DNA from: an uncultured Verrucomicrobiales bacterium
GTDB lineage: Bacteria; Verrucomicrobiota; Verrucomicrobiia; Verrucomicrobiales; Akkermansiaceae
Length of the DNA: 60,550 bases
Reading direction: 5' to 3'
Assembly (NCBI GenBank): GCA_937969495.1
Contig: CALBVY010000016.1
Location: forward strand, 1-60,550
Part shown: in pieces, positions 1-60,550 of the stretch
Layout: each line of letters begins with the position of its first letter
How positions within the stretch are numbered: position 1 is the stretch's first letter
Notes under the pieces: generated by a model
What the model saw: the letters and a program-made list of their open reading frames with translations, nothing else
Told to the model about the DNA's origin: nothing
Database searches by the model: none
Position numbers and translations under genes: made by a program

Positions 1-385
1 CGAACTCTCGTCCCCGATCGACTCTCGTGTCTCTCGCGTGCCCTCCAGAGGAGCGGCGGGGCGGAAACTACTCGAAATCTCACTCAGGTCAATACCTTTC
101 GATACCTTTTTTTACCTTTTTACTCAAGGGGACCTTAACTCTTTTATTTTCAACGATAAGGCGGTCAGAAAAATTTAGACTTGGAGTTAAATATGAATAC
201 TTAAGGAAAGATAAATTCTTGGCTGAATAAAATTTTATTCATTTTTGCCTCTTTTAACAATGAATACAGAGAGGTAAACCGAGAGTATCTATTTCATGTG
301 TCTCCTCTCTTTGCCTCGATTTATGACTAGACAGATAGAGCTTCGTGCTGTGTCTTATCCACGGTTTTCAAGACCTTAATCAATC
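1..385. other. Upstream non-coding region with a GC-rich edge block
   Basis: I see no convincing gene here. The first 80 bases are GC-rich and carry the hexamer CTCTCG three times (near 6, 22 and 32). The rest is AT-rich. A 67-codon reading frame starts at 27, but its translation resembles no protein I know and its composition changes abruptly at about base 80, so I do not call it. A 7-bp inverted repeat (AGAGAGG at 268-274, CCTCTCT at 304-310) lies in the leader of the next gene and may be regulatory. The transporter promoter should be in this stretch, but I cannot place it confidently. Confidence 0.5.
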
Positions 386-1309
386 ATGAAAAAAGAACTT
401 ATTCTAAGGGGTGCCGGTCTGGCATCCATCGTTGCTGGTGCAATTGCCCTAGGCAGTTGCGGAAACAAAAAAGAGTCTGAACAAATGAACGACGGCGAAA
501 AAGTTCTACATATCACTGCGATTCCTGACAAAAAGGTATCTGATCAAAGCATCAAATACAAGGCGCTCAGTGACTACCTTGCTAAAGAGCTCGGCGTAAA
601 AGTTGAATATGTTAACTCACAAGACTACAGTGCGTCAGTCAATCGTTTCGCTAATAATGAAGTTCAACTAGTATGGTTTGGCGGACTAACAGGTGTGCAA
701 GCTCGTGCCCGAGTTGAAGGAGCTCGCGCGATCGTCCAAGGAGTTGTTGACCCTGAGTATAAGTCTTACTTCATTGCCCATGAATCCACTGGACTGGAAA
801 AGTCTGATGAATTCCCCAAGGGTATTGCCGACCTCACATTCACTTTTGGTTCTAAAAAGTCTACTTCTGGCCGCTTAATGCCAACTTGGTTTATCCAAAA
901 AGAAACAGGCAAGACTCCTGAAGAGTTTTTCTCCAAGCCTGTCCAATTCACCGGCAAAGCGAGTCATGCGGGCACTGCCACTAGCGTGAACGAAGGCTCT
1001 GTAAAAGCAGGTGTGTTGAGCTACAAAACCTACGACAGCATGGTTAAATCCGGTGAAATTGACGCTAACAAAGCAAAAATCATCTGGGTCACACCTGGCT
1101 ATGCGGACTACAACTTCACCGCACATCCATCGCTTGATGAGACGTTTGGTCCTGGTTTCATCGACAAACTTCAAAAAGTATTGATCGCCTGTAAGGACGA
1201 GGAGGTTCTTAAAGTTCTCAAGCGTGAAGAAGGCCTGATCGAAGCAAAGAACGAAGATTTTTCAAACATCGTTACTATTGCTAAAGAGCTAGGCTTCTTT
1301 AAAGAATAG
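386..1309 (+). CDS. ABC transporter substrate-binding lipoprotein, phosphonate/putative selenate type (PhnD-like)
   Basis: This 307-residue protein is a periplasmic solute-binding lipoprotein that would deliver an oxyanion to the permease encoded downstream. The N-terminus is a lipoprotein signal with a lipobox LGSC ending at Cys25. The mature part starts its fold with AIPDKKVSD and carries LVWFGGLTGVQAR, then FGSKKSTSGRLMP, which match the phosphonate-binding-like family. From memory the WFGG...QAR and STSGHLMP patterns are closest to the subgroup called putative selenate ABC transporter binding protein. The true ligand cannot be read from the sequence; phosphonate, phosphite, phosphate or selenate are all possible. 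The ATG has no clear ribosome-binding site. An intrinsic terminator follows eight bases after the stop, so it may be made in excess over the other transporter parts. Confidence 0.85.
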   Translation: MKKELILRGAGLASIVAGAIALGSCGNKKESEQMNDGEKVLHITAIPDKKVSDQSIKYKALSDYLAKELGVKVEYVNSQDYSASVNRFANNEVQLVWFGGLTGVQARARVEGARAIVQGVVDPEYKSYFIAHESTGLEKSDEFPKGIADLTFTFGSKKSTSGRLMPTWFIQKETGKTPEEFFSKPVQFTGKASHAGTATSVNEGSVKAGVLSYKTYDSMVKSGEIDANKAKIIWVTPGYADYNFTAHPSLDETFGPGFIDKLQKVLIACKDEEVLKVLKREEGLIEAKNEDFSNIVTIAKELGFFKE

Positions 1310-1316
1310 TTTTATT

Positions 1317-1351
1317 GCCCCTCCTGCTTCCAAGTAGGAGGGGCTTTTTTT
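1317..1351 (+). terminator. Intrinsic terminator/attenuator between binding protein and ATPase genes
   Basis: A perfect 9-bp stem (GCCCCTCCT at 1317-1325 and AGGAGGGGC at 1336-1344) encloses a 10-base loop and is followed by seven T. It lies directly after the binding-protein stop and before the ATPase start. The right arm contains AGGAGG, the best Shine-Dalgarno-like sequence available to the ATPase gene at 1357, so folding could both end transcription and hide the ribosome-binding site. Confidence 0.85.
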
Positions 1352-1356
1352 ACCCT

Positions 1357-2112
1357 GTGTTTCAACTCACAGACATCACCAAGAGCTTTGGTGCTACCAT
1401 TGCTCTGAACAAGATCTCCTTAGAGATCAAACAAGGTGAGCACGTTGCTCTCATTGGTCCATCTGGTAGCGGCAAAACAACTCTGCTAAAGCTACTCAAT
1501 GGGCAATTACTTCAAAACTCCGGCAGCTACACGATTGCAGAGTCGCATTTGAATAACCTGAGCAACAAAAATTTACGCAGACTCCGTAGTGAAATAGCCT
1601 ACATTCCACAGGATTTAGGACTTATCCCACAGCTCAAGGTTTTTCAAAACATCCTACTTGGCAGAGTGGGTAAGCACTCCGCTCTGGGAATGCTATCCAA
1701 ATTTCTGATCCCACCACGGAACAATCTACAGAACATCTTCTCACTGCTAGAAAGGGTAGGCATCCCTGAGAAGATGTATCAACACACGGCTACCCTATCC
1801 GGCGGGCAACAGCAACGCGTAGCCGTTGCCCGTGCACTATTTCAGCAGGCACACAGTCTGCTAGCGGACGAACCAATTTCTGCGGTAGATCCTGCACGAG
1901 CTCGCAGCCTGATTACTTTACTAACAGAAATCGCGACAGAGAACCAACTCACACTCGTGATGTCCATTCACAATGTCGAACTGGCACGTGAGTTTTTCCC
2001 ACGCATTGTTGGCTTAAAAAATGGGCATATCTTATTTGATTCCCCTGAGGTATCAACAAAGCAACTTAAAGAGCTATACCACCTTTCTGAATCTGAATTG
2101 GTAGAGCCATGA
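1357..2112 (+). CDS. ABC transporter ATP-binding protein, PhnC-like
   Basis: This ATPase would power the importer. The chosen GTG start at 1357 gives 251 residues beginning MFQLTDITKSFG, the usual start of this family. A longer frame begins with TTG at 1315 but would translate through the terminator hairpin, so I reject it. Walker A (GPSGSGKTT), the signature LSGGQQQR and Walker B ending LLADEP are all present. The AGGAGG at 1336-1341 is about 15 bases upstream, a long spacing, and lies in the hairpin arm. The stop overlaps the start of the permease gene by four bases (ATGA), which suggests translational coupling. Confidence 0.9.
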   Translation: MFQLTDITKSFGATIALNKISLEIKQGEHVALIGPSGSGKTTLLKLLNGQLLQNSGSYTIAESHLNNLSNKNLRRLRSEIAYIPQDLGLIPQLKVFQNILLGRVGKHSALGMLSKFLIPPRNNLQNIFSLLERVGIPEKMYQHTATLSGGQQQRVAVARALFQQAHSLLADEPISAVDPARARSLITLLTEIATENQLTLVMSIHNVELAREFFPRIVGLKNGHILFDSPEVSTKQLKELYHLSESELVEP

Positions 2113-3896
2113 TTTCCCTGAAGCCATACAAGGGCGGACGCAGAGGCTTTCTGTTACTACTGGTCCCTATACTCGTATTCTGCATCTACTCCGTGCAGCT
2201 AAAGTGGGCAGACTTCTTTCCTCAAGAGTATGGCATGGGGGTGATTAAGAAATTCTTTGCTGCAGCACTTGAACCCGCACTGGATTACCAAGACCTCGAT
2301 ATGCCAGAGTCGGCTCCGCCATTCTCGTATAAAATTGGCGCAGCATTGTGGAACACCCTCCAATATGCTGTATGTGCTATCAGTTTATCACTTCCGATTG
2401 GACTCTTGCTTGGTTTCCTATCGTCCAAATCTTGGTGGCCACTTCGCTCGACGTCCGTCTTCACACGTCTGACACTCGTGATCACCCACCGCATCGCACG
2501 GACGGTTACAACAGCTGGTAGATCCATTCATGAAATACTGTGGGCGCTCATCTTCATCACAGCGCTCGGCACCTCGCCCATGGCTGTAATCGTCGCACTC
2601 TCCATCCCATACAGCTGCAGTTTGGCAAAAGTGTTTTCTGAACTACTGGATGAGCAGCCAACATACGCTAAAGCTTATCTTCACTCCTTGGGCGGAGGCT
2701 CCTTTAACTCCTGGCTCTACGGTATATTTACCATTTCACTAACAGACATCGTTAGTTATACACTCTACCGTTTTGAATGCGCTATTCGCTCAGCCGCGAT
2801 CTTGGGCTTCGTTGGTATAGCCACTATCGGACTTCACATTGAAACTGCCTTTGAAGACAACTATTATAATGAGCTGTGGACGCTGCTCTACGCCTTACTC
2901 GCATTGATCCTGATAGTAGAGCGCTCTAGCCACTACATCCGCAAGAGCATGACGCATTACCCATCTGCGAAACACCTCCCAGATGACTTGTCACCTAGTT
3001 CACTACGGCGAGCCCAGCCGAAGCGATGGCTGCTAAAAATAAGCGCTATCTGTGCTATCGGCCTCACTACCACTTCCTGGACCACAGGTGAATCCCTGTT
3101 CTCAAAACTTAGCTGGGAACAGCGCATGTCTAATCTGGATCGTTTTCTCTCTGAGGAAATCACACCCTACCCAGTGCAAAAATCTGGCGACTGGGGCGAT
3201 GCCATACCATGGGCAAAGCAGCTCTTCCTAGAGCAAGGAGTGGAGGGCTCGCTACAGACACTCTACATTGGCACTGCAGCGATGATACTTGCCTTTCTCA
3301 TGGGTTTAATAACCTTGCCGTGGAGTTCCAAGTCTCTCAATGAGGAAAAACCTTACGGCATTTACGCTGGTAATAATGGTATCTTAAATTGGCTCCATAA
3401 GCTTATCTCATTATTCTTACGGGCGCTCTTTATTCTCTGCCGCAGCATGCCTGAGTTTCTGTTAGCTTTCCTACTACTACAAATGCTCGGCCCTACTGCA
3501 TGGCCTCTGATCTTAGGGCTCGCGATCCACAATTACGGTATTATCGGCAGACTCGGCGGAGAGCTCGCTGACCACTCGGATTTAAATCATACCAAAGTCC
3601 AACTTGCCCAAGGTGGAAGCCGCCTACAAGGATACCTCTTCTCCATTCTCCCCGCTTACTTTAACCGCATGGTATTGTATTTTTTCTATCGCTGGGAAAC
3701 GTGTATTCGTGACGCTACGGTGTTAGGTCTCCTTGGCATCAGCTCTCTAGGTTTTCTCATTGATGAAGCAAGAGCGAGAGACAACTATGATGAATGGCTG
3801 TTTTTTATTCTCCTGAGTGCCTGTATTGTGATTATTGGAGATATTGTTTCAGAAATTATTAGGAAAAAACTTAGAAACTCAGGTATCCAAAGCTAA
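2109..3896 (+). CDS. ABC transporter permease, two PhnE-type domains fused
   Basis: At 595 residues this is about twice the length of a normal PhnE. It contains two homologous permease halves, roughly residues 1-290 and 300-595. Each half has a binding-protein-dependent transport core with an EAA-like loop (around HSLGGGSFNSWLYGIF in the first and AQGGSRLQGYLFSILP in the second), and each ends with a similar block (ECAIRSAAILGFVGIATIG and ETCIRDATVLGLLGISSLG). The protein can therefore form the whole membrane channel by itself. It overlaps the ATPase gene by four bases and completes a three-gene importer. Fused PhnE permeases occur in several phyla. It converges with rsgA, leaving only 30 bases between the stops, with no clear terminator. 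Confidence 0.9.
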   Translation: MISLKPYKGGRRGFLLLLVPILVFCIYSVQLKWADFFPQEYGMGVIKKFFAAALEPALDYQDLDMPESAPPFSYKIGAALWNTLQYAVCAISLSLPIGLLLGFLSSKSWWPLRSTSVFTRLTLVITHRIARTVTTAGRSIHEILWALIFITALGTSPMAVIVALSIPYSCSLAKVFSELLDEQPTYAKAYLHSLGGGSFNSWLYGIFTISLTDIVSYTLYRFECAIRSAAILGFVGIATIGLHIETAFEDNYYNELWTLLYALLALILIVERSSHYIRKSMTHYPSAKHLPDDLSPSSLRRAQPKRWLLKISAICAIGLTTTSWTTGESLFSKLSWEQRMSNLDRFLSEEITPYPVQKSGDWGDAIPWAKQLFLEQGVEGSLQTLYIGTAAMILAFLMGLITLPWSSKSLNEEKPYGIYAGNNGILNWLHKLISLFLRALFILCRSMPEFLLAFLLLQMLGPTAWPLILGLAIHNYGIIGRLGGELADHSDLNHTKVQLAQGGSRLQGYLFSILPAYFNRMVLYFFYRWETCIRDATVLGLLGISSLGFLIDEARARDNYDEWLFFILLSACIVIIGDIVSEIIRKKLRNSGIQS

Positions 3897-3926
3897 ACTT
3901 TCTGTCCCACTAAGCAGTCCTACTTT

Positions 3927-5048
3927 TCACCTCCATTCTGGATCTTGATCCTTCTCTAAATCGATGCGGTCTGCAAGATTACGAGCCTTAATGCGATGAT
4001 CTCGCTTAGCCCTGCGCACCGAAAGCTGGCGGAGCTTTTTTTGTCGTCTCTCAAGTTCTTCAATTTCTTCATCCAACTTAAGATAGCTCTCATAGCGTCC
4101 GGCATCCAGCTCACCAGACTCTACTGCCTCACGGATAGCACAGCCTTTATCGTTACCGTGTTTACAATCATGAAATTTACACTGAGCTGCTAGCTCCTCT
4201 ACATCTAGAAAACTTTCCCTCAGCGTCTGCTCATCCGTCCACATCTGGATCTCGCGCATACCAGGGTTATCGATCAAGATCCCACCTTCATCTAGCAGGA
4301 TCAATTCACGCGCGGTGGTGGTATGCCTACCCTTACCTGTTAGCTCATTAACATCACTCGTCCACTGGAAATCCTCGCCTAACAATTGATTAACTAACGT
4401 TGATTTCCCAACACCACTGGACCCTACTAGAGTTACTGAAATACCTGGTTCGAGGTATTTTCTAAGCACTTCGAGGCCTTCATTCTCTGCCGCAGAGGTA
4501 ATATAGACATCTACATCTTCGCTAAGATCTCGAATCATCTCCGCCGCTTCTTGATTCTGCTCATCAGTAAAAAGGTCAGACTTATTAACTAAGACTACTG
4601 CTTTTGAGCCACTACGCCGAATCAGAGTAAAATAGCGCTCCATACGCCGAGGATTAAAATCTGAACCCGCATCTGTTACCACCACGACTACGGTGACATT
4701 AGCAGCGATGACTTGCTCCATCGTACTTTTCCCAGGAAGCTTCCTAGAAAAACAAGTTTGCCGCGGAAGGCGAGCACGGATCATATTTTCTCCATCTTCA
4801 TCCTTAGCGAGCTCAAGAGCTATCCAGTCCCCCACTGCTGGCAGCTCCGCATCTGTAGCTGCCTCATGGTAAACCTTCCCTGACATCAGCACCTCGCGTT
4901 CACAGACATCTCCTTCTTGATCGACAAAAAGGGCTCCGTAGGTGATTTTATTATCGCGAATTAGGCGTGCTGGGACGCAGTTACCTAAGGAAAGACCATC
5001 AAAGGCTTTCTGAAATTTCTTATTCCATCCGAGATCGTTAAGAGTCAC
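3927..5048 (-). CDS. rsgA: Ribosome small subunit-dependent GTPase A
   Basis: RsgA is a late 30S ribosome assembly GTPase. The 373-residue protein shows the circularly permuted GTPase order that defines the family: G4 (VNKSD), then G1 (GSSGVGKST), then G3 (DNPGMRE). An N-terminal OB-fold region precedes this, and a C-terminal zinc-binding region has the pattern CKFHDCKHGNDKGC. The C-terminal tail is rich in arginine and lysine, as expected for an RNA-binding protein. The start is GTG. It is the last gene of a minus-strand run that begins with gcvT; the gap to the DUF5069 gene upstream is 47 bases. It is probably co-transcribed, although no functional link to glycine cleavage is obvious. Confidence 0.95.
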   Translation of the reverse strand: MTLNDLGWNKKFQKAFDGLSLGNCVPARLIRDNKITYGALFVDQEGDVCEREVLMSGKVYHEAATDAELPAVGDWIALELAKDEDGENMIRARLPRQTCFSRKLPGKSTMEQVIAANVTVVVVVTDAGSDFNPRRMERYFTLIRRSGSKAVVLVNKSDLFTDEQNQEAAEMIRDLSEDVDVYITSAAENEGLEVLRKYLEPGISVTLVGSSGVGKSTLVNQLLGEDFQWTSDVNELTGKGRHTTTARELILLDEGGILIDNPGMREIQMWTDEQTLRESFLDVEELAAQCKFHDCKHGNDKGCAIREAVESGELDAGRYESYLKLDEEIEELERRQKKLRQLSVRRAKRDHRIKARNLADRIDLEKDQDPEWR

Positions 5049-5095
5049 GCCTTGTTTTTAGACAGGATTCTGATGATTGTGCAGGCTTATTTCCA

Positions 5096-5518
5096 CTACA
5101 AGCGTCCATCATCGGCATCGAGAAAATCAAAAAATGACTGGATTTCATTACGGTCTTGCCATCCTGCTTCCTTTTTACGGAAGTGGAGCTTCTCAGTGAG
5201 ATCATCGCGAAAGCCACGATTACGCATAAAGCTATTCCACCACTCCAGTTCGTATGCCGCTGGCTTTCTACCGTTTTCCCAACACCACATCAAAACATCT
5301 TCGTCTGATGCACCATTGAGGATGACTCTTTGAACGTCCGTGTAATCAACGTGAAGGAATTGACATGTCCAAGCGTCCATCGCCTGCCCCATGTTGGGAT
5401 GAAACTCGGGATCAAGATCACCAGAGGCATGGAGACGGACTTTGCTACACAGACGAGCAAGGTAAACATACCCTTGAACCTCATCGCGTGGACTTGCTGG
5501 TGGTGTGTAGTTAGGCAT
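5096..5518 (-). CDS. DUF5069 family protein
   Basis: This 140-residue soluble protein begins with a PPASPRDEVQGYVYLARL-type motif and contains EFHPNMGQAMD and GASDEDVLMWCWENGRKP. I recognise this arrangement as DUF5069, a small family of unknown function common in Verrucomicrobiota and some other phyla. No signal peptide, membrane segment or catalytic motif is visible; it is rich in tryptophan and acidic residues. It sits 23 bases after gcvP and 47 bases before rsgA on the same strand, so it is likely in the same transcript. I do not assign a function. Confidence 0.75.
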   Translation of the reverse strand: MPNYTPPASPRDEVQGYVYLARLCSKVRLHASGDLDPEFHPNMGQAMDAWTCQFLHVDYTDVQRVILNGASDEDVLMWCWENGRKPAAYELEWWNSFMRNRGFRDDLTEKLHFRKKEAGWQDRNEIQSFFDFLDADDGRL

Positions 5519-5541
5519 GTATGCAAGTTAGGAAATTTACG

Positions 5542-8364
5542 CTATTCTGAATAAGCCTCCATTCCAATACAGGAGCACACGAGATTACGATCACCATGAA
5601 CATTATCGATACGACCTACAGATGGCCAGAACTTGTGATCTCGCTGATAGGACATGGGGAAGGCTGCCTGCTCACGTGGATATGGATGATTCCAGTTATC
5701 TGAAATCACCATCTCGGCAGTATGTGGTGAATTTTTCAATACGTTATCCTCTTTGTCAGCACGACCTTCAATGACATCCTGAATCTCTCCATGGATAGAA
5801 ATCATAGCATCGCAGAACTTATCCAGCTCAGCCTTTGACTCGGACTCCGTGGGCTCAATCATCAGAGTCCCACCTACTGGCCAGCTCATGGTAGGTGCGT
5901 GGTAGCCATAGTCCATGAGGCGCTTAGCCACATCCTCTACGGTGATGCCACTTTCCTCAGCAAGAGGACGAAGATCAATGATACACTCGTGCGCAACCAA
6001 ACCTTTATTACCCGTGTAGAGCACTGGGAAATAACTGTTTAATTTCTTAGCAACATAATTGGCATTAAGAATCGCTATTTTAGTAGCTTCCGTAAGACCG
6101 TCAGCCCCCATCATGGCGATATACATCCATGAAATTGTGTTAATGCTGGCACTGCCATACGCGGCAGAACAAACAGGCGCATCATCATTTCCTAACATAT
6201 TATGCCCAGGGAGATAAGGCACTAACTGAGGTGCTACGCCAATAGGACCAACTCCAGGCCCGCCACCGCCGTGTGGAATACAAAACGTCTTATGTAAGTT
6301 CAGGTGACAGACATCAGCCCCGATAAGACCAGGGCTAGTCAATCCTACCTGCGCATTCATATTCGCTCCATCCATGTAAACTTGCCCTCCGTGTTGATGG
6401 ATTTTTTTACAAATATCAACGATAGTAGCCTCGTATACACCATGGGTGGAGGGATAAGTGATCATCAAAGCACCCAGATTCTCGGCATGCTTTTCCGCCT
6501 TAGCGTTTAGATCAGCGACATCGATATTACCTTGCTCATCACAAGCCACGGGCACAACCCTGAAGCCTGCCATAACAGCTGATGCTGGGTTTGTACCATG
6601 GGCAGATGTAGGAATAATACAAACATCACGATCGTTATCGCCATTTGCTAAATGGTAGCGACGAATAGCCAGCAGACCTGCATACTCGCCCTGAGAACCA
6701 GCGTTAGGCTGCAGAGATACGGCGGCAAAGCCTGTGATACGCGCTAGCCAATCAGATAATTCATCCAGCATAGCACGGTAGCCTTGACTCTGATCATCGG
6801 GAACAAAGGGATGAATATTCGCAACCTCTGGCCAGCTTAGCGGCATCATCTCAGCTGTTGCATTTAACTTCATCGTGCATGAGCCGAGGGCAATCATGGA
6901 TTCATTCAGGGCTAGGTCCTTTTTCTCCAAGCGGCTAAGATACCGTAGCATCTCAGTCTCTGAGTGATAAGAATTGAAAACTGGAGCCGTGCAGAAGTCA
7001 GATATACGCGTATTGCCATCACCCCACGCAGGGGTTTCATCTTCAAGAAAGCTAGGTTTTTCAATGCCGAAGACGGCTAGAATCGCTTTACCATCATTGC
7101 AGGTAAAGGTTTCATCAAAGGCGATTGATACATGATCATCATCAATTTTCCTTAAGTTATAGCCAGCATCACGCGCCTTGGAAAGGTAGGTTTCAGCGGC
7201 TGCAGGAACTTTAATGGTAATGGTATCAAAGTATGCCTTTGTCGTTACATCAAAATCGGCAGAGATAAGATTGGCTGCGATCATACGAGCAGCACGGTGG
7301 ACATGATGAGCAATATTTCTAAGTCCTGAAGGACCATGGTAAACGGCATACATGGATGCCATCACAGCCAGCAAAACCTGTGCAGTACAGATGTTAGAAG
7401 TAGCTTTATCACGGCGGATATGTTGCTCACGAGTCTGTAGTGATAATCTATAGCCAGGCTTCCCTTGTGAATCAATCGACACACCAATGAGGCGGCCAGG
7501 AATTTTCCGCTTTAACTTATCTTTACATGCTAGAAAGGCGGCATGAGGCCCCCCAAAACCAAACGGAACACCGAAGCGCTGGCTATTTCCAATACAGATA
7601 TCAGCACCAAACTCACCGGGTGAACGTAATACGGTAAGAGCAAGAAGGTCTGCGGCAACGATCACCATCGCCCCAGCGGCATGTGCTTGAGCGGTAAAAT
7701 CGGCGTAGTCATTGACGTTTCCTGAGGTATCTGGATATTGCAAGAGCACCGCAAAAAGGCCTTCGCAGGTAGCGGGGTCAAAAGTTTTCCAATCCCCTAC
7801 TTCTAGCTTAATACCCAGAGGCTCGGCACGAGTAGCTACCACGTCAATAGTCTGTGGATGACAGCTATCTGCTATAAAAATAGTATTTCCACGTGGCTTA
7901 CCAGACTTGGCAAGTGCCATTGCTTCTGCTGCTGCAGTTGCTTCATCGAGAAGAGAGGCACCGGCAACATCTAACCCAGTGAGATCAGCCACCATTGTCT
8001 GAAAGTTCAACAAAGCTTCTAATCGGCCCTGTGCAATCTCTGCCTGATAGGGTGTATAAGCGGTATACCAGCCTGGGTTCTCTAAAATATTGCGTTGGAT
8101 CACAGGTGGCACGACTGTGCCACTATAGCCCTGCCCGATATAAGACTTCAGGACTTTATTCTGCCCCATCACACCACGTAGGCGCTCCAGTGCGGCCACC
8201 TCACTGAGGGCATCTGGCAGCTCCAGAGGATCACCACCACGAATATTAGCAGGAACAGCGTCTTCAATAAGATCTACGATACGCTCGTAGCCTAAATGAT
8301 GAATCATCGCTTCACGAGCGTCACCAACACTGCCTACGTGACGGCTACAAAAATCAAATTTCAT
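5542..8364 (-). CDS. gcvP: Glycine dehydrogenase (decarboxylating), P-protein
   Basis: GcvP is the PLP-dependent subunit of the glycine cleavage system. It decarboxylates glycine and passes the aminomethyl group to the lipoyl arm of GcvH. The 940-residue length matches the single-chain (fused alpha-beta) form of the enzyme. The PLP lysine is in HLNLHKTFC (about Lys692) and is followed by the glycine-rich loop IPHGGGGPG. The N-terminal half carries [16 protein letters not shown] and the C-terminal half carries [11 protein letters not shown], both typical. It follows gcvH by 25 bases in the order gcvT-gcvH-gcvP. The lipoamide dehydrogenase (L-protein) is not in this window. Confidence 0.97.
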
Positions 8365-8389
8365 ATATTTGTTAGATGAATAGTCTCAA

Positions 8390-8767
8390 CTATCCGATTA
8401 GGTCTTGGTAAGCGGCAGCGTCCATGAGGGCTTCAACGTCAGCGACATCGTTCACTTTTACTTTAAAAATCCAACCCGATTCATAAGGGGAAGTATTCAC
8501 CAATGAAGGATCTGCCTCTAGATCAACATTTCCAGAAACTATTTCTCCCGCGATAGGGCAGTAAATGTCACTGGCGGCTTTAACGGACTCAACGACAGCG
8601 ACGGGATCAGCCGCATCACAGCTTCGTCCCTCGTCTGGGAGTTCAACAAAAACGACGTCAGTAAGCTCCTCTTGAGCATGATCTGTAATACCTACTGTAG
8701 CGATATCCCCCTCTAGGAGGATCCATTCATGATCAGAGGTGTAGCGAAGATTTTCAGGTATGTTCAT
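8390..8767 (-). CDS. gcvH: Glycine cleavage system H protein
   Basis: GcvH is the lipoyl carrier that shuttles the aminomethyl intermediate among the P, T and L proteins. The 125-residue length is typical. The lipoylation site is Lys63 within VVESVKAASDIYCP, almost the position known for the E. coli protein. The N-terminal YTSDHEWI and the C-terminal ESGWIFKVKV blocks are canonical. The gene lies 36 bases after gcvT and 25 bases before gcvP, consistent with one operon. No ribosome-binding site is visible before the ATG. Confidence 0.97.
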   Translation of the reverse strand: MNIPENLRYTSDHEWILLEGDIATVGITDHAQEELTDVVFVELPDEGRSCDAADPVAVVESVKAASDIYCPIAGEIVSGNVDLEADPSLVNTSPYESGWIFKVKVNDVADVEALMDAAAYQDLIG

Positions 8768-8803
8768 AGATATTTTTTTATGGATGAGTTATTGTTCTCA
8801 GGC

Positions 8804-9910
8804 TCACGCCTTTTTGTAAAATGGTTTTTTAACGACTTCAGCTTCAAATTTGCGCCCTCGCACATCGATATCAACTAGGGTACCAAGTTTCGCATGTGAA
8901 AGAGGTAAATAAGCAAGGGCTATCCCCTCGCGTAGACTTGGTGAGAGCACACCACTCGTAAGTTCGGAAAGGCGTTCACCCTCTTTAGAAAAAACCTCAT
9001 AATGAGCACGTGGCGGAGCACCTTTACCTGTATATTTAAGCGCTACAAGGCGTTCTTTTAAACCTTCCTCTTTCTGTTTTAGCAGACTATCACGCCCGAT
9101 AAAGTCGCCCTTTTCAAGAGCGCAGAAAAATCCCAGCCCTGCTTCTAGCGGCGTACGAGATGGGGAAAGATCTGAACCATTAAGCGGATAACACACTTCA
9201 AGACGAAGACTATCACGTGCGCCCAGACCGCAGGGCTCTGCCCCTTTGTCCACAAAGCTCTGGAACCATTTACTACCAGACTCAGCGGGGCTAAAAAATT
9301 CAAAGCCATCTTCACCTGTGTAGCCCGTACGGCAGACAATCAGAGATTCGTTATCCTGCGTCCACTTTTCCATTCCATTTCTTGGCGGTAATTCACGCTC
9401 AGGGAAAAGGGTCTTAAATGCTGCGGATGCTTCAGGCCCCTGCACAGCCATCCCTGCCCAAGCGTTACTTTCATTAGAAAGTATTAAGCCCTCTGCAAGG
9501 TGTTTTTCTAGCCAAGCATAGTCTTGATCAATCATGGAAGCATTGACCACAAGGAATATTCTACCCTCGGCCTCACGGTAAATAATCAAATCATCGATCA
9601 CGCCTCCGTTTTCATTTAACATCATCGTATATTGCCCCTCACCCACGCCGAGCTTAGCAACATCATTACTCAGAAGGGTATTGAGCCATTGTTCTGCACC
9701 CTCACCCTCTAGGAAAAATTGCCCCATGTGAGAGATATCAAAAATACCCACCTTCTCCCTTACGGCAGTGTGCTCATTAATAATACTAGTATATTGCACG
9801 GGCATATTCCAGCCGGCAAAAGGGATCATTTTTGCACCTAATTTTACATGTAGGTCCGCCAGAGGAGTCTCTTGAATTTCGTTGCTCACAAAACGAACAC
9901 TGTGTGGCAT
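8804..9910 (-). CDS. gcvT: Aminomethyltransferase, glycine cleavage T-protein
   Basis: GcvT transfers the one-carbon unit from aminomethyl-GcvH to tetrahydrofolate, releasing ammonia. I place the start at 9910 (368 residues, MPHSVRFVSN), because a longer frame to 9970 would overlap the divergent selA start and adds a sequence not seen in the family. Recognisable blocks are the tetrahydrofolate-site region (FDISHMGQ), the central GYTGEDGFE and DSLRLEVCYPLNG, and a C-terminal beta-barrel domain. Only 42 bases separate it from selA, so the two promoters must overlap or be very short. That leaves no room for a glycine riboswitch in front of gcvT. Confidence 0.95.
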   Translation of the reverse strand: MPHSVRFVSNEIQETPLADLHVKLGAKMIPFAGWNMPVQYTSIINEHTAVREKVGIFDISHMGQFFLEGEGAEQWLNTLLSNDVAKLGVGEGQYTMMLNENGGVIDDLIIYREAEGRIFLVVNASMIDQDYAWLEKHLAEGLILSNESNAWAGMAVQGPEASAAFKTLFPERELPPRNGMEKWTQDNESLIVCRTGYTGEDGFEFFSPAESGSKWFQSFVDKGAEPCGLGARDSLRLEVCYPLNGSDLSPSRTPLEAGLGFFCALEKGDFIGRDSLLKQKEEGLKERLVALKYTGKGAPPRAHYEVFSKEGERLSELTSGVLSPSLREGIALAYLPLSHAKLGTLVDIDVRGRKFEAEVVKKPFYKKA

Positions 9911-9952
9911 CACTTCACTTGTCAAATATCCAGAGCACGTTAGTTTGCTGCT

Positions 9953-11335
9953 ATGCCGAATCCACAGCAAGCTCTCCGAGAACTACCTTCTATAGAACTT
10001 CTTGTCAAAGCGCTCGCAGAGCTCTGCCCTCTACCACGTGCGCTTATCACCTCCTTTGTTCAGCGAGAAATCACCCGACACAGGAAGGAAATCCTTGCCG
10101 GAGCATCACTCAACAGGGAAGAGATAGAAAAAGACATTACCGAGCGACTAACAAACTTCTCTACTAGCAGACTTCAGCCCGTGATTAATGCCACGGGGGT
10201 GATCATTCATACCAATTTAGGAAGATCTCCACTCGGTGCAGTAGCAGCACAAAAACTTACCGAAATTGCTACTGGATACTGCAACCTAGAATTTAACCTT
10301 CCTGATGGGAATCGGGGTAAACGCGCGGGATACCTTGAGACAGCTCTTGCCTCGCTACTGGGAGCTGAAGCTGCCACCTCCGTGAACAACTGTGCCGCAG
10401 CCTTAGTGCTCACACTCCGCCATCTGTGTATCGATGGAAAAAATGAAGTGATCGTCTCGCGTAGCGAACTTGTAGAAATAGGAGGAGGCTTTCGCATTCC
10501 CGAGATTTTAGAAACTTCTGGAGCCAAATTAGTAGAAGTAGGTGCCACAAATAAAACCCACCTTAATGACTACGCCAAAGCAATCACCCCACAGACTGCC
10601 ATGATTCTGAAAGTACATCGGTCTAACTTTTACATAGGAGGCTTTACCGATGAACCTGAGGTCATAGAACTTGCCGAGCTTGCTCACTCTCACGGGCTGC
10701 CACTGGTAGAAGATATCGGATCTGGGGCCATGATGGATACCGATACCTTGGCTCCCATTGACCACGAGCCTACACCCCAGGAAGCTTTGAAAAATGGCAT
10801 CGATCTCATCTGTTTCTCTGGAGACAAACTCTTAGGAGGGCCACAATCTGGAATCATCGCTGGCAAAGCAGAGCTTATCGCCGGTATTAAACAGGAGCCC
10901 TTCTTCCGCGCGGTGCGTTGTGACAAACTCATCCTCACCGTTTTACAAGAGTGTATTGATACCTACCTCGCTACAAAATCCGAGCCTGATATTGGCCATG
11001 TTCCTGCACTCCAGTTTATTGCTGAAAAGGTGCAAAATCTGCGAAAACGTGCAGAAAACATCATCTCTCAACTACCGGAACACCTTCAATCACGTTGTGC
11101 AATCACAGACAGCACTGCGCGAACTGGTGGTGGAACCATGCCAAAATCTGAAATCCCATCGATCGCTATATCTATCACTCCTGAGAAAACCTCCGTCAAT
11201 CAAATGGCAAAGAGACTAAGAACGGGAACACCCGCTGCAGTGGGTACTGTTGAGGGAGGCAGGCTCCATCTGGATTTGCGTACCGTCTTCCCCCACCAAG
11301 ATCTAGCCTTGGTTCAGAGTCTCAGCCAAGTTTAA
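9953..11335 (+). CDS. selA: L-seryl-tRNA(Sec) selenium transferase
   Basis: SelA is a PLP enzyme that converts Ser-tRNA(Sec) to Sec-tRNA(Sec) using selenophosphate. The 460 residues match the usual length. Motifs include VINATGVIIHTNLGRSPL at residues 77-94, EIGGGFRIPEILE, GATNKTHLNDY and the PLP-lysine segment FSGDKLLGGPQSG (Lys292). Its presence implies that the organism makes selenoproteins, but selB, selC and selD are not in this window and I found no in-frame TGA candidate nearby. It is transcribed divergently from gcvT. A 9-bp inverted repeat overlaps its stop codon. Confidence 0.95.
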   Translation: MPNPQQALRELPSIELLVKALAELCPLPRALITSFVQREITRHRKEILAGASLNREEIEKDITERLTNFSTSRLQPVINATGVIIHTNLGRSPLGAVAAQKLTEIATGYCNLEFNLPDGNRGKRAGYLETALASLLGAEAATSVNNCAAALVLTLRHLCIDGKNEVIVSRSELVEIGGGFRIPEILETSGAKLVEVGATNKTHLNDYAKAITPQTAMILKVHRSNFYIGGFTDEPEVIELAELAHSHGLPLVEDIGSGAMMDTDTLAPIDHEPTPQEALKNGIDLICFSGDKLLGGPQSGIIAGKAELIAGIKQEPFFRAVRCDKLILTVLQECIDTYLATKSEPDIGHVPALQFIAEKVQNLRKRAENIISQLPEHLQSRCAITDSTARTGGGTMPKSEIPSIAISITPEKTSVNQMAKRLRTGTPAAVGTVEGGRLHLDLRTVFPHQDLALVQSLSQV

Positions 11336-11368
11336 CCGCCATGACGATCAACCTTGATAAAACTTGGC
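11325..11368. other. Inverted repeat between convergent selA and TPR gene
   Basis: GCCAAGTTT (11325-11333) overlaps the selA stop and is perfectly complementary to AAACTTGGC (11360-11368), with 26 bases between. There is no T-tract on either side, so this is not a classical terminator. It could be a weak end structure shared by the two converging genes. Confidence 0.35.
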
Positions 11369-11376
11369 CGGCCTGA

Positions 11377-12330
11377 CTACTTATCCTCAGCAGTTTTTTG
11401 ATCGGCTAGAGGATCGCTATATTTCATAAATACTTGAAAATCATCACTGAGAGCTTTGACCTTCGTAAATCCGGATTTATCATAGAACTTTGCTAGAGCG
11501 CTGGCCTCAAGGAGACGCTGGTAGCCTGGGCTCTGCTTATTTTCGTCCTCAGTTTCCCAAAGTTTCATCGCGAGTTCCACCTCTGAATCCTCTGCGTATA
11601 TTTGCAACGCATTGGTAGCTGCTGCCACAACAAGCTCAACTGACGCGGCAAAGTCAGCACTAAGCACTGTGTTGTATGCGTTTAATGCTTTGGAAAGTAG
11701 CTTAGGGTCTTTTTTTGCAAGCTGCTCGTAAGCCATGCCGTGACAGTAGGCTATCTGCGCACGCTGACTATTCGTCACCTTACGCTCGCGCCACTCCGTG
11801 GCGAGCAGGTTAAGACGATCCCAGTCCTTAAGGCGAAAAGCTTCCCAAAAAACATTAACTTCAAGCTGCTGCAAATGTCCCTGACGCGTCAGCCCATCTT
11901 TGCGGAATTTCTCCATACCGCTACTCAGAGCCTCGAGATCAAACAACCGCCGACTACACTCCAGAGCATAGAATCCCGCAAGTGTGCTATAATTATTAGG
12001 CATCTCGACTAATCTTTTAAAAGTATTCTCACATTCAAGAAACTTCACCTTTGCTTCGGCATACTTACGTCCTTTATAAAGAGCCATCGCTGACTCGAAG
12101 ATCGGCACCTTATAAAAATAAACAGACGCGATATCATCTGGACCTTTACGGATCCCTTTGAGTGCTTTGGCATCAAGTTTATAAGTGACGTAGCCACGCT
12201 TATAACTAAAAATGATGACCTCATCATGTGATCCATCCTTGAAGTAGAGGCGCGCCTTAGCATCAGCAGCTAAAGCCAGCTGACTAAACATCATGAAGAT
12301 AAGTGAGGTAATGAGAAAACGTGTTTTCAT
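11377..12330 (-). CDS. Exported TPR-like helical protein
   Basis: I do not recognise a named family. The 317-residue protein starts with a signal peptide (MKTRFLITSLIFMMFSQLAL, cleavage likely after ALAADA). A short beta-rich stretch (ARLYFKDGSHDEVIIFSYKR, residues about 26-45) comes next, resembling small domains that precede TPRs in this operon type. The rest is alpha-helical with repeated aromatic/alanine patterns (AMALYKGRKYAEAKVKF, CHGMAYEQLAKKDPKLLSKA), typical of tetratricopeptide repeats. It is the last gene of the exbB-exbD-exbD-TPR run, 62 bases after the large TPR gene, so it probably works with that envelope machine in the periplasm. Confidence 0.7.
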   Translation of the reverse strand: MKTRFLITSLIFMMFSQLALAADAKARLYFKDGSHDEVIIFSYKRGYVTYKLDAKALKGIRKGPDDIASVYFYKVPIFESAMALYKGRKYAEAKVKFLECENTFKRLVEMPNNYSTLAGFYALECSRRLFDLEALSSGMEKFRKDGLTRQGHLQQLEVNVFWEAFRLKDWDRLNLLATEWRERKVTNSQRAQIAYCHGMAYEQLAKKDPKLLSKALNAYNTVLSADFAASVELVVAAATNALQIYAEDSEVELAMKLWETEDENKQSPGYQRLLEASALAKFYDKSGFTKVKALSDDFQVFMKYSDPLADQKTAEDK

Positions 12331-12392
12331 AACTTTGTATTGGTTTGAGCGTATTGGGTAAATAGTTGATGAAGGAAACTTCCTGTTCTGGC

Positions 12393-15300
12393 TTATTGAT
12401 TACGTTCTTTCTCGATTTCTGCCATTGTTTTGACTTGGCCAGATGTCTCGTATTCTTTTACCAAGCTGGCCACATCATCCCATATTTTGATCTCTGCCTC
12501 CGTTATCTTTTTATTTGTCTCACGGATTCGTTGAGTAGAGCGGATGTATTTACTACCAATCTCTTCATAGGCAGTCTGTCGGTCACTTTTCTTAAGAATG
12601 ATTGCCTTATCCCCCTGCCCTACTTGAGCTCCAGGCTCAAGATTACGATCCCACATGATTTCCATCACGCGCTTAACAGATGGCGCTGAAATTGAAATGT
12701 ATCCTGTATACCGAGCATACACCGCGCCATAATTAGCTAAGGCATCTTCGGTCATATTACGTTCATCATAGGACTTAGCAAAAAGATAACTCACCTCAGC
12801 TACTTTCCTTGAATGTTTCTCATCCAGATACTGGCGTGCTCTTTTGTTCACTGCTGCCCAGTCTTCTAATTTATCGTTAATTTCAACCATGCGATAGAGA
12901 GCCTTCTCTTGAGATGCTGGATCATCCTTCGCTGCTGAATGCACGCGCTCGAGACTCGTCAAGGCCTTGCGATTATCGGATTCTGCATCAGACCCGCCCA
13001 TAACATCTGCAATACCTAGCAGGGCTTTAAATTCCATACTGCCCTTATTTGAACGAGTGAGCAGCTCTTCATAATAAGGTAATGATTGCTTAGGCGCAGA
13101 AGTTTTTTCACGGAGGTAGTCTCCCACACGGATCAGCACAAAGTTGGTAAGCTCCTTAGGCTGGAACTGACTCTTAAGATCATTGAATAGCACCTTGATG
13201 TCCGCTTCATAGCGCACCGCCAGATCATCCTCTTTATTTTTTACCGCTGTCTGAAGCTGCTCCTCAAAGACTCCAATGAGTGCGATACGTAGGAGTGCTA
13301 GTGTGCGTTTATCATCAAAGTTAATACCTGGGAAATTATAATATTTTTCCTTTAGTTTAGCAGGAGTATTCCCCTCGATTTTAAGAAAAGCATCTGAATA
13401 AGCATTCACACACTCCTCTAGGAATGCTTGATTTTTCTTACCTGCCAACTCGGTAATCATCATCTGTAGATTTTCCAGCCCCTCGGCTTCACGGCCTACT
13501 TTGCGCATAGGAGGCATACCATAAACCACAACCTGAGGTTTGTAGGGAGAGTCCGTATATTCTTTCATAAATTTATCATAGTAAGGGATAGCCTCCTTGA
13601 TCCGAGGGTTAGCTTGTTTCCCACTCTTCTCTGCACCCAGCATACCAATGATGTAGCTGAGTGACTCACCTGCTATGATTCTGTTTTCACGCTTTTCTGC
13701 TATTTGGAGTGCTCTCAGGTAGTATTTCTCAGCATCTTCTAACTTATTGGTGCTTTCGAAAACATTCCCCTTCATATTACAGGCCATATCGATGATCATG
13801 GTGTCAGAAAAATCATCCTCCAAGCGATTGAGGATCACCAACGCCGGATCGTATTCACTGTTGGAGAAGTGGCAGTTGGCACGATCATACAAAGCATTGG
13901 GTAAATAAATATTTTTACTTGGCTCTGGATACTTTGCGAGAAATGCATCGAGCAATTGAGCTGCCTTATCCCAGTATTGAAGTCTAGTGAGATTAGAGGC
14001 CTGAAAGTACTCAGAGTGCATGATAAATTTACTCTTAGGATATTCCTCTACGTGTTGCTTTAAATAAGGCTGCGCTTTTTCAAAGTCACCTAAGTAAAAA
14101 TGACTACCACCAAGAACAAACAAACAAATATCGTGCTGTTCAGTACCCTTCTGAACTTTATCGATCTGTGTCTCCGCTACCTCAAGACTCTTTTCATATT
14201 TACCACCAAAGAAAAGGCTGGAAAGCATGAGACGGCGCACATTCTCAACATTATCACTCTCAGGGAAGTCTTTTAGGAAAATACTCCCGTAATGCTCAGT
14301 GGTCATCACCTCGCCGATGACGGAAGAAACACGCACAAGATTAAAAAGGTTAACCTCACGTTTTTTACTCTTATTGTAGTAGAGCTCAAGCTGCTCAAGA
14401 CAACCGTAAACACCACGATGGTTACCAACTTTATCGTGTAAATACGTCATTGCGGTGAGAACTTTCACCTCAGCTGGATCACCCGTACGCTGTTTATCGC
14501 GTAGTTTTTCCATACCTTTCTGTAAGCGGCTTAGTTGAATCGTTGTGTGCCCATCCTTAATACCGGCTCTACCTGCTAGCTGATCAATGCGTACTTTGAT
14601 ATCATGAATGGCCTCTTGAGTGCCAGGAATCAGGGTGTAGAGATTACATGCTGCAGTAAACATATCTGCCTCAAGGGCATTCCCTGCCAACTGAAGAAAC
14701 ATTGGGGTAAATTCATGCATCTGATAGGGAGCAAGGGTAATATCAGCACGATTTTTACTAAGAAAATCCACCATCGCGCTTTCATTCTTCTCAGCGATGA
14801 CAGCCTTGGAAAGAGCGAGAAAAGCGGCAACGATACCAGCGTCCTGAGTTCTCATCTCTGCTTTATTTTTAATCGCTGTCTCAAAATGCTCTATGCCCTT
14901 TGGAATATTGGGCTCTTCCATCAGGAAATAACAGAGTGCCATATTGATGTTAAAACCTCCTGGTGATGGAAGGATTTTATCACGGCGCTCGCGCTCTTTA
15001 AGAAACTTCGTATAAAGATTAATGGCCTCTTTATATTTCTTCATACCCATGTTCGCCTCCCCCCAACGCTGTAGTGATGCTTTGTGAGCCGTGTTGATCG
15101 TTTCTTCCATCCCCTTCGCTCCAGTGGGATATTTTGTATAACAAATTTCGAAAGACTTTGCTGCTTTCTCAAACCATGCGATAGACGCATCTTTTTTATT
15201 CACCCGTTTATCCATGTTAGCGAGCTTGAGCTCACAGAGGCCTTTTCGATAAAAAATTGTCCCAAATTTAGGCCCATACAAGGAGGCAGCGTTGTTCTCA

Positions 15301-15488
15301 AAATTTGTCACTACCTGTTCAAGAATCTGATGACATTTTAAATACTCACCATCTTGCCAAGCCTGGTTAGACCGAGACATCAGGCTATTAATATCCTGTG
15401 CCTTCGCTGCACTCAGCATGGAAATCCATACTAATGAGCAAAGCAACAGAAAACGGCTGAAAGAACTTTTCTTGAACATCGTATTCAT
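12393..15488 (-). CDS. Large exported tetratricopeptide-repeat protein
   Basis: This 1031-residue protein has a signal peptide ending near AAKAQD and then an almost purely helical body. TPR-like units are frequent (for example AGNALEADMFTAACNLY, GGSHFYLGDFEKAQPYLKQH, NMKGNVFESTNKLEDAEKYY, YEELLTRSNKGSMEFKALLG). It lies downstream of exbB and two exbD genes on the same strand, so it is likely the periplasmic scaffold of that proton-motive-force-driven complex. TPR proteins in this position are common in Verrucomicrobiota and Planctomycetota, but their function is unknown. The 240-base gap before it may contain its own promoter. Confidence 0.75.
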   Translation of the reverse strand: MNTMFKKSSFSRFLLLCSLVWISMLSAAKAQDINSLMSRSNQAWQDGEYLKCHQILEQVVTNFENNAASLYGPKFGTIFYRKGLCELKLANMDKRVNKKDASIAWFEKAAKSFEICYTKYPTGAKGMEETINTAHKASLQRWGEANMGMKKYKEAINLYTKFLKERERRDKILPSPGGFNINMALCYFLMEEPNIPKGIEHFETAIKNKAEMRTQDAGIVAAFLALSKAVIAEKNESAMVDFLSKNRADITLAPYQMHEFTPMFLQLAGNALEADMFTAACNLYTLIPGTQEAIHDIKVRIDQLAGRAGIKDGHTTIQLSRLQKGMEKLRDKQRTGDPAEVKVLTAMTYLHDKVGNHRGVYGCLEQLELYYNKSKKREVNLFNLVRVSSVIGEVMTTEHYGSIFLKDFPESDNVENVRRLMLSSLFFGGKYEKSLEVAETQIDKVQKGTEQHDICLFVLGGSHFYLGDFEKAQPYLKQHVEEYPKSKFIMHSEYFQASNLTRLQYWDKAAQLLDAFLAKYPEPSKNIYLPNALYDRANCHFSNSEYDPALVILNRLEDDFSDTMIIDMACNMKGNVFESTNKLEDAEKYYLRALQIAEKRENRIIAGESLSYIIGMLGAEKSGKQANPRIKEAIPYYDKFMKEYTDSPYKPQVVVYGMPPMRKVGREAEGLENLQMMITELAGKKNQAFLEECVNAYSDAFLKIEGNTPAKLKEKYYNFPGINFDDKRTLALLRIALIGVFEEQLQTAVKNKEDDLAVRYEADIKVLFNDLKSQFQPKELTNFVLIRVGDYLREKTSAPKQSLPYYEELLTRSNKGSMEFKALLGIADVMGGSDAESDNRKALTSLERVHSAAKDDPASQEKALYRMVEINDKLEDWAAVNKRARQYLDEKHSRKVAEVSYLFAKSYDERNMTEDALANYGAVYARYTGYISISAPSVKRVMEIMWDRNLEPGAQVGQGDKAIILKKSDRQTAYEEIGSKYIRSTQRIRETNKKITEAEIKIWDDVASLVKEYETSGQVKTMAEIEKERNQ

Positions 15489-15728
15489 AGGGTTGATTCG
15501 TAGTGTTATTTTAATTTTAGGAAATTATGTCGGACTCATCCAAATTCCAATTATGTTGATTTTTTCAATTTAGCCTTAGTAAACGATTCTTCCTTTAAAG
15601 TGCGTCATAACTAATGGCATGAGCCACAATCGTTATGTTTTAGAACGTCAGGCCTTGGTGTTTGATTAGATTTAAATAAGAAAAAATCGCTTCGTAAGCT
15701 GAAAATATGCGTAAAGATATTTATCCAA

Positions 15729-16196
15729 TTAGGGTCTATCTACTAAGTCAGTGAATGTCACACTCTTCACTTCGGCACTGGCGAGGCAGTTCAGCACATC
15801 CACCACTCGTTGTTGAAGGGCTTCAGGATCTGCCCATATCTGGACGACTGGTTGGGTGCCCCCAGCTCTGGCAGCTGCGGCATAAGAATCAAGACGCTCT
15901 TCGAGGAGTGGAAGGGTCCGCTGATTAACATCAGAATCTAAAGGTTCCTGAGAAGGACCTGCGTTGATATAAATTGAACCACTCTTATCTACCTTGATAA
16001 ACATCGGGGCAAGAACTGGAGGAGTATCAGATGGTGCTGCGGCAGGCAGCTGAAGACTAAGATCCTGCTCACGAGGCTGAATAGTAGTGGTAACGAGGAA
16101 GTAAATCAAAAGAAGGAAACAGACATCAATCAGTGATGAAATGTCTAATCCTGGTTCATCATCCTCATGTGTGTCAGATTTTTTTTTGCGAGCCAT
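15729..16196 (-). CDS. ExbD/TolR-family biopolymer transport protein (second copy)
   Basis: ExbD-type proteins have one membrane helix and a periplasmic domain; with ExbB they convert the proton gradient into force on an envelope partner. Here the 155-residue protein has a charged N-terminus, then LDISSLIDVCFLLLIYFLVT, in which the aspartate of SLIDV is the expected proton-carrying residue. A proline-rich linker and a periplasmic domain follow. It differs from the first ExbD by a longer Pro/Ala linker. It lies 40 bases after exbD copy one. The two copies probably form a heteromeric ExbD unit. Confidence 0.9.
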   Translation of the reverse strand: MARKKKSDTHEDDEPGLDISSLIDVCFLLLIYFLVTTTIQPREQDLSLQLPAAAPSDTPPVLAPMFIKVDKSGSIYINAGPSQEPLDSDVNQRTLPLLEERLDSYAAAARAGGTQPVVQIWADPEALQQRVVDVLNCLASAEVKSVTFTDLVDRP

Positions 16197-16236
16197 GGTA
16201 AATAAGTATTTATGTAGTTATATAAAGCGGATGAAA

Positions 16237-16692
16237 TTAGTTTTTCTCGAATCCGTAAACAGAGAAAACAACATTATCGACTCCTGCATTAGCGGCGGCA
16301 CGGATGACGGTGCGAACATATTTAAATGATACACCCTGATCACCGCGAAGGTGGATGATAGGCTTATGACCTTTACCATCTTCGATCAGCTTTTTTTCCT
16401 TTACGTAATCTTCGATCGCTTTTGCATCATCGAAAGTTATTTTGGTGTTCTCGGCACGAAACGTTCCATCTTCGCGCACATTAATCACGATACGTCCGTG
16501 ACCATCTTTTGCCTTCACGGACTTGTTGGCCACAGGAGGCTCTACATTGGGATCCTGCTTCACCACAACAACGGTGGAAGCAACAATGAAGAAAATGAGC
16601 AGAAGGAAAACCATATCAATCATCGGTGACATATCCACCTGCAATTCATCGTCTTTAGGGGCTCCTGCACTACGTAATTTATTAGATGCCAT
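16237..16692 (-). CDS. ExbD/TolR-family biopolymer transport protein (first copy)
   Basis: This is a 151-residue ExbD-type protein. The single membrane segment VDMSPMIDMVFLLLIFFIVA carries the conserved aspartate (PMIDM). The periplasmic part has HGRIVINVREDGTF and ends with VIRAAANAGVDNVVFSVY, both usual for ExbD/TolR. A ribosome-binding site (AAGGA) lies about ten bases before the ATG, one of the few clear ones in this window. It follows exbB after a 159-base gap that contains a hairpin. Confidence 0.92.
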   Translation of the reverse strand: MASNKLRSAGAPKDDELQVDMSPMIDMVFLLLIFFIVASTVVVVKQDPNVEPPVANKSVKAKDGHGRIVINVREDGTFRAENTKITFDDAKAIEDYVKEKKLIEDGKGHKPIIHLRGDQGVSFKYVRTVIRAAANAGVDNVVFSVYGFEKN

Positions 16693-16820
16693 AATTTAAA
16701 TTCCTTTCCGTTATATTGGTTTCCTCCCTGCGTTACTGTTTCATAAACACTGAAAAAGCACTAGCTGGAGATACATTGCCCAGCACGTATCACACCAAGG
16801 TTACACGTGAGAGAGCAAGA

Positions 16821-16843
16821 AGGGGGCAGGGTTTCCACCCCCT
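16821..16843 (-). other. Hairpin after exbB
   Basis: AGGGGG and CCCCCT (6-bp stem, 11-base loop) lie eight bases beyond the exbB stop. There is no T-tract in the direction of transcription, so full termination is unlikely. It may stabilise the exbB message or partly attenuate read-through into exbD. Confidence 0.3.
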
Positions 16844-16851
16844 CTGTTTTA

Positions 16852-17625
16852 TTAAACGGCTACTCCCTCAGGAATCTTAGCCAAATGTGCATCACCATTA
16901 ACAGTCTGAATAGAGGCGTTAAGCAGCTCTTCCGCTGAATGGTGACAATCAGCAACAAGGTTATTGAGTTTATTTTTGAAGAAGAAATAAGCAGTCAGTG
17001 AAGGAATGGCAGTCACTAGCCCCCAGAGAGTAGTCAAGAGAGCAACAGAAATATCACCCGCAAGTGAGGCAGGATCCGCAGAACCATCGCCACTAGCCAA
17101 TGTGCCAAACGCACCCACCATACCCAGAACAGTTCCAAACAGTCCTAGCATGGGGGCTGCTTGAGCAATGAGTGAAATGTAATTCACCAAAGTCATGCTC
17201 TTACGGTTTTCATTGATGGTAAAGTCAGCAATGGCATCTTCAACGTAGTCACGGCCTAGATCTTCAGGACGACGCGCATCCACATTAGGAAGAGCATAAG
17301 CCATCATACGACCAAGGTAGCTGGGGTGAGATGCACCCAGCTCAATAGCAGAACGCACGCGGCAGTTAAGCATGTGATCCATAAGACCTGCCTTCAGATC
17401 ATCTGGAGAAAACTTTGTCTTTGTTAGATTCATAAAGTTGAATACACAGAGTGCAATCAAAGCCAAGATAAGTAGGCCAATCAAGATCATAGGCCAACCA
17501 CCAGCAATCACGTAACGCTGAAGGAGGCTATCTCCATCTGCGGCGAAAAGAGAAGATGAGGAAAGAAGAACGGCAGAAGCGGTAAGGGCTGCGGTTTTGA
17601 GTGGACGATAGGATGTTGTATTCAT
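16852..17625 (-). CDS. ExbB/TolQ/MotA-family proton channel protein
   Basis: ExbB-type proteins form the pentameric membrane ring of a proton-motive-force-driven motor. The 257-residue protein has a cleavable-looking N-terminal signal (ending SSSLFAADGD), then a membrane helix (GGWPMILIGLLILALIALC), a cytoplasmic region, and two further helices containing AAPMLGLFGTVLGMVGAF and the GDISVALLTTLWGLVTAIPS motif diagnostic of the family. An added signal peptide is common in Verrucomicrobiota and Planctomycetota homologues. It heads a five-gene run with two exbD genes and two exported TPR proteins. Confidence 0.93.
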   Translation of the reverse strand: MNTTSYRPLKTAALTASAVLLSSSSLFAADGDSLLQRYVIAGGWPMILIGLLILALIALCVFNFMNLTKTKFSPDDLKAGLMDHMLNCRVRSAIELGASHPSYLGRMMAYALPNVDARRPEDLGRDYVEDAIADFTINENRKSMTLVNYISLIAQAAPMLGLFGTVLGMVGAFGTLASGDGSADPASLAGDISVALLTTLWGLVTAIPSLTAYFFFKNKLNNLVADCHHSAEELLNASIQTVNGDAHLAKIPEGVAV

Positions 17626-17855
17626 TCTAGTGTTTTATAGTGATATTCGTAGGTATTTACAATAGAACGCTCATTGCGCTTAATTGTTTAGGTCATTCTG
17701 CGAATCCATTCCGTAGAGTAAAGAATGAAATTTCTAAATTAGAGATTTAGGCGTGAGATCCAACTCACTGCTTGACTCATCTCTACTGTAAAAGTAAGGA
17801 ACACCTGCTCTGCATTCACTATCTACTTAGGTAACGAATAAGCAGCTTACTAATT

Positions 17856-17930
17856 GGGTTCATAGTACAATGGATAGTATAGCGGCCTCCGAAGCCGTAG
17901 ATCCAGGTTCGACTCCTGGTGGACCTACCA
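17856..17930 (+). tRNA. tRNA-Arg (CCG anticodon)
   Basis: The 75-base sequence folds into a full cloverleaf. The acceptor stem pairs GGGTTCA with TGGACCT (first pair G-U). The anticodon stem GCGGC/GCCGT encloses the loop CTCCGAA, which gives anticodon CCG at 17889-17891 for Arg CGG codons. The T arm is CCAGG-TTCGACT-CCTGG. The 3' CCA is encoded. A TTGACT box at 17772-17777 may belong to its promoter, but no good -10 box fits. No integrated element or repeated 3' end was seen next to it. Confidence 0.93.
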
Positions 17931-18075
17931 TATTAGTTAAGAGTTATTAATGATTCTACAAACTCGCCCTATCAGCACTTCTAACTTTTATTTGAGATAG
18001 ATCAGAAACAGCCCCTAAACCCCAGAGCGTTTTTAAATCTTTCATGGGCAGCCATGGCTACTCGAAAAACTCCGG

Positions 18076-19425
18076 CTATTCAGCCGCATGCTTCATCTTA
18101 TTTTCAAAAGCGTGCCAGCACTCGATAAAACCACTCGCAAAATCTTGAGAGCGCGCCTGAATCCATGCCCGAATTTCATCCATAGCAAACCACTCACCTG
18201 ATTCGACTTCACTACAAGGAAAGCGCACAGCTCCATCGTGACGCGCTAGATAGAGCCTTACATGCTCCCAGCCAGTCTGTTCAGAGGGAGCTATCTGCGC
18301 AACCTCCTGCACCTCAGCATCGCGAATACCCATCTCCTCTTCCAGCTCCCTAACGGCCGTCGATTCATATCTCTCTCCTGCATTAAGGTGCCCCGCTGCG
18401 CTGGAATCCCACACACCAGGGTGGACATCCTTCAGTCGTGATCTCTTCTGCAAAAAGAGCTCTTTACGTTTATTAAATACAAAAATGTGAACTGCACGGT
18501 GAATGAGCCCCTCACGGTGCACCAGTTCACGCGTCTCCTGCCGGAGAACCTCGTCATTTTCATCCACGACATCAAAGATCTCACTACCTTTTTGTGGTAT
18601 ATTTTTCAGCGGATGGTCATCGTAAATCCTCGTCAGCTCCACCCATTGCTCCAGAGTAATCTCTTCTGCACGAGCCGTGACCGGCACATTGATTGCTGCA
18701 GCGGCCACTTCCCAGTCTGCTGTATCCGGGAGTTGTTTTTTAATCTGTTTACGCCGTTGGGAAAAACCACGCCGGATTATTTCATCAAAAAGTCGTGCGT
18801 CATAGACAGGTAAATCATCGGCACGTGGCTCACAGACCATCACCGTGGAATCAATCAGCGGTCTGGGGAAAAATGCCTCTGGCGGAATAGTCTTCACCGG
18901 TTTGCTAACCCACTCGCTTTGCATCCGTAGCGACAACACTCCGTATTCCTTAGTCCGTGGCTTACCGATGATACGATCAATAAATTCCTTCTGCAGCATC
19001 AACACCGCTTTACACACCGGAGAGGGTCTTTTCATAAAGTTACGCATAATCGCCCCACCTGCGGAGTAGGGTAAATTACCTAACAACTTCACAGGTTGGT
19101 ATTTATAGAGCTGGCGAACATCAAAGCGCGCACCATCGTGATGATACACTTCTACATGCTCACAGTCTGCGAACTTCTCTGTTAAACCCTCAGCCAAGCG
19201 TGCATCAAACTCTACCAGAATCACTCTATCTGCCACCCCGATCACATGCTCGGTAAGAGCTCCCGTACCCGGCCCTACCTCCACCACCGTATCACCGGGC
19301 TGGATATCTAACTGATCAACAATCCAGCGTGCAACATTGGCATCAATGAGGAAATTTTGACCTAACTTCTTAGAGGGAATCACCCCCATGGAATCCAAAC
19401 GTGCTTTGATTTCAGTCTGATTCAT
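18076..19425 (-). CDS. rsmA: Fusion of 16S rRNA dimethyladenosine transferase RsmA (KsgA) and a Nudix hydrolase
   Basis: Residues 1 to about 272 are a complete RsmA/KsgA, which dimethylates two adjacent adenines near the 3' end of 16S rRNA. It has KKLGQNFL, the AdoMet loop VEVGPGTG (48-55), the catalytic NLPY (117-120) and a normal C-terminal helical domain. Residues about 280-449 form a full Nudix hydrolase of the YfcD/isopentenyl-diphosphate-isomerase-like type, beginning FDVVDENDEV. It has a perfect Nudix box at 345-367 (G-x5-E-x7-RELEEEMGI). The reading frame is uninterrupted and there is no internal methionine at the junction, so this is a true fusion rather than two overlapping genes. 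It overlaps the Bcp gene by ATGA. The Nudix substrate is unknown. Confidence 0.92.
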   Translation of the reverse strand: MNQTEIKARLDSMGVIPSKKLGQNFLIDANVARWIVDQLDIQPGDTVVEVGPGTGALTEHVIGVADRVILVEFDARLAEGLTEKFADCEHVEVYHHDGARFDVRQLYKYQPVKLLGNLPYSAGGAIMRNFMKRPSPVCKAVLMLQKEFIDRIIGKPRTKEYGVLSLRMQSEWVSKPVKTIPPEAFFPRPLIDSTVMVCEPRADDLPVYDARLFDEIIRRGFSQRRKQIKKQLPDTADWEVAAAAINVPVTARAEEITLEQWVELTRIYDDHPLKNIPQKGSEIFDVVDENDEVLRQETRELVHREGLIHRAVHIFVFNKRKELFLQKRSRLKDVHPGVWDSSAAGHLNAGERYESTAVRELEEEMGIRDAEVQEVAQIAPSEQTGWEHVRLYLARHDGAVRFPCSEVESGEWFAMDEIRAWIQARSQDFASGFIECWHAFENKMKHAAE

Positions 19426-19898
19426 CAGCTTTTTAAAACTTCTAATAGCTGCTCAAGATGCTTACCCGGCTTTACCTTTTCTAATACCGCCTGAATCTTG
19501 CCATTCACGCCAATCACAAAGCTACTGCGTTCAATCCCCATATATTTTTTCCCAAACATGCTTTTCTCCACCCACACGCCATAGGCTGCTACGATTTTTT
19601 TATCCGTATCTGCTAGCAGCGGGTATGGAAGGTTCTTTTTTTCGATAAATTTACGGTGACTCTTTTCATCATCGATACTAACACCGAAAACGTGGGCAAC
19701 CCCCTCTAACTCATCCCAATGATCACGGATGGCGCAGGCCTGGATCGTACACCCAGGGGTGTTATCCTTGGGGTAAAATACGAGCACAACAGGGCGCTCA
19801 CTCAGATCAGATAGAGAGAGCTCTGCCCCTTCAGGATAAGATCCCCCCACCACCTTAGCAGTGAAGTCCGGAGCTATCTCGCCAACTTTAGGTTTCAT
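19425..19898 (-). CDS. bcp: Thioredoxin-dependent peroxiredoxin, Bcp/PrxQ type
   Basis: This enzyme reduces hydrogen peroxide and organic hydroperoxides. I place the start at 19898 (157 residues, MKPKVGEIAPDF); the longer frame to 19943 would overlap the divergent pgsA start. The peroxidatic cysteine is Cys50 in DNTPGCT and the resolving cysteine is Cys55, the five-residue spacing of atypical 2-Cys PrxQ enzymes. FYPKDNTPG and GVSIDDEKSHRKF are typical. Its stop overlaps the start of the RsmA-Nudix gene (ATGA), so the two are translationally coupled. Only 34 bases separate it from pgsA. Confidence 0.93.
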   Translation of the reverse strand: MKPKVGEIAPDFTAKVVGGSYPEGAELSLSDLSERPVVLVFYPKDNTPGCTIQACAIRDHWDELEGVAHVFGVSIDDEKSHRKFIEKKNLPYPLLADTDKKIVAAYGVWVEKSMFGKKYMGIERSSFVIGVNGKIQAVLEKVKPGKHLEQLLEVLKS

Positions 19899-19932
19899 GG
19901 CCTTAGCTCTATCCAGCTGGAGGTTAATTGCA

Positions 19933-20568
19933 ATGGCACACATAAAAAAACTTCAAACTCGATACGAAATACCACAAGCTCCCAGCGTGACCCTCGCCTC
20001 CAAGATAACGCTCTTCAGGCTCCTCCTCGCACCTGTCTTTGCGGTTATGGCGGTGTATTACGGCGAAACAGTAAAAGCTGGAACCCCGGATGAAAGACTC
20101 CGCTGGTGGGCTGTGGGGATATTTATTTTTGCCTCCGCTAGTGATGCCTTGGATGGCTATATGGCACGGCGTTATAACCAACGCTCGAAGTTCGGCGCGT
20201 TCATGGATCCCTTTGCTGACAAGACCCTCCTACTCACCGGCATTGTATTTCTGACCTTTATCCCATGGGGTGACGGTTGGCATATTCCTATCTGGTTCAC
20301 CGCACTGATGATCATTCGTGACATCATTATCATTGGCGGCATCTGGATTCTGCACTATTTCAATGCCCACGTCCCCATCCGCCCTCACTGGACAGGAAAA
20401 GTCTGCACCGTCACACAAATGATCCTGCTCGGTTGGGTGATGCTCAAAATCATTCCCCTCTCACCTATCTACCCCACTATCGCCGCTACCATTTTCACCA
20501 TCTGGTCAGGAATCATATACTTCCGCCAAGGACTCCACATGCTTCACGAACACCATCATGAAGTGTAA
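19933..20568 (+). CDS. pgsA: CDP-alcohol phosphatidyltransferase, PgsA-like (phosphatidylglycerophosphate synthase)
   Basis: This membrane enzyme joins CDP-diacylglycerol to glycerol-3-phosphate. The catalytic signature D-G-x2-A-R-x8-G-x3-D-x3-D is intact (DGYMAR ... GAFMDPFAD). Several membrane helices are visible across 211 residues. I chose the ATG at 19933 because TGGAGG lies nine bases before it (19918-19923) and the protein then starts MAHIKKLQTRYEIPQAPSVT. The longer frame from 19861 would run through the bcp start. Another CDP-alcohol substrate is possible, but the TLASKITLFRLLLAP start is PgsA-like. It leads a plus-strand run with der. Confidence 0.88.
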   Translation: MAHIKKLQTRYEIPQAPSVTLASKITLFRLLLAPVFAVMAVYYGETVKAGTPDERLRWWAVGIFIFASASDALDGYMARRYNQRSKFGAFMDPFADKTLLLTGIVFLTFIPWGDGWHIPIWFTALMIIRDIIIIGGIWILHYFNAHVPIRPHWTGKVCTVTQMILLGWVMLKIIPLSPIYPTIAATIFTIWSGIIYFRQGLHMLHEHHHEV

Positions 20569-20597
20569 GTCATTCACCAACCATCCACTATTTTCTC

Positions 20598-21980
20598 ATG
20601 CCATCCATCGCTATCGTCGGTCGCCCCAATGTAGGTAAGTCCGCGCTTTTTAATCGTCTCGTCGGCAGACGTATCGCCATCGTTCACGATCAACCTGGTG
20701 TTACCCGCGACCGAATCTCTGCGCCTTGTCACATTTCCGAACAGCCGTGCACCATCATTGATACTGGAGGTATCGGTGCCACCTTAGATGATGGCTTTGG
20801 AGCTGCTGTCAATACCGAGGCTGATATTGCCATGCAGACGGCTGACCTAATTCTATTTATCGTCGATGCCAAGGACGGAATCACTGCTATTGATGAAGAT
20901 CTCGCCAAGCGCCTACGGAAATCCAAAGCCCCTGTGCAGCTGGTCATCAATAAGGCAGACAATGAAAAACAAGATCTCCTCTCAGGTGACTTCGCCACTC
21001 TCGGCTACGGCGAGGGTATTCCGGCATCCGCCGAGCTAGGAAAAAACATGCACCTCATCGCCGATGCCATCGATCAAGTGGCCGAGCCATTAAACCGCGA
21101 AATCGAAGCAGCCGAGGAGGTTGTCAAAAAGGAAGGTCTGAAGATCGCCATCGTCGGCAAACCTAATGCCGGTAAGTCCTCCCTCATCAATGCTATCCTT
21201 AAAGACGATCGCACCATCGTCTCTGACATCGCCGGCACCACACGGGACGCGGTGGATGTGCCCTATGAATTTCTTGGGGAGCAGCACACACTCATCGACA
21301 CCGCCGGTATCCGCCGCCGCACGAAGATGGACTCCTCCGTGGAGGTCTTCTCGTCCATGCGAGCAGAGCGCTCCATCCGCCGCGCTGACATCTGCTTGTT
21401 AGTTATCGATGCTGCCGAGGGAGTTTCCGCGCAAGACCGTAAAATCGCACGTATCATCCAAAGTGAGAACAAACCCTGCCTCATCGTTCTTAATAAATTT
21501 GATCTCTATCACCCAGATGCCCCTAAAAGCGCCCGACTTGAAGAGATCACTGAGCACGTCCGCACCGAGCTATTCTTTGTCAGCTACGCACCCTATGTCT
21601 GTGTTTCCGCTCTCAAGAAACAATCTATTGGCCTCGTCTTCAGCAAGCTCGCAGAAATCAGAAAGGCAGCCCAAAGCCCTATCACGACTGGTAAACTCAA
21701 CCGCTTCCTAGGTGAGGCATTTGAGAAAAAGCCCCCTCAAGCACGAAGTGGCACTAAACGCCTCAAACTCCTCTACGCCACCACCGCAATCAATGATCGT
21801 TATACAGCGATCCCTGTGCCTACTTATATTCTATTTGTAAATGACAAGCGCCTGATGCAGGAAAACTACGAGCAATACCTATCTAACCGCCTCCGGGAGG
21901 CTCACCCAACTCCAGGGATACCCATCACATTTTCGGTAAGATCAAGGAACGCTGCAGAAGATAACAAAAAACGTAAGTAG
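20598..21980 (+). CDS. der: Ribosome biogenesis GTPase Der (EngA)
   Basis: Der is an essential 50S assembly factor with two GTPase domains in tandem. The 460-residue protein has P-loops GRPNVGKSAL (near residue 7) and GKPNAGKSSL (near residue 195), the G3 boxes DTGG and DTAG, and the G4 boxes NKAD and NKFD. A C-terminal KH-like domain follows. The length is normal. It is 29 bases downstream of pgsA on the same strand; no ribosome-binding site is visible before the ATG. Confidence 0.96.
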   Translation: MPSIAIVGRPNVGKSALFNRLVGRRIAIVHDQPGVTRDRISAPCHISEQPCTIIDTGGIGATLDDGFGAAVNTEADIAMQTADLILFIVDAKDGITAIDEDLAKRLRKSKAPVQLVINKADNEKQDLLSGDFATLGYGEGIPASAELGKNMHLIADAIDQVAEPLNREIEAAEEVVKKEGLKIAIVGKPNAGKSSLINAILKDDRTIVSDIAGTTRDAVDVPYEFLGEQHTLIDTAGIRRRTKMDSSVEVFSSMRAERSIRRADICLLVIDAAEGVSAQDRKIARIIQSENKPCLIVLNKFDLYHPDAPKSARLEEITEHVRTELFFVSYAPYVCVSALKKQSIGLVFSKLAEIRKAAQSPITTGKLNRFLGEAFEKKPPQARSGTKRLKLLYATTAINDRYTAIPVPTYILFVNDKRLMQENYEQYLSNRLREAHPTPGIPITFSVRSRNAAEDNKKRK

Positions 21981-22046
21981 CCCCACCTCACATCGCGGTG
22001 GAAATACCCACTACCCTTTTGTGATCATTTTAATCAGAACAATCGT

Positions 22047-22466
22047 ATGTCTTTTGAATTGAACCAACGCCTCGCCGCAGGCGGCTTCGACTTCGGAACT
22101 CTCGGAAGGTGCCGTGTGCTACTGAAAGATAACGCCGTTTTCCCATGGTTTATTCTCGTCCCAGAGGTTGAGGATAGCGTAACCGAGCTACACCAGTTAG
22201 AGGCTACTGACTACGCCTCAGTGATGTTCACCATTCGACAAATTTCAGAATTTGTCGACAGTCACTTTAAGCCTCATAAAATCAACGTCGCAGCGATCGG
22301 GAACATCGTCACCCAACTCCACATCCACATTGTAGCTCGATATGAATCAGACCCCGCCTGGCCAAGTGTAGTCTGGGCTTCAAATGCTAAAGAACCTTAT
22401 GAAAAGGAGGCGGCCTTGGCTATTCATAAAGCTTTCCAAAAAGTCTGCGTGAATATGAAAACTTAA
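22047..22466 (+). CDS. HIT-family protein
   Basis: The 139-residue protein belongs to the histidine-triad superfamily of nucleotide hydrolases and transferases. It shows CRVLLKDNAVFPWFILVPE, INVAAIGNIVTQLHIHIVAR and DPAWPSVVW. The active motif reads Q-L-H-I-H-I, that is, glutamine in place of the first triad histidine. From memory this is usual for a subgroup found in many proteobacteria, often annotated diadenosine tetraphosphate hydrolase, so I do not read it as a loss of function. The substrate is unknown. It lies 66 bases after der. Confidence 0.85.
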   Translation: MSFELNQRLAAGGFDFGTLGRCRVLLKDNAVFPWFILVPEVEDSVTELHQLEATDYASVMFTIRQISEFVDSHFKPHKINVAAIGNIVTQLHIHIVARYESDPAWPSVVWASNAKEPYEKEAALAIHKAFQKVCVNMKT

Positions 22467-22507
22467 TTCTGTGCAAGGCCATCATTTCTCCATAAAAAAC
22501 TTCTGTC

Positions 22508-23485
22508 ATGCCTGTACTCGAAGTCTCCCATCTCACCACACGTTTTCACACCCGTAATGGCATCGTTCGCGCAGTCGAAGATGTCTCATTCTCGGTAGAA
22601 AAAGGTCAAACGGTAGGTATCGTTGGAGAATCAGGCTCAGGGAAGTCTGTAACCTGCTACTCACTCATTGGGCTCATCCCCCAGCCTCCAGGGAAAATTC
22701 ATGCTGGCACCGCAATGTTTGATGGCACTGATCTATTAACAGCTTCTGAAAAAACGCTACGCTCTATCAGAGGCAAGCGAATCTCGATGATCTTTCAGGA
22801 TCCGATGACTTCGTTAAACCCCTACCTCAAGATTTCTGATCAACTCACTGAGCCATTAGCTATTCACGAAGGGCTCACAGGAAAACCAGCCCTCCACCGC
22901 GCCATCGACGCCCTAGCAGAAGTGGGCATCCCTGAGCCAGAGAAACGTATTCAGTCTTATCCTCATGAATTTTCAGGCGGTATGCGCCAGCGCGTCATGA
23001 TCGCCATGGCACTGATCACTCGCCCAGAACTCCTGATTTGTGACGAGCCTACCACCGCCCTTGATGTCACTGTTCAGAAGCAGGTGTTGGATTTAATCAA
23101 AGACCGTCAGGAAAAGCTTGGTACCGCAGTCATCCTCATCACCCATGATCTAGCTGTCGTCCACCAGACCTGTGATGATGTTAATGTGATGTACGCGGGC
23201 CGCATCGTAGAACGAGCTGAGACCAAAGCCCTCTTCGCCACACCCATGCACGCATACACACGTGCGCTAATGAAAAGCATCCCCGCCACACACGCTAAGG
23301 GCGAGACACTCTATACCATTCCAGGTATCCCACCCGATCTATCAGATCCACCTCCAGGCTGTGCATTTCACGCAAGAAACACTCTGGGAGATGCCTCTCT
23401 CTGTAACGTCACCTCCCCACCACCACTCGTAGAGATGTCCCCTGGCCACCATGCACAAGAATGCCCTGGTTGCCTTGCTCAATAA
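22508..23485 (+). CDS. Oligopeptide/dipeptide-type ABC transporter ATP-binding protein (DppD/OppD-like)
   Basis: The 325-residue ATPase has Walker A (GESGSGKS), the signature FSGGMRQR, Walker B ending LLICDEPTT, and the C-terminal oligopeptide-transporter extension ([16 protein letters not shown] followed by further cysteines at SLCNV and ECPGC). Four cysteines in this extension fit the [4Fe-4S] cluster site reported for related DppD proteins. No cognate DppF, permease or binding protein is adjacent, so the partners must be elsewhere. It lies 41 bases after the HIT gene on the same strand. Confidence 0.9.
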
Positions 23486-23523
23486 GGGGATGTTCTCCCA
23501 TAGAATTTTATAGAAATTCAAAT

Positions 23524-23541
23524 CACGTAATTTTTTTCGTG
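23524..23541 (+). promoter_or_regulatory. Element A: CACG-N10-CGTG before the winged-helix gene
   Basis: CACG (23524-23527) and CGTG (23538-23541) are separated by exactly ten T-rich bases (TAATTTTTTT) and followed by a T run. The same layout recurs at 23894-23911 and 33510-33527. It lies about 48 bases before the regulator start, a position suited to autoregulation. The half-sites are inverted repeats. Confidence 0.5.
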
Positions 23542-23588
23542 TTTTTCAAGTCTTTTTATGTTAAGTGTCAACATTCACATATTACATA

Positions 23589-23888
23589 ATGTCTGACACT
23601 TCTGATTCCCCGGTTCACCAGTGGACCTTTCTCACCAACCACTCCCATATTCTTGTCTGTCTCGCAGATGATCCCAGTCTCCGTATCAGAGATCTCGCTC
23701 TAGCAGTGGGTATCACAGAACGTGCGGTGCAGCGGATCTTAGCCGAGCTAGAGCAGGCAGGAGCCTTAGAAAAACATCGCGAAGGCCGTAGAAACCACTA
23801 CAGGGTAAGATTCAATTACCCACTCCGCCACCCCCTAGAGGCTCATTGTAAGCTCAAACACCTGCTCAACGCTATCGGCAACAAATAA
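23589..23888 (+). CDS. Small winged-helix transcriptional regulator
   Basis: This 99-residue protein is mostly one winged helix-turn-helix domain of the MarR/ArsR-like superfamily. The recognition region reads [20 protein letters not shown] and the wing [14 protein letters not shown] start it at the ATG at 23589; an upstream GTG at 23565 would add eight residues with no family support. No sensor domain is visible beyond a short C-terminal stretch ([16 protein letters not shown]). A CACG-N10-CGTG element lies on each side, and the downstream one falls in the sbtA promoter region. The likely role is control of itself and of sbtAB. Confidence 0.8.
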
Positions 23889-23893
23889 AAAAA

Positions 23894-23911
23894 CACGTAT
23901 TATTTTTCGTG
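23894..23911 (+). promoter_or_regulatory. Element B: CACG-N10-CGTG before sbtA
   Basis: CACG (23894-23897), spacer TATTATTTTT and CGTG (23908-23911) form the core of a perfect 8-bp inverted repeat, AAAACACG/CGTGTTTT. It is followed by AATTTGCGC, which resembles the sequence next to element C on the other strand (AATTTGCAC). It lies 70 bases before the sbtA ATG and just after the regulator stop. It could also act as a weak terminator, but its stem has only four GC pairs. Confidence 0.55.
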
Positions 23912-23981
23912 TTTTAATTTGCGCTAATTGAATTTTCAACTAAGAAACTTTTGGCCACGCTCAGGCACACTCATTTTTGTT

Positions 23982-24935
23982 ATGGAACTCGCACTACAAA
24001 ATCTCATCTCCCCCGTTGTTTTATGTTTTGTATTAGGAGCACTTGCTCGATGGGTCAAAAGTGATTTTGAGCTTCCCGATGCCGTTTACCAGAGCCTCTC
24101 CATCTACCTCCTCCTAGCGATTGGGCTAAAGGGCGGAGTCGCCGTTTCACAAACTCCCATTACAGAACTTCTAGCTCCAGCGGCTATCACCTTGCTACTG
24201 GGGGCTATTACACCTCTTTCCGCTTATCTCGTCATGCGGAAGTTTGGTAAGCTAAGCCAAACAGATTCCGCAGCCACAGCGGCTCACTATGGCTCCGTCT
24301 CTGCAGTCACATTTCTCGCCGCTATCGAAGCTACCAAAATATCAGGTCTCGCCACAGAAGGCTACCTTGCAGCATTGGTCGCGCTGCTCGAAATTCCAGG
24401 CATCATCATTGGCCTCGTTTTAGCGCGGGGCAAAGGTTCTGGAAGCCTCGGCACCGCAGTACACGATGTGCTGGCAGGAAAAAGCATCTTTCTTCTCATC
24501 GGCGGCTTGGTTATTGGCACCGTCTGCGGCGAAGCCAAGGTCGATGGAGTAGCACCTTTCTTCATCGATCCCTTCAAAGGCGTCCTCTGTCTATTCCTCC
24601 TAGAGCTAGGCACTGTAGCAGCAGGGCGGATGCGTGATATGACCTCAGCCGGCTGGCGCCTTATCTTCCTTGGCTGCGCCATCCCCGTCGTTCACGGAAG
24701 CTTAGGCACCGCTGCGGGTATCATGGTAGGCATGTCACCAGGTGGAGCATCCGTACTAGGTGCCATGGTGGGTAGTGCCTCCTACATCGCAGCACCAGCA
24801 GCTGTTCGCATAGCACTCCCAGAAGCTAGTCCAGGAATCTACCTGACGCTTGCACTTGGCATCACCTTCCCCTTTAATCTGCTTCTAGGCATTCCTCTGT
24901 ATATGCGAGTCGCTGAATACCTGACCCAACTGTAA
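23982..24935 (+). CDS. sbtA: Sodium-dependent bicarbonate transporter, SbtA family
   Basis: SbtA imports bicarbonate with Na+ across the inner membrane. The 317-residue protein is made of about ten hydrophobic helices. Family motifs include LPDAVYQSLSIYLLLAIGLKGG, written here only as LPDAVYQSLS and LAIGLKGG, then AAHYGSVSAVTF, EIPGIIIGL and MSPGGASVLGAMVGSASYIA. I start it at the ATG at 23982, since the frame from 23928 begins with TTG and adds a non-hydrophobic stretch. The next gene, three bases on, is the PII-like partner SbtB, which strongly supports the assignment. In a non-photosynthetic organism it probably supplies bicarbonate to carboxylases. Confidence 0.9.
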   Translation: MELALQNLISPVVLCFVLGALARWVKSDFELPDAVYQSLSIYLLLAIGLKGGVAVSQTPITELLAPAAITLLLGAITPLSAYLVMRKFGKLSQTDSAATAAHYGSVSAVTFLAAIEATKISGLATEGYLAALVALLEIPGIIIGLVLARGKGSGSLGTAVHDVLAGKSIFLLIGGLVIGTVCGEAKVDGVAPFFIDPFKGVLCLFLLELGTVAAGRMRDMTSAGWRLIFLGCAIPVVHGSLGTAAGIMVGMSPGGASVLGAMVGSASYIAAPAAVRIALPEASPGIYLTLALGITFPFNLLLGIPLYMRVAEYLTQL

Positions 24936-24937
24936 CC

Positions 24938-25255
24938 ATGATTGTCACCTTAAGCAAAGTCACCATTATCACTGAACGCCTGCTCAAGGAAGGCGTGCTA
25001 GACATCTTAAAAAAAGAAGGCAGCACGGGACACACCATGACTGCCTGTGAAGGCGCAGGCTCCAGAGGCATTAACGCCTCAGACTGGGAAGGGCGAAATA
25101 TTCAGATTGAAACTATCGCCTCGCCAGATACAGCGGAACGCATCCTTGAGGCAGTCAGCCAGAAATACATGGAAAATTACGCACTCATCGCCTACATCAG
25201 TGAAGTTAAAGTCCTACGCAAAGGCAAATTTTCCTCAGAACTCACCGCCGATTAA
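24938..25255 (+). CDS. sbtB: PII-like signalling protein SbtB
   Basis: SbtB is a trimeric PII-like protein that binds adenine nucleotides and controls SbtA. The 105-residue protein has the ferredoxin-like PII pattern: [20 protein letters not shown], the T-loop region with EGAGSRGI, and the C-terminal strand [14 protein letters not shown]. Many cyanobacterial SbtB proteins end in a redox loop CGPxGC; this one ends SSELTAD with no cysteine there, so redox control through that loop is absent. The gene starts two bases after the sbtA stop, so the pair is one operon. Confidence 0.88.
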
Positions 25256-25281
25256 TACGCACATTTTCAGACCACACCATC

Positions 25282-25797
25282 ATGAGCCAAGAGTCTCCAC
25301 GCATAGGTATTATCATGGGTAGCCAATCAGACTGGCCCACCCTCGAACACACAGCCCACACACTGACAGAATTCGGTATCCCATGGGAAGCCAAAGTAGT
25401 CAGCGCACACCGCACCCCCAAGCTACTCTACTCATACGCAGAAGAGGCCAGAGCCCGAGGGCTTCAATGCATCATCGCAGGTGCTGGTGGCGCCGCTCAC
25501 CTCCCAGGTATGTGCTCTGCCATCACCACCCTGCCAGTACTCGCTGTGCCGGTAAAATCCAGCACCCTCAGTGGCGTGGACTCGTTACTATCCATCGTGC
25601 AGATGCCCGCTGGCATTCCCACCGCCACCTTCGCTATAGGTAAAGCAGGAGCCATTAACGCCGCTCTTTTTGCCGTGGCGATGTTAGCCTCTGGAGGCGA
25701 TGATGAACTCACTGAAAAGCTCGCAGCTTTCCGTGAGAGCCAGCGCACCAAGATCGAAGCAGATACCCTTCCTCAAATGGGAGATCTTAGCCAATAA
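25282..25797 (+). CDS. purE: N5-carboxyaminoimidazole ribonucleotide mutase
   Basis: PurE converts N5-CAIR to CAIR in purine synthesis. The 171-residue protein has [13 protein letters not shown] at the N-terminus, [12 protein letters not shown] with the catalytic histidine, and [12 protein letters not shown], all diagnostic of class I PurE. The stop is 11 bases before purK. Both lie directly after sbtAB on the same strand. PurK uses bicarbonate, so co-transcription with a bicarbonate importer would make metabolic sense, although this is inference. Confidence 0.96.
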
Positions 25798-25808
25798 CAT
25801 TCATCACC

Positions 25809-26957
25809 ATGGATCACGAACCTTGCATCGGTGTCCTAGGCGGAGGTCAGCTCGGCAGAATGCTCGCCCTAGAAGCCCGCAGAATGGGCTACCGCACCGT
25901 ACAGTGGACAGGTGGTGAACAGTCTGGAGCAGAACGCCTAGCAGACCATGCCATCATTGAGCCTTTTGATTCAGAAACGGCATTGGAGCAATTTACCCAA
26001 ATGGCCGATGTCGTTACCGTGGAGTTTGAAAATATCCCCAGTGACTTGGTAGCAAAAATTGCAAAAACCATACCCCTGATGCCCGCGCCCTCAGCCGTTA
26101 GTATTTGCCAAAACCGTGAGAAAGAAAAACTCTTTCTCCGTTCACATCATATTCCCACCACTGCATTTGCCATCGTCCATGATAGCAACGCCCTCAAAGC
26201 CGCCCTCGAGGATATCCCTGGTGACGTCATCCTCAAGACATTAACCGATGGCTACGATGGCAAAGGCCAGTTACTTATCAAAGATCACAGTGACAGACCA
26301 AGCCCAGCTGAAATCTGGGAAGAATTCGGATGTAAACCCGCAATCGTCGAGAAACGCATTAATCTAGCCGCAGAACTCTCCGTCATGTGCGCGCGGAGCA
26401 CCCATGGCGACGTCGCCACCTATGACCCAGCGGAAAACCAACACCTCAACCACATCCTTGATATTTCAATCATCCCCGCCCGTCTCCCTGAAGCACAGCT
26501 CACCCAAGCCAGAGAGATTGCCCAAAAAGTCACCGAGCAACTCAACTACATCGGCGTGTTAGGTGTTGAATTTTTTGTCGATCAATCAGGCGCATTGTTA
26601 GTGAACGAGATTGCACCGCGCCCTCACAACTCCGGCCACCACACACTCGATGCCTGCGCGACCTCTCAGTTTGAGCAGCAGCTCCGCGCCATCTGCGGTC
26701 TTCCACTTGGTAGCACGCAGCTTATTCAGCCTGCCGTGATGCTCAATCTTCTAGGCGATATTTGGAAAAGCCCTACTACAGCTCCAGACTGGACATCCAT
26801 TCATCAAACACCGGGCGCAAAACTCCACCTCTATGGCAAAAGCCACGCCAAACCTGGCCGGAAAATGGGTCATGTCACCTTTACAGCAGACACCATCGAA
26901 AAAGCTCTCTCCCAAGCCAATCACTGCAAAAAGATCTATGGGATAGCTTCAGTCTAA
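25809..26957 (+). CDS. purK: N5-carboxyaminoimidazole ribonucleotide synthase
   Basis: PurK is an ATP-grasp enzyme that carboxylates AIR with bicarbonate and ATP to give N5-CAIR for PurE. The 382-residue protein starts with [17 protein letters not shown] and has [42 protein letters not shown] and HNSGH, all characteristic. It follows purE by 11 bases. The last nine bases overlap the end of the convergent mrpG gene. Confidence 0.96.
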
Positions 26958-27233
26958 TCCTTGCTTTTTTTCTTCAGAGATCAGTCTGCTAGAAATCGCT
27001 AAGCAGGCCAAAGGGGCTGTTAAAAAAACAAGCATCCCAATCAGCAGAGCGATCAATATACTCCCAGCGCTAGGGAACTTCACCATCGCAGCAACCACAA
27101 ACAGGAGCACACCCAGTGAAGATGCCTTCGTGGCAGCATGAATACGGGCAAATGGATCAGGCAGCCTGATTAATCCAATCGAGGCGATCAAAAAACAAAG
27201 GCTTCCTAGTAAGGCAAGAATTTCAGCAATCAT
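26949..27233 (-). CDS. mrpG: Na+/H+ antiporter subunit G (MrpG/MnhG)
   Basis: MrpG is a small membrane subunit of the Mrp multisubunit cation/proton antiporter. The 94-residue protein has three hydrophobic segments and the typical [20 protein letters not shown] block. Its start overlaps the mrpF stop by four bases (ATGA), so translation is coupled. It is the last gene of the operon and overlaps the purK stop by nine bases on the opposite strand. Confidence 0.93.
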
Positions 27234-27481
27234 GACTTTGGTGGTTGGATAAAACGTGCCAGCACAACGGTGGAGAGGAAGCCCAGCATCGCAAGAAGAA
27301 GTCCAAACTGAAGTGGCACAGGACTATCATCATGAAATGCAAGTAACATACATAAGCCCAGCGCCTGAAAGGACAAAATATCGATCACAATTACCTTGTT
27401 CGCGGTGTTTTCAGTTTTGATCATAAAAAATAGAGACAGCAAAATAGCAACCCCAAGAATCATCGTAGCAATAGTAAGCAT
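27230..27481 (-). CDS. mrpF: Na+/H+ antiporter subunit F (MrpF/MnhF)
   Basis: The 83-residue protein has three membrane helices. The [19 protein letters not shown] segment (cytoplasmic loop into the second helix, with a conserved aspartate) marks it as MrpF. It lies between mrpE (five-base gap) and mrpG (four-base overlap) in the normal Mrp order. Confidence 0.92.
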
Positions 27482-27486
27482 AGCGG

Positions 27487-27804
27487 TTACGGCAGTTGAG
27501 TGAGAAAAGATTCGTAGCGTTCTTGTATTTCACGAACAGCAGCCTCTGGATCATCGCCACCATAGAGAGAATGCACCAGTAAAATTCTCCCGCCATCTTT
27601 CTCCATAATCGAAATCGTCCCAGGCGTCATACTCACGAGACTAGCAAGGATATAACGCCTCGTGGGAGACGTAAGTGAAACAGGCACATGAAGAAGTATT
27701 GGGTTTAATCGTGGCGTAGGCCTCAGCACATCGATCGCCACCCGGAATGCCCCCATAACGACATCGCTGAGATAGAGAAAAGGAAAACGTAAGATAAGTT
27801 TCAT
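27487..27804 (-). CDS. mrpE: Na+/H+ antiporter subunit E (MrpE/MnhE), short form
   Basis: This 105-residue protein matches the second part of MrpE: FLYLSDVVMGAFRVAIDVL, RYILASLVSMTPGTISI and LVHSLYGGDDPEAAV. Typical MrpE proteins are about 160 residues, with extra N-terminal membrane helices that are missing here. The gene start overlaps the mrpD stop by four bases, so this is not a wrong start. The short form is probably genuine; short MrpE variants are known to me from other bacteria. Confidence 0.88.
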   Translation of the reverse strand: MKLILRFPFLYLSDVVMGAFRVAIDVLRPTPRLNPILLHVPVSLTSPTRRYILASLVSMTPGTISIMEKDGGRILLVHSLYGGDDPEAAVREIQERYESFLTQLP

Positions 27805-29288
27805 GGTTGCACAGAGTGAGAAGTTCCTAAAACAGCCTCAATGTAAGCAGCTGGATTCATCAGCCCCTCTGCCGCAGTCTGCGCCAAGGCAAAGAACTGA
27901 CCACAGGCAATACCGATACTAATCGTTACCACACCAAGTACAGCTGAAGTGAGTAAATTAATCTGAGCCGGCGCCTTTCTTTCCCCAGACGGCTCACCCC
28001 AAAATACCGCCCTCCATATTTTAAGCATTGAGAAAATCGTCAGTAGACCCACCGCCACAATCGCACTCGCAGCCACCCAGTCCTGCATTTCCAAACCTGA
28101 TTTCAGCAGGGCAAATTTAGCAAAAAAACCAGACAGCGGCGGCACCCCTGCGAGAGATAAGGCCGGTATAGCAAACAGAGCCGCAATCCAAGGTGATGAC
28201 CTAACCACACCGCTGACCTTCTCCAGATCACTGCTCCCTGCATGCTGCTCTACCAGCCCTGTAACAAGAAATAGATTCCCCTTAACAACAATGTGGTGCA
28301 CCAAATAAAATATCCCAGCCGCCATCGCAAGCGGACTAAATAAAGCCAACGCCAACGCCATATAGCCCACCTGGCTGATGATGTGGAACGATAAAATCCG
28401 GCGCATATCATTCTGCGCCACCGCACCGAGAACACCAGCCACCATGGTCAGAATCGCCAACCAGAATAACACCTCTTGATGCGGAAAACTCCCATCAACC
28501 ACCATCACCATACCAAACACCCGAAACAACGCATAGAGCCCAATCTTTGTCAGTAAGGCCGCAAAAAGTGCCGAGAGCGCAGGTGGCAATTGAGGGTAAG
28601 ACTTCGGTAGCCAAAAAGCTAACGGCACCAGCGCAGCCTTGATCCCAAATGCCCCAAAGAGGAGCGCCGCAGAGCTATTAATAAGAAATGAGCTACGGTT
28701 CTCCTGAAAGCTGACATGCAAATCCGCAAAGTTTAAAGTCCCCGTCTTACCATAGACCAGCCCAGCAGCCACGAGGAAAAGTAGAGAAGCTACCAGATTA
28801 ATCACCACGTAACGCCATGTGGCTGCCCGCGCTTCTTTCCCCGGCACAATTGCCATGATCGCAAAAGAAGAGAGCAGTAAAACCTCAAACCAAACATAAA
28901 GGTTAAAGAGATCACCCGTTAAAAATGCACCACTCGCTCCCAGACTCAGCGTTGAAAGTAAGGGGAAAAGATGCCGCCTCTTGTAATGCGCCGGCAGAGT
29001 GGTCATGGAAAAAACAACCGCAGCCACCAAGATCAGCTGACAAACTGCCAGCATCAAAGCGGAAAAACCATCCACCACCAGCACAACTCCATAAGGTGCA
29101 GCCCAGCCACCAGCATGCACCGCATACACCTCACCACCACTGGTTTTTATCGTTAGCACAACAGCCAATGCTAATGCCACCACCGCTGCCAACATCACCG
29201 GCCATGGATTTCCACGGCAGGCTAAACTAAGCACAGCCCCAATAGCCGGGAGCAATAGACTGGCTACAATAAGAAGTTCAGGTGTCAT
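27801..29288 (-). CDS. mrpD: Na+/H+ antiporter subunit D (MrpD/MnhD)
   Basis: MrpD is a 14-helix proton-translocating subunit related to complex I NuoM/N. The 495 residues are almost all hydrophobic. GDLFNLYVWFEVLLLSSFA carries the conserved membrane glutamate and GIKAALVPLAFWLPKSYPQ carries the conserved lysine. The gene overlaps mrpC and mrpE by four bases on each side, consistent with a tightly coupled operon. Confidence 0.94.
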   Translation of the reverse strand: MTPELLIVASLLLPAIGAVLSLACRGNPWPVMLAAVVALALAVVLTIKTSGGEVYAVHAGGWAAPYGVVLVVDGFSALMLAVCQLILVAAVVFSMTTLPAHYKRRHLFPLLSTLSLGASGAFLTGDLFNLYVWFEVLLLSSFAIMAIVPGKEARAATWRYVVINLVASLLFLVAAGLVYGKTGTLNFADLHVSFQENRSSFLINSSAALLFGAFGIKAALVPLAFWLPKSYPQLPPALSALFAALLTKIGLYALFRVFGMVMVVDGSFPHQEVLFWLAILTMVAGVLGAVAQNDMRRILSFHIISQVGYMALALALFSPLAMAAGIFYLVHHIVVKGNLFLVTGLVEQHAGSSDLEKVSGVVRSSPWIAALFAIPALSLAGVPPLSGFFAKFALLKSGLEMQDWVAASAIVAVGLLTIFSMLKIWRAVFWGEPSGERKAPAQINLLTSAVLGVVTISIGIACGQFFALAQTAAEGLMNPAAYIEAVLGTSHSVQP

Positions 29289-29578
29289 TTAGAAGAACGG
29301 ATCAAAAGGGTGATAAGAAAGGCAAGAATACCAAAACCAATAACAATAGCCGTCAATACCAGCGCCTGAGGCAATGGATCTGCATACTCTGAGATCGGCG
29401 AACCATCTAGCAATGCCGCAGCATTATGCTTCAGCCCACCAGCAGCAAGAATGATCAGATTAGCCGCCTGACTAAGCATAATTAAACCAATGATAGCATC
29501 CACCTTGGTGCCTCCAAGAAGTCGATAGACTCCTCCAGCTACAAGAATACCTATGGTAATGGCGATAAAAAGTTCCAT
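29285..29578 (-). CDS. mrpC: Na+/H+ antiporter subunit C (MrpC/MnhC)
   Basis: The 97-residue protein has three helices and is related to complex I subunit NuoK. It shows GILVAGGVYRLLGG, IGLIMLSQAANLIILAAGG and DPLPQALVLTAIVIGFG, the last being the MrpC signature. It overlaps mrpD by four bases and lies three bases after the mrpA stop. Confidence 0.94.
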   Translation of the reverse strand: MELFIAITIGILVAGGVYRLLGGTKVDAIIGLIMLSQAANLIILAAGGLKHNAAALLDGSPISEYADPLPQALVLTAIVIGFGILAFLITLLIRSSK

Positions 29579-29581
29579 GAG

Positions 29582-32260
29582 TTACGAAATTTGACGAATA
29601 TGAAAATGGCGCAGGTAATTCATACAGAACCCCAACACGGTGAGAAATACCCCAAGGTCAAAGAGCAATGGCGTCCCAAGGTGTAAATCACCATAATGAA
29701 ACCACAGCCCTTGAAAGAAATCCACCCCAACAAAAACAGCTAACAAAGCCGATACAAGAGCAATCCCCAACCCTGAAATAATAAGCCGATGCGCATACCT
29801 TCGCATCAAAGGCGGCGTCAGCCGGCGCCACGACGATAGCAAACCTAGCCCCACCCCACCTGCAGCTAGGAGAGCCCCAATAAATCCACCACCAGGCGCA
29901 TTGTGACCACGCCAGAATATCCATAGGATTGTAGGCAGTAGGAAAAATGCCAGTAGTCTAGCACCCGATGTAAGCAAACTTGACGGCATGACCTCCGGTA
30001 ATGGAGCTCGCTTCCGAGCAGCCCCAAGCGCAGCATCCGCACCCATCGCAGCAATAGCCAAAACAATGATCTCACCAAGCGTATCCAAGGCGCGGAAATC
30101 AACCAGAATCACATTCACCACATTAGCTCCAAAAGCCTGCGTTTTACTCTCCTGAAGGAAAAATTCAGAAATGGGCCGGTTCCACTCCAGAGCAATCGAT
30201 TTTAAAGTCAGTAAGGTTACCAGAGCTCCCGCAAAAATTGAAAAGATCAGCCGAAATGCCGCTGGCTCACTGGACTCCTTTTTCTTCACTTTCATCAGCG
30301 CACCAGCTAGCAAAAACAAAATAAGAGTCTCAGCCATCAGCTGCGTAAGCGCCAAATCTGGCGCGCTAAACCATAAGAAAATAAGCGCGATTACAAAGCC
30401 GACAAAACCGAGCGACACCAATATCGTAATCGTCTTCTGCGTCCGGCTCGCCACAACTGTGGAAATCACTAACAAAGGAACCAAACCAAGAAACGCAATC
30501 GAATGCTTATCCCAGCTCAGAGGCAGCACTGGCCAATCATGCACCTCTATCGAGAAAAATGATAACATGCCAATGACAATCAGCATGACAATCAGATGGG
30601 ATACCAGCTTCCCCTCCTCAAGTAAGCCACTCACAGTAGCCGCCACACTCTTCAGAGCATAGATGATATTATCAAAAAGCTGATCAAAAAATGGCGCAAA
30701 AGCATCCGGTGGAGAAGATCGCCTAGAACGCAATATCACTCTAGAAACCAGCAACGATAATGCCAGCGCTCCCATACCAAGACCCAGCGCAGGTGTTAGG
30801 CCATACCAAAATTGATAAGAAGCACCCTCATCCGCACCTAATGCCGCAGCGGCAGGTCCAAGAAACTGATGATTACTAAATGACAGTGCCGCCACCATCC
30901 CCAGAGCGCCAATGGCAGGAAAGAGCGTAGCTAGGGTCATCCCCAGAGGAATCTGTTTCCCTTTGCCTGTTTCCTCCGCCTTACAGAGCATGGGAATAAT
31001 AAGACGGAACCCCAAAGCCAAAACTCCAACAGCAGAAATAGCCACAGCAATAGCTAACCACGGCGAATAGGCCCACGCCGCCTTAAGAAGGTACTCTTTC
31101 CCTAAGAAACCTGGTAGTGGAGCGACACCAATCAGCGATAACGCAGATACCACTACCACCGCACCCGTCACCGGAGACAAGCGAGCCGCACCACGTAATT
31201 GGTTCAGGTCACGCGTACCAAAGCGCTTTTCAATATTCCCCGCAGCCAAAAACAACGGAGCCTTATACAGTGCATGGGCTGTCAGAAAGATAACAAATCC
31301 AAGCATCGCCGCAGGAGTGCCCAGACCAGCTAGAATGGTAAGAAAACCGAGTGCCGCGAGCGTCGTAGAAGCTAAAATAGCTTTCATATCCGTCTCATAA
31401 GCCCCTCTCACCACCGCCGTCCCTACCGTCATCACACCAGCAATCGCCAGCACAGGGGTCCAGATAGGATTTTGACTCAATAACGGCGCTAGTGTGCCAA
31501 GGAGAAAAACCCCCGCCTTCACCATCGTTGCGGAGTGTAGATAGGCTGAAACTGGTGTCGGCCCAACCATCGCATTCGGTAACCAAAAGTGAAATGGCCA
31601 CTGGGCTGACTTTGTCATCGCACCAAGCATGATGAACACCACCGCGGCTGTACTAACATCGGCAATATCAGATACTAAAATTTGCGCTAATGATGCGCTG
31701 CCAAGATTTAAGTGCAGCAGCACGAAGCCCACTAACAAAGCGGCACCACCAGCCATGGTAATTAAAAATGCCTGCGCCGCATTTGCCCGAGAAATTTCTT
31801 TTTCATTGTGAAACCCAACTAACAAAAATGACAGCAACGATGTGGCCTCCCAGAAGAGAAAGATGAGGTACAGATTATCCGCCCAGATAACGCCCAACAT
31901 GGCAGAGGCAAACAACCCAAGCAAAATAAGCAGTGAACTGAGCCGCTGATGCCCTTTAAAATAGGTGCACGCATAAAGATTAACACACCCACCCAGAAAT
32001 AAAATCAGCACTCCAAACCAGGCAGAAAACCCCGTCAACCGCAGAGAAAAATCAACACCTAGCTCAGATACCCAAGGCACTGAGAAAAAGGCATTTCCAC
32101 CATTGGGAATCTGAGCCAATAAAAACACGGCTCCTGTGAAGTAGAGCGCGGCAATACATGCACCAGCTATACTGGATCGCTCACGCACCCATCCAGACAG
32201 ACATGCGGCTACGAGAGCAACGCAGGCAGGCAGAGCAATAAGAAGAAAAGTCTCAGCCAT
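29582..32260 (-). CDS. mrpA: Na+/H+ antiporter subunits A and B fused (MrpAB)
   Basis: The 892-residue protein is the largest Mrp subunit. Residues up to about 500 are NuoL-like (LYLIFLFWEATSLLSFLLVG with a conserved glutamate, and SAQWPFHFWLPNAMVGPTPV). The middle portion is the MrpA-specific domain (APDLALTQLMAETLILF, then DFRALDTLGEIIVLAIAAMG). The last 140 residues or so are a full MrpB, with RGHNAPGGGFIGALLAAGGV. No separate mrpB gene exists here, which fits the fused group of Mrp operons. It starts 20 bases after the UspA gene stop. Confidence 0.94.
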   Translation of the reverse strand: MAETFLLIALPACVALVAACLSGWVRERSSIAGACIAALYFTGAVFLLAQIPNGGNAFFSVPWVSELGVDFSLRLTGFSAWFGVLILFLGGCVNLYACTYFKGHQRLSSLLILLGLFASAMLGVIWADNLYLIFLFWEATSLLSFLLVGFHNEKEISRANAAQAFLITMAGGAALLVGFVLLHLNLGSASLAQILVSDIADVSTAAVVFIMLGAMTKSAQWPFHFWLPNAMVGPTPVSAYLHSATMVKAGVFLLGTLAPLLSQNPIWTPVLAIAGVMTVGTAVVRGAYETDMKAILASTTLAALGFLTILAGLGTPAAMLGFVIFLTAHALYKAPLFLAAGNIEKRFGTRDLNQLRGAARLSPVTGAVVVVSALSLIGVAPLPGFLGKEYLLKAAWAYSPWLAIAVAISAVGVLALGFRLIIPMLCKAEETGKGKQIPLGMTLATLFPAIGALGMVAALSFSNHQFLGPAAAALGADEGASYQFWYGLTPALGLGMGALALSLLVSRVILRSRRSSPPDAFAPFFDQLFDNIIYALKSVAATVSGLLEEGKLVSHLIVMLIVIGMLSFFSIEVHDWPVLPLSWDKHSIAFLGLVPLLVISTVVASRTQKTITILVSLGFVGFVIALIFLWFSAPDLALTQLMAETLILFLLAGALMKVKKKESSEPAAFRLIFSIFAGALVTLLTLKSIALEWNRPISEFFLQESKTQAFGANVVNVILVDFRALDTLGEIIVLAIAAMGADAALGAARKRAPLPEVMPSSLLTSGARLLAFFLLPTILWIFWRGHNAPGGGFIGALLAAGGVGLGLLSSWRRLTPPLMRRYAHRLIISGLGIALVSALLAVFVGVDFFQGLWFHYGDLHLGTPLLFDLGVFLTVLGFCMNYLRHFHIRQIS

Positions 32261-32280
32261 GATAACACCCTAATTAAGCA

Positions 32281-33174
32281 CTACAGCCCCAAGAGATTTT
32301 TCAAGAAACCTAGCGACTCATTTTTAGGTTTAGCCACCAAGACAGGACGCTCACTCTTACGGAGAATATCAGCAGTATGGCTACCTAACAAAGCAATCTT
32401 AAAAGCCCCACTACCATGACTACCCACTACGAGCAGCCCAGTTTGCATTTTATTAGCTCGATCAGCTAGAAATCGCCCCGCGAGAGTGGACTCGCCAATG
32501 CTTTGATTCCAGCGCGCTTTATTCTTTGCCGTTTGGGTAATAAATTGATCCAGCTCTTCTTCTGCAATCTCTTTGATATGATTCAGAAGTTGGTCAGGAT
32601 CGATCGTTAAGGTAGCGCGGGAAACATTAGGCAAGCGGAAGGTGTTTACCACCTCAAGCCTTGTGGACTCCCCCTCCGATAGCGAGGCAAATGCCTCAGC
32701 CCACTCCAAGGCCATCGCTGACATCTTGGAGTAATCTACCCCCACTAAAATACTGCTCGGTGGAGCCTTACACCCTTCTGGGACGGCCAACACACCAGCA
32801 GGACTTTTCCTAGCTAATCTCAAGACCGTATTGCGGTTTTCTGGCCCTAAAAGAGGCACAATCACTAAATCATAATCACCACCAGACAGCTCATACAGAG
32901 TGGTCGTTAGAAAATCACCTTCTTCTATTTTAACCTCCAGCTCCACCGTAGGAAGCAACGGTTTAAGCACTTGTTCTAGCTCTTTCCGCTGTTCCTCTTT
33001 ACTAGCAGGTTCAGGGATAGTTACTGGGAATTCCGGCAGACCTTGTTCGCGGTTACTTAGAACGGTGACTTTTTTTGCCTCAGAGGCTTTAGCGATCGCT
33101 TGCGTCCAGTTAATCACAGCTTCCTCAGGACTATCTTCTGGGAGCAGGGCTAAAATATTTTGAAATCTCTTCAT
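32281..33174 (-). CDS. Universal stress protein with two Usp domains
   Basis: The 297-residue cytoplasmic protein has two Usp folds. The N-terminal one (residues about 1-140) is degenerate in its nucleotide loop. The C-terminal one has ILVGVDYSKMSAMALEWA and the ATP-binding pattern VVGSHGSGAFKIALLGSHTA, close to the G-x2-G-x9-G-S/T motif. It is the first gene of the minus-strand Mrp operon, 20 bases before mrpA, so it may sense or regulate the antiporter. The long gap upstream contains element C and should hold the operon promoter. Confidence 0.9.
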   Translation of the reverse strand: MKRFQNILALLPEDSPEEAVINWTQAIAKASEAKKVTVLSNREQGLPEFPVTIPEPASKEEQRKELEQVLKPLLPTVELEVKIEEGDFLTTTLYELSGGDYDLVIVPLLGPENRNTVLRLARKSPAGVLAVPEGCKAPPSSILVGVDYSKMSAMALEWAEAFASLSEGESTRLEVVNTFRLPNVSRATLTIDPDQLLNHIKEIAEEELDQFITQTAKNKARWNQSIGESTLAGRFLADRANKMQTGLLVVGSHGSGAFKIALLGSHTADILRKSERPVLVAKPKNESLGFLKNLLGL

Positions 33175-33302
33175 AGGGTAGTTCTTTTGCTAGAATATGA
33201 TGCGAAGTTTGCCACGTTTTTGTGCTCATCTTGTTACATGGCTGTATACCGCGTGCGGACTATTCCATAGCAATAAATAATGTCAATACAGGCTGCTATT
33301 TG

Positions 33303-33422
33303 TTAAGAGGCTTGCTGACTCAGTTCAGGAAGACGGTAGCTCGGCCGGTAACGAAGTAGACAGCCAACTCCGGAGGTCACAGCCATTCTTACTATTTCTT
33401 CTTCCATGTTATCAATTTTCAT
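33303..33422 (-). CDS. Possible 39-residue small protein
   Basis: An ATG-started frame encodes a 39-residue peptide beginning MKIDNMEEEIVRMAVTSGVG, with an acidic start and a basic middle (CLLRYRPSYRLPE). I recognise no family and see no ribosome-binding site, although many real genes in this window also lack one. It lies between element C and uspA on the same strand, so it could be a leader peptide or chance. Confidence is low. Confidence 0.22.
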   Translation of the reverse strand: MKIDNMEEEIVRMAVTSGVGCLLRYRPSYRLPELSQQAS

Positions 33423-33509
33423 TATTTTAATGATTATTCGAGATACTCTAGATCAACTCGTTTGATCTAGGCGCACCATAACAATAATTATTTATCGTGC
33501 AAATTAAAA

Positions 33510-33527
33510 CGTGTATTTTTTTTCGTG
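33510..33527 (-). promoter_or_regulatory. Element C: third copy of the two-half-site element, upstream of uspA-mrp
   Basis: On the plus strand this reads CGTG (33510-33513), ten bases TATTTTTTTT, CGTG (33524-33527), then TTTTAG. The spacer length and T-rich spacer equal those of elements A and B, although the outer half-site is direct rather than inverted. On the minus strand the element is followed by TTTTAATTTGCAC, which matches TTTTAATTTGCGC after element B. This favours a minus-strand role, 336 bases upstream of uspA. The long distance is a weakness. Confidence 0.45.
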
Positions 33528-33550
33528 TTTTAGCATGCATGTTAATTTAC

Positions 33551-33584
33551 AAAAAAACGGTTAGCTTCTCGCGAGGCTAACCGT
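33551..33584 (-). terminator. Intrinsic terminator downstream of the BlaI-M56-thioredoxin operon
   Basis: A perfect 9-bp stem (ACGGTTAGC at 33557-33565, GCTAACCGT at 33576-33584) with a 10-base loop is followed on the minus strand by seven T (A run at 33551-33557). It lies about 150 bases past the thioredoxin-protein stop, so the transcript would carry a long structured 3' end. Confidence 0.85.
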
Positions 33585-33647
33585 GTTAGATGGAGATAGG
33601 TTGTATGCCCTATCCTTAATGAAAAAACTAAAATCGACTATGATACC

Positions 33648-33720
33648 ATTGATGTAATCAATACCTCCACAGAGGTAAACAGGCGGTGGTTTTCACCTAC
33701 CTTCATGACTGAATTTCAGT
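33648..33720 (-). other. Four stacked small inverted repeats in a 3' untranslated region
   Basis: Four adjoining short hairpins lie between the thioredoxin stop and the terminator: ATTGAT/ATCAAT (33648-33662), TACCTC/GAGGTA (33662-33677), GGTG/CACC (33685-33697) and ACTGAA/TTCAGT (33708-33720). Together with the terminator this makes a structured tail of nearly 190 bases. It could be a 3'-derived small RNA or an mRNA-stabilising tail. No known RNA family was recognised. Confidence 0.4.
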
Positions 33721-33737
33721 TTTGAATCCACGAGCGT

Positions 33738-35399
33738 CTACTTTTTTCCACTCAGCAGAAAAGCTGAAATCCCTTTGATGTTCCGAGCTCCTTTAAAAGT
33801 TGCTGTCACATTCCCATCGCTATCTAACATTTTCATCGTTGGATACCCTGTAATCTTGTATTTTTTGACCAGGTTTTGGTGTTTATCTCCATCGATCTTC
33901 ACGCAGACCACGCCCTTAGCCGCTTCAGCCACTTCTTGTTTATTGAAGACTGTCTGATTCAGCACCTTACATGGACCACACCAGGTTGTCTCAAATTTCA
34001 CAAAGCATGAGGTATTCCTCTTTTTCGCCGTTTCCAGAGCCTTAGCTAAATCAGTTTCGAACACAATGGGCTCCTTGGCAACAGGCGCCTCTAAATCAGG
34101 ATTTTTCATTTTTATCCGGCCTCGCATGATCAGCTTTTCCCTTTTTGTCATGTGGGGCTCGACTTCAAAGATATTGGCCTTCAGCCCAATTCCATCTACG
34201 ACTTCGATCTTCCACGCCTTGCCTTTCACACCATAGAAGTAGTGATCCATGAGACCGGATTCGTCCACATCGTAGTTGGTGTATTTCCCTTTGAGATACC
34301 AAAAATCACCACTTCCTTGAGTCATACGTCCATCATTATTGAAGTCTTGAAGAATCACTGTATACGGAATTCCCGCGAGGGTCACTTCCCCCACTGAACA
34401 AGTCTTATTCGTAAAACGAATGGCTTCTGGGACTGCGCCTTTGCTATCAGTCACTATCCAGTAAGAGAGATCCGTATGACCCTCTACCTCCTTCTCCTCT
34501 CCCTTCATCTTGTGCACTAACTTGAGTGATTGCCCCGCAAGGCGGCTCCACCATTTCCCGCGCCTATCCTCGACATTGAAATGAAGAGCCTTCTCATCAT
34601 CAAACTTGCCATCTGAATCCTTATCAATATAGAGACGATCATAGGGTAATCCTGCCTCTGATCTAGCAACCGCAATTTTCAGGCCTGGCCTTAATTCAGA
34701 AAAAGCCCCGATCAGATGTTCAACTCCATCCACCCCCTTAAGCTTCTCAGCTTTCAAAGGAATTTTCACACCAGGAGCATAAACTCTATAAATTGTCTCT
34801 GAACCCGTGTGATATTTTAGATTAATTTCATGAGGCTCAGAGAGCTTAGGCATCACCTCTTTAGATTCATATTTCTTCTTGGCTATATCGTACTCCTCAG
34901 CTGTACATGGCCCTCCCATCGGAATTATCTTACCCTGTTCATCAGCAAAGTGATAAACACGATATTTATCAATCACCGCCATATCTTCCAGGCTTAGGCC
35001 TGTTTCGAATTCAATAATTTTCATCTTCAGCACCTCAGCACCATTGGAACCTTCAGGATCAATCAGCTCGCCCCGCCAAGCTTTTCCATTCACATCGTAG
35101 AGAAAACCAGCAAGATTTGGAAATCTAGGATTAAATTTATTAGGCCTATTATCCGTCGACTTAAGACCCCAACCAACTGATCGAGAGTTCGCTAACTTAT
35201 TACCATGTATGACTTTGATTTGGACCTCATAATTGACCCCATCTAAGGAAACATCACCAACATAAGAGCCATTAGGACGTTTTTTCATCTCCACTTCATG
35301 TTCAACTGCAGCGACACTTGCTGATAATGCAAAGAGTGCAGCCAAAAAGACGGAGAGATATTTCTTCTTATTCATAGTTTTTTTCATTTTTATATTCAT
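33738..35399 (-). CDS. Exported protein with C-terminal thioredoxin domain
   Basis: The 553-residue protein has a signal peptide (LSVFLAALFALSASVAAVEH). A long middle region of unknown fold follows, containing two calcium-binding-like aspartate stretches (IDKDSDGKFDDE and QDFNNDGRMTQGSGDF). The C-terminal domain from about 440 on is thioredoxin-like, with the redox motif WCGPC at 473-477 and the cis-proline in TGYPTMKM. It is probably a periplasmic disulfide reductase or a redox-linked adaptor. It is the third gene of a blaI-M56 operon, 88 bases after the M56 gene, so it may be an effector induced by the regulator pair. A strong terminator follows. Confidence 0.8.
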   Translation of the reverse strand: MNIKMKKTMNKKKYLSVFLAALFALSASVAAVEHEVEMKKRPNGSYVGDVSLDGVNYEVQIKVIHGNKLANSRSVGWGLKSTDNRPNKFNPRFPNLAGFLYDVNGKAWRGELIDPEGSNGAEVLKMKIIEFETGLSLEDMAVIDKYRVYHFADEQGKIIPMGGPCTAEEYDIAKKKYESKEVMPKLSEPHEINLKYHTGSETIYRVYAPGVKIPLKAEKLKGVDGVEHLIGAFSELRPGLKIAVARSEAGLPYDRLYIDKDSDGKFDDEKALHFNVEDRRGKWWSRLAGQSLKLVHKMKGEEKEVEGHTDLSYWIVTDSKGAVPEAIRFTNKTCSVGEVTLAGIPYTVILQDFNNDGRMTQGSGDFWYLKGKYTNYDVDESGLMDHYFYGVKGKAWKIEVVDGIGLKANIFEVEPHMTKREKLIMRGRIKMKNPDLEAPVAKEPIVFETDLAKALETAKKRNTSCFVKFETTWCGPCKVLNQTVFNKQEVAEAAKGVVCVKIDGDKHQNLVKKYKITGYPTMKMLDSDGNVTATFKGARNIKGISAFLLSGKK

Positions 35400-35487
35400 T
35401 GAGTTTTAAAAATCGCCATCGCGATAAACCACCACGATTTCATTCCAGCACCCCCCTCTCAGGACTACTTTGCTTAGTTAGCCACGG

Positions 35488-37716
35488 TCAGTTCGAAATC
35501 GCCTTGATGACTTGCTTCAATTGAGCGCGTTGCTCTTTGTCAGTAGATTTTTCATACAGCTCCTCTAGCAAGGGCTTTGCTTGAACATCAAGTCTATCAA
35601 GGATCTTGCGGGCCTTTGAGCGCAATGAAAATTCCTCCGATACTAGCTCCTTCACCGCCTGATTGATTAACGGACGGAGGCTACCCTCAATGTTGATCTC
35701 AGCTTTCTCCGTCTGACTTTTTATGATCGGCAACTCTTTCACGCGAAACTGCCACTCTACCTGACAACTTCCCTCTAACACATAATCTCTATAGGAACCT
35801 TTTACCCAAGGCCCTCCATCGATACGTGACCAAGCTTCCACCCGATATGTTGAGAGGTTCTCCGCCTTCAAATCAATACTGAATGCATTCTTAAGTGGAG
35901 TTACATCAGCCTTGATGTCCAACTTATCGGATACGTTAGATATAGGCCCATTGGGATCCATAACGGTCATGATCTTAGCTAAAAGATCGAGAAATTGTAC
36001 GTCTGTTCCATCCAACATCCGCCGCGACCAAAACTTAGAGGCAAAAGCCGCCTCATACCAATCTACCGCCCCATTTCTCCAAACATTGTCTTCGAAACTG
36101 GAGATTGCATCAGCGATTGGGGCATCAATCCTCCTTCCTAGTGAAGCGTCAAAATCATAGGTCTGTCCTGCTGCAATCCACGCTTCATAGTTAACACGTA
36201 ATGCTTCGAAAGCTCCAGGATTCTCGTTAATCTTCCGCTGCTGTTTCTCAAAAACATCAAGATAAATACAAGCTGGCTTACGCAGATACTTATCGTAAGA
36301 AGGCTGAAAGGCTTCAACAAAATCTTTGTCTGCTAACACCCTATCTAACACAATTGCTATCTCATCGAGAGCTGCTGGATTGTAATGGCCAAATGAAGTT
36401 CTCGATTCTAGATTGAATTTACCATTTTTATGTGGGCCAGAAAGGTAAACATCATTTTCAAGTATTCCTTCTAACCAAGATAGGCTCAACTTGCCGCTCC
36501 AGGGATTATAGATTCGCCCTTTGGTATCTCTACCAATAATAAGATTTCCCTGTCGCGGCTGTACTTTCGCACCAGCTTGTGACTCAATAAAAGCGTCAAC
36601 AAAATGCTCTAAAGTCCACGTCACCAAGGCTTGGTTTGCTGCTTTTTCCGCGCGGACAAGAGCCGTCGTCCCGAGAACCGCAGCGAGAAAAACAATTGCC
36701 AAACCTCCAATCCTCGATTCGGCCCGATCAGCAGCTCGCCGGCAATTCGTATCTAAAATGCGTTTAATACGCACCCGCATCGTTGAAGGCCTTGCCATTG
36801 GCATTGCCATCGCTGGAACACTGACAGATTTGGCACAAAATTTTAAAAGCGCACCAGCGTATTCATCAGCACCTATCCCAGCACTCAGCACCGCATCATC
36901 AGCAGCACACTCTTGGGATATTTTCAATTTTCGATAGGCAATCCAAACAAAAGGGTTAACCCAATACGCGGCCAAGCATAGCTGAGCAAGAAAGTTGAAA
37001 AAACCATCAAAATGACGCACATGAGCAACTTCATGCCTAAGTATAATCTCCCAATCTGCACGCTCCCAATCACATGCGCTTGCAGGCACAAAAAGCGTGG
37101 GCCGAAGTATACCTGCAACAAAAGGAATCCCATCAGCAGTTTGCAGCTCTCTAAGCTTCAGGCCTCTGACTCCTGCTCGCTGACATACAATATGAAACTT
37201 TTCCATCATTGGAGCACTCCCAGATTCACTCTGCCGGTAAAGATTCACTAGACCAATCAACCCAAACAATGGACGCATCAAAAGAACGATCATTCCAAGA
37301 ATCCAGACGACTAACATTAAGACTGGCCAACTGATGCTTAACTTTTCATCAGGGCTTGACGCAGTTGGTGTTTGAGGCTCCGCAATCTGGTTCGAGGGAG
37401 CCAACTTCATCTCACTATGAGCTGTGACGGTAGGGCTTTCCACTGGCACTGTACCCGGTATCACAACTGCTGTGATTTTTTCTTTTTGAATGCTATCGCG
37501 ATGGCCTAGCATCTCCATCACTAACATCGGCTTAGCAAAACCTAACAAAACCATCACAGTAGCCGCAGCAAACACCGATCTCCAGCAGGTCGCTACAACA
37601 CGTGCCGAGCGTTTTCTAAGGAAAAATATAACAGCAAGCGCTAGGGCGAAAAATATCAGTCCTCGTATTTCTACTGACAGTATCCCTCGAGTTAATTCTG
37701 AGTAATCCATATTCAT
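35488..37716 (-). CDS. BlaR1/MecR1-type M56 membrane metallopeptidase with non-penicillin-binding C-terminal region
   Basis: M56 proteins sense an envelope signal and trigger cleavage of a BlaI-type repressor. This 742-residue protein has N-terminal membrane helices (residues about 17-32 and 45-68), another near 130-155, and a zinc protease site HEVAH at 228-232 in the sequence RHEVAHVRHFDGF. A further helix lies near 340-355. The remaining 380 or so residues should be outside the cytoplasm but do not look like the penicillin-binding sensor of BlaR1: I see no SxxK-SxN-KTG set. The region is helical and unrecognised. It follows the BlaI-like gene by three bases, forming a clear sensor-repressor pair. 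Confidence 0.88.
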   Translation of the reverse strand: MNMDYSELTRGILSVEIRGLIFFALALAVIFFLRKRSARVVATCWRSVFAAATVMVLLGFAKPMLVMEMLGHRDSIQKEKITAVVIPGTVPVESPTVTAHSEMKLAPSNQIAEPQTPTASSPDEKLSISWPVLMLVVWILGMIVLLMRPLFGLIGLVNLYRQSESGSAPMMEKFHIVCQRAGVRGLKLRELQTADGIPFVAGILRPTLFVPASACDWERADWEIILRHEVAHVRHFDGFFNFLAQLCLAAYWVNPFVWIAYRKLKISQECAADDAVLSAGIGADEYAGALLKFCAKSVSVPAMAMPMARPSTMRVRIKRILDTNCRRAADRAESRIGGLAIVFLAAVLGTTALVRAEKAANQALVTWTLEHFVDAFIESQAGAKVQPRQGNLIIGRDTKGRIYNPWSGKLSLSWLEGILENDVYLSGPHKNGKFNLESRTSFGHYNPAALDEIAIVLDRVLADKDFVEAFQPSYDKYLRKPACIYLDVFEKQQRKINENPGAFEALRVNYEAWIAAGQTYDFDASLGRRIDAPIADAISSFEDNVWRNGAVDWYEAAFASKFWSRRMLDGTDVQFLDLLAKIMTVMDPNGPISNVSDKLDIKADVTPLKNAFSIDLKAENLSTYRVEAWSRIDGGPWVKGSYRDYVLEGSCQVEWQFRVKELPIIKSQTEKAEINIEGSLRPLINQAVKELVSEEFSLRSKARKILDRLDVQAKPLLEELYEKSTDKEQRAQLKQVIKAISN

Positions 37717-37719
37717 CGT

Positions 37720-38145
37720 TTAACTTTTCTTTGTTTCGTTTTTCGCGTCTTCGATGAGCCTTGTAAGTTGTTCCAATTCCTCAGAATCCAATTTTTTATT
37801 CCCCATCCCTAACAAACCTGATACCGCACTGGCCACTGAGCCTTGATAAAAGGTAGTTACCAATCTACCGAGGGCAGACTGAGCCGCCTGCTCTGTCGCG
37901 ACGGCAGGCGAATAAACAAAGGTCTTTTTGTCTTTTACGTAAGTGGCATGCTCCGCTTCCACTAACGACCGTAAAGTCGTCCGAACTGAAGCATAACTTG
38001 GTTGATTAGGAATCAACTCCCATACCCGACGCGCGGTCACCGGTGCCTGTGAGTAAAGAATATCCATTACTTGTTGCTGCCGAGGCGATAGAGCAGCAGG
38101 CTTAGAAACGGAGGGCTTCTCCTCTTTGTTATCTTCATAAGACAT
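37720..38145 (-). CDS. BlaI/MecI-type transcriptional repressor
   Basis: The repressor has a winged-helix domain (LSPRQQQVMDILYSQAPVTA, then SYASVRTTLRSLVEAEHATY) and a C-terminal dimerisation region, as in BlaI/MecI. I place the start at the ATG at 38145 (141 residues). A frame extends upstream to a GTG at 38163, but that GTG lies inside the operator palindrome and the extra residues are not family-like. Two TGTG-N8-CACA operators sit directly before or on the start, so autorepression is likely. The gene is followed by the M56 protease (three-base gap) and the thioredoxin gene. Confidence 0.9.
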   Translation of the reverse strand: MSYEDNKEEKPSVSKPAALSPRQQQVMDILYSQAPVTARRVWELIPNQPSYASVRTTLRSLVEAEHATYVKDKKTFVYSPAVATEQAAQSALGRLVTTFYQGSVASAVSGLLGMGNKKLDSEELEQLTRLIEDAKNETKKS

Positions 38146-38146
38146 A

Positions 38147-38162
38147 TGTGGATATTTCCACA
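38147..38162 (-). promoter_or_regulatory. Operator O1 of the BlaI-type operon
   Basis: TGTG-GATATTTC-CACA is the core of a longer palindrome (CATATGTGGA at 38143-38152 and TCCACACATATG at 38157-38168). It touches the predicted start codon. Its half-sites and eight-base spacing match operator O2, exactly 40 bp away, about four helical turns, so two dimers could bind the same DNA face. Confidence 0.65.
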
Positions 38163-38186
38163 CATATGCATTGAGTCAACAAGAAA

Positions 38187-38202
38187 TGTGGTTTTTTTCA
38201 CA
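38187..38202 (-). promoter_or_regulatory. Operator O2 of the BlaI-type operon
   Basis: TGTG-GTTTTTTT-CACA has the same half-sites and spacing as O1. It lies upstream of a TTGACT sequence (on the minus strand at about 38173-38178) that could be the -35 box of the operon, so repressors on O1 and O2 would flank the promoter. Confidence 0.55.
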
Positions 38203-38398
38203 CTTTAACACAAATACCCCCCTCTAGGACTTACTTTCTAAGATCGACAACAATCTCCACTTATCCAGACCTCATCATATTAGCAGGCGAATTGTAATCA
38301 ATTAGGAGAACCTCTGGCTAGAATTTTGGGGAACCTCAGTATCCACACAAGAAGCATATAAGATTGCAGCTAGCTCATATCGTGTTTATTGGAGAGGA

Positions 38399-39151
38399 GT
38401 GTCTGCTTTTTTTCATGCGCTTCATATCATTTCTTGGATAGCGTTACTCATCATGATTCCTGGGGTTGGTGCGATGCTCTGGATCAAAAATAGAAGTGCG
38501 CTACATTGCTGGGTGAGGCTTTATCATCAGCCTGATCGGTGGCTGTTAGCGTCACGTATACCCAGTGATAGCTCTGCAAAACAGAGAAACATCGCCCTCC
38601 AGGAGGTCGTGGAATTAGCACGCAACTGCGAGTGGAATGCATCTTGCGCCTATCAAGGGCGCGATGCGAAATCAGGGCAAATCATCATCGGTCTTATATC
38701 TGATAAGAAACCTCAAAATCTTTCTACCAAAATAGAGTTTACCCGTATCTCTAGTGGGCTCGTTCTCCGAGCTTCCGGTCAGCCGAGAGATGAGGCTATT
38801 ACCGTCAGCTCTCAGGTCGAAGCCTGGAGCCAAAGAAATTCAATAACGCCAAAAGCCACCCCCTACTCCATCACAGCACAATCATTTCAATGCTGGGAAT
38901 GGCCTGTTAAAGAGTTATCCCCAGCACCCTCTTTGAGCAGAAAATTAGCGGAAAAAATTTTCGAGCTACGTGACATCGCCTTTTATCCGCTGGTGGTAAC
39001 TCCTCTTACTATCGCGATGCTTGGCACAGGGAGCACCTTTCTATTTGGAATGGGGATTTTCAGTATTATCCTACTCTCTGGTGCACATAAGTTTGTCTTT
39101 CTCCACCAGCGTGAAGACGCTACTCAGGAGCGTCACCTGCAGAATTATTAA
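38399..39151 (+). CDS. Membrane protein of unknown function
   Basis: I do not recognise this 250-residue protein. It starts with a hydrophobic helix (ISWIALLIMIPGVGAMLWI), has a soluble middle region of about 150 residues, and ends with two helices (ALL-type around FYPLVVTPLTIAMLGTGSTF and MGIFSIILLSG). The GTG start follows GGAGAGGAG closely, which is unusually tight, and a downstream ATG at 38450 is possible. It overlaps the convergent DUF4130 gene by 32 bases at the 3' ends. No context suggests a role. Confidence 0.6.
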   Translation: MSAFFHALHIISWIALLIMIPGVGAMLWIKNRSALHCWVRLYHQPDRWLLASRIPSDSSAKQRNIALQEVVELARNCEWNASCAYQGRDAKSGQIIIGLISDKKPQNLSTKIEFTRISSGLVLRASGQPRDEAITVSSQVEAWSQRNSITPKATPYSITAQSFQCWEWPVKELSPAPSLSRKLAEKIFELRDIAFYPLVVTPLTIAMLGTGSTFLFGMGIFSIILLSGAHKFVFLHQREDATQERHLQNY

Positions 39152-40007
39152 GCCGGTGTAACTCCTCCAGATAACCTACTTTAGGCCTCGGCTTCACAGC
39201 GCTCGCTTGACGCTCCATCATCTCTAATACCTGCTCGCTACTCCCCTGAATAAGCTCTTGGATGATTTCAGCCTCGGGGAGATTTTTCCAATATTTCTTG
39301 GGCATTTCAGACTGCATCATTTTTATTTTTAACCGAGCGGGATTAAATGTGCTGCGGTAATAAGCCAGCCAGTATGCCTCAAATGCATCATCACTCTGAG
39401 GCACTTCCTCTTTTTGTAAACCTTCACTAAACTCGATTGTTTCCCCGTCCCAATGGGCACATTCATCAGGTGTCAAAATAGACCACCTCATCCCCGTGAA
39501 GCGCTTACGAAAAAAGGGCACATTCAACCTCAGAATCCGGTGCTCTGGCTCAAACCATGACACATAATACTCCTCGCCATTGCCGTCATCTAACTGCTTA
39601 AATCTGACAAAAGCACGCATCTTGTGCATATCTCTACGGATCTCCTTCTGCATCTTATGAAGTCTGAGCACAGCGTCATCAGTATGGTTAATCAATAGAG
39701 CGCGATCACCACCATGGGTCATCCGCCAGATCACATCATAGAGTAATGCCCACTGCGTGTCTGAGCGGTGACTAGCCACACTCTCAGCAAGGTGCAAAAA
39801 TGCCTTAGGCACGGTATACTGCGGCTGAGATGCTTCATACTGTGCAGGCTCTTCCTGGAGCACGCTCAGCTCAGAGAAGTTAAATAACCCACTCTCTTCT
39901 TCCGAAAAGCGCCATTCTACATCACAGGGAGGAATCTTAGCATGGAGTAAACGCCTCGCCTGCTCACGCCATGAGGAAAAGCTTGGGTCTATTGTTACAC
40001 CTTGCAT
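39120..40007 (-). CDS. DUF4130 protein, partner of the radical SAM DNA-repair-type protein
   Basis: The 295-residue protein matches the DUF4130 family (probable DNA metabolism protein, TIGR03915-like as I recall it). Features are the central QWALLYDVIWRMTHGG, MRAFVRFKQLDD, YYVSWFEPEHRILRL and FRKRFTGMRWSILTPD. In many genomes DUF4130 is fused to a UdgX-type uracil-DNA glycosylase domain; here the protein ends soon after the DUF4130 region and no glycosylase motif is seen. It starts 12 bases after the radical SAM gene, so the two are an operon. They are probably involved in nucleic acid repair or modification, with the chemistry unknown. Confidence 0.85.
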   Translation of the reverse strand: MQGVTIDPSFSSWREQARRLLHAKIPPCDVEWRFSEEESGLFNFSELSVLQEEPAQYEASQPQYTVPKAFLHLAESVASHRSDTQWALLYDVIWRMTHGGDRALLINHTDDAVLRLHKMQKEIRRDMHKMRAFVRFKQLDDGNGEEYYVSWFEPEHRILRLNVPFFRKRFTGMRWSILTPDECAHWDGETIEFSEGLQKEEVPQSDDAFEAYWLAYYRSTFNPARLKIKMMQSEMPKKYWKNLPEAEIIQELIQGSSEQVLEMMERQASAVKPRPKVGYLEELHRLNNSAGDAPE

Positions 40008-40019
40008 CTTAAGAAAAAT

Positions 40020-41357
40020 TTAAAATTCACCGGTGCGAGCCTCCTGCTGCGTTGTTCTATCAGAAATCAGCGACTGCTCTGATATTACAGATTTTGGCGG
40101 AGGACCAAATGATAGCTCCATCTGCTCAGGTGGTGGCGCAAAGTGCGCGCGGAGCTTTTCACTACTCCATTCCAGTCTCGCTGGCTGATGATCCATACAA
40201 ATTAAAAACGGCAGACATTTTTTTACGTTCACACGCAGCTTTATGAGATCCTCTAGGCGTAGCGCATGGTGACGCCGCAGGCTGACAATACGCTTAGCAT
40301 TCCTAACACCTAACCCTGGTATACGGTAAAGCCGCTCAATAGGTGAGCGATTCACATCAATAGGAAACTCAGCACGATTGCGCAGCGCCCATGAAAGCTT
40401 AGGATCAATATCCAGATCCAAATTCGGGTGCTGATCCGGCATCAGCTCCCCTACCTGATAACCATAGAAGCGTAATAACCAGTCTGCTTGATAGAGCCGA
40501 TGCTCTCTAACCAAAGGAGGTGACTTCAGTGGCAATATAACTGAAGGCTCAGGAATAGGGCTGAAGGCAGAGTAGTAGACTCGTCTTAGTTTAAAATTTC
40601 CATACAAGTCCTCAGCTCGATGCAAAAAATGCGCATCACTGGAGCCATCTGCACCGATGATCATTTGCGTTGATTGCCCAGTGGCAAAAGTGCCCTCGTT
40701 CATTTTTTTTCCAGAACGACGCCTAACACGCTTTTCTTTACGGATCGCCTTTGCTTCTGTGATCTTACCATTAATATTTCCCATGGCATCACGCGTACGG
40801 CCTACATTTTTCTCCGGTGCCAGCTTCGCCAATGTTTCCTGCCTCGGTAATTCCACATTGATGCTGAGCCGATCTGCAAATTTACCCGCTTGCTCGATCA
40901 GTTCAGGGGATGCCTCAGGAATAGTCTTCAGATGAATATAACCACGGAAGTCATGTGTCTCCCTCAGTAACTGCGCCACCCTAACAAGCTGCTCCATCGT
41001 ATAATCCGCACTGCGCACAATCCCTGAACTCAAAAACAAACCCTCGATATAGTTTCTTTTATAAAAGGACAACGTAAGCTCCACCACCTCCTCTGGCGTA
41101 AAACGAGCTCTTCTTACATTACTGGATCTACGATTAATGCAGTAGTGACAATCGTAGACACATACATTCGTCAGCAGCACCTTAAGCAGCGAAATACAAC
41201 GCCCATCCGGCGCATAGGAATGACAAATACCCACCCCTCCAGTAGACCCAATCCCCTTAGACCCCAGAGAGTTTTTCTGCGCAGCACCGGAACTGGCACA
41301 AGAGGCATCATATTTAGCGGCATCCGCTAAAATCTCCAATTTCGCTAAAGTATTCAT
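40020..41357 (-). CDS. Putative DNA modification/repair radical SAM protein
   Basis: The 445-residue protein has the radical SAM cluster motif C66-x3-C70-x2-C73 in NVCVYDCHYCINRR. This variant, with VRRARFTPEEVVELTLSFYKRNYIEGLFLSSG following, fits the family linked to uracil-DNA glycosylase (TIGR03916-like). Near the C-terminus a helix-hairpin-helix reads YRIPGLGVRNAKRIVSLRRH, suggesting DNA binding. A final tail with little pattern follows. It is transcribed just before the DUF4130 gene. The substrate is not known. Confidence 0.87.
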   Translation of the reverse strand: MNTLAKLEILADAAKYDASCASSGAAQKNSLGSKGIGSTGGVGICHSYAPDGRCISLLKVLLTNVCVYDCHYCINRRSSNVRRARFTPEEVVELTLSFYKRNYIEGLFLSSGIVRSADYTMEQLVRVAQLLRETHDFRGYIHLKTIPEASPELIEQAGKFADRLSINVELPRQETLAKLAPEKNVGRTRDAMGNINGKITEAKAIRKEKRVRRRSGKKMNEGTFATGQSTQMIIGADGSSDAHFLHRAEDLYGNFKLRRVYYSAFSPIPEPSVILPLKSPPLVREHRLYQADWLLRFYGYQVGELMPDQHPNLDLDIDPKLSWALRNRAEFPIDVNRSPIERLYRIPGLGVRNAKRIVSLRRHHALRLEDLIKLRVNVKKCLPFLICMDHQPARLEWSSEKLRAHFAPPPEQMELSFGPPPKSVISEQSLISDRTTQQEARTGEF

Positions 41358-41814
41358 ATGAACACTTTATTGATGAGGGTTACTTAAGCAAGCCGTAAAG
41401 TTAATTCTTTGCTACCTTTATCAATAAAAGGCATTTAGCGCTCCTCCCTCTCCTGCGGTCGCCGAGGTGGAGTATTCATCGGCTTCCGAAGAACATGACT
41501 ATGAAACAATAAAAGTAGGCTATTGAGGATGACAATATTCATAATTTGCTAACTCACTATGTCTATATATTGTCTTTATTATCAAGGAGGTCAATCAATT
41601 TGTCCACCCTCAATAACCACTTCAAACAACCAACTAATAATCAATAAGTTAAATAAATATAAGATACCCGATACCCCTTAAAATATCAGAGAGACCAGAG
41701 TAATTTTGGAAAATGATTTGATTATGTCTATATTATGTACAAAATAAGATTGAGTTGTTTATCAGACCATATTTCAATTAAATCCCTCCAATTACTCACC
41801 CTTACATTTCATCG
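41358..41814. other. 457-base divergent intergenic region upstream of the CarH-like gene
   Basis: No gene is evident. The region separates the minus-strand radical SAM gene from the plus-strand CarH-like operon and must contain both promoters. The palindrome TGTACA at 41736-41741, in ATGTACAAAATAAG, resembles binding half-sites described for CarA/CarH/LitR regulators and overlaps AT-rich boxes such as TATTAT (41731-41736). It lies about 75 bases before the start at 41815, so it is a candidate autoregulatory operator. The assignment is inference. Confidence 0.4.
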
Positions 41815-42783
41815 ATGTCTAAAAAAACACTCCATATGCATGGCATCAAAGTTGCCACGACATTAACCGGGCTGAGTGATCACGTCATTCGCGTATGGGA
41901 GAAGCGCTACAATGCCGTCACCCCTGAACGCACGACCACGAATCGCCGCCTCTACTCAGATAGCGATATCGCGAGACTGCAAAATCTTTCCAAACTCGTC
42001 CAACAAGGCTGCGCAATCAGCAATATTGCCAGCCTCTCTGACCAAGAGCTTGATGCTCTGCTAGACTCCATCACAGCCTCGGAGGAAACCCCTCAAAACC
42101 CAGAAAAAACTGGCCAGGTCAATCAATTTATCCTCGCAGCCAGCAGTGCTATCCGGCATCTAGATCAAGATCGGCTAGAACAAGTATTTGACCAAGCAGC
42201 GTTCGACCTCGGCTACTCTGGTATGCTTGAGCTTGTGATTATCCCAGTGATGCAGCAAGTGGGTGAGGACTGGTTTCATGGCCTGATTACCACTGCTGAC
42301 GAGCACGCTGCCACGAGCTTCATTAAGGAATATTTATCACATACTGTAAGGTCATTCTCTGTGGATGAAAATGCACCTGTTCTCGTAGTCACCACACCAG
42401 CCGGGCAGCTACATGACCTGAGCGCATTTATCGGCTCGTGCCAGGCGCGAAAGGCTGGATGGAAGGTTGTCTATCTAGGCGCCTCTCTCCCCGCCAATGA
42501 AATTGCTGGCAGCATCAGCCGTGTTAATGCTACCGCGCTACTACTCAGCATCGTCTACCCTCTCGACGATTCCAAATTACCCGGCGAACTCATCCAACTG
42601 CGCAAACAATGCCCAGAAAACCTACCCATTCTCATCGGCGGCTCCGGTCTAAGTAACTACGCCCAGACGATTACAGAGATCGGAGCAATCAACATTCCGC
42701 ACATCTCTGGTTTATCATCTGAACTACTCAAAATACGACAATCTAGACCCATGCCCGCCATCGCGCTCAAGGAAGCGCAGTAA
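41815..42783 (+). CDS. CarH/LitR-like B12-dependent photoreceptor, MerR-type regulator
   Basis: The 322-residue protein has an N-terminal MerR winged-helix domain (SDHVIRVWEKRYNAVTPER, RRLYSDSDIARL), a helical light-sensing bundle and a C-terminal cobalamin-binding domain. Residues known from CarH are conserved with the right spacing: Trp153, Glu163-His164 in TTADEHAATS, and the lower cobalt ligand candidate His200 in TPAGQLHD (compare Trp131, Glu141-His142, His177 in Thermus CarH). It is likely a repressor released by green or near-UV light through adenosylcobalamin photolysis. It heads an operon with a TetR-like protein, an AarF-like kinase and an SDR. Confidence 0.88.
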   Translation: MSKKTLHMHGIKVATTLTGLSDHVIRVWEKRYNAVTPERTTTNRRLYSDSDIARLQNLSKLVQQGCAISNIASLSDQELDALLDSITASEETPQNPEKTGQVNQFILAASSAIRHLDQDRLEQVFDQAAFDLGYSGMLELVIIPVMQQVGEDWFHGLITTADEHAATSFIKEYLSHTVRSFSVDENAPVLVVTTPAGQLHDLSAFIGSCQARKAGWKVVYLGASLPANEIAGSISRVNATALLLSIVYPLDDSKLPGELIQLRKQCPENLPILIGGSGLSNYAQTITEIGAINIPHISGLSSELLKIRQSRPMPAIALKEAQ

Positions 42784-42807
42784 ACACTCCAACATAATAC
42801 GAACACC

Positions 42808-43467
42808 ATGAGCAAAGCATCTCAAAAAACTCCGTCCAAAACCGCACCTGATATCCCATCTGCTTACTGGCACTATCTCCTAACTCATGGAAAACGACCT
42901 GCCAGCGTCTATGCATTTACCCATGAGATAGAAATGGAGGAAGCTGACTTCTACGCCCACGCAGCGAGCTTTTCCTCACTAGAGGCACGCTACTGGAAAA
43001 ACACCATCGAAGAAACAATCACGGTGTTAGAATCTGATGAAGATTACTCAGGTTACGCTCCTGACCAGAAGCTTCTCGCCTTTTTCTATACTTACTTTTC
43101 CCATATTCAGAAGCATCGCTCTCGGCTCGTGGAGTTCTTCCCCCGCCCCGGCTGCTATCAATCTTTAAAACCTATGCGAGCAACCTTCGTGGAGTATACC
43201 AAAGATATCATCACTCAAGGCCTAGAGGATGGCTCCATTGCTGATCGTAAAAAACTCACTGAGAAATACCCCCAGCTTCTGTTTGAGCAGTTCCGTAGTA
43301 TCATTGAGTTCTACCGTAAGGATCACTCTGAGGAATTTCAGGATACAGATGCTTTTATCGAGAAAAGCGTCCGCTTCGGTGCTGATGTAGCACGCTCTGG
43401 CACTCTTGATTCAGCTTTCGATCTCGGCAGATTTCTCCTCCGCAGGTTCACCCTTAACGAATCCTAA
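42808..43467 (+). CDS. TetR-like regulator with divergent helix-turn-helix
   Basis: The 219-residue protein aligns in pattern with TetR proteins: HGKRPASVYAFTHEIEMEEA and DFYAHAASFSSLEARYW resemble the helix-turn-helix followed by the FYxxFxSFxxLE turn. The C-terminal half is a helical ligand/dimer domain. The DNA-binding portion has diverged, so it may not bind DNA. I recall similar proteins next to AarF/ABC1 kinases in Bacteroidetes. It starts 24 bases after the CarH-like gene and ends six bases before the AarF gene. Confidence 0.7.
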   Translation: MSKASQKTPSKTAPDIPSAYWHYLLTHGKRPASVYAFTHEIEMEEADFYAHAASFSSLEARYWKNTIEETITVLESDEDYSGYAPDQKLLAFFYTYFSHIQKHRSRLVEFFPRPGCYQSLKPMRATFVEYTKDIITQGLEDGSIADRKKLTEKYPQLLFEQFRSIIEFYRKDHSEEFQDTDAFIEKSVRFGADVARSGTLDSAFDLGRFLLRRFTLNES

Positions 43468-43473
43468 CAAAAC

Positions 43474-44790
43474 GTGAAAGAACAAACTAAAATCCCAAAA
43501 CACAAGTTAGGCCGCGCTACACGGCTCGCCACCACCGGCGTGCAGGTAGGGGTAAACTATCTGAAGTATAAAACCCGCAAAGCTCTCACTGGAAATGACG
43601 ATAAAACAAATTTCCATGAGACCACTGCCCGCCAGACGTATGACACCTTCAGCCAACTCAAAGGCGGCCCATTGAAGCTCGCCCAGATGCTAAGCATGGA
43701 TAGAAACCTCATTCCTGAGCAGTATGTTGAGGAGTTTTCCAAAGCTCAATATTCCGCACCACCTCTCACTTTCCCACTGGTGGTCAATACCTTTATCAAG
43801 GAACTCGGGAAACACCCCAATGAGCTCTTCGATACTTTTACACGCAAGGCCGTTTCAGGAGCATCAATCGGTCAGGTGCACCAAGCAGAAAAGGACGGCC
43901 AGCGCTACGCCGTAAAAATCCAATACCCTGGCGTAGCGGATAGCTTAAAGTCTGATCTCGCGATCGTAAAACCCCTTGCCATGCGGCTCTTCCAGCTCGA
44001 TGCCAAATCACTTGATCCTTACATGAAGGAGGTGCAAGAACGATTATTGGAAGAAACAGACTACTGCCTGGAGCTGGAACGCTCTCTGGAGCTGGTCGCT
44101 CAATCTAACCACCTCCCCCTCACCCACTTCCCTCAGTATTTTCCAGAGTTCAGCAGCCGTCGTATCCTCACTATGCAATGGGTAGGTGGTGTGCAGTTAG
44201 ATACGTATGCTGACTCAGACACCAGCCAGGATAAAAAACAAGCCGTCGCACAGGCGCTCTGGGATTTCTACCATCATCAGATCCATCACCTCCGCCTCTT
44301 CCATGCCGATCCTCACCCAGGTAATTTTAAGGTCGATGATGATGAACTTTGGATCCTCGATTTTGGCTGCACAAAATCACTCGATAAGGTATTCTATCAG
44401 GATTACTTTGCTCTAATGAATCCTGACGTCATCCATGATGATGCAAGATTCAGTCAGGCTCTCTATGCCCTAGGGCTACTCCTCGATAGTGATGATCCTA
44501 AAGCCGTAAGAAAACTAACTGCGGTCTTCAAAGAGTCCGTGGAGTTACTCTCACGTCCCTTCCTCCAAGGTACATTTGATTTTGGTAATCAAGCCTACTT
44601 TGATGAACTTGGTGCATTTAGCGAGAAGACACGTCTCGATCAAGAACTCAGTAATCTCAGCACCTCTCGAGGCGACGCGAACGCTCTCTATTTAAACCGC
44701 ACTTACTTCGGCCTATATAACCTCATGGGCAGCCTCGGCGCTAAGATCGACGCTAAGCTACCTGATTTTGCTCCTAGCTTCGCAGCCTAA
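43474..44790 (+). CDS. AarF/ABC1/UbiB-family atypical kinase
   Basis: The 438-residue protein has the ABC1 kinase-like fold: GPLKLAQMLSMDRNLIPEQY (here KLAQ, compared with the usual KxGQ), VSGASIGQVHQAEKDG in place of the alanine-rich loop, the lysine in YAVKIQYPG, HADPHPGNFK and the metal site LDFGC. Members bind ATP and act in isoprenoid-lipid metabolism (UbiB, ADCK) or plastoglobule function. The start is GTG at 43474. It sits between a TetR-like gene (six-base gap) and an SDR (20-base gap). In a CarH-controlled operon it may work on a light-protective isoprenoid, which is inference. Confidence 0.88.
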   Translation: MKEQTKIPKHKLGRATRLATTGVQVGVNYLKYKTRKALTGNDDKTNFHETTARQTYDTFSQLKGGPLKLAQMLSMDRNLIPEQYVEEFSKAQYSAPPLTFPLVVNTFIKELGKHPNELFDTFTRKAVSGASIGQVHQAEKDGQRYAVKIQYPGVADSLKSDLAIVKPLAMRLFQLDAKSLDPYMKEVQERLLEETDYCLELERSLELVAQSNHLPLTHFPQYFPEFSSRRILTMQWVGGVQLDTYADSDTSQDKKQAVAQALWDFYHHQIHHLRLFHADPHPGNFKVDDDELWILDFGCTKSLDKVFYQDYFALMNPDVIHDDARFSQALYALGLLLDSDDPKAVRKLTAVFKESVELLSRPFLQGTFDFGNQAYFDELGAFSEKTRLDQELSNLSTSRGDANALYLNRTYFGLYNLMGSLGAKIDAKLPDFAPSFAA

Positions 44791-44810
44791 TCTATCTTTC
44801 CAAATCTCAT

Positions 44811-45488
44811 ATGAAAAACATCCTTATCATCGGTGGCAGCTCTGGCATTGGCGCCTCTCTTGCTACTCAACTCAGCACACAAGATATACAGGTCCACACA
44901 GCCTGCCGCCGCCCTACGGAATTTGAGCATCAGAATTTTGATGCGACCGCGCCCACTACGCTTCATTTACCTGAAAAGTTAGATGGCCTCGTCTACTGCC
45001 CTGGCTCGATTAATCTTAAGCCATTTCACCGGATTACTTCCTCAGAGATATTAGAGGAGTTTACCCTCAACGCCCTAGGTGCTGCCACCGTCATTCAACA
45101 GGCTCTTCCAGCTTTAAAAAAAGCAGATACTGCCTCGGTGGTTCTCTTTTCTACAGTAGCTGTTCAGACAGGCCTACCCTTTCATGCCTCTATCGCTATG
45201 GCAAAGGGCGCTATCGAAGGGCTGACTCGCTCACTCGCAGCAGAGTTATCACCCAAGATCAGAGTCAACGCCATTGCCCCCTCCCTCACCAAAACCCCCC
45301 TTGCTGAAAACCTGACTAATACCGATCAGAAAATACAAGCATCCGCAGAAAGACATCCACTTAAGCGTATTGGCGATGCTGGAGAAATAGCCAGCCTCGC
45401 CTCATGGTTGCTCTCAGATGCTTCCCTCTTTGTCACAGGCCAGATTATCCAAGCCGATGGTGGCATGGGGAGTGTTCGGACCTTTTAG
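44811..45488 (+). CDS. Short-chain dehydrogenase/reductase-like protein lacking the catalytic tyrosine
   Basis: The 225-residue protein has the Rossmann motif IIGGSSGIGAS, the YCPG motif in place of the NAG/NNAG turn, a serine in VVLFSTVAV and the helix ending AMAKGAIEGLTRSL. The usual YxxxK active site reads I-A-M-A-K in the segment PFHASIAMAK, so the tyrosine is isoleucine while the lysine is kept. C-terminal GQIIQADGG is typical. From memory, close relatives in Bacteroidetes also have HASVAASK, so the change may be a subfamily trait. It may bind NAD(P)H without dehydrogenase chemistry, or use another residue. It ends the light-type operon. Confidence 0.85.
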   Translation: MKNILIIGGSSGIGASLATQLSTQDIQVHTACRRPTEFEHQNFDATAPTTLHLPEKLDGLVYCPGSINLKPFHRITSSEILEEFTLNALGAATVIQQALPALKKADTASVVLFSTVAVQTGLPFHASIAMAKGAIEGLTRSLAAELSPKIRVNAIAPSLTKTPLAENLTNTDQKIQASAERHPLKRIGDAGEIASLASWLLSDASLFVTGQIIQADGGMGSVRTF

Positions 45489-45554
45489 ATTTTCAATATC
45501 AGATTGACAATATTTCACTAAACACAGAGGTTGCGATCTAATATCTTATCCATC

Positions 45555-47081
45555 GTGAAACATTTATTTTTATACGCTATTTTTGGCCTGACTTCGCTTG
45601 CTACTCACGCAGAGGTCTCCATGCCATCATTTTTTTCAGACGGCATGGTCTTACAGCAGAAATCCACGGCTAAACTGTGGGGATGGGCAAAAGCAGGTGA
45701 GCAAGTCTCCGTCGATTTCCTTGGGAAAAAAGTCACCGCCACCACATCACAAGACGGCCAATGGCTTGTTGAACTTAAGGACTTAGCCGCTACCGACAAG
45801 GGTAGTGAACTCACCGTTAAAGTTGGCAGCGATACCAAGGTAATCAAAAACGTCGTTGTTGGCGAAGTTTGGATTGCGAGCGGACAGTCTAACATGGAAT
45901 GGGCTATTAAGAAAACTGAGGACAAAAATGCCGACAATCAAGCAGAGGATAAGCTACTTAGAGTCTACACCTCAAGAAACCTAACAAACAAAAAACCATC
46001 AAAAGATTTCTCAGGTAAATGGCTCAGCACCGAGCCTAAAAATACACCTAATTTCACTGCCGTAGGCTATCATTTTGCTAAGTCACTACGTGAAAAGCTC
46101 AATGTGCCTGTTGGTATCATCGAGTGTGCTTGGGGAGGCAAACGCATCGAAGCCTTCATTAGTGACGCATCCATGAGGGAAGCAAAGGAGTTAGACTATA
46201 TCGTTCAAGCTAAAGCTGATGCCATTAAAAACTATCTCCCTGAAAAAATTAAAAAAGCCCACCAAGAAGCCTTAGTAAAGTGGCAGAAACAATGTGCCGA
46301 ATGGGAGAAAACTCAAAAGGGGAGAAAACCTCGCAAACCAAAAGCGAAAGGTAACCCTAGTCTCAACCCCACATATCACTCTACCATTTACAACGGCATG
46401 ATCGCCCCCATCGCAAGCTACTCAGCTAAAGGGGTTATCTGGTATCAAGGAGAATCTAACGCCAGAGATAAATCCGCGGACGATTACGAAGCACTACTTA
46501 AACTCCTCATCCAAGACTGGAGGAAGCAATGGGATAGTAACCTCTCATTTTACTACGTTCAACTTGCCAGTTATGGCGATACCACCCGTACCGGCTGGAT
46601 CACTGTGCAGGATCAGATGCGTCAACTCTTATCAAACCCTGAAATGGGAGAAACCAACATCGGAATGGCGGTTATCAATGACATCGGGCATCCTCGTAAC
46701 ATTCACCCACCCAATAAACATGACGTGGGTAAACGCCTCGCGCGCTGGGCACTCAATCAAGATTATGGCTTTAAGGATATCATTGTTTCTGGCCCCCTCT
46801 ACCGCTCTCATCGCACCGCAGCAAATACTTTAGAGATCACGTTCGATTATGCTACGGGACTAAAAACACGTGACGGTGAGGCCCCCGGTTCCTTCGAGCT
46901 CCTCGACACAAAAAATAACTGGCTACCAGCAACAGCGGAGATTCAAGGCGACCGTATTATCCTGAGTCACGATCAAATTAAAAAACCCACCAAAGCACGC
47001 TACGCATGGCACATAATGGCTAAAGGCGCGAATCTCATCAACGCCGAGGGGCTACCCACCAGCTGTTTTACCACCAAGTAG
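45555..47081 (+). CDS. Sialate O-acetylesterase-like SGNH hydrolase, exported
   Basis: This enzyme probably removes acetyl groups from carbohydrates outside the cytoplasm. I start it at GTG 45555, giving 508 residues and a good signal peptide (MKHLFLYAIFGLTSLATHAE). A longer frame from TTG at 45531 puts seven polar residues before it. The SGNH motifs are clear: VWIASGQSNMEW with the nucleophile serine, GVIWYQGESNA, and HPPNKHDVGKRLARWAL with the catalytic histidine. N- and C-terminal beta domains surround the catalytic core. It follows the SDR after 66 bases, possibly as a separate unit. Such esterases are abundant in Verrucomicrobiota that degrade glycans. Confidence 0.88.
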   Translation: MKHLFLYAIFGLTSLATHAEVSMPSFFSDGMVLQQKSTAKLWGWAKAGEQVSVDFLGKKVTATTSQDGQWLVELKDLAATDKGSELTVKVGSDTKVIKNVVVGEVWIASGQSNMEWAIKKTEDKNADNQAEDKLLRVYTSRNLTNKKPSKDFSGKWLSTEPKNTPNFTAVGYHFAKSLREKLNVPVGIIECAWGGKRIEAFISDASMREAKELDYIVQAKADAIKNYLPEKIKKAHQEALVKWQKQCAEWEKTQKGRKPRKPKAKGNPSLNPTYHSTIYNGMIAPIASYSAKGVIWYQGESNARDKSADDYEALLKLLIQDWRKQWDSNLSFYYVQLASYGDTTRTGWITVQDQMRQLLSNPEMGETNIGMAVINDIGHPRNIHPPNKHDVGKRLARWALNQDYGFKDIIVSGPLYRSHRTAANTLEITFDYATGLKTRDGEAPGSFELLDTKNNWLPATAEIQGDRIILSHDQIKKPTKARYAWHIMAKGANLINAEGLPTSCFTTK

Positions 47082-47121
47082 GCTCCTCGTTTCACCACAC
47101 AATAGATCAGTGAGCCACGTG

Positions 47122-48168
47122 TCAGTGCTTGGCTCCTAATTTCTCCATATTAATCACAGCGAAATCATCCTGCATCCAGTCGATATTCGTGGTTGTAATC
47201 AGCTTTTGCGCATCGCTTGGAAGCTTGTTCATCAGAGCATTCCTCCTCCCAGTATCGAGTTCGCCAAAGATATCATCCAGCAAGTAAATGGGGAGTCTAC
47301 CCGCTTGTTTTTGAAGTAACTCCCCCTGTGCTAGCTTCAGCGATAGCGCCAGCGTCCGCTGCTGACCTTCACTGGCGAAGTCCGCTGCTGCCATCCCATT
47401 AATGGAAAGCCGTAGTTCATCACGGTGTGGCCCTGCCAGCGTCTGCCCTTGTCTCCGCTCACGCTCACGTGTCATGGCTAAGCTTGCTACCAGATCATCA
47501 CCCGCTCCTGGCACATATTCCATACCTACACGCTCATCACAGGCACTCACCTCAGACTGCGCTGTAGATGCTAGCGGTTCTAAATGCTCTACGAGCCTCC
47601 GCCGCGCTCCCGTGAGGTAATCACCATGTTTAACTAACAAATCGCTGTAAGCTGTAATTTCTGCCTCTCGTAATACGCGATCTTTAAGTAGTATATTCCG
47701 CGCTTTAAGCACTCTACTGTATCGGTTCAGGTGATCTCGATACATCGGATCTAACTGACATCCTATAAAGTCAAGATACCTCCGCCGCACACTCCCAGAG
47801 CCACGCACGAGCGCTAAGTCATCATTTCCCATCCACACAATCAGCCCCCCAAAACGAAGATAATCACTCTGCCGCGCTATAAGTTCACCATCCAGCTTCA
47901 TTTCCACACCACCCCGCGCTGCATACCTCACCTGAATCTCATCTCCCCAACAGCACCCAGCTACACCAAATCCAGAGCAACCCACTCGCGCTATCTTCGC
48001 CATCCTCGTGCTCCTTGGCGATTGCAGTCTCACAAGAACACACACCGCCTCTAAGATCGATGTCTTCCCCATGGCATTCGCCCCCACCATCACTGCTCCC
48101 GCCTCAGGAAACTCCAAAGCCAAGGCTTCAAAGCATCTGAAGTTTTGTAAACGGAGGGATGATATCAC
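47122..48168 (-). CDS. recF: DNA replication and repair protein RecF
   Basis: RecF is an SMC-like ATPase that loads RecA at gaps. The 348-residue protein starts ISSLRLQNFRCFEALALEFP, has Walker A GANAMGKTS (alanine where NGxGKT usually has glycine), the signature ASEGQQRTLALSLKLAQ and Walker B PIYLLDDIFGELD. The normal neighbours dnaA, dnaN and gyrB are absent, so recF stands alone here between an acetylesterase (convergent) and mtnP. The Walker A variation is small and probably tolerated. Confidence 0.93.
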   Translation of the reverse strand: MISSLRLQNFRCFEALALEFPEAGAVMVGANAMGKTSILEAVCVLVRLQSPRSTRMAKIARVGCSGFGVAGCCWGDEIQVRYAARGGVEMKLDGELIARQSDYLRFGGLIVWMGNDDLALVRGSGSVRRRYLDFIGCQLDPMYRDHLNRYSRVLKARNILLKDRVLREAEITAYSDLLVKHGDYLTGARRRLVEHLEPLASTAQSEVSACDERVGMEYVPGAGDDLVASLAMTRERERRQGQTLAGPHRDELRLSINGMAAADFASEGQQRTLALSLKLAQGELLQKQAGRLPIYLLDDIFGELDTGRRNALMNKLPSDAQKLITTTNIDWMQDDFAVINMEKLGAKH

Positions 48169-48275
48169 GTCCAGACTCTAAGTTTAAAACTCAAAGATGA
48201 AACATCAAATTCAAGCCACCAGTGCGCTAAAAAAAACTCTCTCCGCCGCGGTCATCATCACACCTGCTGCTCCCA

Positions 48276-49133
48276 TTACTTGTATTTCTCAAGTAGCGGC
48301 ATCAAATTTCCTAACGTCTCTTCTGGCCAAAGTTCTTTTGGCGTCATAATAGCTGGAGCCAAAGCATCATGCTCCGGCCAGTCAGCACGCTCTGGCACTT
48401 GATCAATGGCACGAGCGATGATCTTTTTAGCCTTCTCTGAGTTTGCTTTTAAATGACCAATGACCGTTTGCGCACTAACATCCTCTTCTTCCTGATGCCA
48501 ACAGTCGTAATCCGTAATCATACCTAACGTAGCCAGAGCTATCTCCGCTTCCCTAGCCAGCTTGGCCTCAGGAAGATTGGTCATCCCAATGATATCAAAG
48601 CCTAGCTGACGGTTGGCCTCACTCTCAGCACGGGTAGAAAATGCCGGACCATCCATATTAACGTAAGTCCCACCATCATGCACCACGCAGCCTTCCTCCC
48701 GAGCACTGCGGGCAAGAATATCCCTCAATCCAGCACTCACCGGCTCACCAAAACCAATGTGCGCAACAATACCATTACCAAAGAAGGTGTGATGCTCCCG
48801 CCTACTGGTTCGATCAAAGTATTGATCTGGTAGCACGATGTGGCGCGGAGCGTAAGCTTCCTTAAGACTCCCCACTGCCGTGACACAGATGAGCCAGCGC
48901 ACTCCCAGACTACGTAACGCCCAGATATTAGCCCGATGATTAATCTCGTGTGGCAATAGACGGTGCCCCCGCCCATGACGTGGTAGAAACCAGACTTGCC
49001 TACCATTAATATCACCACCAATCAATGTATCAGATGGCTCCCCAAAGGGCGTATTCACCTGCCGTTCTTCCGTTTTTTCAAAACCCTCAATCTCATAGAG
49101 ACCACTCCCTCCGATAATACCTATTGCGCCCAT
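48276..49133 (-). CDS. mtnP: S-methyl-5'-thioadenosine phosphorylase
   Basis: MtnP phosphorolyses methylthioadenosine to adenine and methylthioribose-1-phosphate in methionine salvage. I choose the ATG at 49133 (285 residues, MGAIGIIGGSGLYEIEGF), because GGATGGAG lies just six bases upstream; a second ATG at 49145 is less well placed. PRHGRGHRLLPHEINHRAN, VTAVGSLKEAYAPRHIVLPDQ, YVNMDGPAFSTRAES and NLPEAKLAREAEI are diagnostic. The start overlaps the end of the upstream L,D-transpeptidase gene by 13 bases. No other methionine-salvage gene is nearby. Confidence 0.94.
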   Translation of the reverse strand: MGAIGIIGGSGLYEIEGFEKTEERQVNTPFGEPSDTLIGGDINGRQVWFLPRHGRGHRLLPHEINHRANIWALRSLGVRWLICVTAVGSLKEAYAPRHIVLPDQYFDRTSRREHHTFFGNGIVAHIGFGEPVSAGLRDILARSAREEGCVVHDGGTYVNMDGPAFSTRAESEANRQLGFDIIGMTNLPEAKLAREAEIALATLGMITDYDCWHQEEEDVSAQTVIGHLKANSEKAKKIIARAIDQVPERADWPEHDALAPAIMTPKELWPEETLGNLMPLLEKYK

Positions 49134-49753
49134 AATGATCTCCATCCAAAGTTTTCTTTTTCTGCCATCTTCTGTAACAAACTCTCTTCAAATACCGTGA
49201 CCCGTGTGCCGACACGCGTTTTTCTATAGATCAGTGGCTGGGCTTCATCCAATACGCGGATACACCCAAAGCTGCAACGAACGCGCTTACGAAACTTACC
49301 CACATGCATCCCCACACCATGCCAGGTGAGCCGCATCCAGTAAGGCATCTCAGTGCCCTGGTAAACCGCCCCTTCAGGTAGCGCCCCTTGATGAAGCCAG
49401 CTTTTTTCAACCATCACCTCTCCTGTTTCCGCATGGAGGTATTTTCCATATCTATTGGATCGCTTTTGCTCCATTTTTTCTAACACTTCATATTTCCCCG
49501 TAGGAGTTTCTTTACCTGGCACTCCTGTGGCGACATCCGTCTTTAAAATCACCCTCTCCTGCTCATCGAGCAACCAAGCCTTCTGATCCCATAGAGAAAC
49601 TTTTACGGTTGTTGTAGCAGCATCCGCTTGGTGATAGAGCTTTTTATTCACCTGCCATGAAGGCACATCACCTCCTATCCCTTGACAAGAAATCGTTGTA
49701 AGAGGCAGTAATATCATCATTCCCCTCAACGTATTCTTGAGCAGATTAGGCAT
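49121..49753 (-). CDS. L,D-transpeptidase (YkuD-family), probable lipoprotein
   Basis: YkuD enzymes cross-link peptidoglycan by 3-3 bonds or attach proteins to it. The 210-residue protein has a hydrophobic N-terminus ending TTISCQG, a possible lipoprotein cleavage site. The catalytic part has HGVGMHVGKF and the active-site SFGCIRV with the nucleophile cysteine. It overlaps the start of mtnP by 13 bases, so the two are co-transcribed. It is divergent from another YkuD-fold gene (69-base gap), suggesting a shared envelope role. Confidence 0.88.
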   Translation of the reverse strand: MPNLLKNTLRGMMILLPLTTISCQGIGGDVPSWQVNKKLYHQADAATTTVKVSLWDQKAWLLDEQERVILKTDVATGVPGKETPTGKYEVLEKMEQKRSNRYGKYLHAETGEVMVEKSWLHQGALPEGAVYQGTEMPYWMRLTWHGVGMHVGKFRKRVRCSFGCIRVLDEAQPLIYRKTRVGTRVTVFEESLLQKMAEKENFGWRSLWAQ

Positions 49754-49822
49754 ACCAAAATTCTATGTTTACCTACTAGAATTCCAACTTTATAATACCA
49801 CCTTTTAGAAAGATTCCCTTAT

Positions 49823-50602
49823 ATGCGCTTTGCTCTTATCATCGCTTTCTGCACCGCCTCCGTTTTGGGAGGAGTCTTCTGGTATAACCTCTATCTTCAC
49901 CCACCAAAGATGCCCATCGACCACATTAGTAAACTAAGCAAAGAAGAATACCTCCAAGGTAAGATACGGGAAGAAGACACCATTACCCGCCGCTCCCCAA
50001 GACTCAGCAATACCCTAGATACGATGGGCCTTAACATGGGCGCACCAGTGTTTATCCGCATTTTCAAAGAAAGTAGAGAGCTCGAGATATGGATGAAGCG
50101 TGATAGCGATAATCAATTCCAACACGTAAGAACATGGGAAATAGCCGCGATGTCTGGAGCACTAGGGCCAAAGTTAGCGGAAGGCGATAGACAGGCACCA
50201 GAAGGATTCTACTACGTTAGCCCTTCCCAAATGAAACCAGATAGCGCTTTCCACCTGGCTTTTAACATTGGTTACCCAAATGCCTATGATCGCGCTCATG
50301 GGCGCACTGGCTCATTTATCATGGTGCACGGGAATCGTGTTTCTACTGGCTGCTTTGCCATGACAGATTACTGGATTGAAGAAATCTATACCCTCTGTGC
50401 AACCGCTCTCAAAAATGGCCAACCCTTCTTCCGCGTCCACATTTTCCCTTTTCGTATGACCGAGGAGAGACTCGCTCAAGAAAATAACTCACCATGGTAC
50501 GGCTTCTGGAAAAACCTCAAGGAAGGCTATGATTGGTTCGAGCAACGGAAAACACCGCCGAATGTAACAGTACAAGAAAAAAAATACTCCTTTAGTGAGT
50601 AA
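49823..50602 (+). CDS. YafK/DpaA-like YkuD-fold protein
   Basis: The 259-residue protein has an N-terminal membrane anchor or signal (FALIIAFCTASVLGGVFWY). It then resembles the YafK/DpaA branch of YkuD-fold proteins: VFIRIFKESRELEIWMKR, AEGDRQAPEGFYYVSPSQ and the active-site stretch MVHGNRVSTGCFAMTD, with a catalytic cysteine and histidine. E. coli DpaA detaches Braun lipoprotein from peptidoglycan rather than forming cross-links, so a hydrolase role is possible. It is divergent from the L,D-transpeptidase on the minus strand. No transcription terminator for it was identified. Confidence 0.85.
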   Translation: MRFALIIAFCTASVLGGVFWYNLYLHPPKMPIDHISKLSKEEYLQGKIREEDTITRRSPRLSNTLDTMGLNMGAPVFIRIFKESRELEIWMKRDSDNQFQHVRTWEIAAMSGALGPKLAEGDRQAPEGFYYVSPSQMKPDSAFHLAFNIGYPNAYDRAHGRTGSFIMVHGNRVSTGCFAMTDYWIEEIYTLCATALKNGQPFFRVHIFPFRMTEERLAQENNSPWYGFWKNLKEGYDWFEQRKTPPNVTVQEKKYSFSE

Positions 50603-50695
50603 AAAAGCCAACGCCGTTCACGGAGAAACTCAGAACAGCCATTACCAATCGACAGCCTAGCAACGCCGCTAAAAAAGCCCCACACGATCTTATGA

Positions 50696-50733
50696 AACAA
50701 AAAAACGGGATCCAGCAAACGCTGAACCCCGTT
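50696..50733 (-). terminator. Intrinsic terminator of the PEP-CTERM operon
   Basis: AACGGG (50704-50709) pairs with CCCGTT (50728-50733) and an inner CAGC/GCTG pair extends the stem around an AAAC loop. On the minus strand the hairpin is followed by a run of T interrupted by a single G (A-rich stretch 50696-50705). It ends the minus-strand PEP-CTERM gene 28 bases past the stop. Confidence 0.85.
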
Positions 50734-50760
50734 GTAAAAACATTAAATAATTGAATCGAT

Positions 50761-51399
50761 CTAGCGGCGACGACGCATAATCAATGCCAATCCACTAAGG
50801 CCAAGTAAAGCTGATGAAGATGGCTCTGGAATAGCTACCAAGTTAAAAGCCCCCACATCGGCTGTTGTTCCATTACTGTCGTTATCAAAAGCGTAATTAT
50901 TGAAACCCCCAATAAGAAGAGTTCCACGACCATTAATGAGATTTGCCGTAGCAGGACCTTCACTTGGCGTGGCTACAAAGTCATCTTCATAGCGAAAAAC
51001 CAAAAATTCATCTGCACTTGATAAATCAGTACTATTACCGATAAAAAGATACAAACCTTTACCAGCCGCTAATTCATCAGTTTCGGTTGGCTGAAGGCTA
51101 GCTAAAGTAGACCCTGAGAAAAATCCAGAAACCGTAGATGAAAATGATATATCAGATCCAACTTGGGTAAACGAGCTAACCAAGTTATTAGGACTGCCAT
51201 TTGCCAAATTCTGAATATCTACATCTGTAAGAGACCCAAAATGGCCTATTTTAACAATACTTCCTGTGTTAGTAAGCAAAACCCCAGATTCGTCCACCAC
51301 CAGATTTGTATCAAAGCCGTTCGAATTATCCACTTGGATTGTAATCGCAGAGGCTATAGTTATTTGCGCTGCAAAAGCAACTATCAAAAAATTTTTCAT
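50761..51399 (-). CDS. PEP-CTERM sorting-domain protein
   Basis: The 212-residue exported protein has a signal peptide (FLIVAFAAQITIASAITI) and ends with a PEP-CTERM anchor: VAIPEPSSSALLGL, a short hydrophobic helix and the basic end RRRR. These proteins are sorted and probably processed by an exosortase. The middle part (about 150 residues) is beta-rich and has no family I recognise. It lies 55 bases after the TIGR02597-like gene and is followed by a strong terminator, so it ends that transcript. No exosortase gene is present in this window. Confidence 0.9.
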   Translation of the reverse strand: MKNFLIVAFAAQITIASAITIQVDNSNGFDTNLVVDESGVLLTNTGSIVKIGHFGSLTDVDIQNLANGSPNNLVSSFTQVGSDISFSSTVSGFFSGSTLASLQPTETDELAAGKGLYLFIGNSTDLSSADEFLVFRYEDDFVATPSEGPATANLINGRGTLLIGGFNNYAFDNDSNGTTADVGAFNLVAIPEPSSSALLGLSGLALIMRRRR

Positions 51400-51454
51400 T
51401 TATATATATTATTTGTTTTTTGAAAACTTAGTTAGAAGAAAATATCACTTATGT

Positions 51455-52507
51455 TTACAAGTCCGCATAGTCAGTAGGCGGAGCTATAGGTGCATTATAT
51501 TGAGTTGAGTTACGACGCTGGATGATCATTCCACTCTTTAATGGTGTAGATGCTTGATCGACACTACTATCAGCACCAATCAATTTCCAACCCTCAGCAA
51601 TAACTTCAGGGAAAGATGAACCTGAATGGTAATAATAAATATCGTAACCAGAAGCGTCATCTTTTGGTATCCACAAAAGATCAGCAGTACCAGCAAATCC
51701 ATGTAAAAGTGAATCCTGTAGCCCACTAGTTGCTATAGTTGCACCGACAGGAAACAATCCACTAATAAAAGTATAATTATTAGGCACAGCAACTGTTACA
51801 TTAGTGGTAATTACACTTCCAGTAATAACAAGATCCAAATCCGTTAGACCTCTGCGCTGAACAAAGAAAGCATCGGTATAACAAATCGGCACCTGGTTAG
51901 CTGCTGATCCATCTAGATTTTTCCAACCTTCCTCAACCGTTTCAGGGAAAGTTTCCGCTTTAGCATAATAATATTTATTAAAATCGCCAGAACCATCTGG
52001 AATCCAAACAAGATCGGCTACACCAGCAGCACCTTCTTGAAGGCCTGCTGTGTTAGTGTCTCCAAAGATATCTTGGAGAGTCTTAGCTGCTCTAAGTTGA
52101 TATTTTGCACCATCATTTTCGCCACTTGCAGTTTCTCCAGCAAGGCCATCGGCTCCTAAATCATCTGGTGTTGTAAGCGTTGTTGCAGTCCAAGATGTAA
52201 TTTCCTGAATGGAACCAACCAGTGACGGATCGGCTGTATTTTCAATGATTTCAAGAATATAAGTCTTACCCGCTGTAAGTGAAGTTGCAAAATCAGCATT
52301 ACTATCTGTTAGCGTAGTGCCGTTAACAATCTCAAAAGCTCCACTAGTAGAAACGGCCTCATGAAGTGTTAATCCAAGTAAATTGAACTTTCCAGCTTTC
52401 AAAGTATGGGTCACATAGCCAGCAGGTTTTGTATAAGCAGGATCTGCATTCACAACGGCTGAGCCGAGCAGTAATGCAGCTATAGTGTTGATTGTGGCAT
52501 TTTTCAT
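51455..52507 (-). CDS. Exported protein with internal duplication, TIGR02597-like
   Basis: The 350-residue protein has a signal peptide (TINTIAALLLGSAVVNADPA). The middle and the C-terminal parts are related to each other: ADLVWIPDGSGDFNKYYYAK with FPETVEEGWKNLDG and FFVQRRG recur as ADLLWIPKDDASGYDIYYYH with FPEVIAEGWKLIGA and MIIQRRN. I recall this arrangement as a family in Verrucomicrobiota annotated TIGR02597, of unknown function. It is followed by the PEP-CTERM gene (55 bases), so the two surface proteins are likely co-expressed. Confidence 0.78.
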   Translation of the reverse strand: MKNATINTIAALLLGSAVVNADPAYTKPAGYVTHTLKAGKFNLLGLTLHEAVSTSGAFEIVNGTTLTDSNADFATSLTAGKTYILEIIENTADPSLVGSIQEITSWTATTLTTPDDLGADGLAGETASGENDGAKYQLRAAKTLQDIFGDTNTAGLQEGAAGVADLVWIPDGSGDFNKYYYAKAETFPETVEEGWKNLDGSAANQVPICYTDAFFVQRRGLTDLDLVITGSVITTNVTVAVPNNYTFISGLFPVGATIATSGLQDSLLHGFAGTADLLWIPKDDASGYDIYYYHSGSSFPEVIAEGWKLIGADSSVDQASTPLKSGMIIQRRNSTQYNAPIAPPTDYADL

Positions 52508-52854
52508 CGTAATGTTTGTTGATTGTTACCGGCTTGAGATACACCAGTGATGGATTGTTTTATGGGATATTGTTTATTTATTAGGAGCAATGATAATAAA
52601 ACTCTCTAGCCTAAGGTTAGTTGTAATTTTATTTTGATTACGACTATGACAGTGTAATTTGCCAATTAAAGATAATTTGCAGAGGAACGAGCTTCATGTC
52701 AACACGGAAAAACTTAGAAAAATCTATCATAGGAATTTTAATCCTAGATGATGCACCACATTGTCTTCCGCCTGAGAGTTGAGTCGTATGAAATCACAGA
52801 GTAACCATACGTCTGGACACCTTGCACAACGAAGCCGAGGATCATACAAACAAC
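52508..52854. other. 347-base intergenic region before the surface-protein pair
   Basis: The region lies between the PfkB kinase stop and the start of the TIGR02597-like gene, so it should contain the promoter of the latter. I find no RNA gene or strong repeat. A 28-codon frame (52696-52782, plus strand) has a Shine-Dalgarno-like AGAGGA nine bases upstream, but the peptide is unremarkable and I give it little weight. Confidence 0.5.
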
Positions 52855-53772
52855 TCACCCCCAGTTACTTATCTCCTTTAATCTCGTCAAGCGGTGTTCG
52901 ATTTCTTGTTCCGTTACCGTTTCCAGTCTGCGGGTAGAGAAATCTTCACAGGTGAAGCTGGCAAGGATAGAGCCACGTAAAATAGCATCGCGAATTTTTT
53001 CAAAGCTAAAGTCAACTCCTCCGAGACTCGCTAAATAACCAGCCATGGCACCAAGAAAAGTATCACCAGCACCGGTGGGATCAACAATCTCCCGTAATGG
53101 CCAAGCGTGGAACTTAAACATGGAACCGTCTGGGCCAAACAGAATCGAGCCAAATTCACCGAGCTTAATCACTACGTAGCGAGGTCCCTTTTCCAAAAGC
53201 AGCTCTCCTGCTAGAATGAGATTAGCCGTACCAGCGAACTCTCGTGCCTCAGATTCATTGATCACCAGCAAGTCTATACGCTGGAGCACCTCATGCAGTC
53301 TTTCATTAGCGATCTCTATCCAGAGGTCCATGGTATCAGCCACCACAAACTTCTCGGCAGCAGAGCACTGATCTAACATCTGAATCTGATTGTCTGGTGA
53401 CATATTCGCAGGCACGACGATCCGACTCCCTGCGATCTCCTCTGGCACCTGCACCTGCCAGCTTTCCAAGACATTTAATCCCACCCGATGCGTGGTGCGG
53501 TCATTCATGTTTTCATGGTATTCCCCAGTCCAGGTGAAAGACTCGCTCTCAGAACGTTCCACACCATGGAGGCTAACTCCGCGACTTTCTAACATTTTCA
53601 AATGCTGCTCTGGATAATCATAGCCCACCACACCTAATAGATGGGCTGGCTGAGTGAAATAACTAGCGGCTAGAGATGCATAAGCTGCGGAGCCGCCAAG
53701 GAGATTCTCTGCCGCTGCAGTAGGAGTGGAGACGTTATCGATAGCGATGGTTCCGCCGATGATGATAGACAT
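52855..53772 (-). CDS. PfkB-family carbohydrate/nucleoside kinase
   Basis: The 305-residue protein has the ribokinase fold. The N-terminal signature is LLGGSAAYASLAASYF and the C-terminal catalytic signature is VDPTGAGDTFLGAMAGYLAS, with the base aspartate in GAGD. Substrate residues do not identify the sugar; fructose, ribose, adenosine or inosine kinases are all possible. It starts seven bases after the thiE stop on the same strand, so it is probably co-transcribed, but a thiamine role is not implied, since ThiD/ThiM have different families. Confidence 0.85.
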   Translation of the reverse strand: MSIIIGGTIAIDNVSTPTAAAENLLGGSAAYASLAASYFTQPAHLLGVVGYDYPEQHLKMLESRGVSLHGVERSESESFTWTGEYHENMNDRTTHRVGLNVLESWQVQVPEEIAGSRIVVPANMSPDNQIQMLDQCSAAEKFVVADTMDLWIEIANERLHEVLQRIDLLVINESEAREFAGTANLILAGELLLEKGPRYVVIKLGEFGSILFGPDGSMFKFHAWPLREIVDPTGAGDTFLGAMAGYLASLGGVDFSFEKIRDAILRGSILASFTCEDFSTRRLETVTEQEIEHRLTRLKEISNWG

Positions 53773-53778
53773 GATATT

Positions 53779-54507
53779 TTAAATAAATGATTGGATCGTA
53801 GATACTACCTTGCTTGTAGACTGAAGCACGTCTTCAGCCTGCAACAACGCAGAAACAATGACTACGCGATACGCCCCTGAAGCAAGCACTAATTGCAGAT
53901 TTTCTGGCTTAATACCACCAATACAAAATACCGGAATACTCTTCCCCACGCTCTTTTGCACAGCACGGATACCCTCGAGGCCGATACCTGGCCGGCCTTG
54001 TTTCGTGGGAGTAGGGAAAAGCGGACCATAGCCGATGTAGTCAAAGCCTTCCGCCAAGGCATCCTGCGCCTGCTCCACCGAGTGGGTAGATCTCCCCACA
54101 ATCATCTCATCCCCCACAACAGCACGCACACCTGCCAGCGTCCCATCGCCCTGCCCAATGTGAACTCCATCTGCACTCACAGCCAGAGCCACTTCTGAAA
54201 AATCATTAATAATAAACGGCACTCCATACTCTTTACACTTAGTGCCTAGATCCGGCAGATGTCGCTCTATTAAAGCAAGCACTTGCTCTGCCGTCATCCC
54301 CTTAGCACGCAGCTGTAATACCCCCACACCACCCGCTAGAAGTGCATCCGCCACACGTGACATATTTTCAGCCGCTACATAGCCAGTATCTAAAATACCA
54401 TACAATCTGGTCGCCTGCTGCATCCGCTTCATGACGCAAATCACTAATTGATAAACACCAAAGTGCAAACTGAATACTACAAACTTAGATCTAAATTCCA
54501 TTGCCAT
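53779..54507 (-). CDS. thiE: Thiamine-phosphate synthase
   Basis: ThiE joins HMP-pyrophosphate and thiazole phosphate to make thiamine phosphate. The protein has LQLRAKGMTAEQVLAL, INDFSEVALAVSADGVHIGQ, YIGYGPLFPTPTKQG and VFCIGGI, which are diagnostic. Two starts are possible. I keep the ATG at 54507 because GGAGGAGG lies six bases upstream, the strongest ribosome-binding site in the window; this gives 242 residues with an N-terminal extension. A shorter protein from the ATG at 54432 (217 residues) would match the normal family length but has no such site. The rest of the thiamine pathway is not in view. Confidence 0.88.
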   Translation of the reverse strand: MAMEFRSKFVVFSLHFGVYQLVICVMKRMQQATRLYGILDTGYVAAENMSRVADALLAGGVGVLQLRAKGMTAEQVLALIERHLPDLGTKCKEYGVPFIINDFSEVALAVSADGVHIGQGDGTLAGVRAVVGDEMIVGRSTHSVEQAQDALAEGFDYIGYGPLFPTPTKQGRPGIGLEGIRAVQKSVGKSIPVFCIGGIKPENLQLVLASGAYRVVIVSALLQAEDVLQSTSKVVSTIQSFI

Positions 54508-54550
54508 CGTTCGCCTCCTCCGCTATCACCCCGCTCGAAACATAATCATC

Positions 54551-55411
54551 ATGGCTGAATCACCTATACCCATCGCTGAAATCGACCACGGCCCGAGCAA
54601 GTTTGACCAGTTTCTGGATCAACACACCTCCAAGCTCGTCATCGGCGCTATTCTCATCGCCCTCGGCGTTATTGGCTACGTCATCTACTCAGGCCTGGCT
54701 CGCGCCAAGGCAGAAGAAGCTGGTGCCTCAGTCATCGCAGCAGAAAACGCCTCTGACTACCAAGACGTCATCAAAAGCTGGCCTAAAACAAAATCTGCAG
54801 AAAGTGCCATGCTCTTACTCGCAGGAGTCCAATGGGAAGAATCTCAGGCGGATTCCATTCAAACGCTGCGCGATTTTCTAAGCAATCACCCTGAACACCC
54901 TGCCGCTGCCACCGCGAAGGTCAGTCTTGGTCTAAGGCTTGCAGAGCAAGATAAGAAAGATGAAGCCATCACCCTACTCACTGAAGTAGCCAATGACGCT
55001 AATGCCTCCTTCATCGCCCCGCTTGCATGTATCACGCTAGGAGATCTTGCCAAAGTATCAGGAAATACAAATCAAGCAAAAACCTGGTATGAAAAAGCCA
55101 CGGAAGACCCGGCAGAACAAGGCAACACCTACTTAGACACCGCACAAGCACGTATAGCACTGGTGAATGCCCTACCGCCCACCAAAATTCAGCCCGCCCC
55201 ACCAGCACCCGCAACTCCACCTACACCTAACGCTCCCACCCCTACTATTCCTACACCACCAACCCCAGGAGCAGCAACATCAACGCCGCCAACACCACCA
55301 GTGCCGCCAGTATTACCGCCTCTCGTCGAGCCTGATACACCCGAAACAGACCCAAAAAAGAACGTCGAGGAGAATCCCACCCAGTCACCCGAAGGTGGCT
55401 CAGCCCAATAA
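54551..55411 (+). CDS. Membrane-anchored TPR protein with proline-rich tail
   Basis: The 286-residue protein starts with a short cytoplasmic segment (HGPSKFDQFLDQH), then a membrane helix (LVIGAILIALGVIGYVIYS). A helical TPR-like region follows (residues about 60-215; AMLLLAGVQWEESQADSIQ, GDLAKVSGNTNQAKTWYEKA). The last 70 residues are rich in proline and threonine (PPAPATPPTPNAPTP) and end acidic. The fold resembles the YfgM/TPR_21 family of membrane TPR proteins that act with chaperones or Sec. It precedes two bactofilin genes on the same strand. Confidence 0.72.
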   Translation: MAESPIPIAEIDHGPSKFDQFLDQHTSKLVIGAILIALGVIGYVIYSGLARAKAEEAGASVIAAENASDYQDVIKSWPKTKSAESAMLLLAGVQWEESQADSIQTLRDFLSNHPEHPAAATAKVSLGLRLAEQDKKDEAITLLTEVANDANASFIAPLACITLGDLAKVSGNTNQAKTWYEKATEDPAEQGNTYLDTAQARIALVNALPPTKIQPAPPAPATPPTPNAPTPTIPTPPTPGAATSTPPTPPVPPVLPPLVEPDTPETDPKKNVEENPTQSPEGGSAQ

Positions 55412-55468
55412 TTGAAGCTCTATCCTTCACGACAGCACCTGGAAAAAACTTTTAAAAAAAATCATCTT

Positions 55469-55489
55469 GCAAAACACCCCCTGTTTTGC
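55469..55489 (+). other. Hairpin before the first bactofilin gene
   Basis: GCAAAACA (55469-55476) and TGTTTTGC (55482-55489) form a perfect 8-bp stem around a C5 loop. It lies 34 bases before the GTG start of the bactofilin gene and lacks a T-tract. It may be a leader structure or a protein-binding site. Confidence 0.35.
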
Positions 55490-55522
55490 GACTTATTCAC
55501 ATAGCAACCATACTCATTCAAC

Positions 55523-56068
55523 GTGTTTCAAAAAGTAATAGGACAAAAGTCAGAATCAGCCGCCAGCGGCTCCAGCAACGCACCTGCCAGCACACCTCCC
55601 GCACCAGCCCAGCCTAGTGCTCCAAGTAGCCCAGCTGCCCCTCCCTCATCCAGCACAAGCACATCAAGCCCCAGCGGACGTAACGTTCTCAGCTCTGATG
55701 TAGAGATCAAGGGAACCATTAAATTTTCCAATGATCTCGTTGTTGACGGTAAAATTGAAGGACACATCAACTCCGATGGCTCTCTCACCGTTGGCGAAAA
55801 TGCCCGCATTAAGGCTGAGATCAAAACTCGTTCGGTGATCATCTACGGTAAAGTACACGGTAATATCGAAGTCACTGACAGAGTCGAGCTCAAGGCCAAT
55901 GCCGAGCTTGTAGGAGACATCAAAGCCGCTTCACTCTCGATTGAATCTGGCGCCATCTTCGTAGGCAAATCAACTGTGGGAACACCCAGCGTCAAACCTC
56001 AACAGACAAGCCAAGGAAGCACCAGCAAAGCTGATTCCAAAGGCTCCAAGATGGCTACAGCCTCCTAG
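55523..56068 (+). CDS. Bactofilin
   Basis: Bactofilins are cytoskeletal proteins that polymerise through a right-handed beta-helix. The 181-residue protein has an unstructured proline/serine-rich N-terminus (PASTPPAPAQPSAPSS), then the bactofilin core (SSDVEIKGTIKFSNDLVVDG to about residue 160, with VIIYGKVHGNIEVTDRV and LVGDIKAASLSI), and a short polar tail. The start is GTG. A terminator follows, before a second bactofilin gene. The roles known in other bacteria are cell-shape control and positioning of other proteins. Confidence 0.92.
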   Translation: MFQKVIGQKSESAASGSSNAPASTPPAPAQPSAPSSPAAPPSSSTSTSSPSGRNVLSSDVEIKGTIKFSNDLVVDGKIEGHINSDGSLTVGENARIKAEIKTRSVIIYGKVHGNIEVTDRVELKANAELVGDIKAASLSIESGAIFVGKSTVGTPSVKPQQTSQGSTSKADSKGSKMATAS

Positions 56069-56098
56069 CTGGGGTTTGTATGATACCTTCCCTCTCTC

Positions 56099-56140
56099 AA
56101 CCCACCGCAGGTTCCACCAGCGAGTGGGTTTTTTCTTTTT
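56099..56140 (+). terminator. Intrinsic terminator after the first bactofilin gene
   Basis: AACCCAC (56099-56105) pairs with GTGGGTT (56124-56130) and is followed by TTTTCTTTTT. It lies 30 bases past the stop and separates the two bactofilin genes, so the second must have its own promoter in the next 75 bases or depend on read-through. Confidence 0.85.
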
Positions 56141-56214
56141 CTGATATCACTCAGCCAACCTAGCAGATCACTCCAGTCGCCCTTTCCTCATCTATTATCC
56201 GACCCCCTATCAGC

Positions 56215-57177
56215 ATGCTCTTTTTTTCTTCTAAAAACAAAAAAGACTCATCAGATGGACCGCCCGAAAGGAAGAACATCGTCACCCTAACATGTCCTGA
56301 GTGTGGCTTTGAGCAAACAGAATCAAACCTAGCAGTTTCCACCTACTGCCGTGGTTGCAACGCTCACTATAAAATCATAGATGGCAAAGCGCAGCCTAAC
56401 AAAAAAATACCTGTCACCCACTTCCCATCCACCACAGATAAAGATCCTTCACCTAAATTACGCCCTAGCCATGATGACCTCCAGCCATCAAGCAACGCGC
56501 CTCCTCAAGAACAAAAAGAAACCTCGGCTAAAACCAATCAAAAAAAAGAACAAGAGATCCGCTCTACTTTCAACAAACCAACCCAAGAACCCAAAGCAGA
56601 ACCATCCAGCCTCATTCAAAAAGCAGCGGCCAGCACTGGCCTTTTTCATACCCAGAGCAAACAACGTGAGGTAGCTTGTTTTGAATGCGATAAAGTTCAC
56701 ACAGCATCCTCTGAAGCCAGCTCAACACTCTGCCCTGCATGCGGCACCTACATTGCACTGAAGGACTACACCATCCACTCAAACTGGAACCGCCGTATCA
56801 AGACACGCGGTGATGTTATCATTCATAAAAAAGCCTCTGTTACCGGTATCACCATCGACTGCAATCATCTCACCACTCATGGAGATTTTACAGGAGGAGC
56901 AAACTGCTCAGGAGACTTCACCATCCGAAGCCACGGAAAAATTATGGGCAAAGTCCGCTGTAGACGACTAATCATTGAGAAAAAAGCCCAAGTAGAATTC
57001 GCCAACACCGTACACTGCGAAGACGCCATCATTGATGGTAATGTCACTGGAAATTTTGACTGCACAGGCAAGCTAGCCCTACAAAAAAAAGCCACCCTAA
57101 CAGGAAACATCAAGGTAGCCACGATGGTCATCGAAGAAGGCGCCAGACACAACGGCCGTATGTCCATTGGTCAATAA
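56215..57177 (+). CDS. Bactofilin with two N-terminal zinc-ribbon motifs
   Basis: The 320-residue protein has CxxC pairs that can form two zinc ribbons: CPECGFEQ with CRGC (residues about 28-50) and CFECDKVH with CPAC (about 158-182). A lysine/proline-rich linker separates them. The C-terminal 140 residues form a bactofilin-type beta-helix (TRGDVIIHKKASVTGITIDC, GDFTIRSHGKIMGKVRC, LALQKKATLTGNIKVATMVI). Zinc ribbons suggest that this filament binds DNA, RNA or another protein. It is preceded by a normal bactofilin and a terminator, and is followed after 95 bases by nadA. Confidence 0.85.
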   Translation: MLFFSSKNKKDSSDGPPERKNIVTLTCPECGFEQTESNLAVSTYCRGCNAHYKIIDGKAQPNKKIPVTHFPSTTDKDPSPKLRPSHDDLQPSSNAPPQEQKETSAKTNQKKEQEIRSTFNKPTQEPKAEPSSLIQKAAASTGLFHTQSKQREVACFECDKVHTASSEASSTLCPACGTYIALKDYTIHSNWNRRIKTRGDVIIHKKASVTGITIDCNHLTTHGDFTGGANCSGDFTIRSHGKIMGKVRCRRLIIEKKAQVEFANTVHCEDAIIDGNVTGNFDCTGKLALQKKATLTGNIKVATMVIEEGARHNGRMSIGQ

Positions 57178-57272
57178 ACACAAAATCTCAACGTATTTCT
57201 CACCATGAATGCGATGATCAGCCTCCTCCATTATCCACTTGTTTCTTTTACCCTCCGTTTTACGTTATTCAC

Positions 57273-58211
57273 ATGCCAACCACTTCTCTCGATCTTCGTG
57301 CTGACATCTTGCGTCTAAAAAAAGAACGCAACGCCATCATTCTCGCCCACAATTATCAAACTGGAGACATCCAAGACATTGCTGACTACGTGGGTGACTC
57401 ACTTGGCCTCGCTTATCAAGCGCAAGAAACAGATGCAGACGTTATCGCCTTCTGCGGCGTGCACTTCATGGCGGAAACAGCCAAAATCGTCAACCCCAAC
57501 AAAACTGTCATCCTGCCAGATAAAGATGCCGGCTGCTCCCTAGAAGAATCCTGCCCTGCCGATGAACTCGAGAAATACCTCAAGGAAAACGCAGATAAAA
57601 ACTACTACGTCATCGCTTACATCAACTGCTCCGCTGGAGTAAAAGCACTCTGTGATGTCATCTGCACATCTGGCAATGCGGTAAAAATTGTCAATAAAGC
57701 CCCAGCAGACCGCCCTATCCTCTTTGTCCCTGACGCAAATCTCGGCGCATGGGTGATGGAGCAAACAGGTCGGAAAATGGATCTATGGAAAGGTGCCTGC
57801 TACGTCCACGTCGAGTTCACCCGTAACTCAATCAGCAAAATTAAGGAGGAGTATCCAGATGCACTCGTCGTAGCCCACCCAGAATGCACCACGGCCGTTA
57901 GACTACTCGCTGATGAAGTCTGCTCCACAGAGAAAATGGTCGATTTCTGTAAAAATACTCCAGTAAAAAACATCATCGTCGTCACCGAAAGCGGCATGCT
58001 CCACCGCTTACAAAAAGAAGCACCAGACAAGAATCTCATCCCTGGCCCCACCGATCACTGCGCGTGCAACGATTGCAAATTCATGAAAATGAATACCCTG
58101 CAGAAGCTACACGCCTGCCTTGATACACTCGAGCCACAAGTCATCCTACCAGAGGATGTAAGACAGCGCGCAGAGGCACCTTTACTGAGAATGTTAGAAC
58201 AATCGAAGTAA
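57273..58211 (+). CDS. nadA: Quinolinate synthase
   Basis: NadA condenses iminoaspartate with dihydroxyacetone phosphate to quinolinate for NAD synthesis and needs a [4Fe-4S] cluster. The 312-residue protein has ILAHNYQTGDIQDIADYVGD, AFCGVHFMAETAKI, the cysteine sites in INCSAGVK, HPECTTAV and HCACNDCKFM, and VESGML-like VTESGMLHRL. NadB and NadC are not in the window. The gene is followed by aroB after 33 bases on the same strand. Confidence 0.95.
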   Translation: MPTTSLDLRADILRLKKERNAIILAHNYQTGDIQDIADYVGDSLGLAYQAQETDADVIAFCGVHFMAETAKIVNPNKTVILPDKDAGCSLEESCPADELEKYLKENADKNYYVIAYINCSAGVKALCDVICTSGNAVKIVNKAPADRPILFVPDANLGAWVMEQTGRKMDLWKGACYVHVEFTRNSISKIKEEYPDALVVAHPECTTAVRLLADEVCSTEKMVDFCKNTPVKNIIVVTESGMLHRLQKEAPDKNLIPGPTDHCACNDCKFMKMNTLQKLHACLDTLEPQVILPEDVRQRAEAPLLRMLEQSK

Positions 58212-58244
58212 ATTAACATTCACAACTCCACCCCATCGATTCCC

Positions 58245-59312
58245 GTGCCCACCGTCCACGTTGACCTTGCCGATCGCTCTTACGACATCTTTGTTGAAGA
58301 TGGCCTATTACATCGAGCTGGCGAGCTCATCACCAGCGCTGGCCTATCTGGAAAGTGTGCAATCATCACGGACTCCAATGTAGCACCGCATTATTCAGAC
58401 ATTCTGCTCAAACAAATCCCCCATGCCAGCCTGCACACCGTAAAGGCCGGTGAGGCTAGCAAATCCATGCAGCAGGTAGCCGAACTATGCGGGGAGCTAA
58501 ACAGGGCCAACCATGACCGTGGCTCATTCATCATCGCCCTAGGAGGAGGTGTGGTGGGTGATCTCGCCGGCTTTGTAGCAGCTATTTTTTACCGCGGTAT
58601 CCCCTTTGTGCAAATCCCTACCACCATCGTCTCTCAGGTCGATAGCTCCGCAGGTGGAAAAACAGGGGTGAATGCCCCCGAGGGGAAAAATCTCATAGGC
58701 AGCTTTCATCAGCCTAACTTAGTCATCGTAGACCCCCTAACACTCGCCACGCTACCCGGGCGTGAGTATCGCGAGGGCTACGCTGAAGTTATTAAACACG
58801 CCGCCATCCGTGATGCCGCTATGCTCGATGATCTCGCCGTAATGAATCCAGCAGATCAACACCCCTCTGCAGATCTATTAGCACGGAATCTAGCCATCAA
58901 AGCACGTGTTGTTGAGGAAGATGAACAAGAAACCTCCGGCGCACGCGCTCTACTGAACTTCGGACATACCATTGGTCACGGCATTGAGGCCTCTCTCCCC
59001 TACGGTGCCATGCTTCACGGCGAGGCCATCTCATTGGGTATACGCGCAGCGCTTTTTCTCTCTGAAAAAATCAATTGCCTTTCTACCACTGACAGCCAAC
59101 ACATCCTTGATTTATTAGCAAATTTTCAACTTCCTCTGACCCTCCCCGATGACATCTCTACAGAGACCATCATGACCAAGCTCAGCAGAGATAAAAAATT
59201 TACCGGAGGTAAGATTAAATTTGTCCTACTAACCGCCCTAGGGGCAGCCGAGGTCTCTGATCAGGTAACTCTGGATGATATCTGCGAAGCCATAGAGCAC
59301 CTGCGTGCTTAG
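58245..59312 (+). CDS. aroB: 3-dehydroquinate synthase
   Basis: AroB cyclises DAHP to 3-dehydroquinate in the shikimate pathway, using NAD+ and zinc. The 355-residue protein begins with a GTG at 58245. It has LGGGVVGDLAGFVAAIFYRG, PTTIVSQVDSSAGGKTGVN, GREYREGYAEVIKHA with zinc-ligand glutamate, and NFGHTIGHGIEA with zinc-binding histidines. It follows nadA by 33 bases and converges with pheS. Confidence 0.95.
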   Translation: MPTVHVDLADRSYDIFVEDGLLHRAGELITSAGLSGKCAIITDSNVAPHYSDILLKQIPHASLHTVKAGEASKSMQQVAELCGELNRANHDRGSFIIALGGGVVGDLAGFVAAIFYRGIPFVQIPTTIVSQVDSSAGGKTGVNAPEGKNLIGSFHQPNLVIVDPLTLATLPGREYREGYAEVIKHAAIRDAAMLDDLAVMNPADQHPSADLLARNLAIKARVVEEDEQETSGARALLNFGHTIGHGIEASLPYGAMLHGEAISLGIRAALFLSEKINCLSTTDSQHILDLLANFQLPLTLPDDISTETIMTKLSRDKKFTGGKIKFVLLTALGAAEVSDQVTLDDICEAIEHLRA

Positions 59313-59323
59313 CAGAGGCACTT

Positions 59324-60340
59324 TTAAGCAAACTGCTTAAGGAAGCGCACATCATTTTCAATTAATAGGCGGATATCTTTAATCCCCCACTTAATCATCG
59401 CAAGGCGATCAATCCCCATACCAAAAGCAAAGCCTGTAACTTTATCGGGACTGAAGACATCATCACCACGGGTTTCACACAGTGATTCAAACACGGCAGG
59501 ATCAACCATACCACAGCCTGCTATTTCAATCCACTTAGGCTTCTGACCCTTAGCGTGAAGCTTGATATCAATCTCAAAGCTAGGCTCAGTGAAAGGGAAA
59601 AAATGTGGACGAAAACGCACCTCGGTATCTTTACCAAACATCGACTGAAGGAAAAATTCCAGTGTCCCTTTGAGATCACCTAACTGCACATCCTTGTCTA
59701 CATAAAGACCTTCTAACTGATTAAATACAGAGAGGTGAGTGGCATCGATCTCATCCCTACGGTAAGCCGAACCAGGAGCAATGATTCGCACCGGCGGCGT
59801 TACCTTTTCCATAGTACGGATCTGCACACTTGAGGTGTGTGTGCGGAGGAGCTTACCACTATCAAAGTAGAACGTATCTTTCTCGTTACGCGCAGGGTGA
59901 TCCTCCGGCGTATTAAGCGCATCAAAGCAGTGAAACTCAGTTTCAATTTCAGGCCCCTCCGCTAGGGCAAAGCCCATCCGCCGCAGCGTCTGGATAGCGG
60001 AGTCCTTAACCTGAGTAATGGGGTGCAGCCCCCCTACAGGCAGTCCACGCGCTGGAAGGGTAAGATCAATCCCTGCCACAGATTTTTTATCCGCCTCTGC
60101 CTCGAGTGCAGCTTGCTTTTCATCAATCGCAGAAGTGATCGCCTGACGCGCAACGTTGAGTAACTGGCCAACCACAGGTTTATCCTCCTTCGAGAGATCT
60201 CTCATTCCAGCAGAGGCCACAGTGAGCTGCCCCTTTTTACCCAGAAATGCCACACGGGCATCATCGAGGGATTTCTCATCGCCTGCTGCGCTGATGGCGG
60301 CAAGTGCATCGGATTGGATCTTTTCAATTTCCTGCTTCAT
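59324..60340 (-). CDS. pheS: Phenylalanine-tRNA ligase alpha subunit
   Basis: PheS carries the catalytic domain of the phenylalanyl-tRNA synthetase, which charges tRNA-Phe with PheT. I place the start at the ATG at 60340 (338 residues, MKQEIEKIQSDALAAI); the longer frame to 60403 is unlike the family. The class II motifs are present: LRTHTSSVQIRTME, RIIAPGSAYRRDEIDATH, PHFFPFTEPSFEI and the C-terminal GMGIDRLAMIKWGIKDIR. The partner gene pheT is not next to it: aroB converges downstream. PheT must be elsewhere. Confidence 0.95.
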   Translation of the reverse strand: MKQEIEKIQSDALAAISAAGDEKSLDDARVAFLGKKGQLTVASAGMRDLSKEDKPVVGQLLNVARQAITSAIDEKQAALEAEADKKSVAGIDLTLPARGLPVGGLHPITQVKDSAIQTLRRMGFALAEGPEIETEFHCFDALNTPEDHPARNEKDTFYFDSGKLLRTHTSSVQIRTMEKVTPPVRIIAPGSAYRRDEIDATHLSVFNQLEGLYVDKDVQLGDLKGTLEFFLQSMFGKDTEVRFRPHFFPFTEPSFEIDIKLHAKGQKPKWIEIAGCGMVDPAVFESLCETRGDDVFSPDKVTGFAFGMGIDRLAMIKWGIKDIRLLIENDVRFLKQFA

Positions 60341-60413
60341 GGGCGGGTTTTCTTTAAGCGGTTTGGCGCATATGTAAATAGAGAAGTATGTTCTGTGAAT
60401 CACCCAACTAGGG

Positions 60414-60550
60414 CTACCTCATTTTGAGATGTAAGAACTGAGCTAGTAAATCTTCATTAAATGCTGCTTGGAGGCGTTTACCTCTTATGGTGTCTTTGAC
60501 GGTGGTATCCGCCTTAAGTAGATTGAGTGCCATTTTTCTTAGTAAGGCTA
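60414..60550 (-). mobile_element. 3' end of an ISAs1-like transposase, cut by the window edge
   Basis: Reading the minus strand from 60548, an open frame of 44 codons ends at a TAG at 60414-60416. It includes LRKMALNLLKADTTVKDTIR, then GKRLQAAFNEDLLAQFL, which matches the C-terminal end of ISAs1-family (DDE) transposases as I remember them. The rest lies outside the window, so I cannot see the catalytic residues or the other end. The sequence TAGGGCTACC just past the stop may be the inverted repeat at the element end, about 70 bases from the pheS start. Confidence 0.6.

Follow-up and report, generated by a model that had tools for sequence, protein, structure and literature searches.

Few ribosome assembly factors are as conserved as RsmA, which normally has a single function. 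In the window, a 60,550-nucleotide stretch of contig CALBVY010000016.1 from an uncultured Verrucomicrobiales bacterium, a gene for RsmA appears to run on without a stop into a Nudix hydrolase. This raises the question of whether the gene truly encodes one protein with two enzyme domains, and if so, how such a protein arose and what the second domain contributes.

One reading frame encodes RsmA and a Nudix domain

A preliminary description of this DNA, made from the sequence alone, had claimed that a full-length RsmA and a full Nudix domain share one frame (Table 1). Profile searches bear this out. Pfam assigned RrnaAD to residues 19-268 (E 4e-54) and NUDIX to residues 309-422 (E 2.4e-18). The N-terminal part scored 213 bits against the curated ksgA profile TIGR00755 (cut-off 171), and it is thus a bona fide RsmA. 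The genome from which the window derives and each of 19 relatives contain one RsmA match above this cut-off. In sequence searches against solved structures the first half matched KsgA, and when the predicted model of the fusion was searched by fold, KsgA structures came first, among them KsgA on the 30S subunit. This half therefore resembles RsmA/KsgA (TIGR00755, PF00398): the domain is full-length and exceeds the curated cut-off, no motif is missing and the fold matches. The E. coli protein, at 273 aa, ends after the C-terminal helical domain, whereas the fusion adds a C-terminal Nudix enzyme. The box of that enzyme, GHLNAGERYESTAVRELEEEMGI, fits GX5EX7REUXEEXGU perfectly, in agreement with the preliminary description.

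Table 1 Features of the fusion locus in the window.
Feature	Position	Strand	Remarks
RsmA-Nudix fusion gene	18076..19425	(-)	449 aa; ATG start; one uninterrupted frame
RsmA/KsgA 16S rRNA dimethyltransferase domain, residues 19-268	18622..19371	(-)	GQNFL, EVGPG, NLPY and F..RRK motifs
Linker, residues 269-281, without Met	18583..18621	(-)	
YfcD/IDI-like Nudix domain, residues 282-440	18106..18582	(-)	
Nudix box GX5EX7REUXEEXGU, residues 345-367	18325..18393	(-)	read from sequence
PrxQ/BCP-type peroxiredoxin	19425..19943	(-)	stop overlaps fusion ATG by one base (TGATG)

Two artefacts could mimic a fusion: a hidden second start and a frame error. The only start-like codons near the join are GTG (codons 262, 287 and 302), none of which, when checked by eye, is preceded by a clear Shine-Dalgarno sequence, so a hidden start is as unlikely as had been proposed. 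A sequencing or assembly frame error near position 18600, raised as a concern in the preliminary description, is ruled out because 57 of the order's 58 genomes have the same frame open, with identities of 46-84%. Most fusions have 10 residues between the HMM-defined domains.

Both halves are also conserved where it matters for catalysis. Their catalytic residues, including the SAM-binding and NLPY motifs, vary little or not at all across 24 aligned sequences with identities down to 36%; NLPY is present in all 112 fused proteins and F..RRK in 111. Within the genus, pooled pN/pS was 0.17 for RsmA, 0.16 for the linker, 0.22 for the Nudix domain and 0.79 for the last nine residues, values that are ratios of proportions and not of rates because synonymous sites are saturated. 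On this sequence evidence, both domains are under purifying selection. An AF2 model of the whole two-domain chain (mean pLDDT 94.1, pTM 0.90) suggests that the two domains pack in a defined way.

The fusion is widespread in one class of Verrucomicrobiota

The preliminary description had proposed a search for the same architecture in other Verrucomicrobiota, and we found it widely. The full-length fusion occurs in 57 of the 58 genomes of the order; in the remaining genome (G032) just a fragment is present, at the edge of a contig. By a count of the match table, a class-wide sample of 237 genomes contains 97 full fusions, 49 in the 49 genomes of the order itself and 48 in the 188 outside it. The window genome lies in the neighbourhood of Akkermansiaceae, MAGs of which are its nearest named records; beyond that family, the fusion has been seen under the names Verrucomicrobium sp., Prosthecobacter, Chthoniobacterales and Terrimicrobiaceae, among others. 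The fusion is absent from the 129 genomes of the phylum's other classes, where the best E-value was 1e-51, compared with 1e-74 or better for fusions. Likewise, none of about 50 KsgA loci from other phyla in the genome collection has a Nudix neighbour of this type.

Two single-contig genomes of 0.9 Mb retain the complete fusion (G073:C1:365001-366314 and G082:C1:553255-554568). They are probably endosymbionts, and in size they resemble the endosymbiont Xiphinematobacter. In the first of them (locus L065), an rsmH-like MraW gene lies downstream of the fusion.

One apparent loss of the fusion, in a Terrimicrobiaceae MAG contig (L131), was set aside because its GC content falls abruptly, from ~0.55 to ~0.25, at about position 4800, immediately past the RsmA core. 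Unrelated coding sequence follows, and the contig is probably chimeric.

We found no description of a KsgA/RsmA-Nudix fusion in an open-access literature library. Sequence databases must already contain this architecture without comment, and the novelty thus lies in the architecture and its evolutionary history, not in the chemistry.

The fusion arose from an adjacent gene pair at least twice

In other families of the class, ksgA and nudix lie side by side as two genes, arranged as in the fusion. They overlap by 4-11 nt at L073, L079, L132, L135, L137 and L200 (by 4 nt at L073, L079, L137 and L200) and are separated by short spacers at L072, L074, L086, L087, L090, L091, L192 and L193. The four pairs with 4-nt overlaps come from sister families, as do the spaced pairs L072, L086, L087, L090 and L091. 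In G231, G122, G113, G176, G172, G061 and G098 the two genes are unlinked. The overlapping separate pairs in sister lineages are operon-like precursors, and they support the earlier suggestion that fusion may co-regulate the two activities. At L073, L087, L137, L192 and L205, an ArgD/GABA-type aminotransferase gene lies directly upstream of the unfused pair, in several cases overlapping.

A tree of concatenated KsgA and Nudix sequences (62 rows) recovered one main fused clade of 32 rows (100/99), which is beyond doubt. A second fusion, L068, is nested among adjacent pairs (100/99), and its sister is itself an adjacent pair (99/83). Trees built from KsgA alone and from Nudix alone share the main features, and in both of them L068 falls among those adjacent pairs. 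The concatenated tree requires four changes, forced by well-supported branches. The fused state of two more lineages, f7 and L067 (the latter sister to the adjacent pair L213), reflects either additional fusions or a single older fusion with later reversions. L067 and L068 are known from one genome each, so an assembly indel is possible for either. Together, the trees and gene order show that, at least twice, a ksgA-nudix pair that already existed, often with overlapping genes, merged into the fusion.

Other neighbours of the fusion are not conserved

The preliminary description had also noted that the fusion gene is coupled to a peroxiredoxin gene, and had read this as a hint at oxidative damage. 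The one-base overlap is real in the window, and a peroxiredoxin gene lies directly upstream in the congeners L002, L003 and L005-L007. It is missing in L004 and L008-L013 of the same genus, however, and is rare upstream of fusions outside the genus. The arrangement is thus not conserved, the hint at oxidative damage finds no support, and we rejected a peroxiredoxin partnership as a general feature. Genes downstream of the fusions vary, and no conserved third neighbour was present around the fusions tested. In the window, a tRNA-Arg gene (anticodon CCG; 17856-17930, + strand) lies on the opposite strand just past the 3' end of the fusion gene.

The Nudix half is probably a hydrolase related to YfcD

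The best curated profile for the C-terminal half was YfcD (NF011922), at 85 bits against a cut-off of 152, followed by IDI (TIGR02150), at 65.6 bits against a cut-off of 105.8. The Nudix half is therefore related to YfcD without being an equivalog. Sequence matches to solved structures gave the same relatives: YfcD (2FKB), DR_0079 and IDI. The window protein is 31% identical to E. coli YfcD (PDB 2FKB) over 140 residues without gaps; it differs in reading WDSSAAGH where YfcD has LDATAGGV and in being joined to RsmA. For YfcD, the closest relative in E. coli, the substrate is given as undetermined (PMC5389931), and YfcD was inactive on protein-linked ADP-ribose (PMC4680915). The next-best solved Nudix relative, DR_0079 of Deinococcus (PDB 1Q27/2O5F), is free-standing, in contrast to the fused domain here, and a title cited in PMC5389931 credits it with a preference for CDP/CTP-type substrates.

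Type I IDI belongs to the same Nudix branch (24% identity to the E. coli enzyme). The fusion has the hydrolase box that IDI lacks, and the position of the catalytic cysteine of IDI (VCGH) is Ala/Ser in the window protein; no relative scanned has an xCGH motif. We rejected a type I IPP isomerase on the grounds of this replacement. With the cysteine replaced, isomerase activity is unlikely, and the YfcD/IDI-like half is probably a hydrolase, for which IPP is a possible substrate. The canonical Nudix box is present in 106 of the 112 fused proteins and in nearly all unfused relatives. In the fused proteins L054 and L106 the first Glu of the box is changed to C or R. Hydrolysis may be lost or changed in the few fused proteins that deviate (6 of 112, these two included). 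Besides the fusion, the window genome carries three other Nudix genes.

Discussion

What might a Nudix enzyme do on RsmA? We favour, with a probability of roughly 0.6, a bifunctional housekeeping protein in which an RsmA half and an active YfcD/IDI-like Nudix half are held at 1:1 expression by the fusion. Family membership and intact motifs suggest that the RsmA half would dimethylate A1518/A1519 of 16S rRNA late in 30S assembly. The Nudix half would be an active Mg-dependent pyrophosphohydrolase acting on a small nucleotide or a prenyl diphosphate. The merger of the ksgA-nudix pair into one gene (at least twice, by trees and gene order) would bring a likely benefit by keeping the two halves at a constant 1:1 ratio, expressed at the pace that growth sets for making ribosomes. 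The two domains are predicted to be packed in a defined way, and channelling between the active sites would not be needed. A point against this reading is that co-regulation alone leaves unexplained why the pair fused repeatedly instead of staying an operon.

That repetition, with exactly this pair both fused and linked again and again, together with the defined packing predicted, lends some appeal to a reading that we nonetheless consider unlikely: that the substrate of the Nudix domain is linked to the ribosome or to RNA, or is a nucleotide alarmone (for example of the Ap4A type), and is processed at the site of 30S maturation, the fusion thereby tying maturation to nucleotide status. The E. 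coli rsmA gene is co-transcribed with the diadenosine tetraphosphatase gene apaH in the operon surA-pdxA-rsmA-apaG-apaH (PMC1084345). This is a loose parallel, alike in that rsmA is co-transcribed with a nucleotide hydrolase, but ApaH belongs to a different, non-Nudix family and is unfused. ApaH gave no match in the window genome and none over the family cut-off in 20 relatives, although such absence is common, with only 1 of 14 control genomes over the cut-off. The relatives YfcD and DR_0079, moreover, are known or presumed to use free nucleotides, and other families of the class keep separate, unlinked copies. A particular form of this idea, in which sensing or removal of a nucleotide by the Nudix half at the maturing 30S subunit serves as an undescribed checkpoint between RsmA-dependent maturation and nucleotide state in Verrucomicrobia, seems to us rather doubtful; it is suggested by the repeated fusion of the same pair, the short and near-constant linker and the confidently predicted packing.

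A hydrolase of IPP/DMAPP related to type I IDI, tying the level of isoprenoid precursors to ribosome production, is in our judgement quite improbable. IDI profiles rank next after YfcD, and the IDI cysteine is replaced while the hydrolase box is intact. The plant enzyme AtNudx3, by analogy, dephosphorylates IPP (PMC6779861), and rsmA lies near ispE in Gram-positives (PMC1084345). The YfcD profile is nevertheless closer than IDI (85 versus 66 bits). Clearance of oxidised nucleotides by the Nudix domain, in partnership with the peroxiredoxin encoded upstream, would fit the gene overlap in the window genome, but we give this idea very little credence, since that link is missing in several congeners and in most other fusions. 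We would be just as surprised if the Nudix domain were without catalytic activity and instead sensed nucleotides to gate RsmA: a confidently predicted two-domain arrangement is consistent with it, but the catalytic box is intact in nearly all fused proteins and unfused relatives.

The bifunctional housekeeping protein that we favour is a new architecture of known enzymes, and that architecture is real, conserved and repeatedly evolved. As a clade-wide fusion that evolved more than once, it serves as a 'Rosetta stone' that ties RsmA to an orphan Nudix subgroup, and it offers a handle for finding the substrate of the YfcD-like enzymes. A possible link of 30S maturation to small-molecule diphosphates could be tested in cultivable genera such as Akkermansia and Prosthecobacter.
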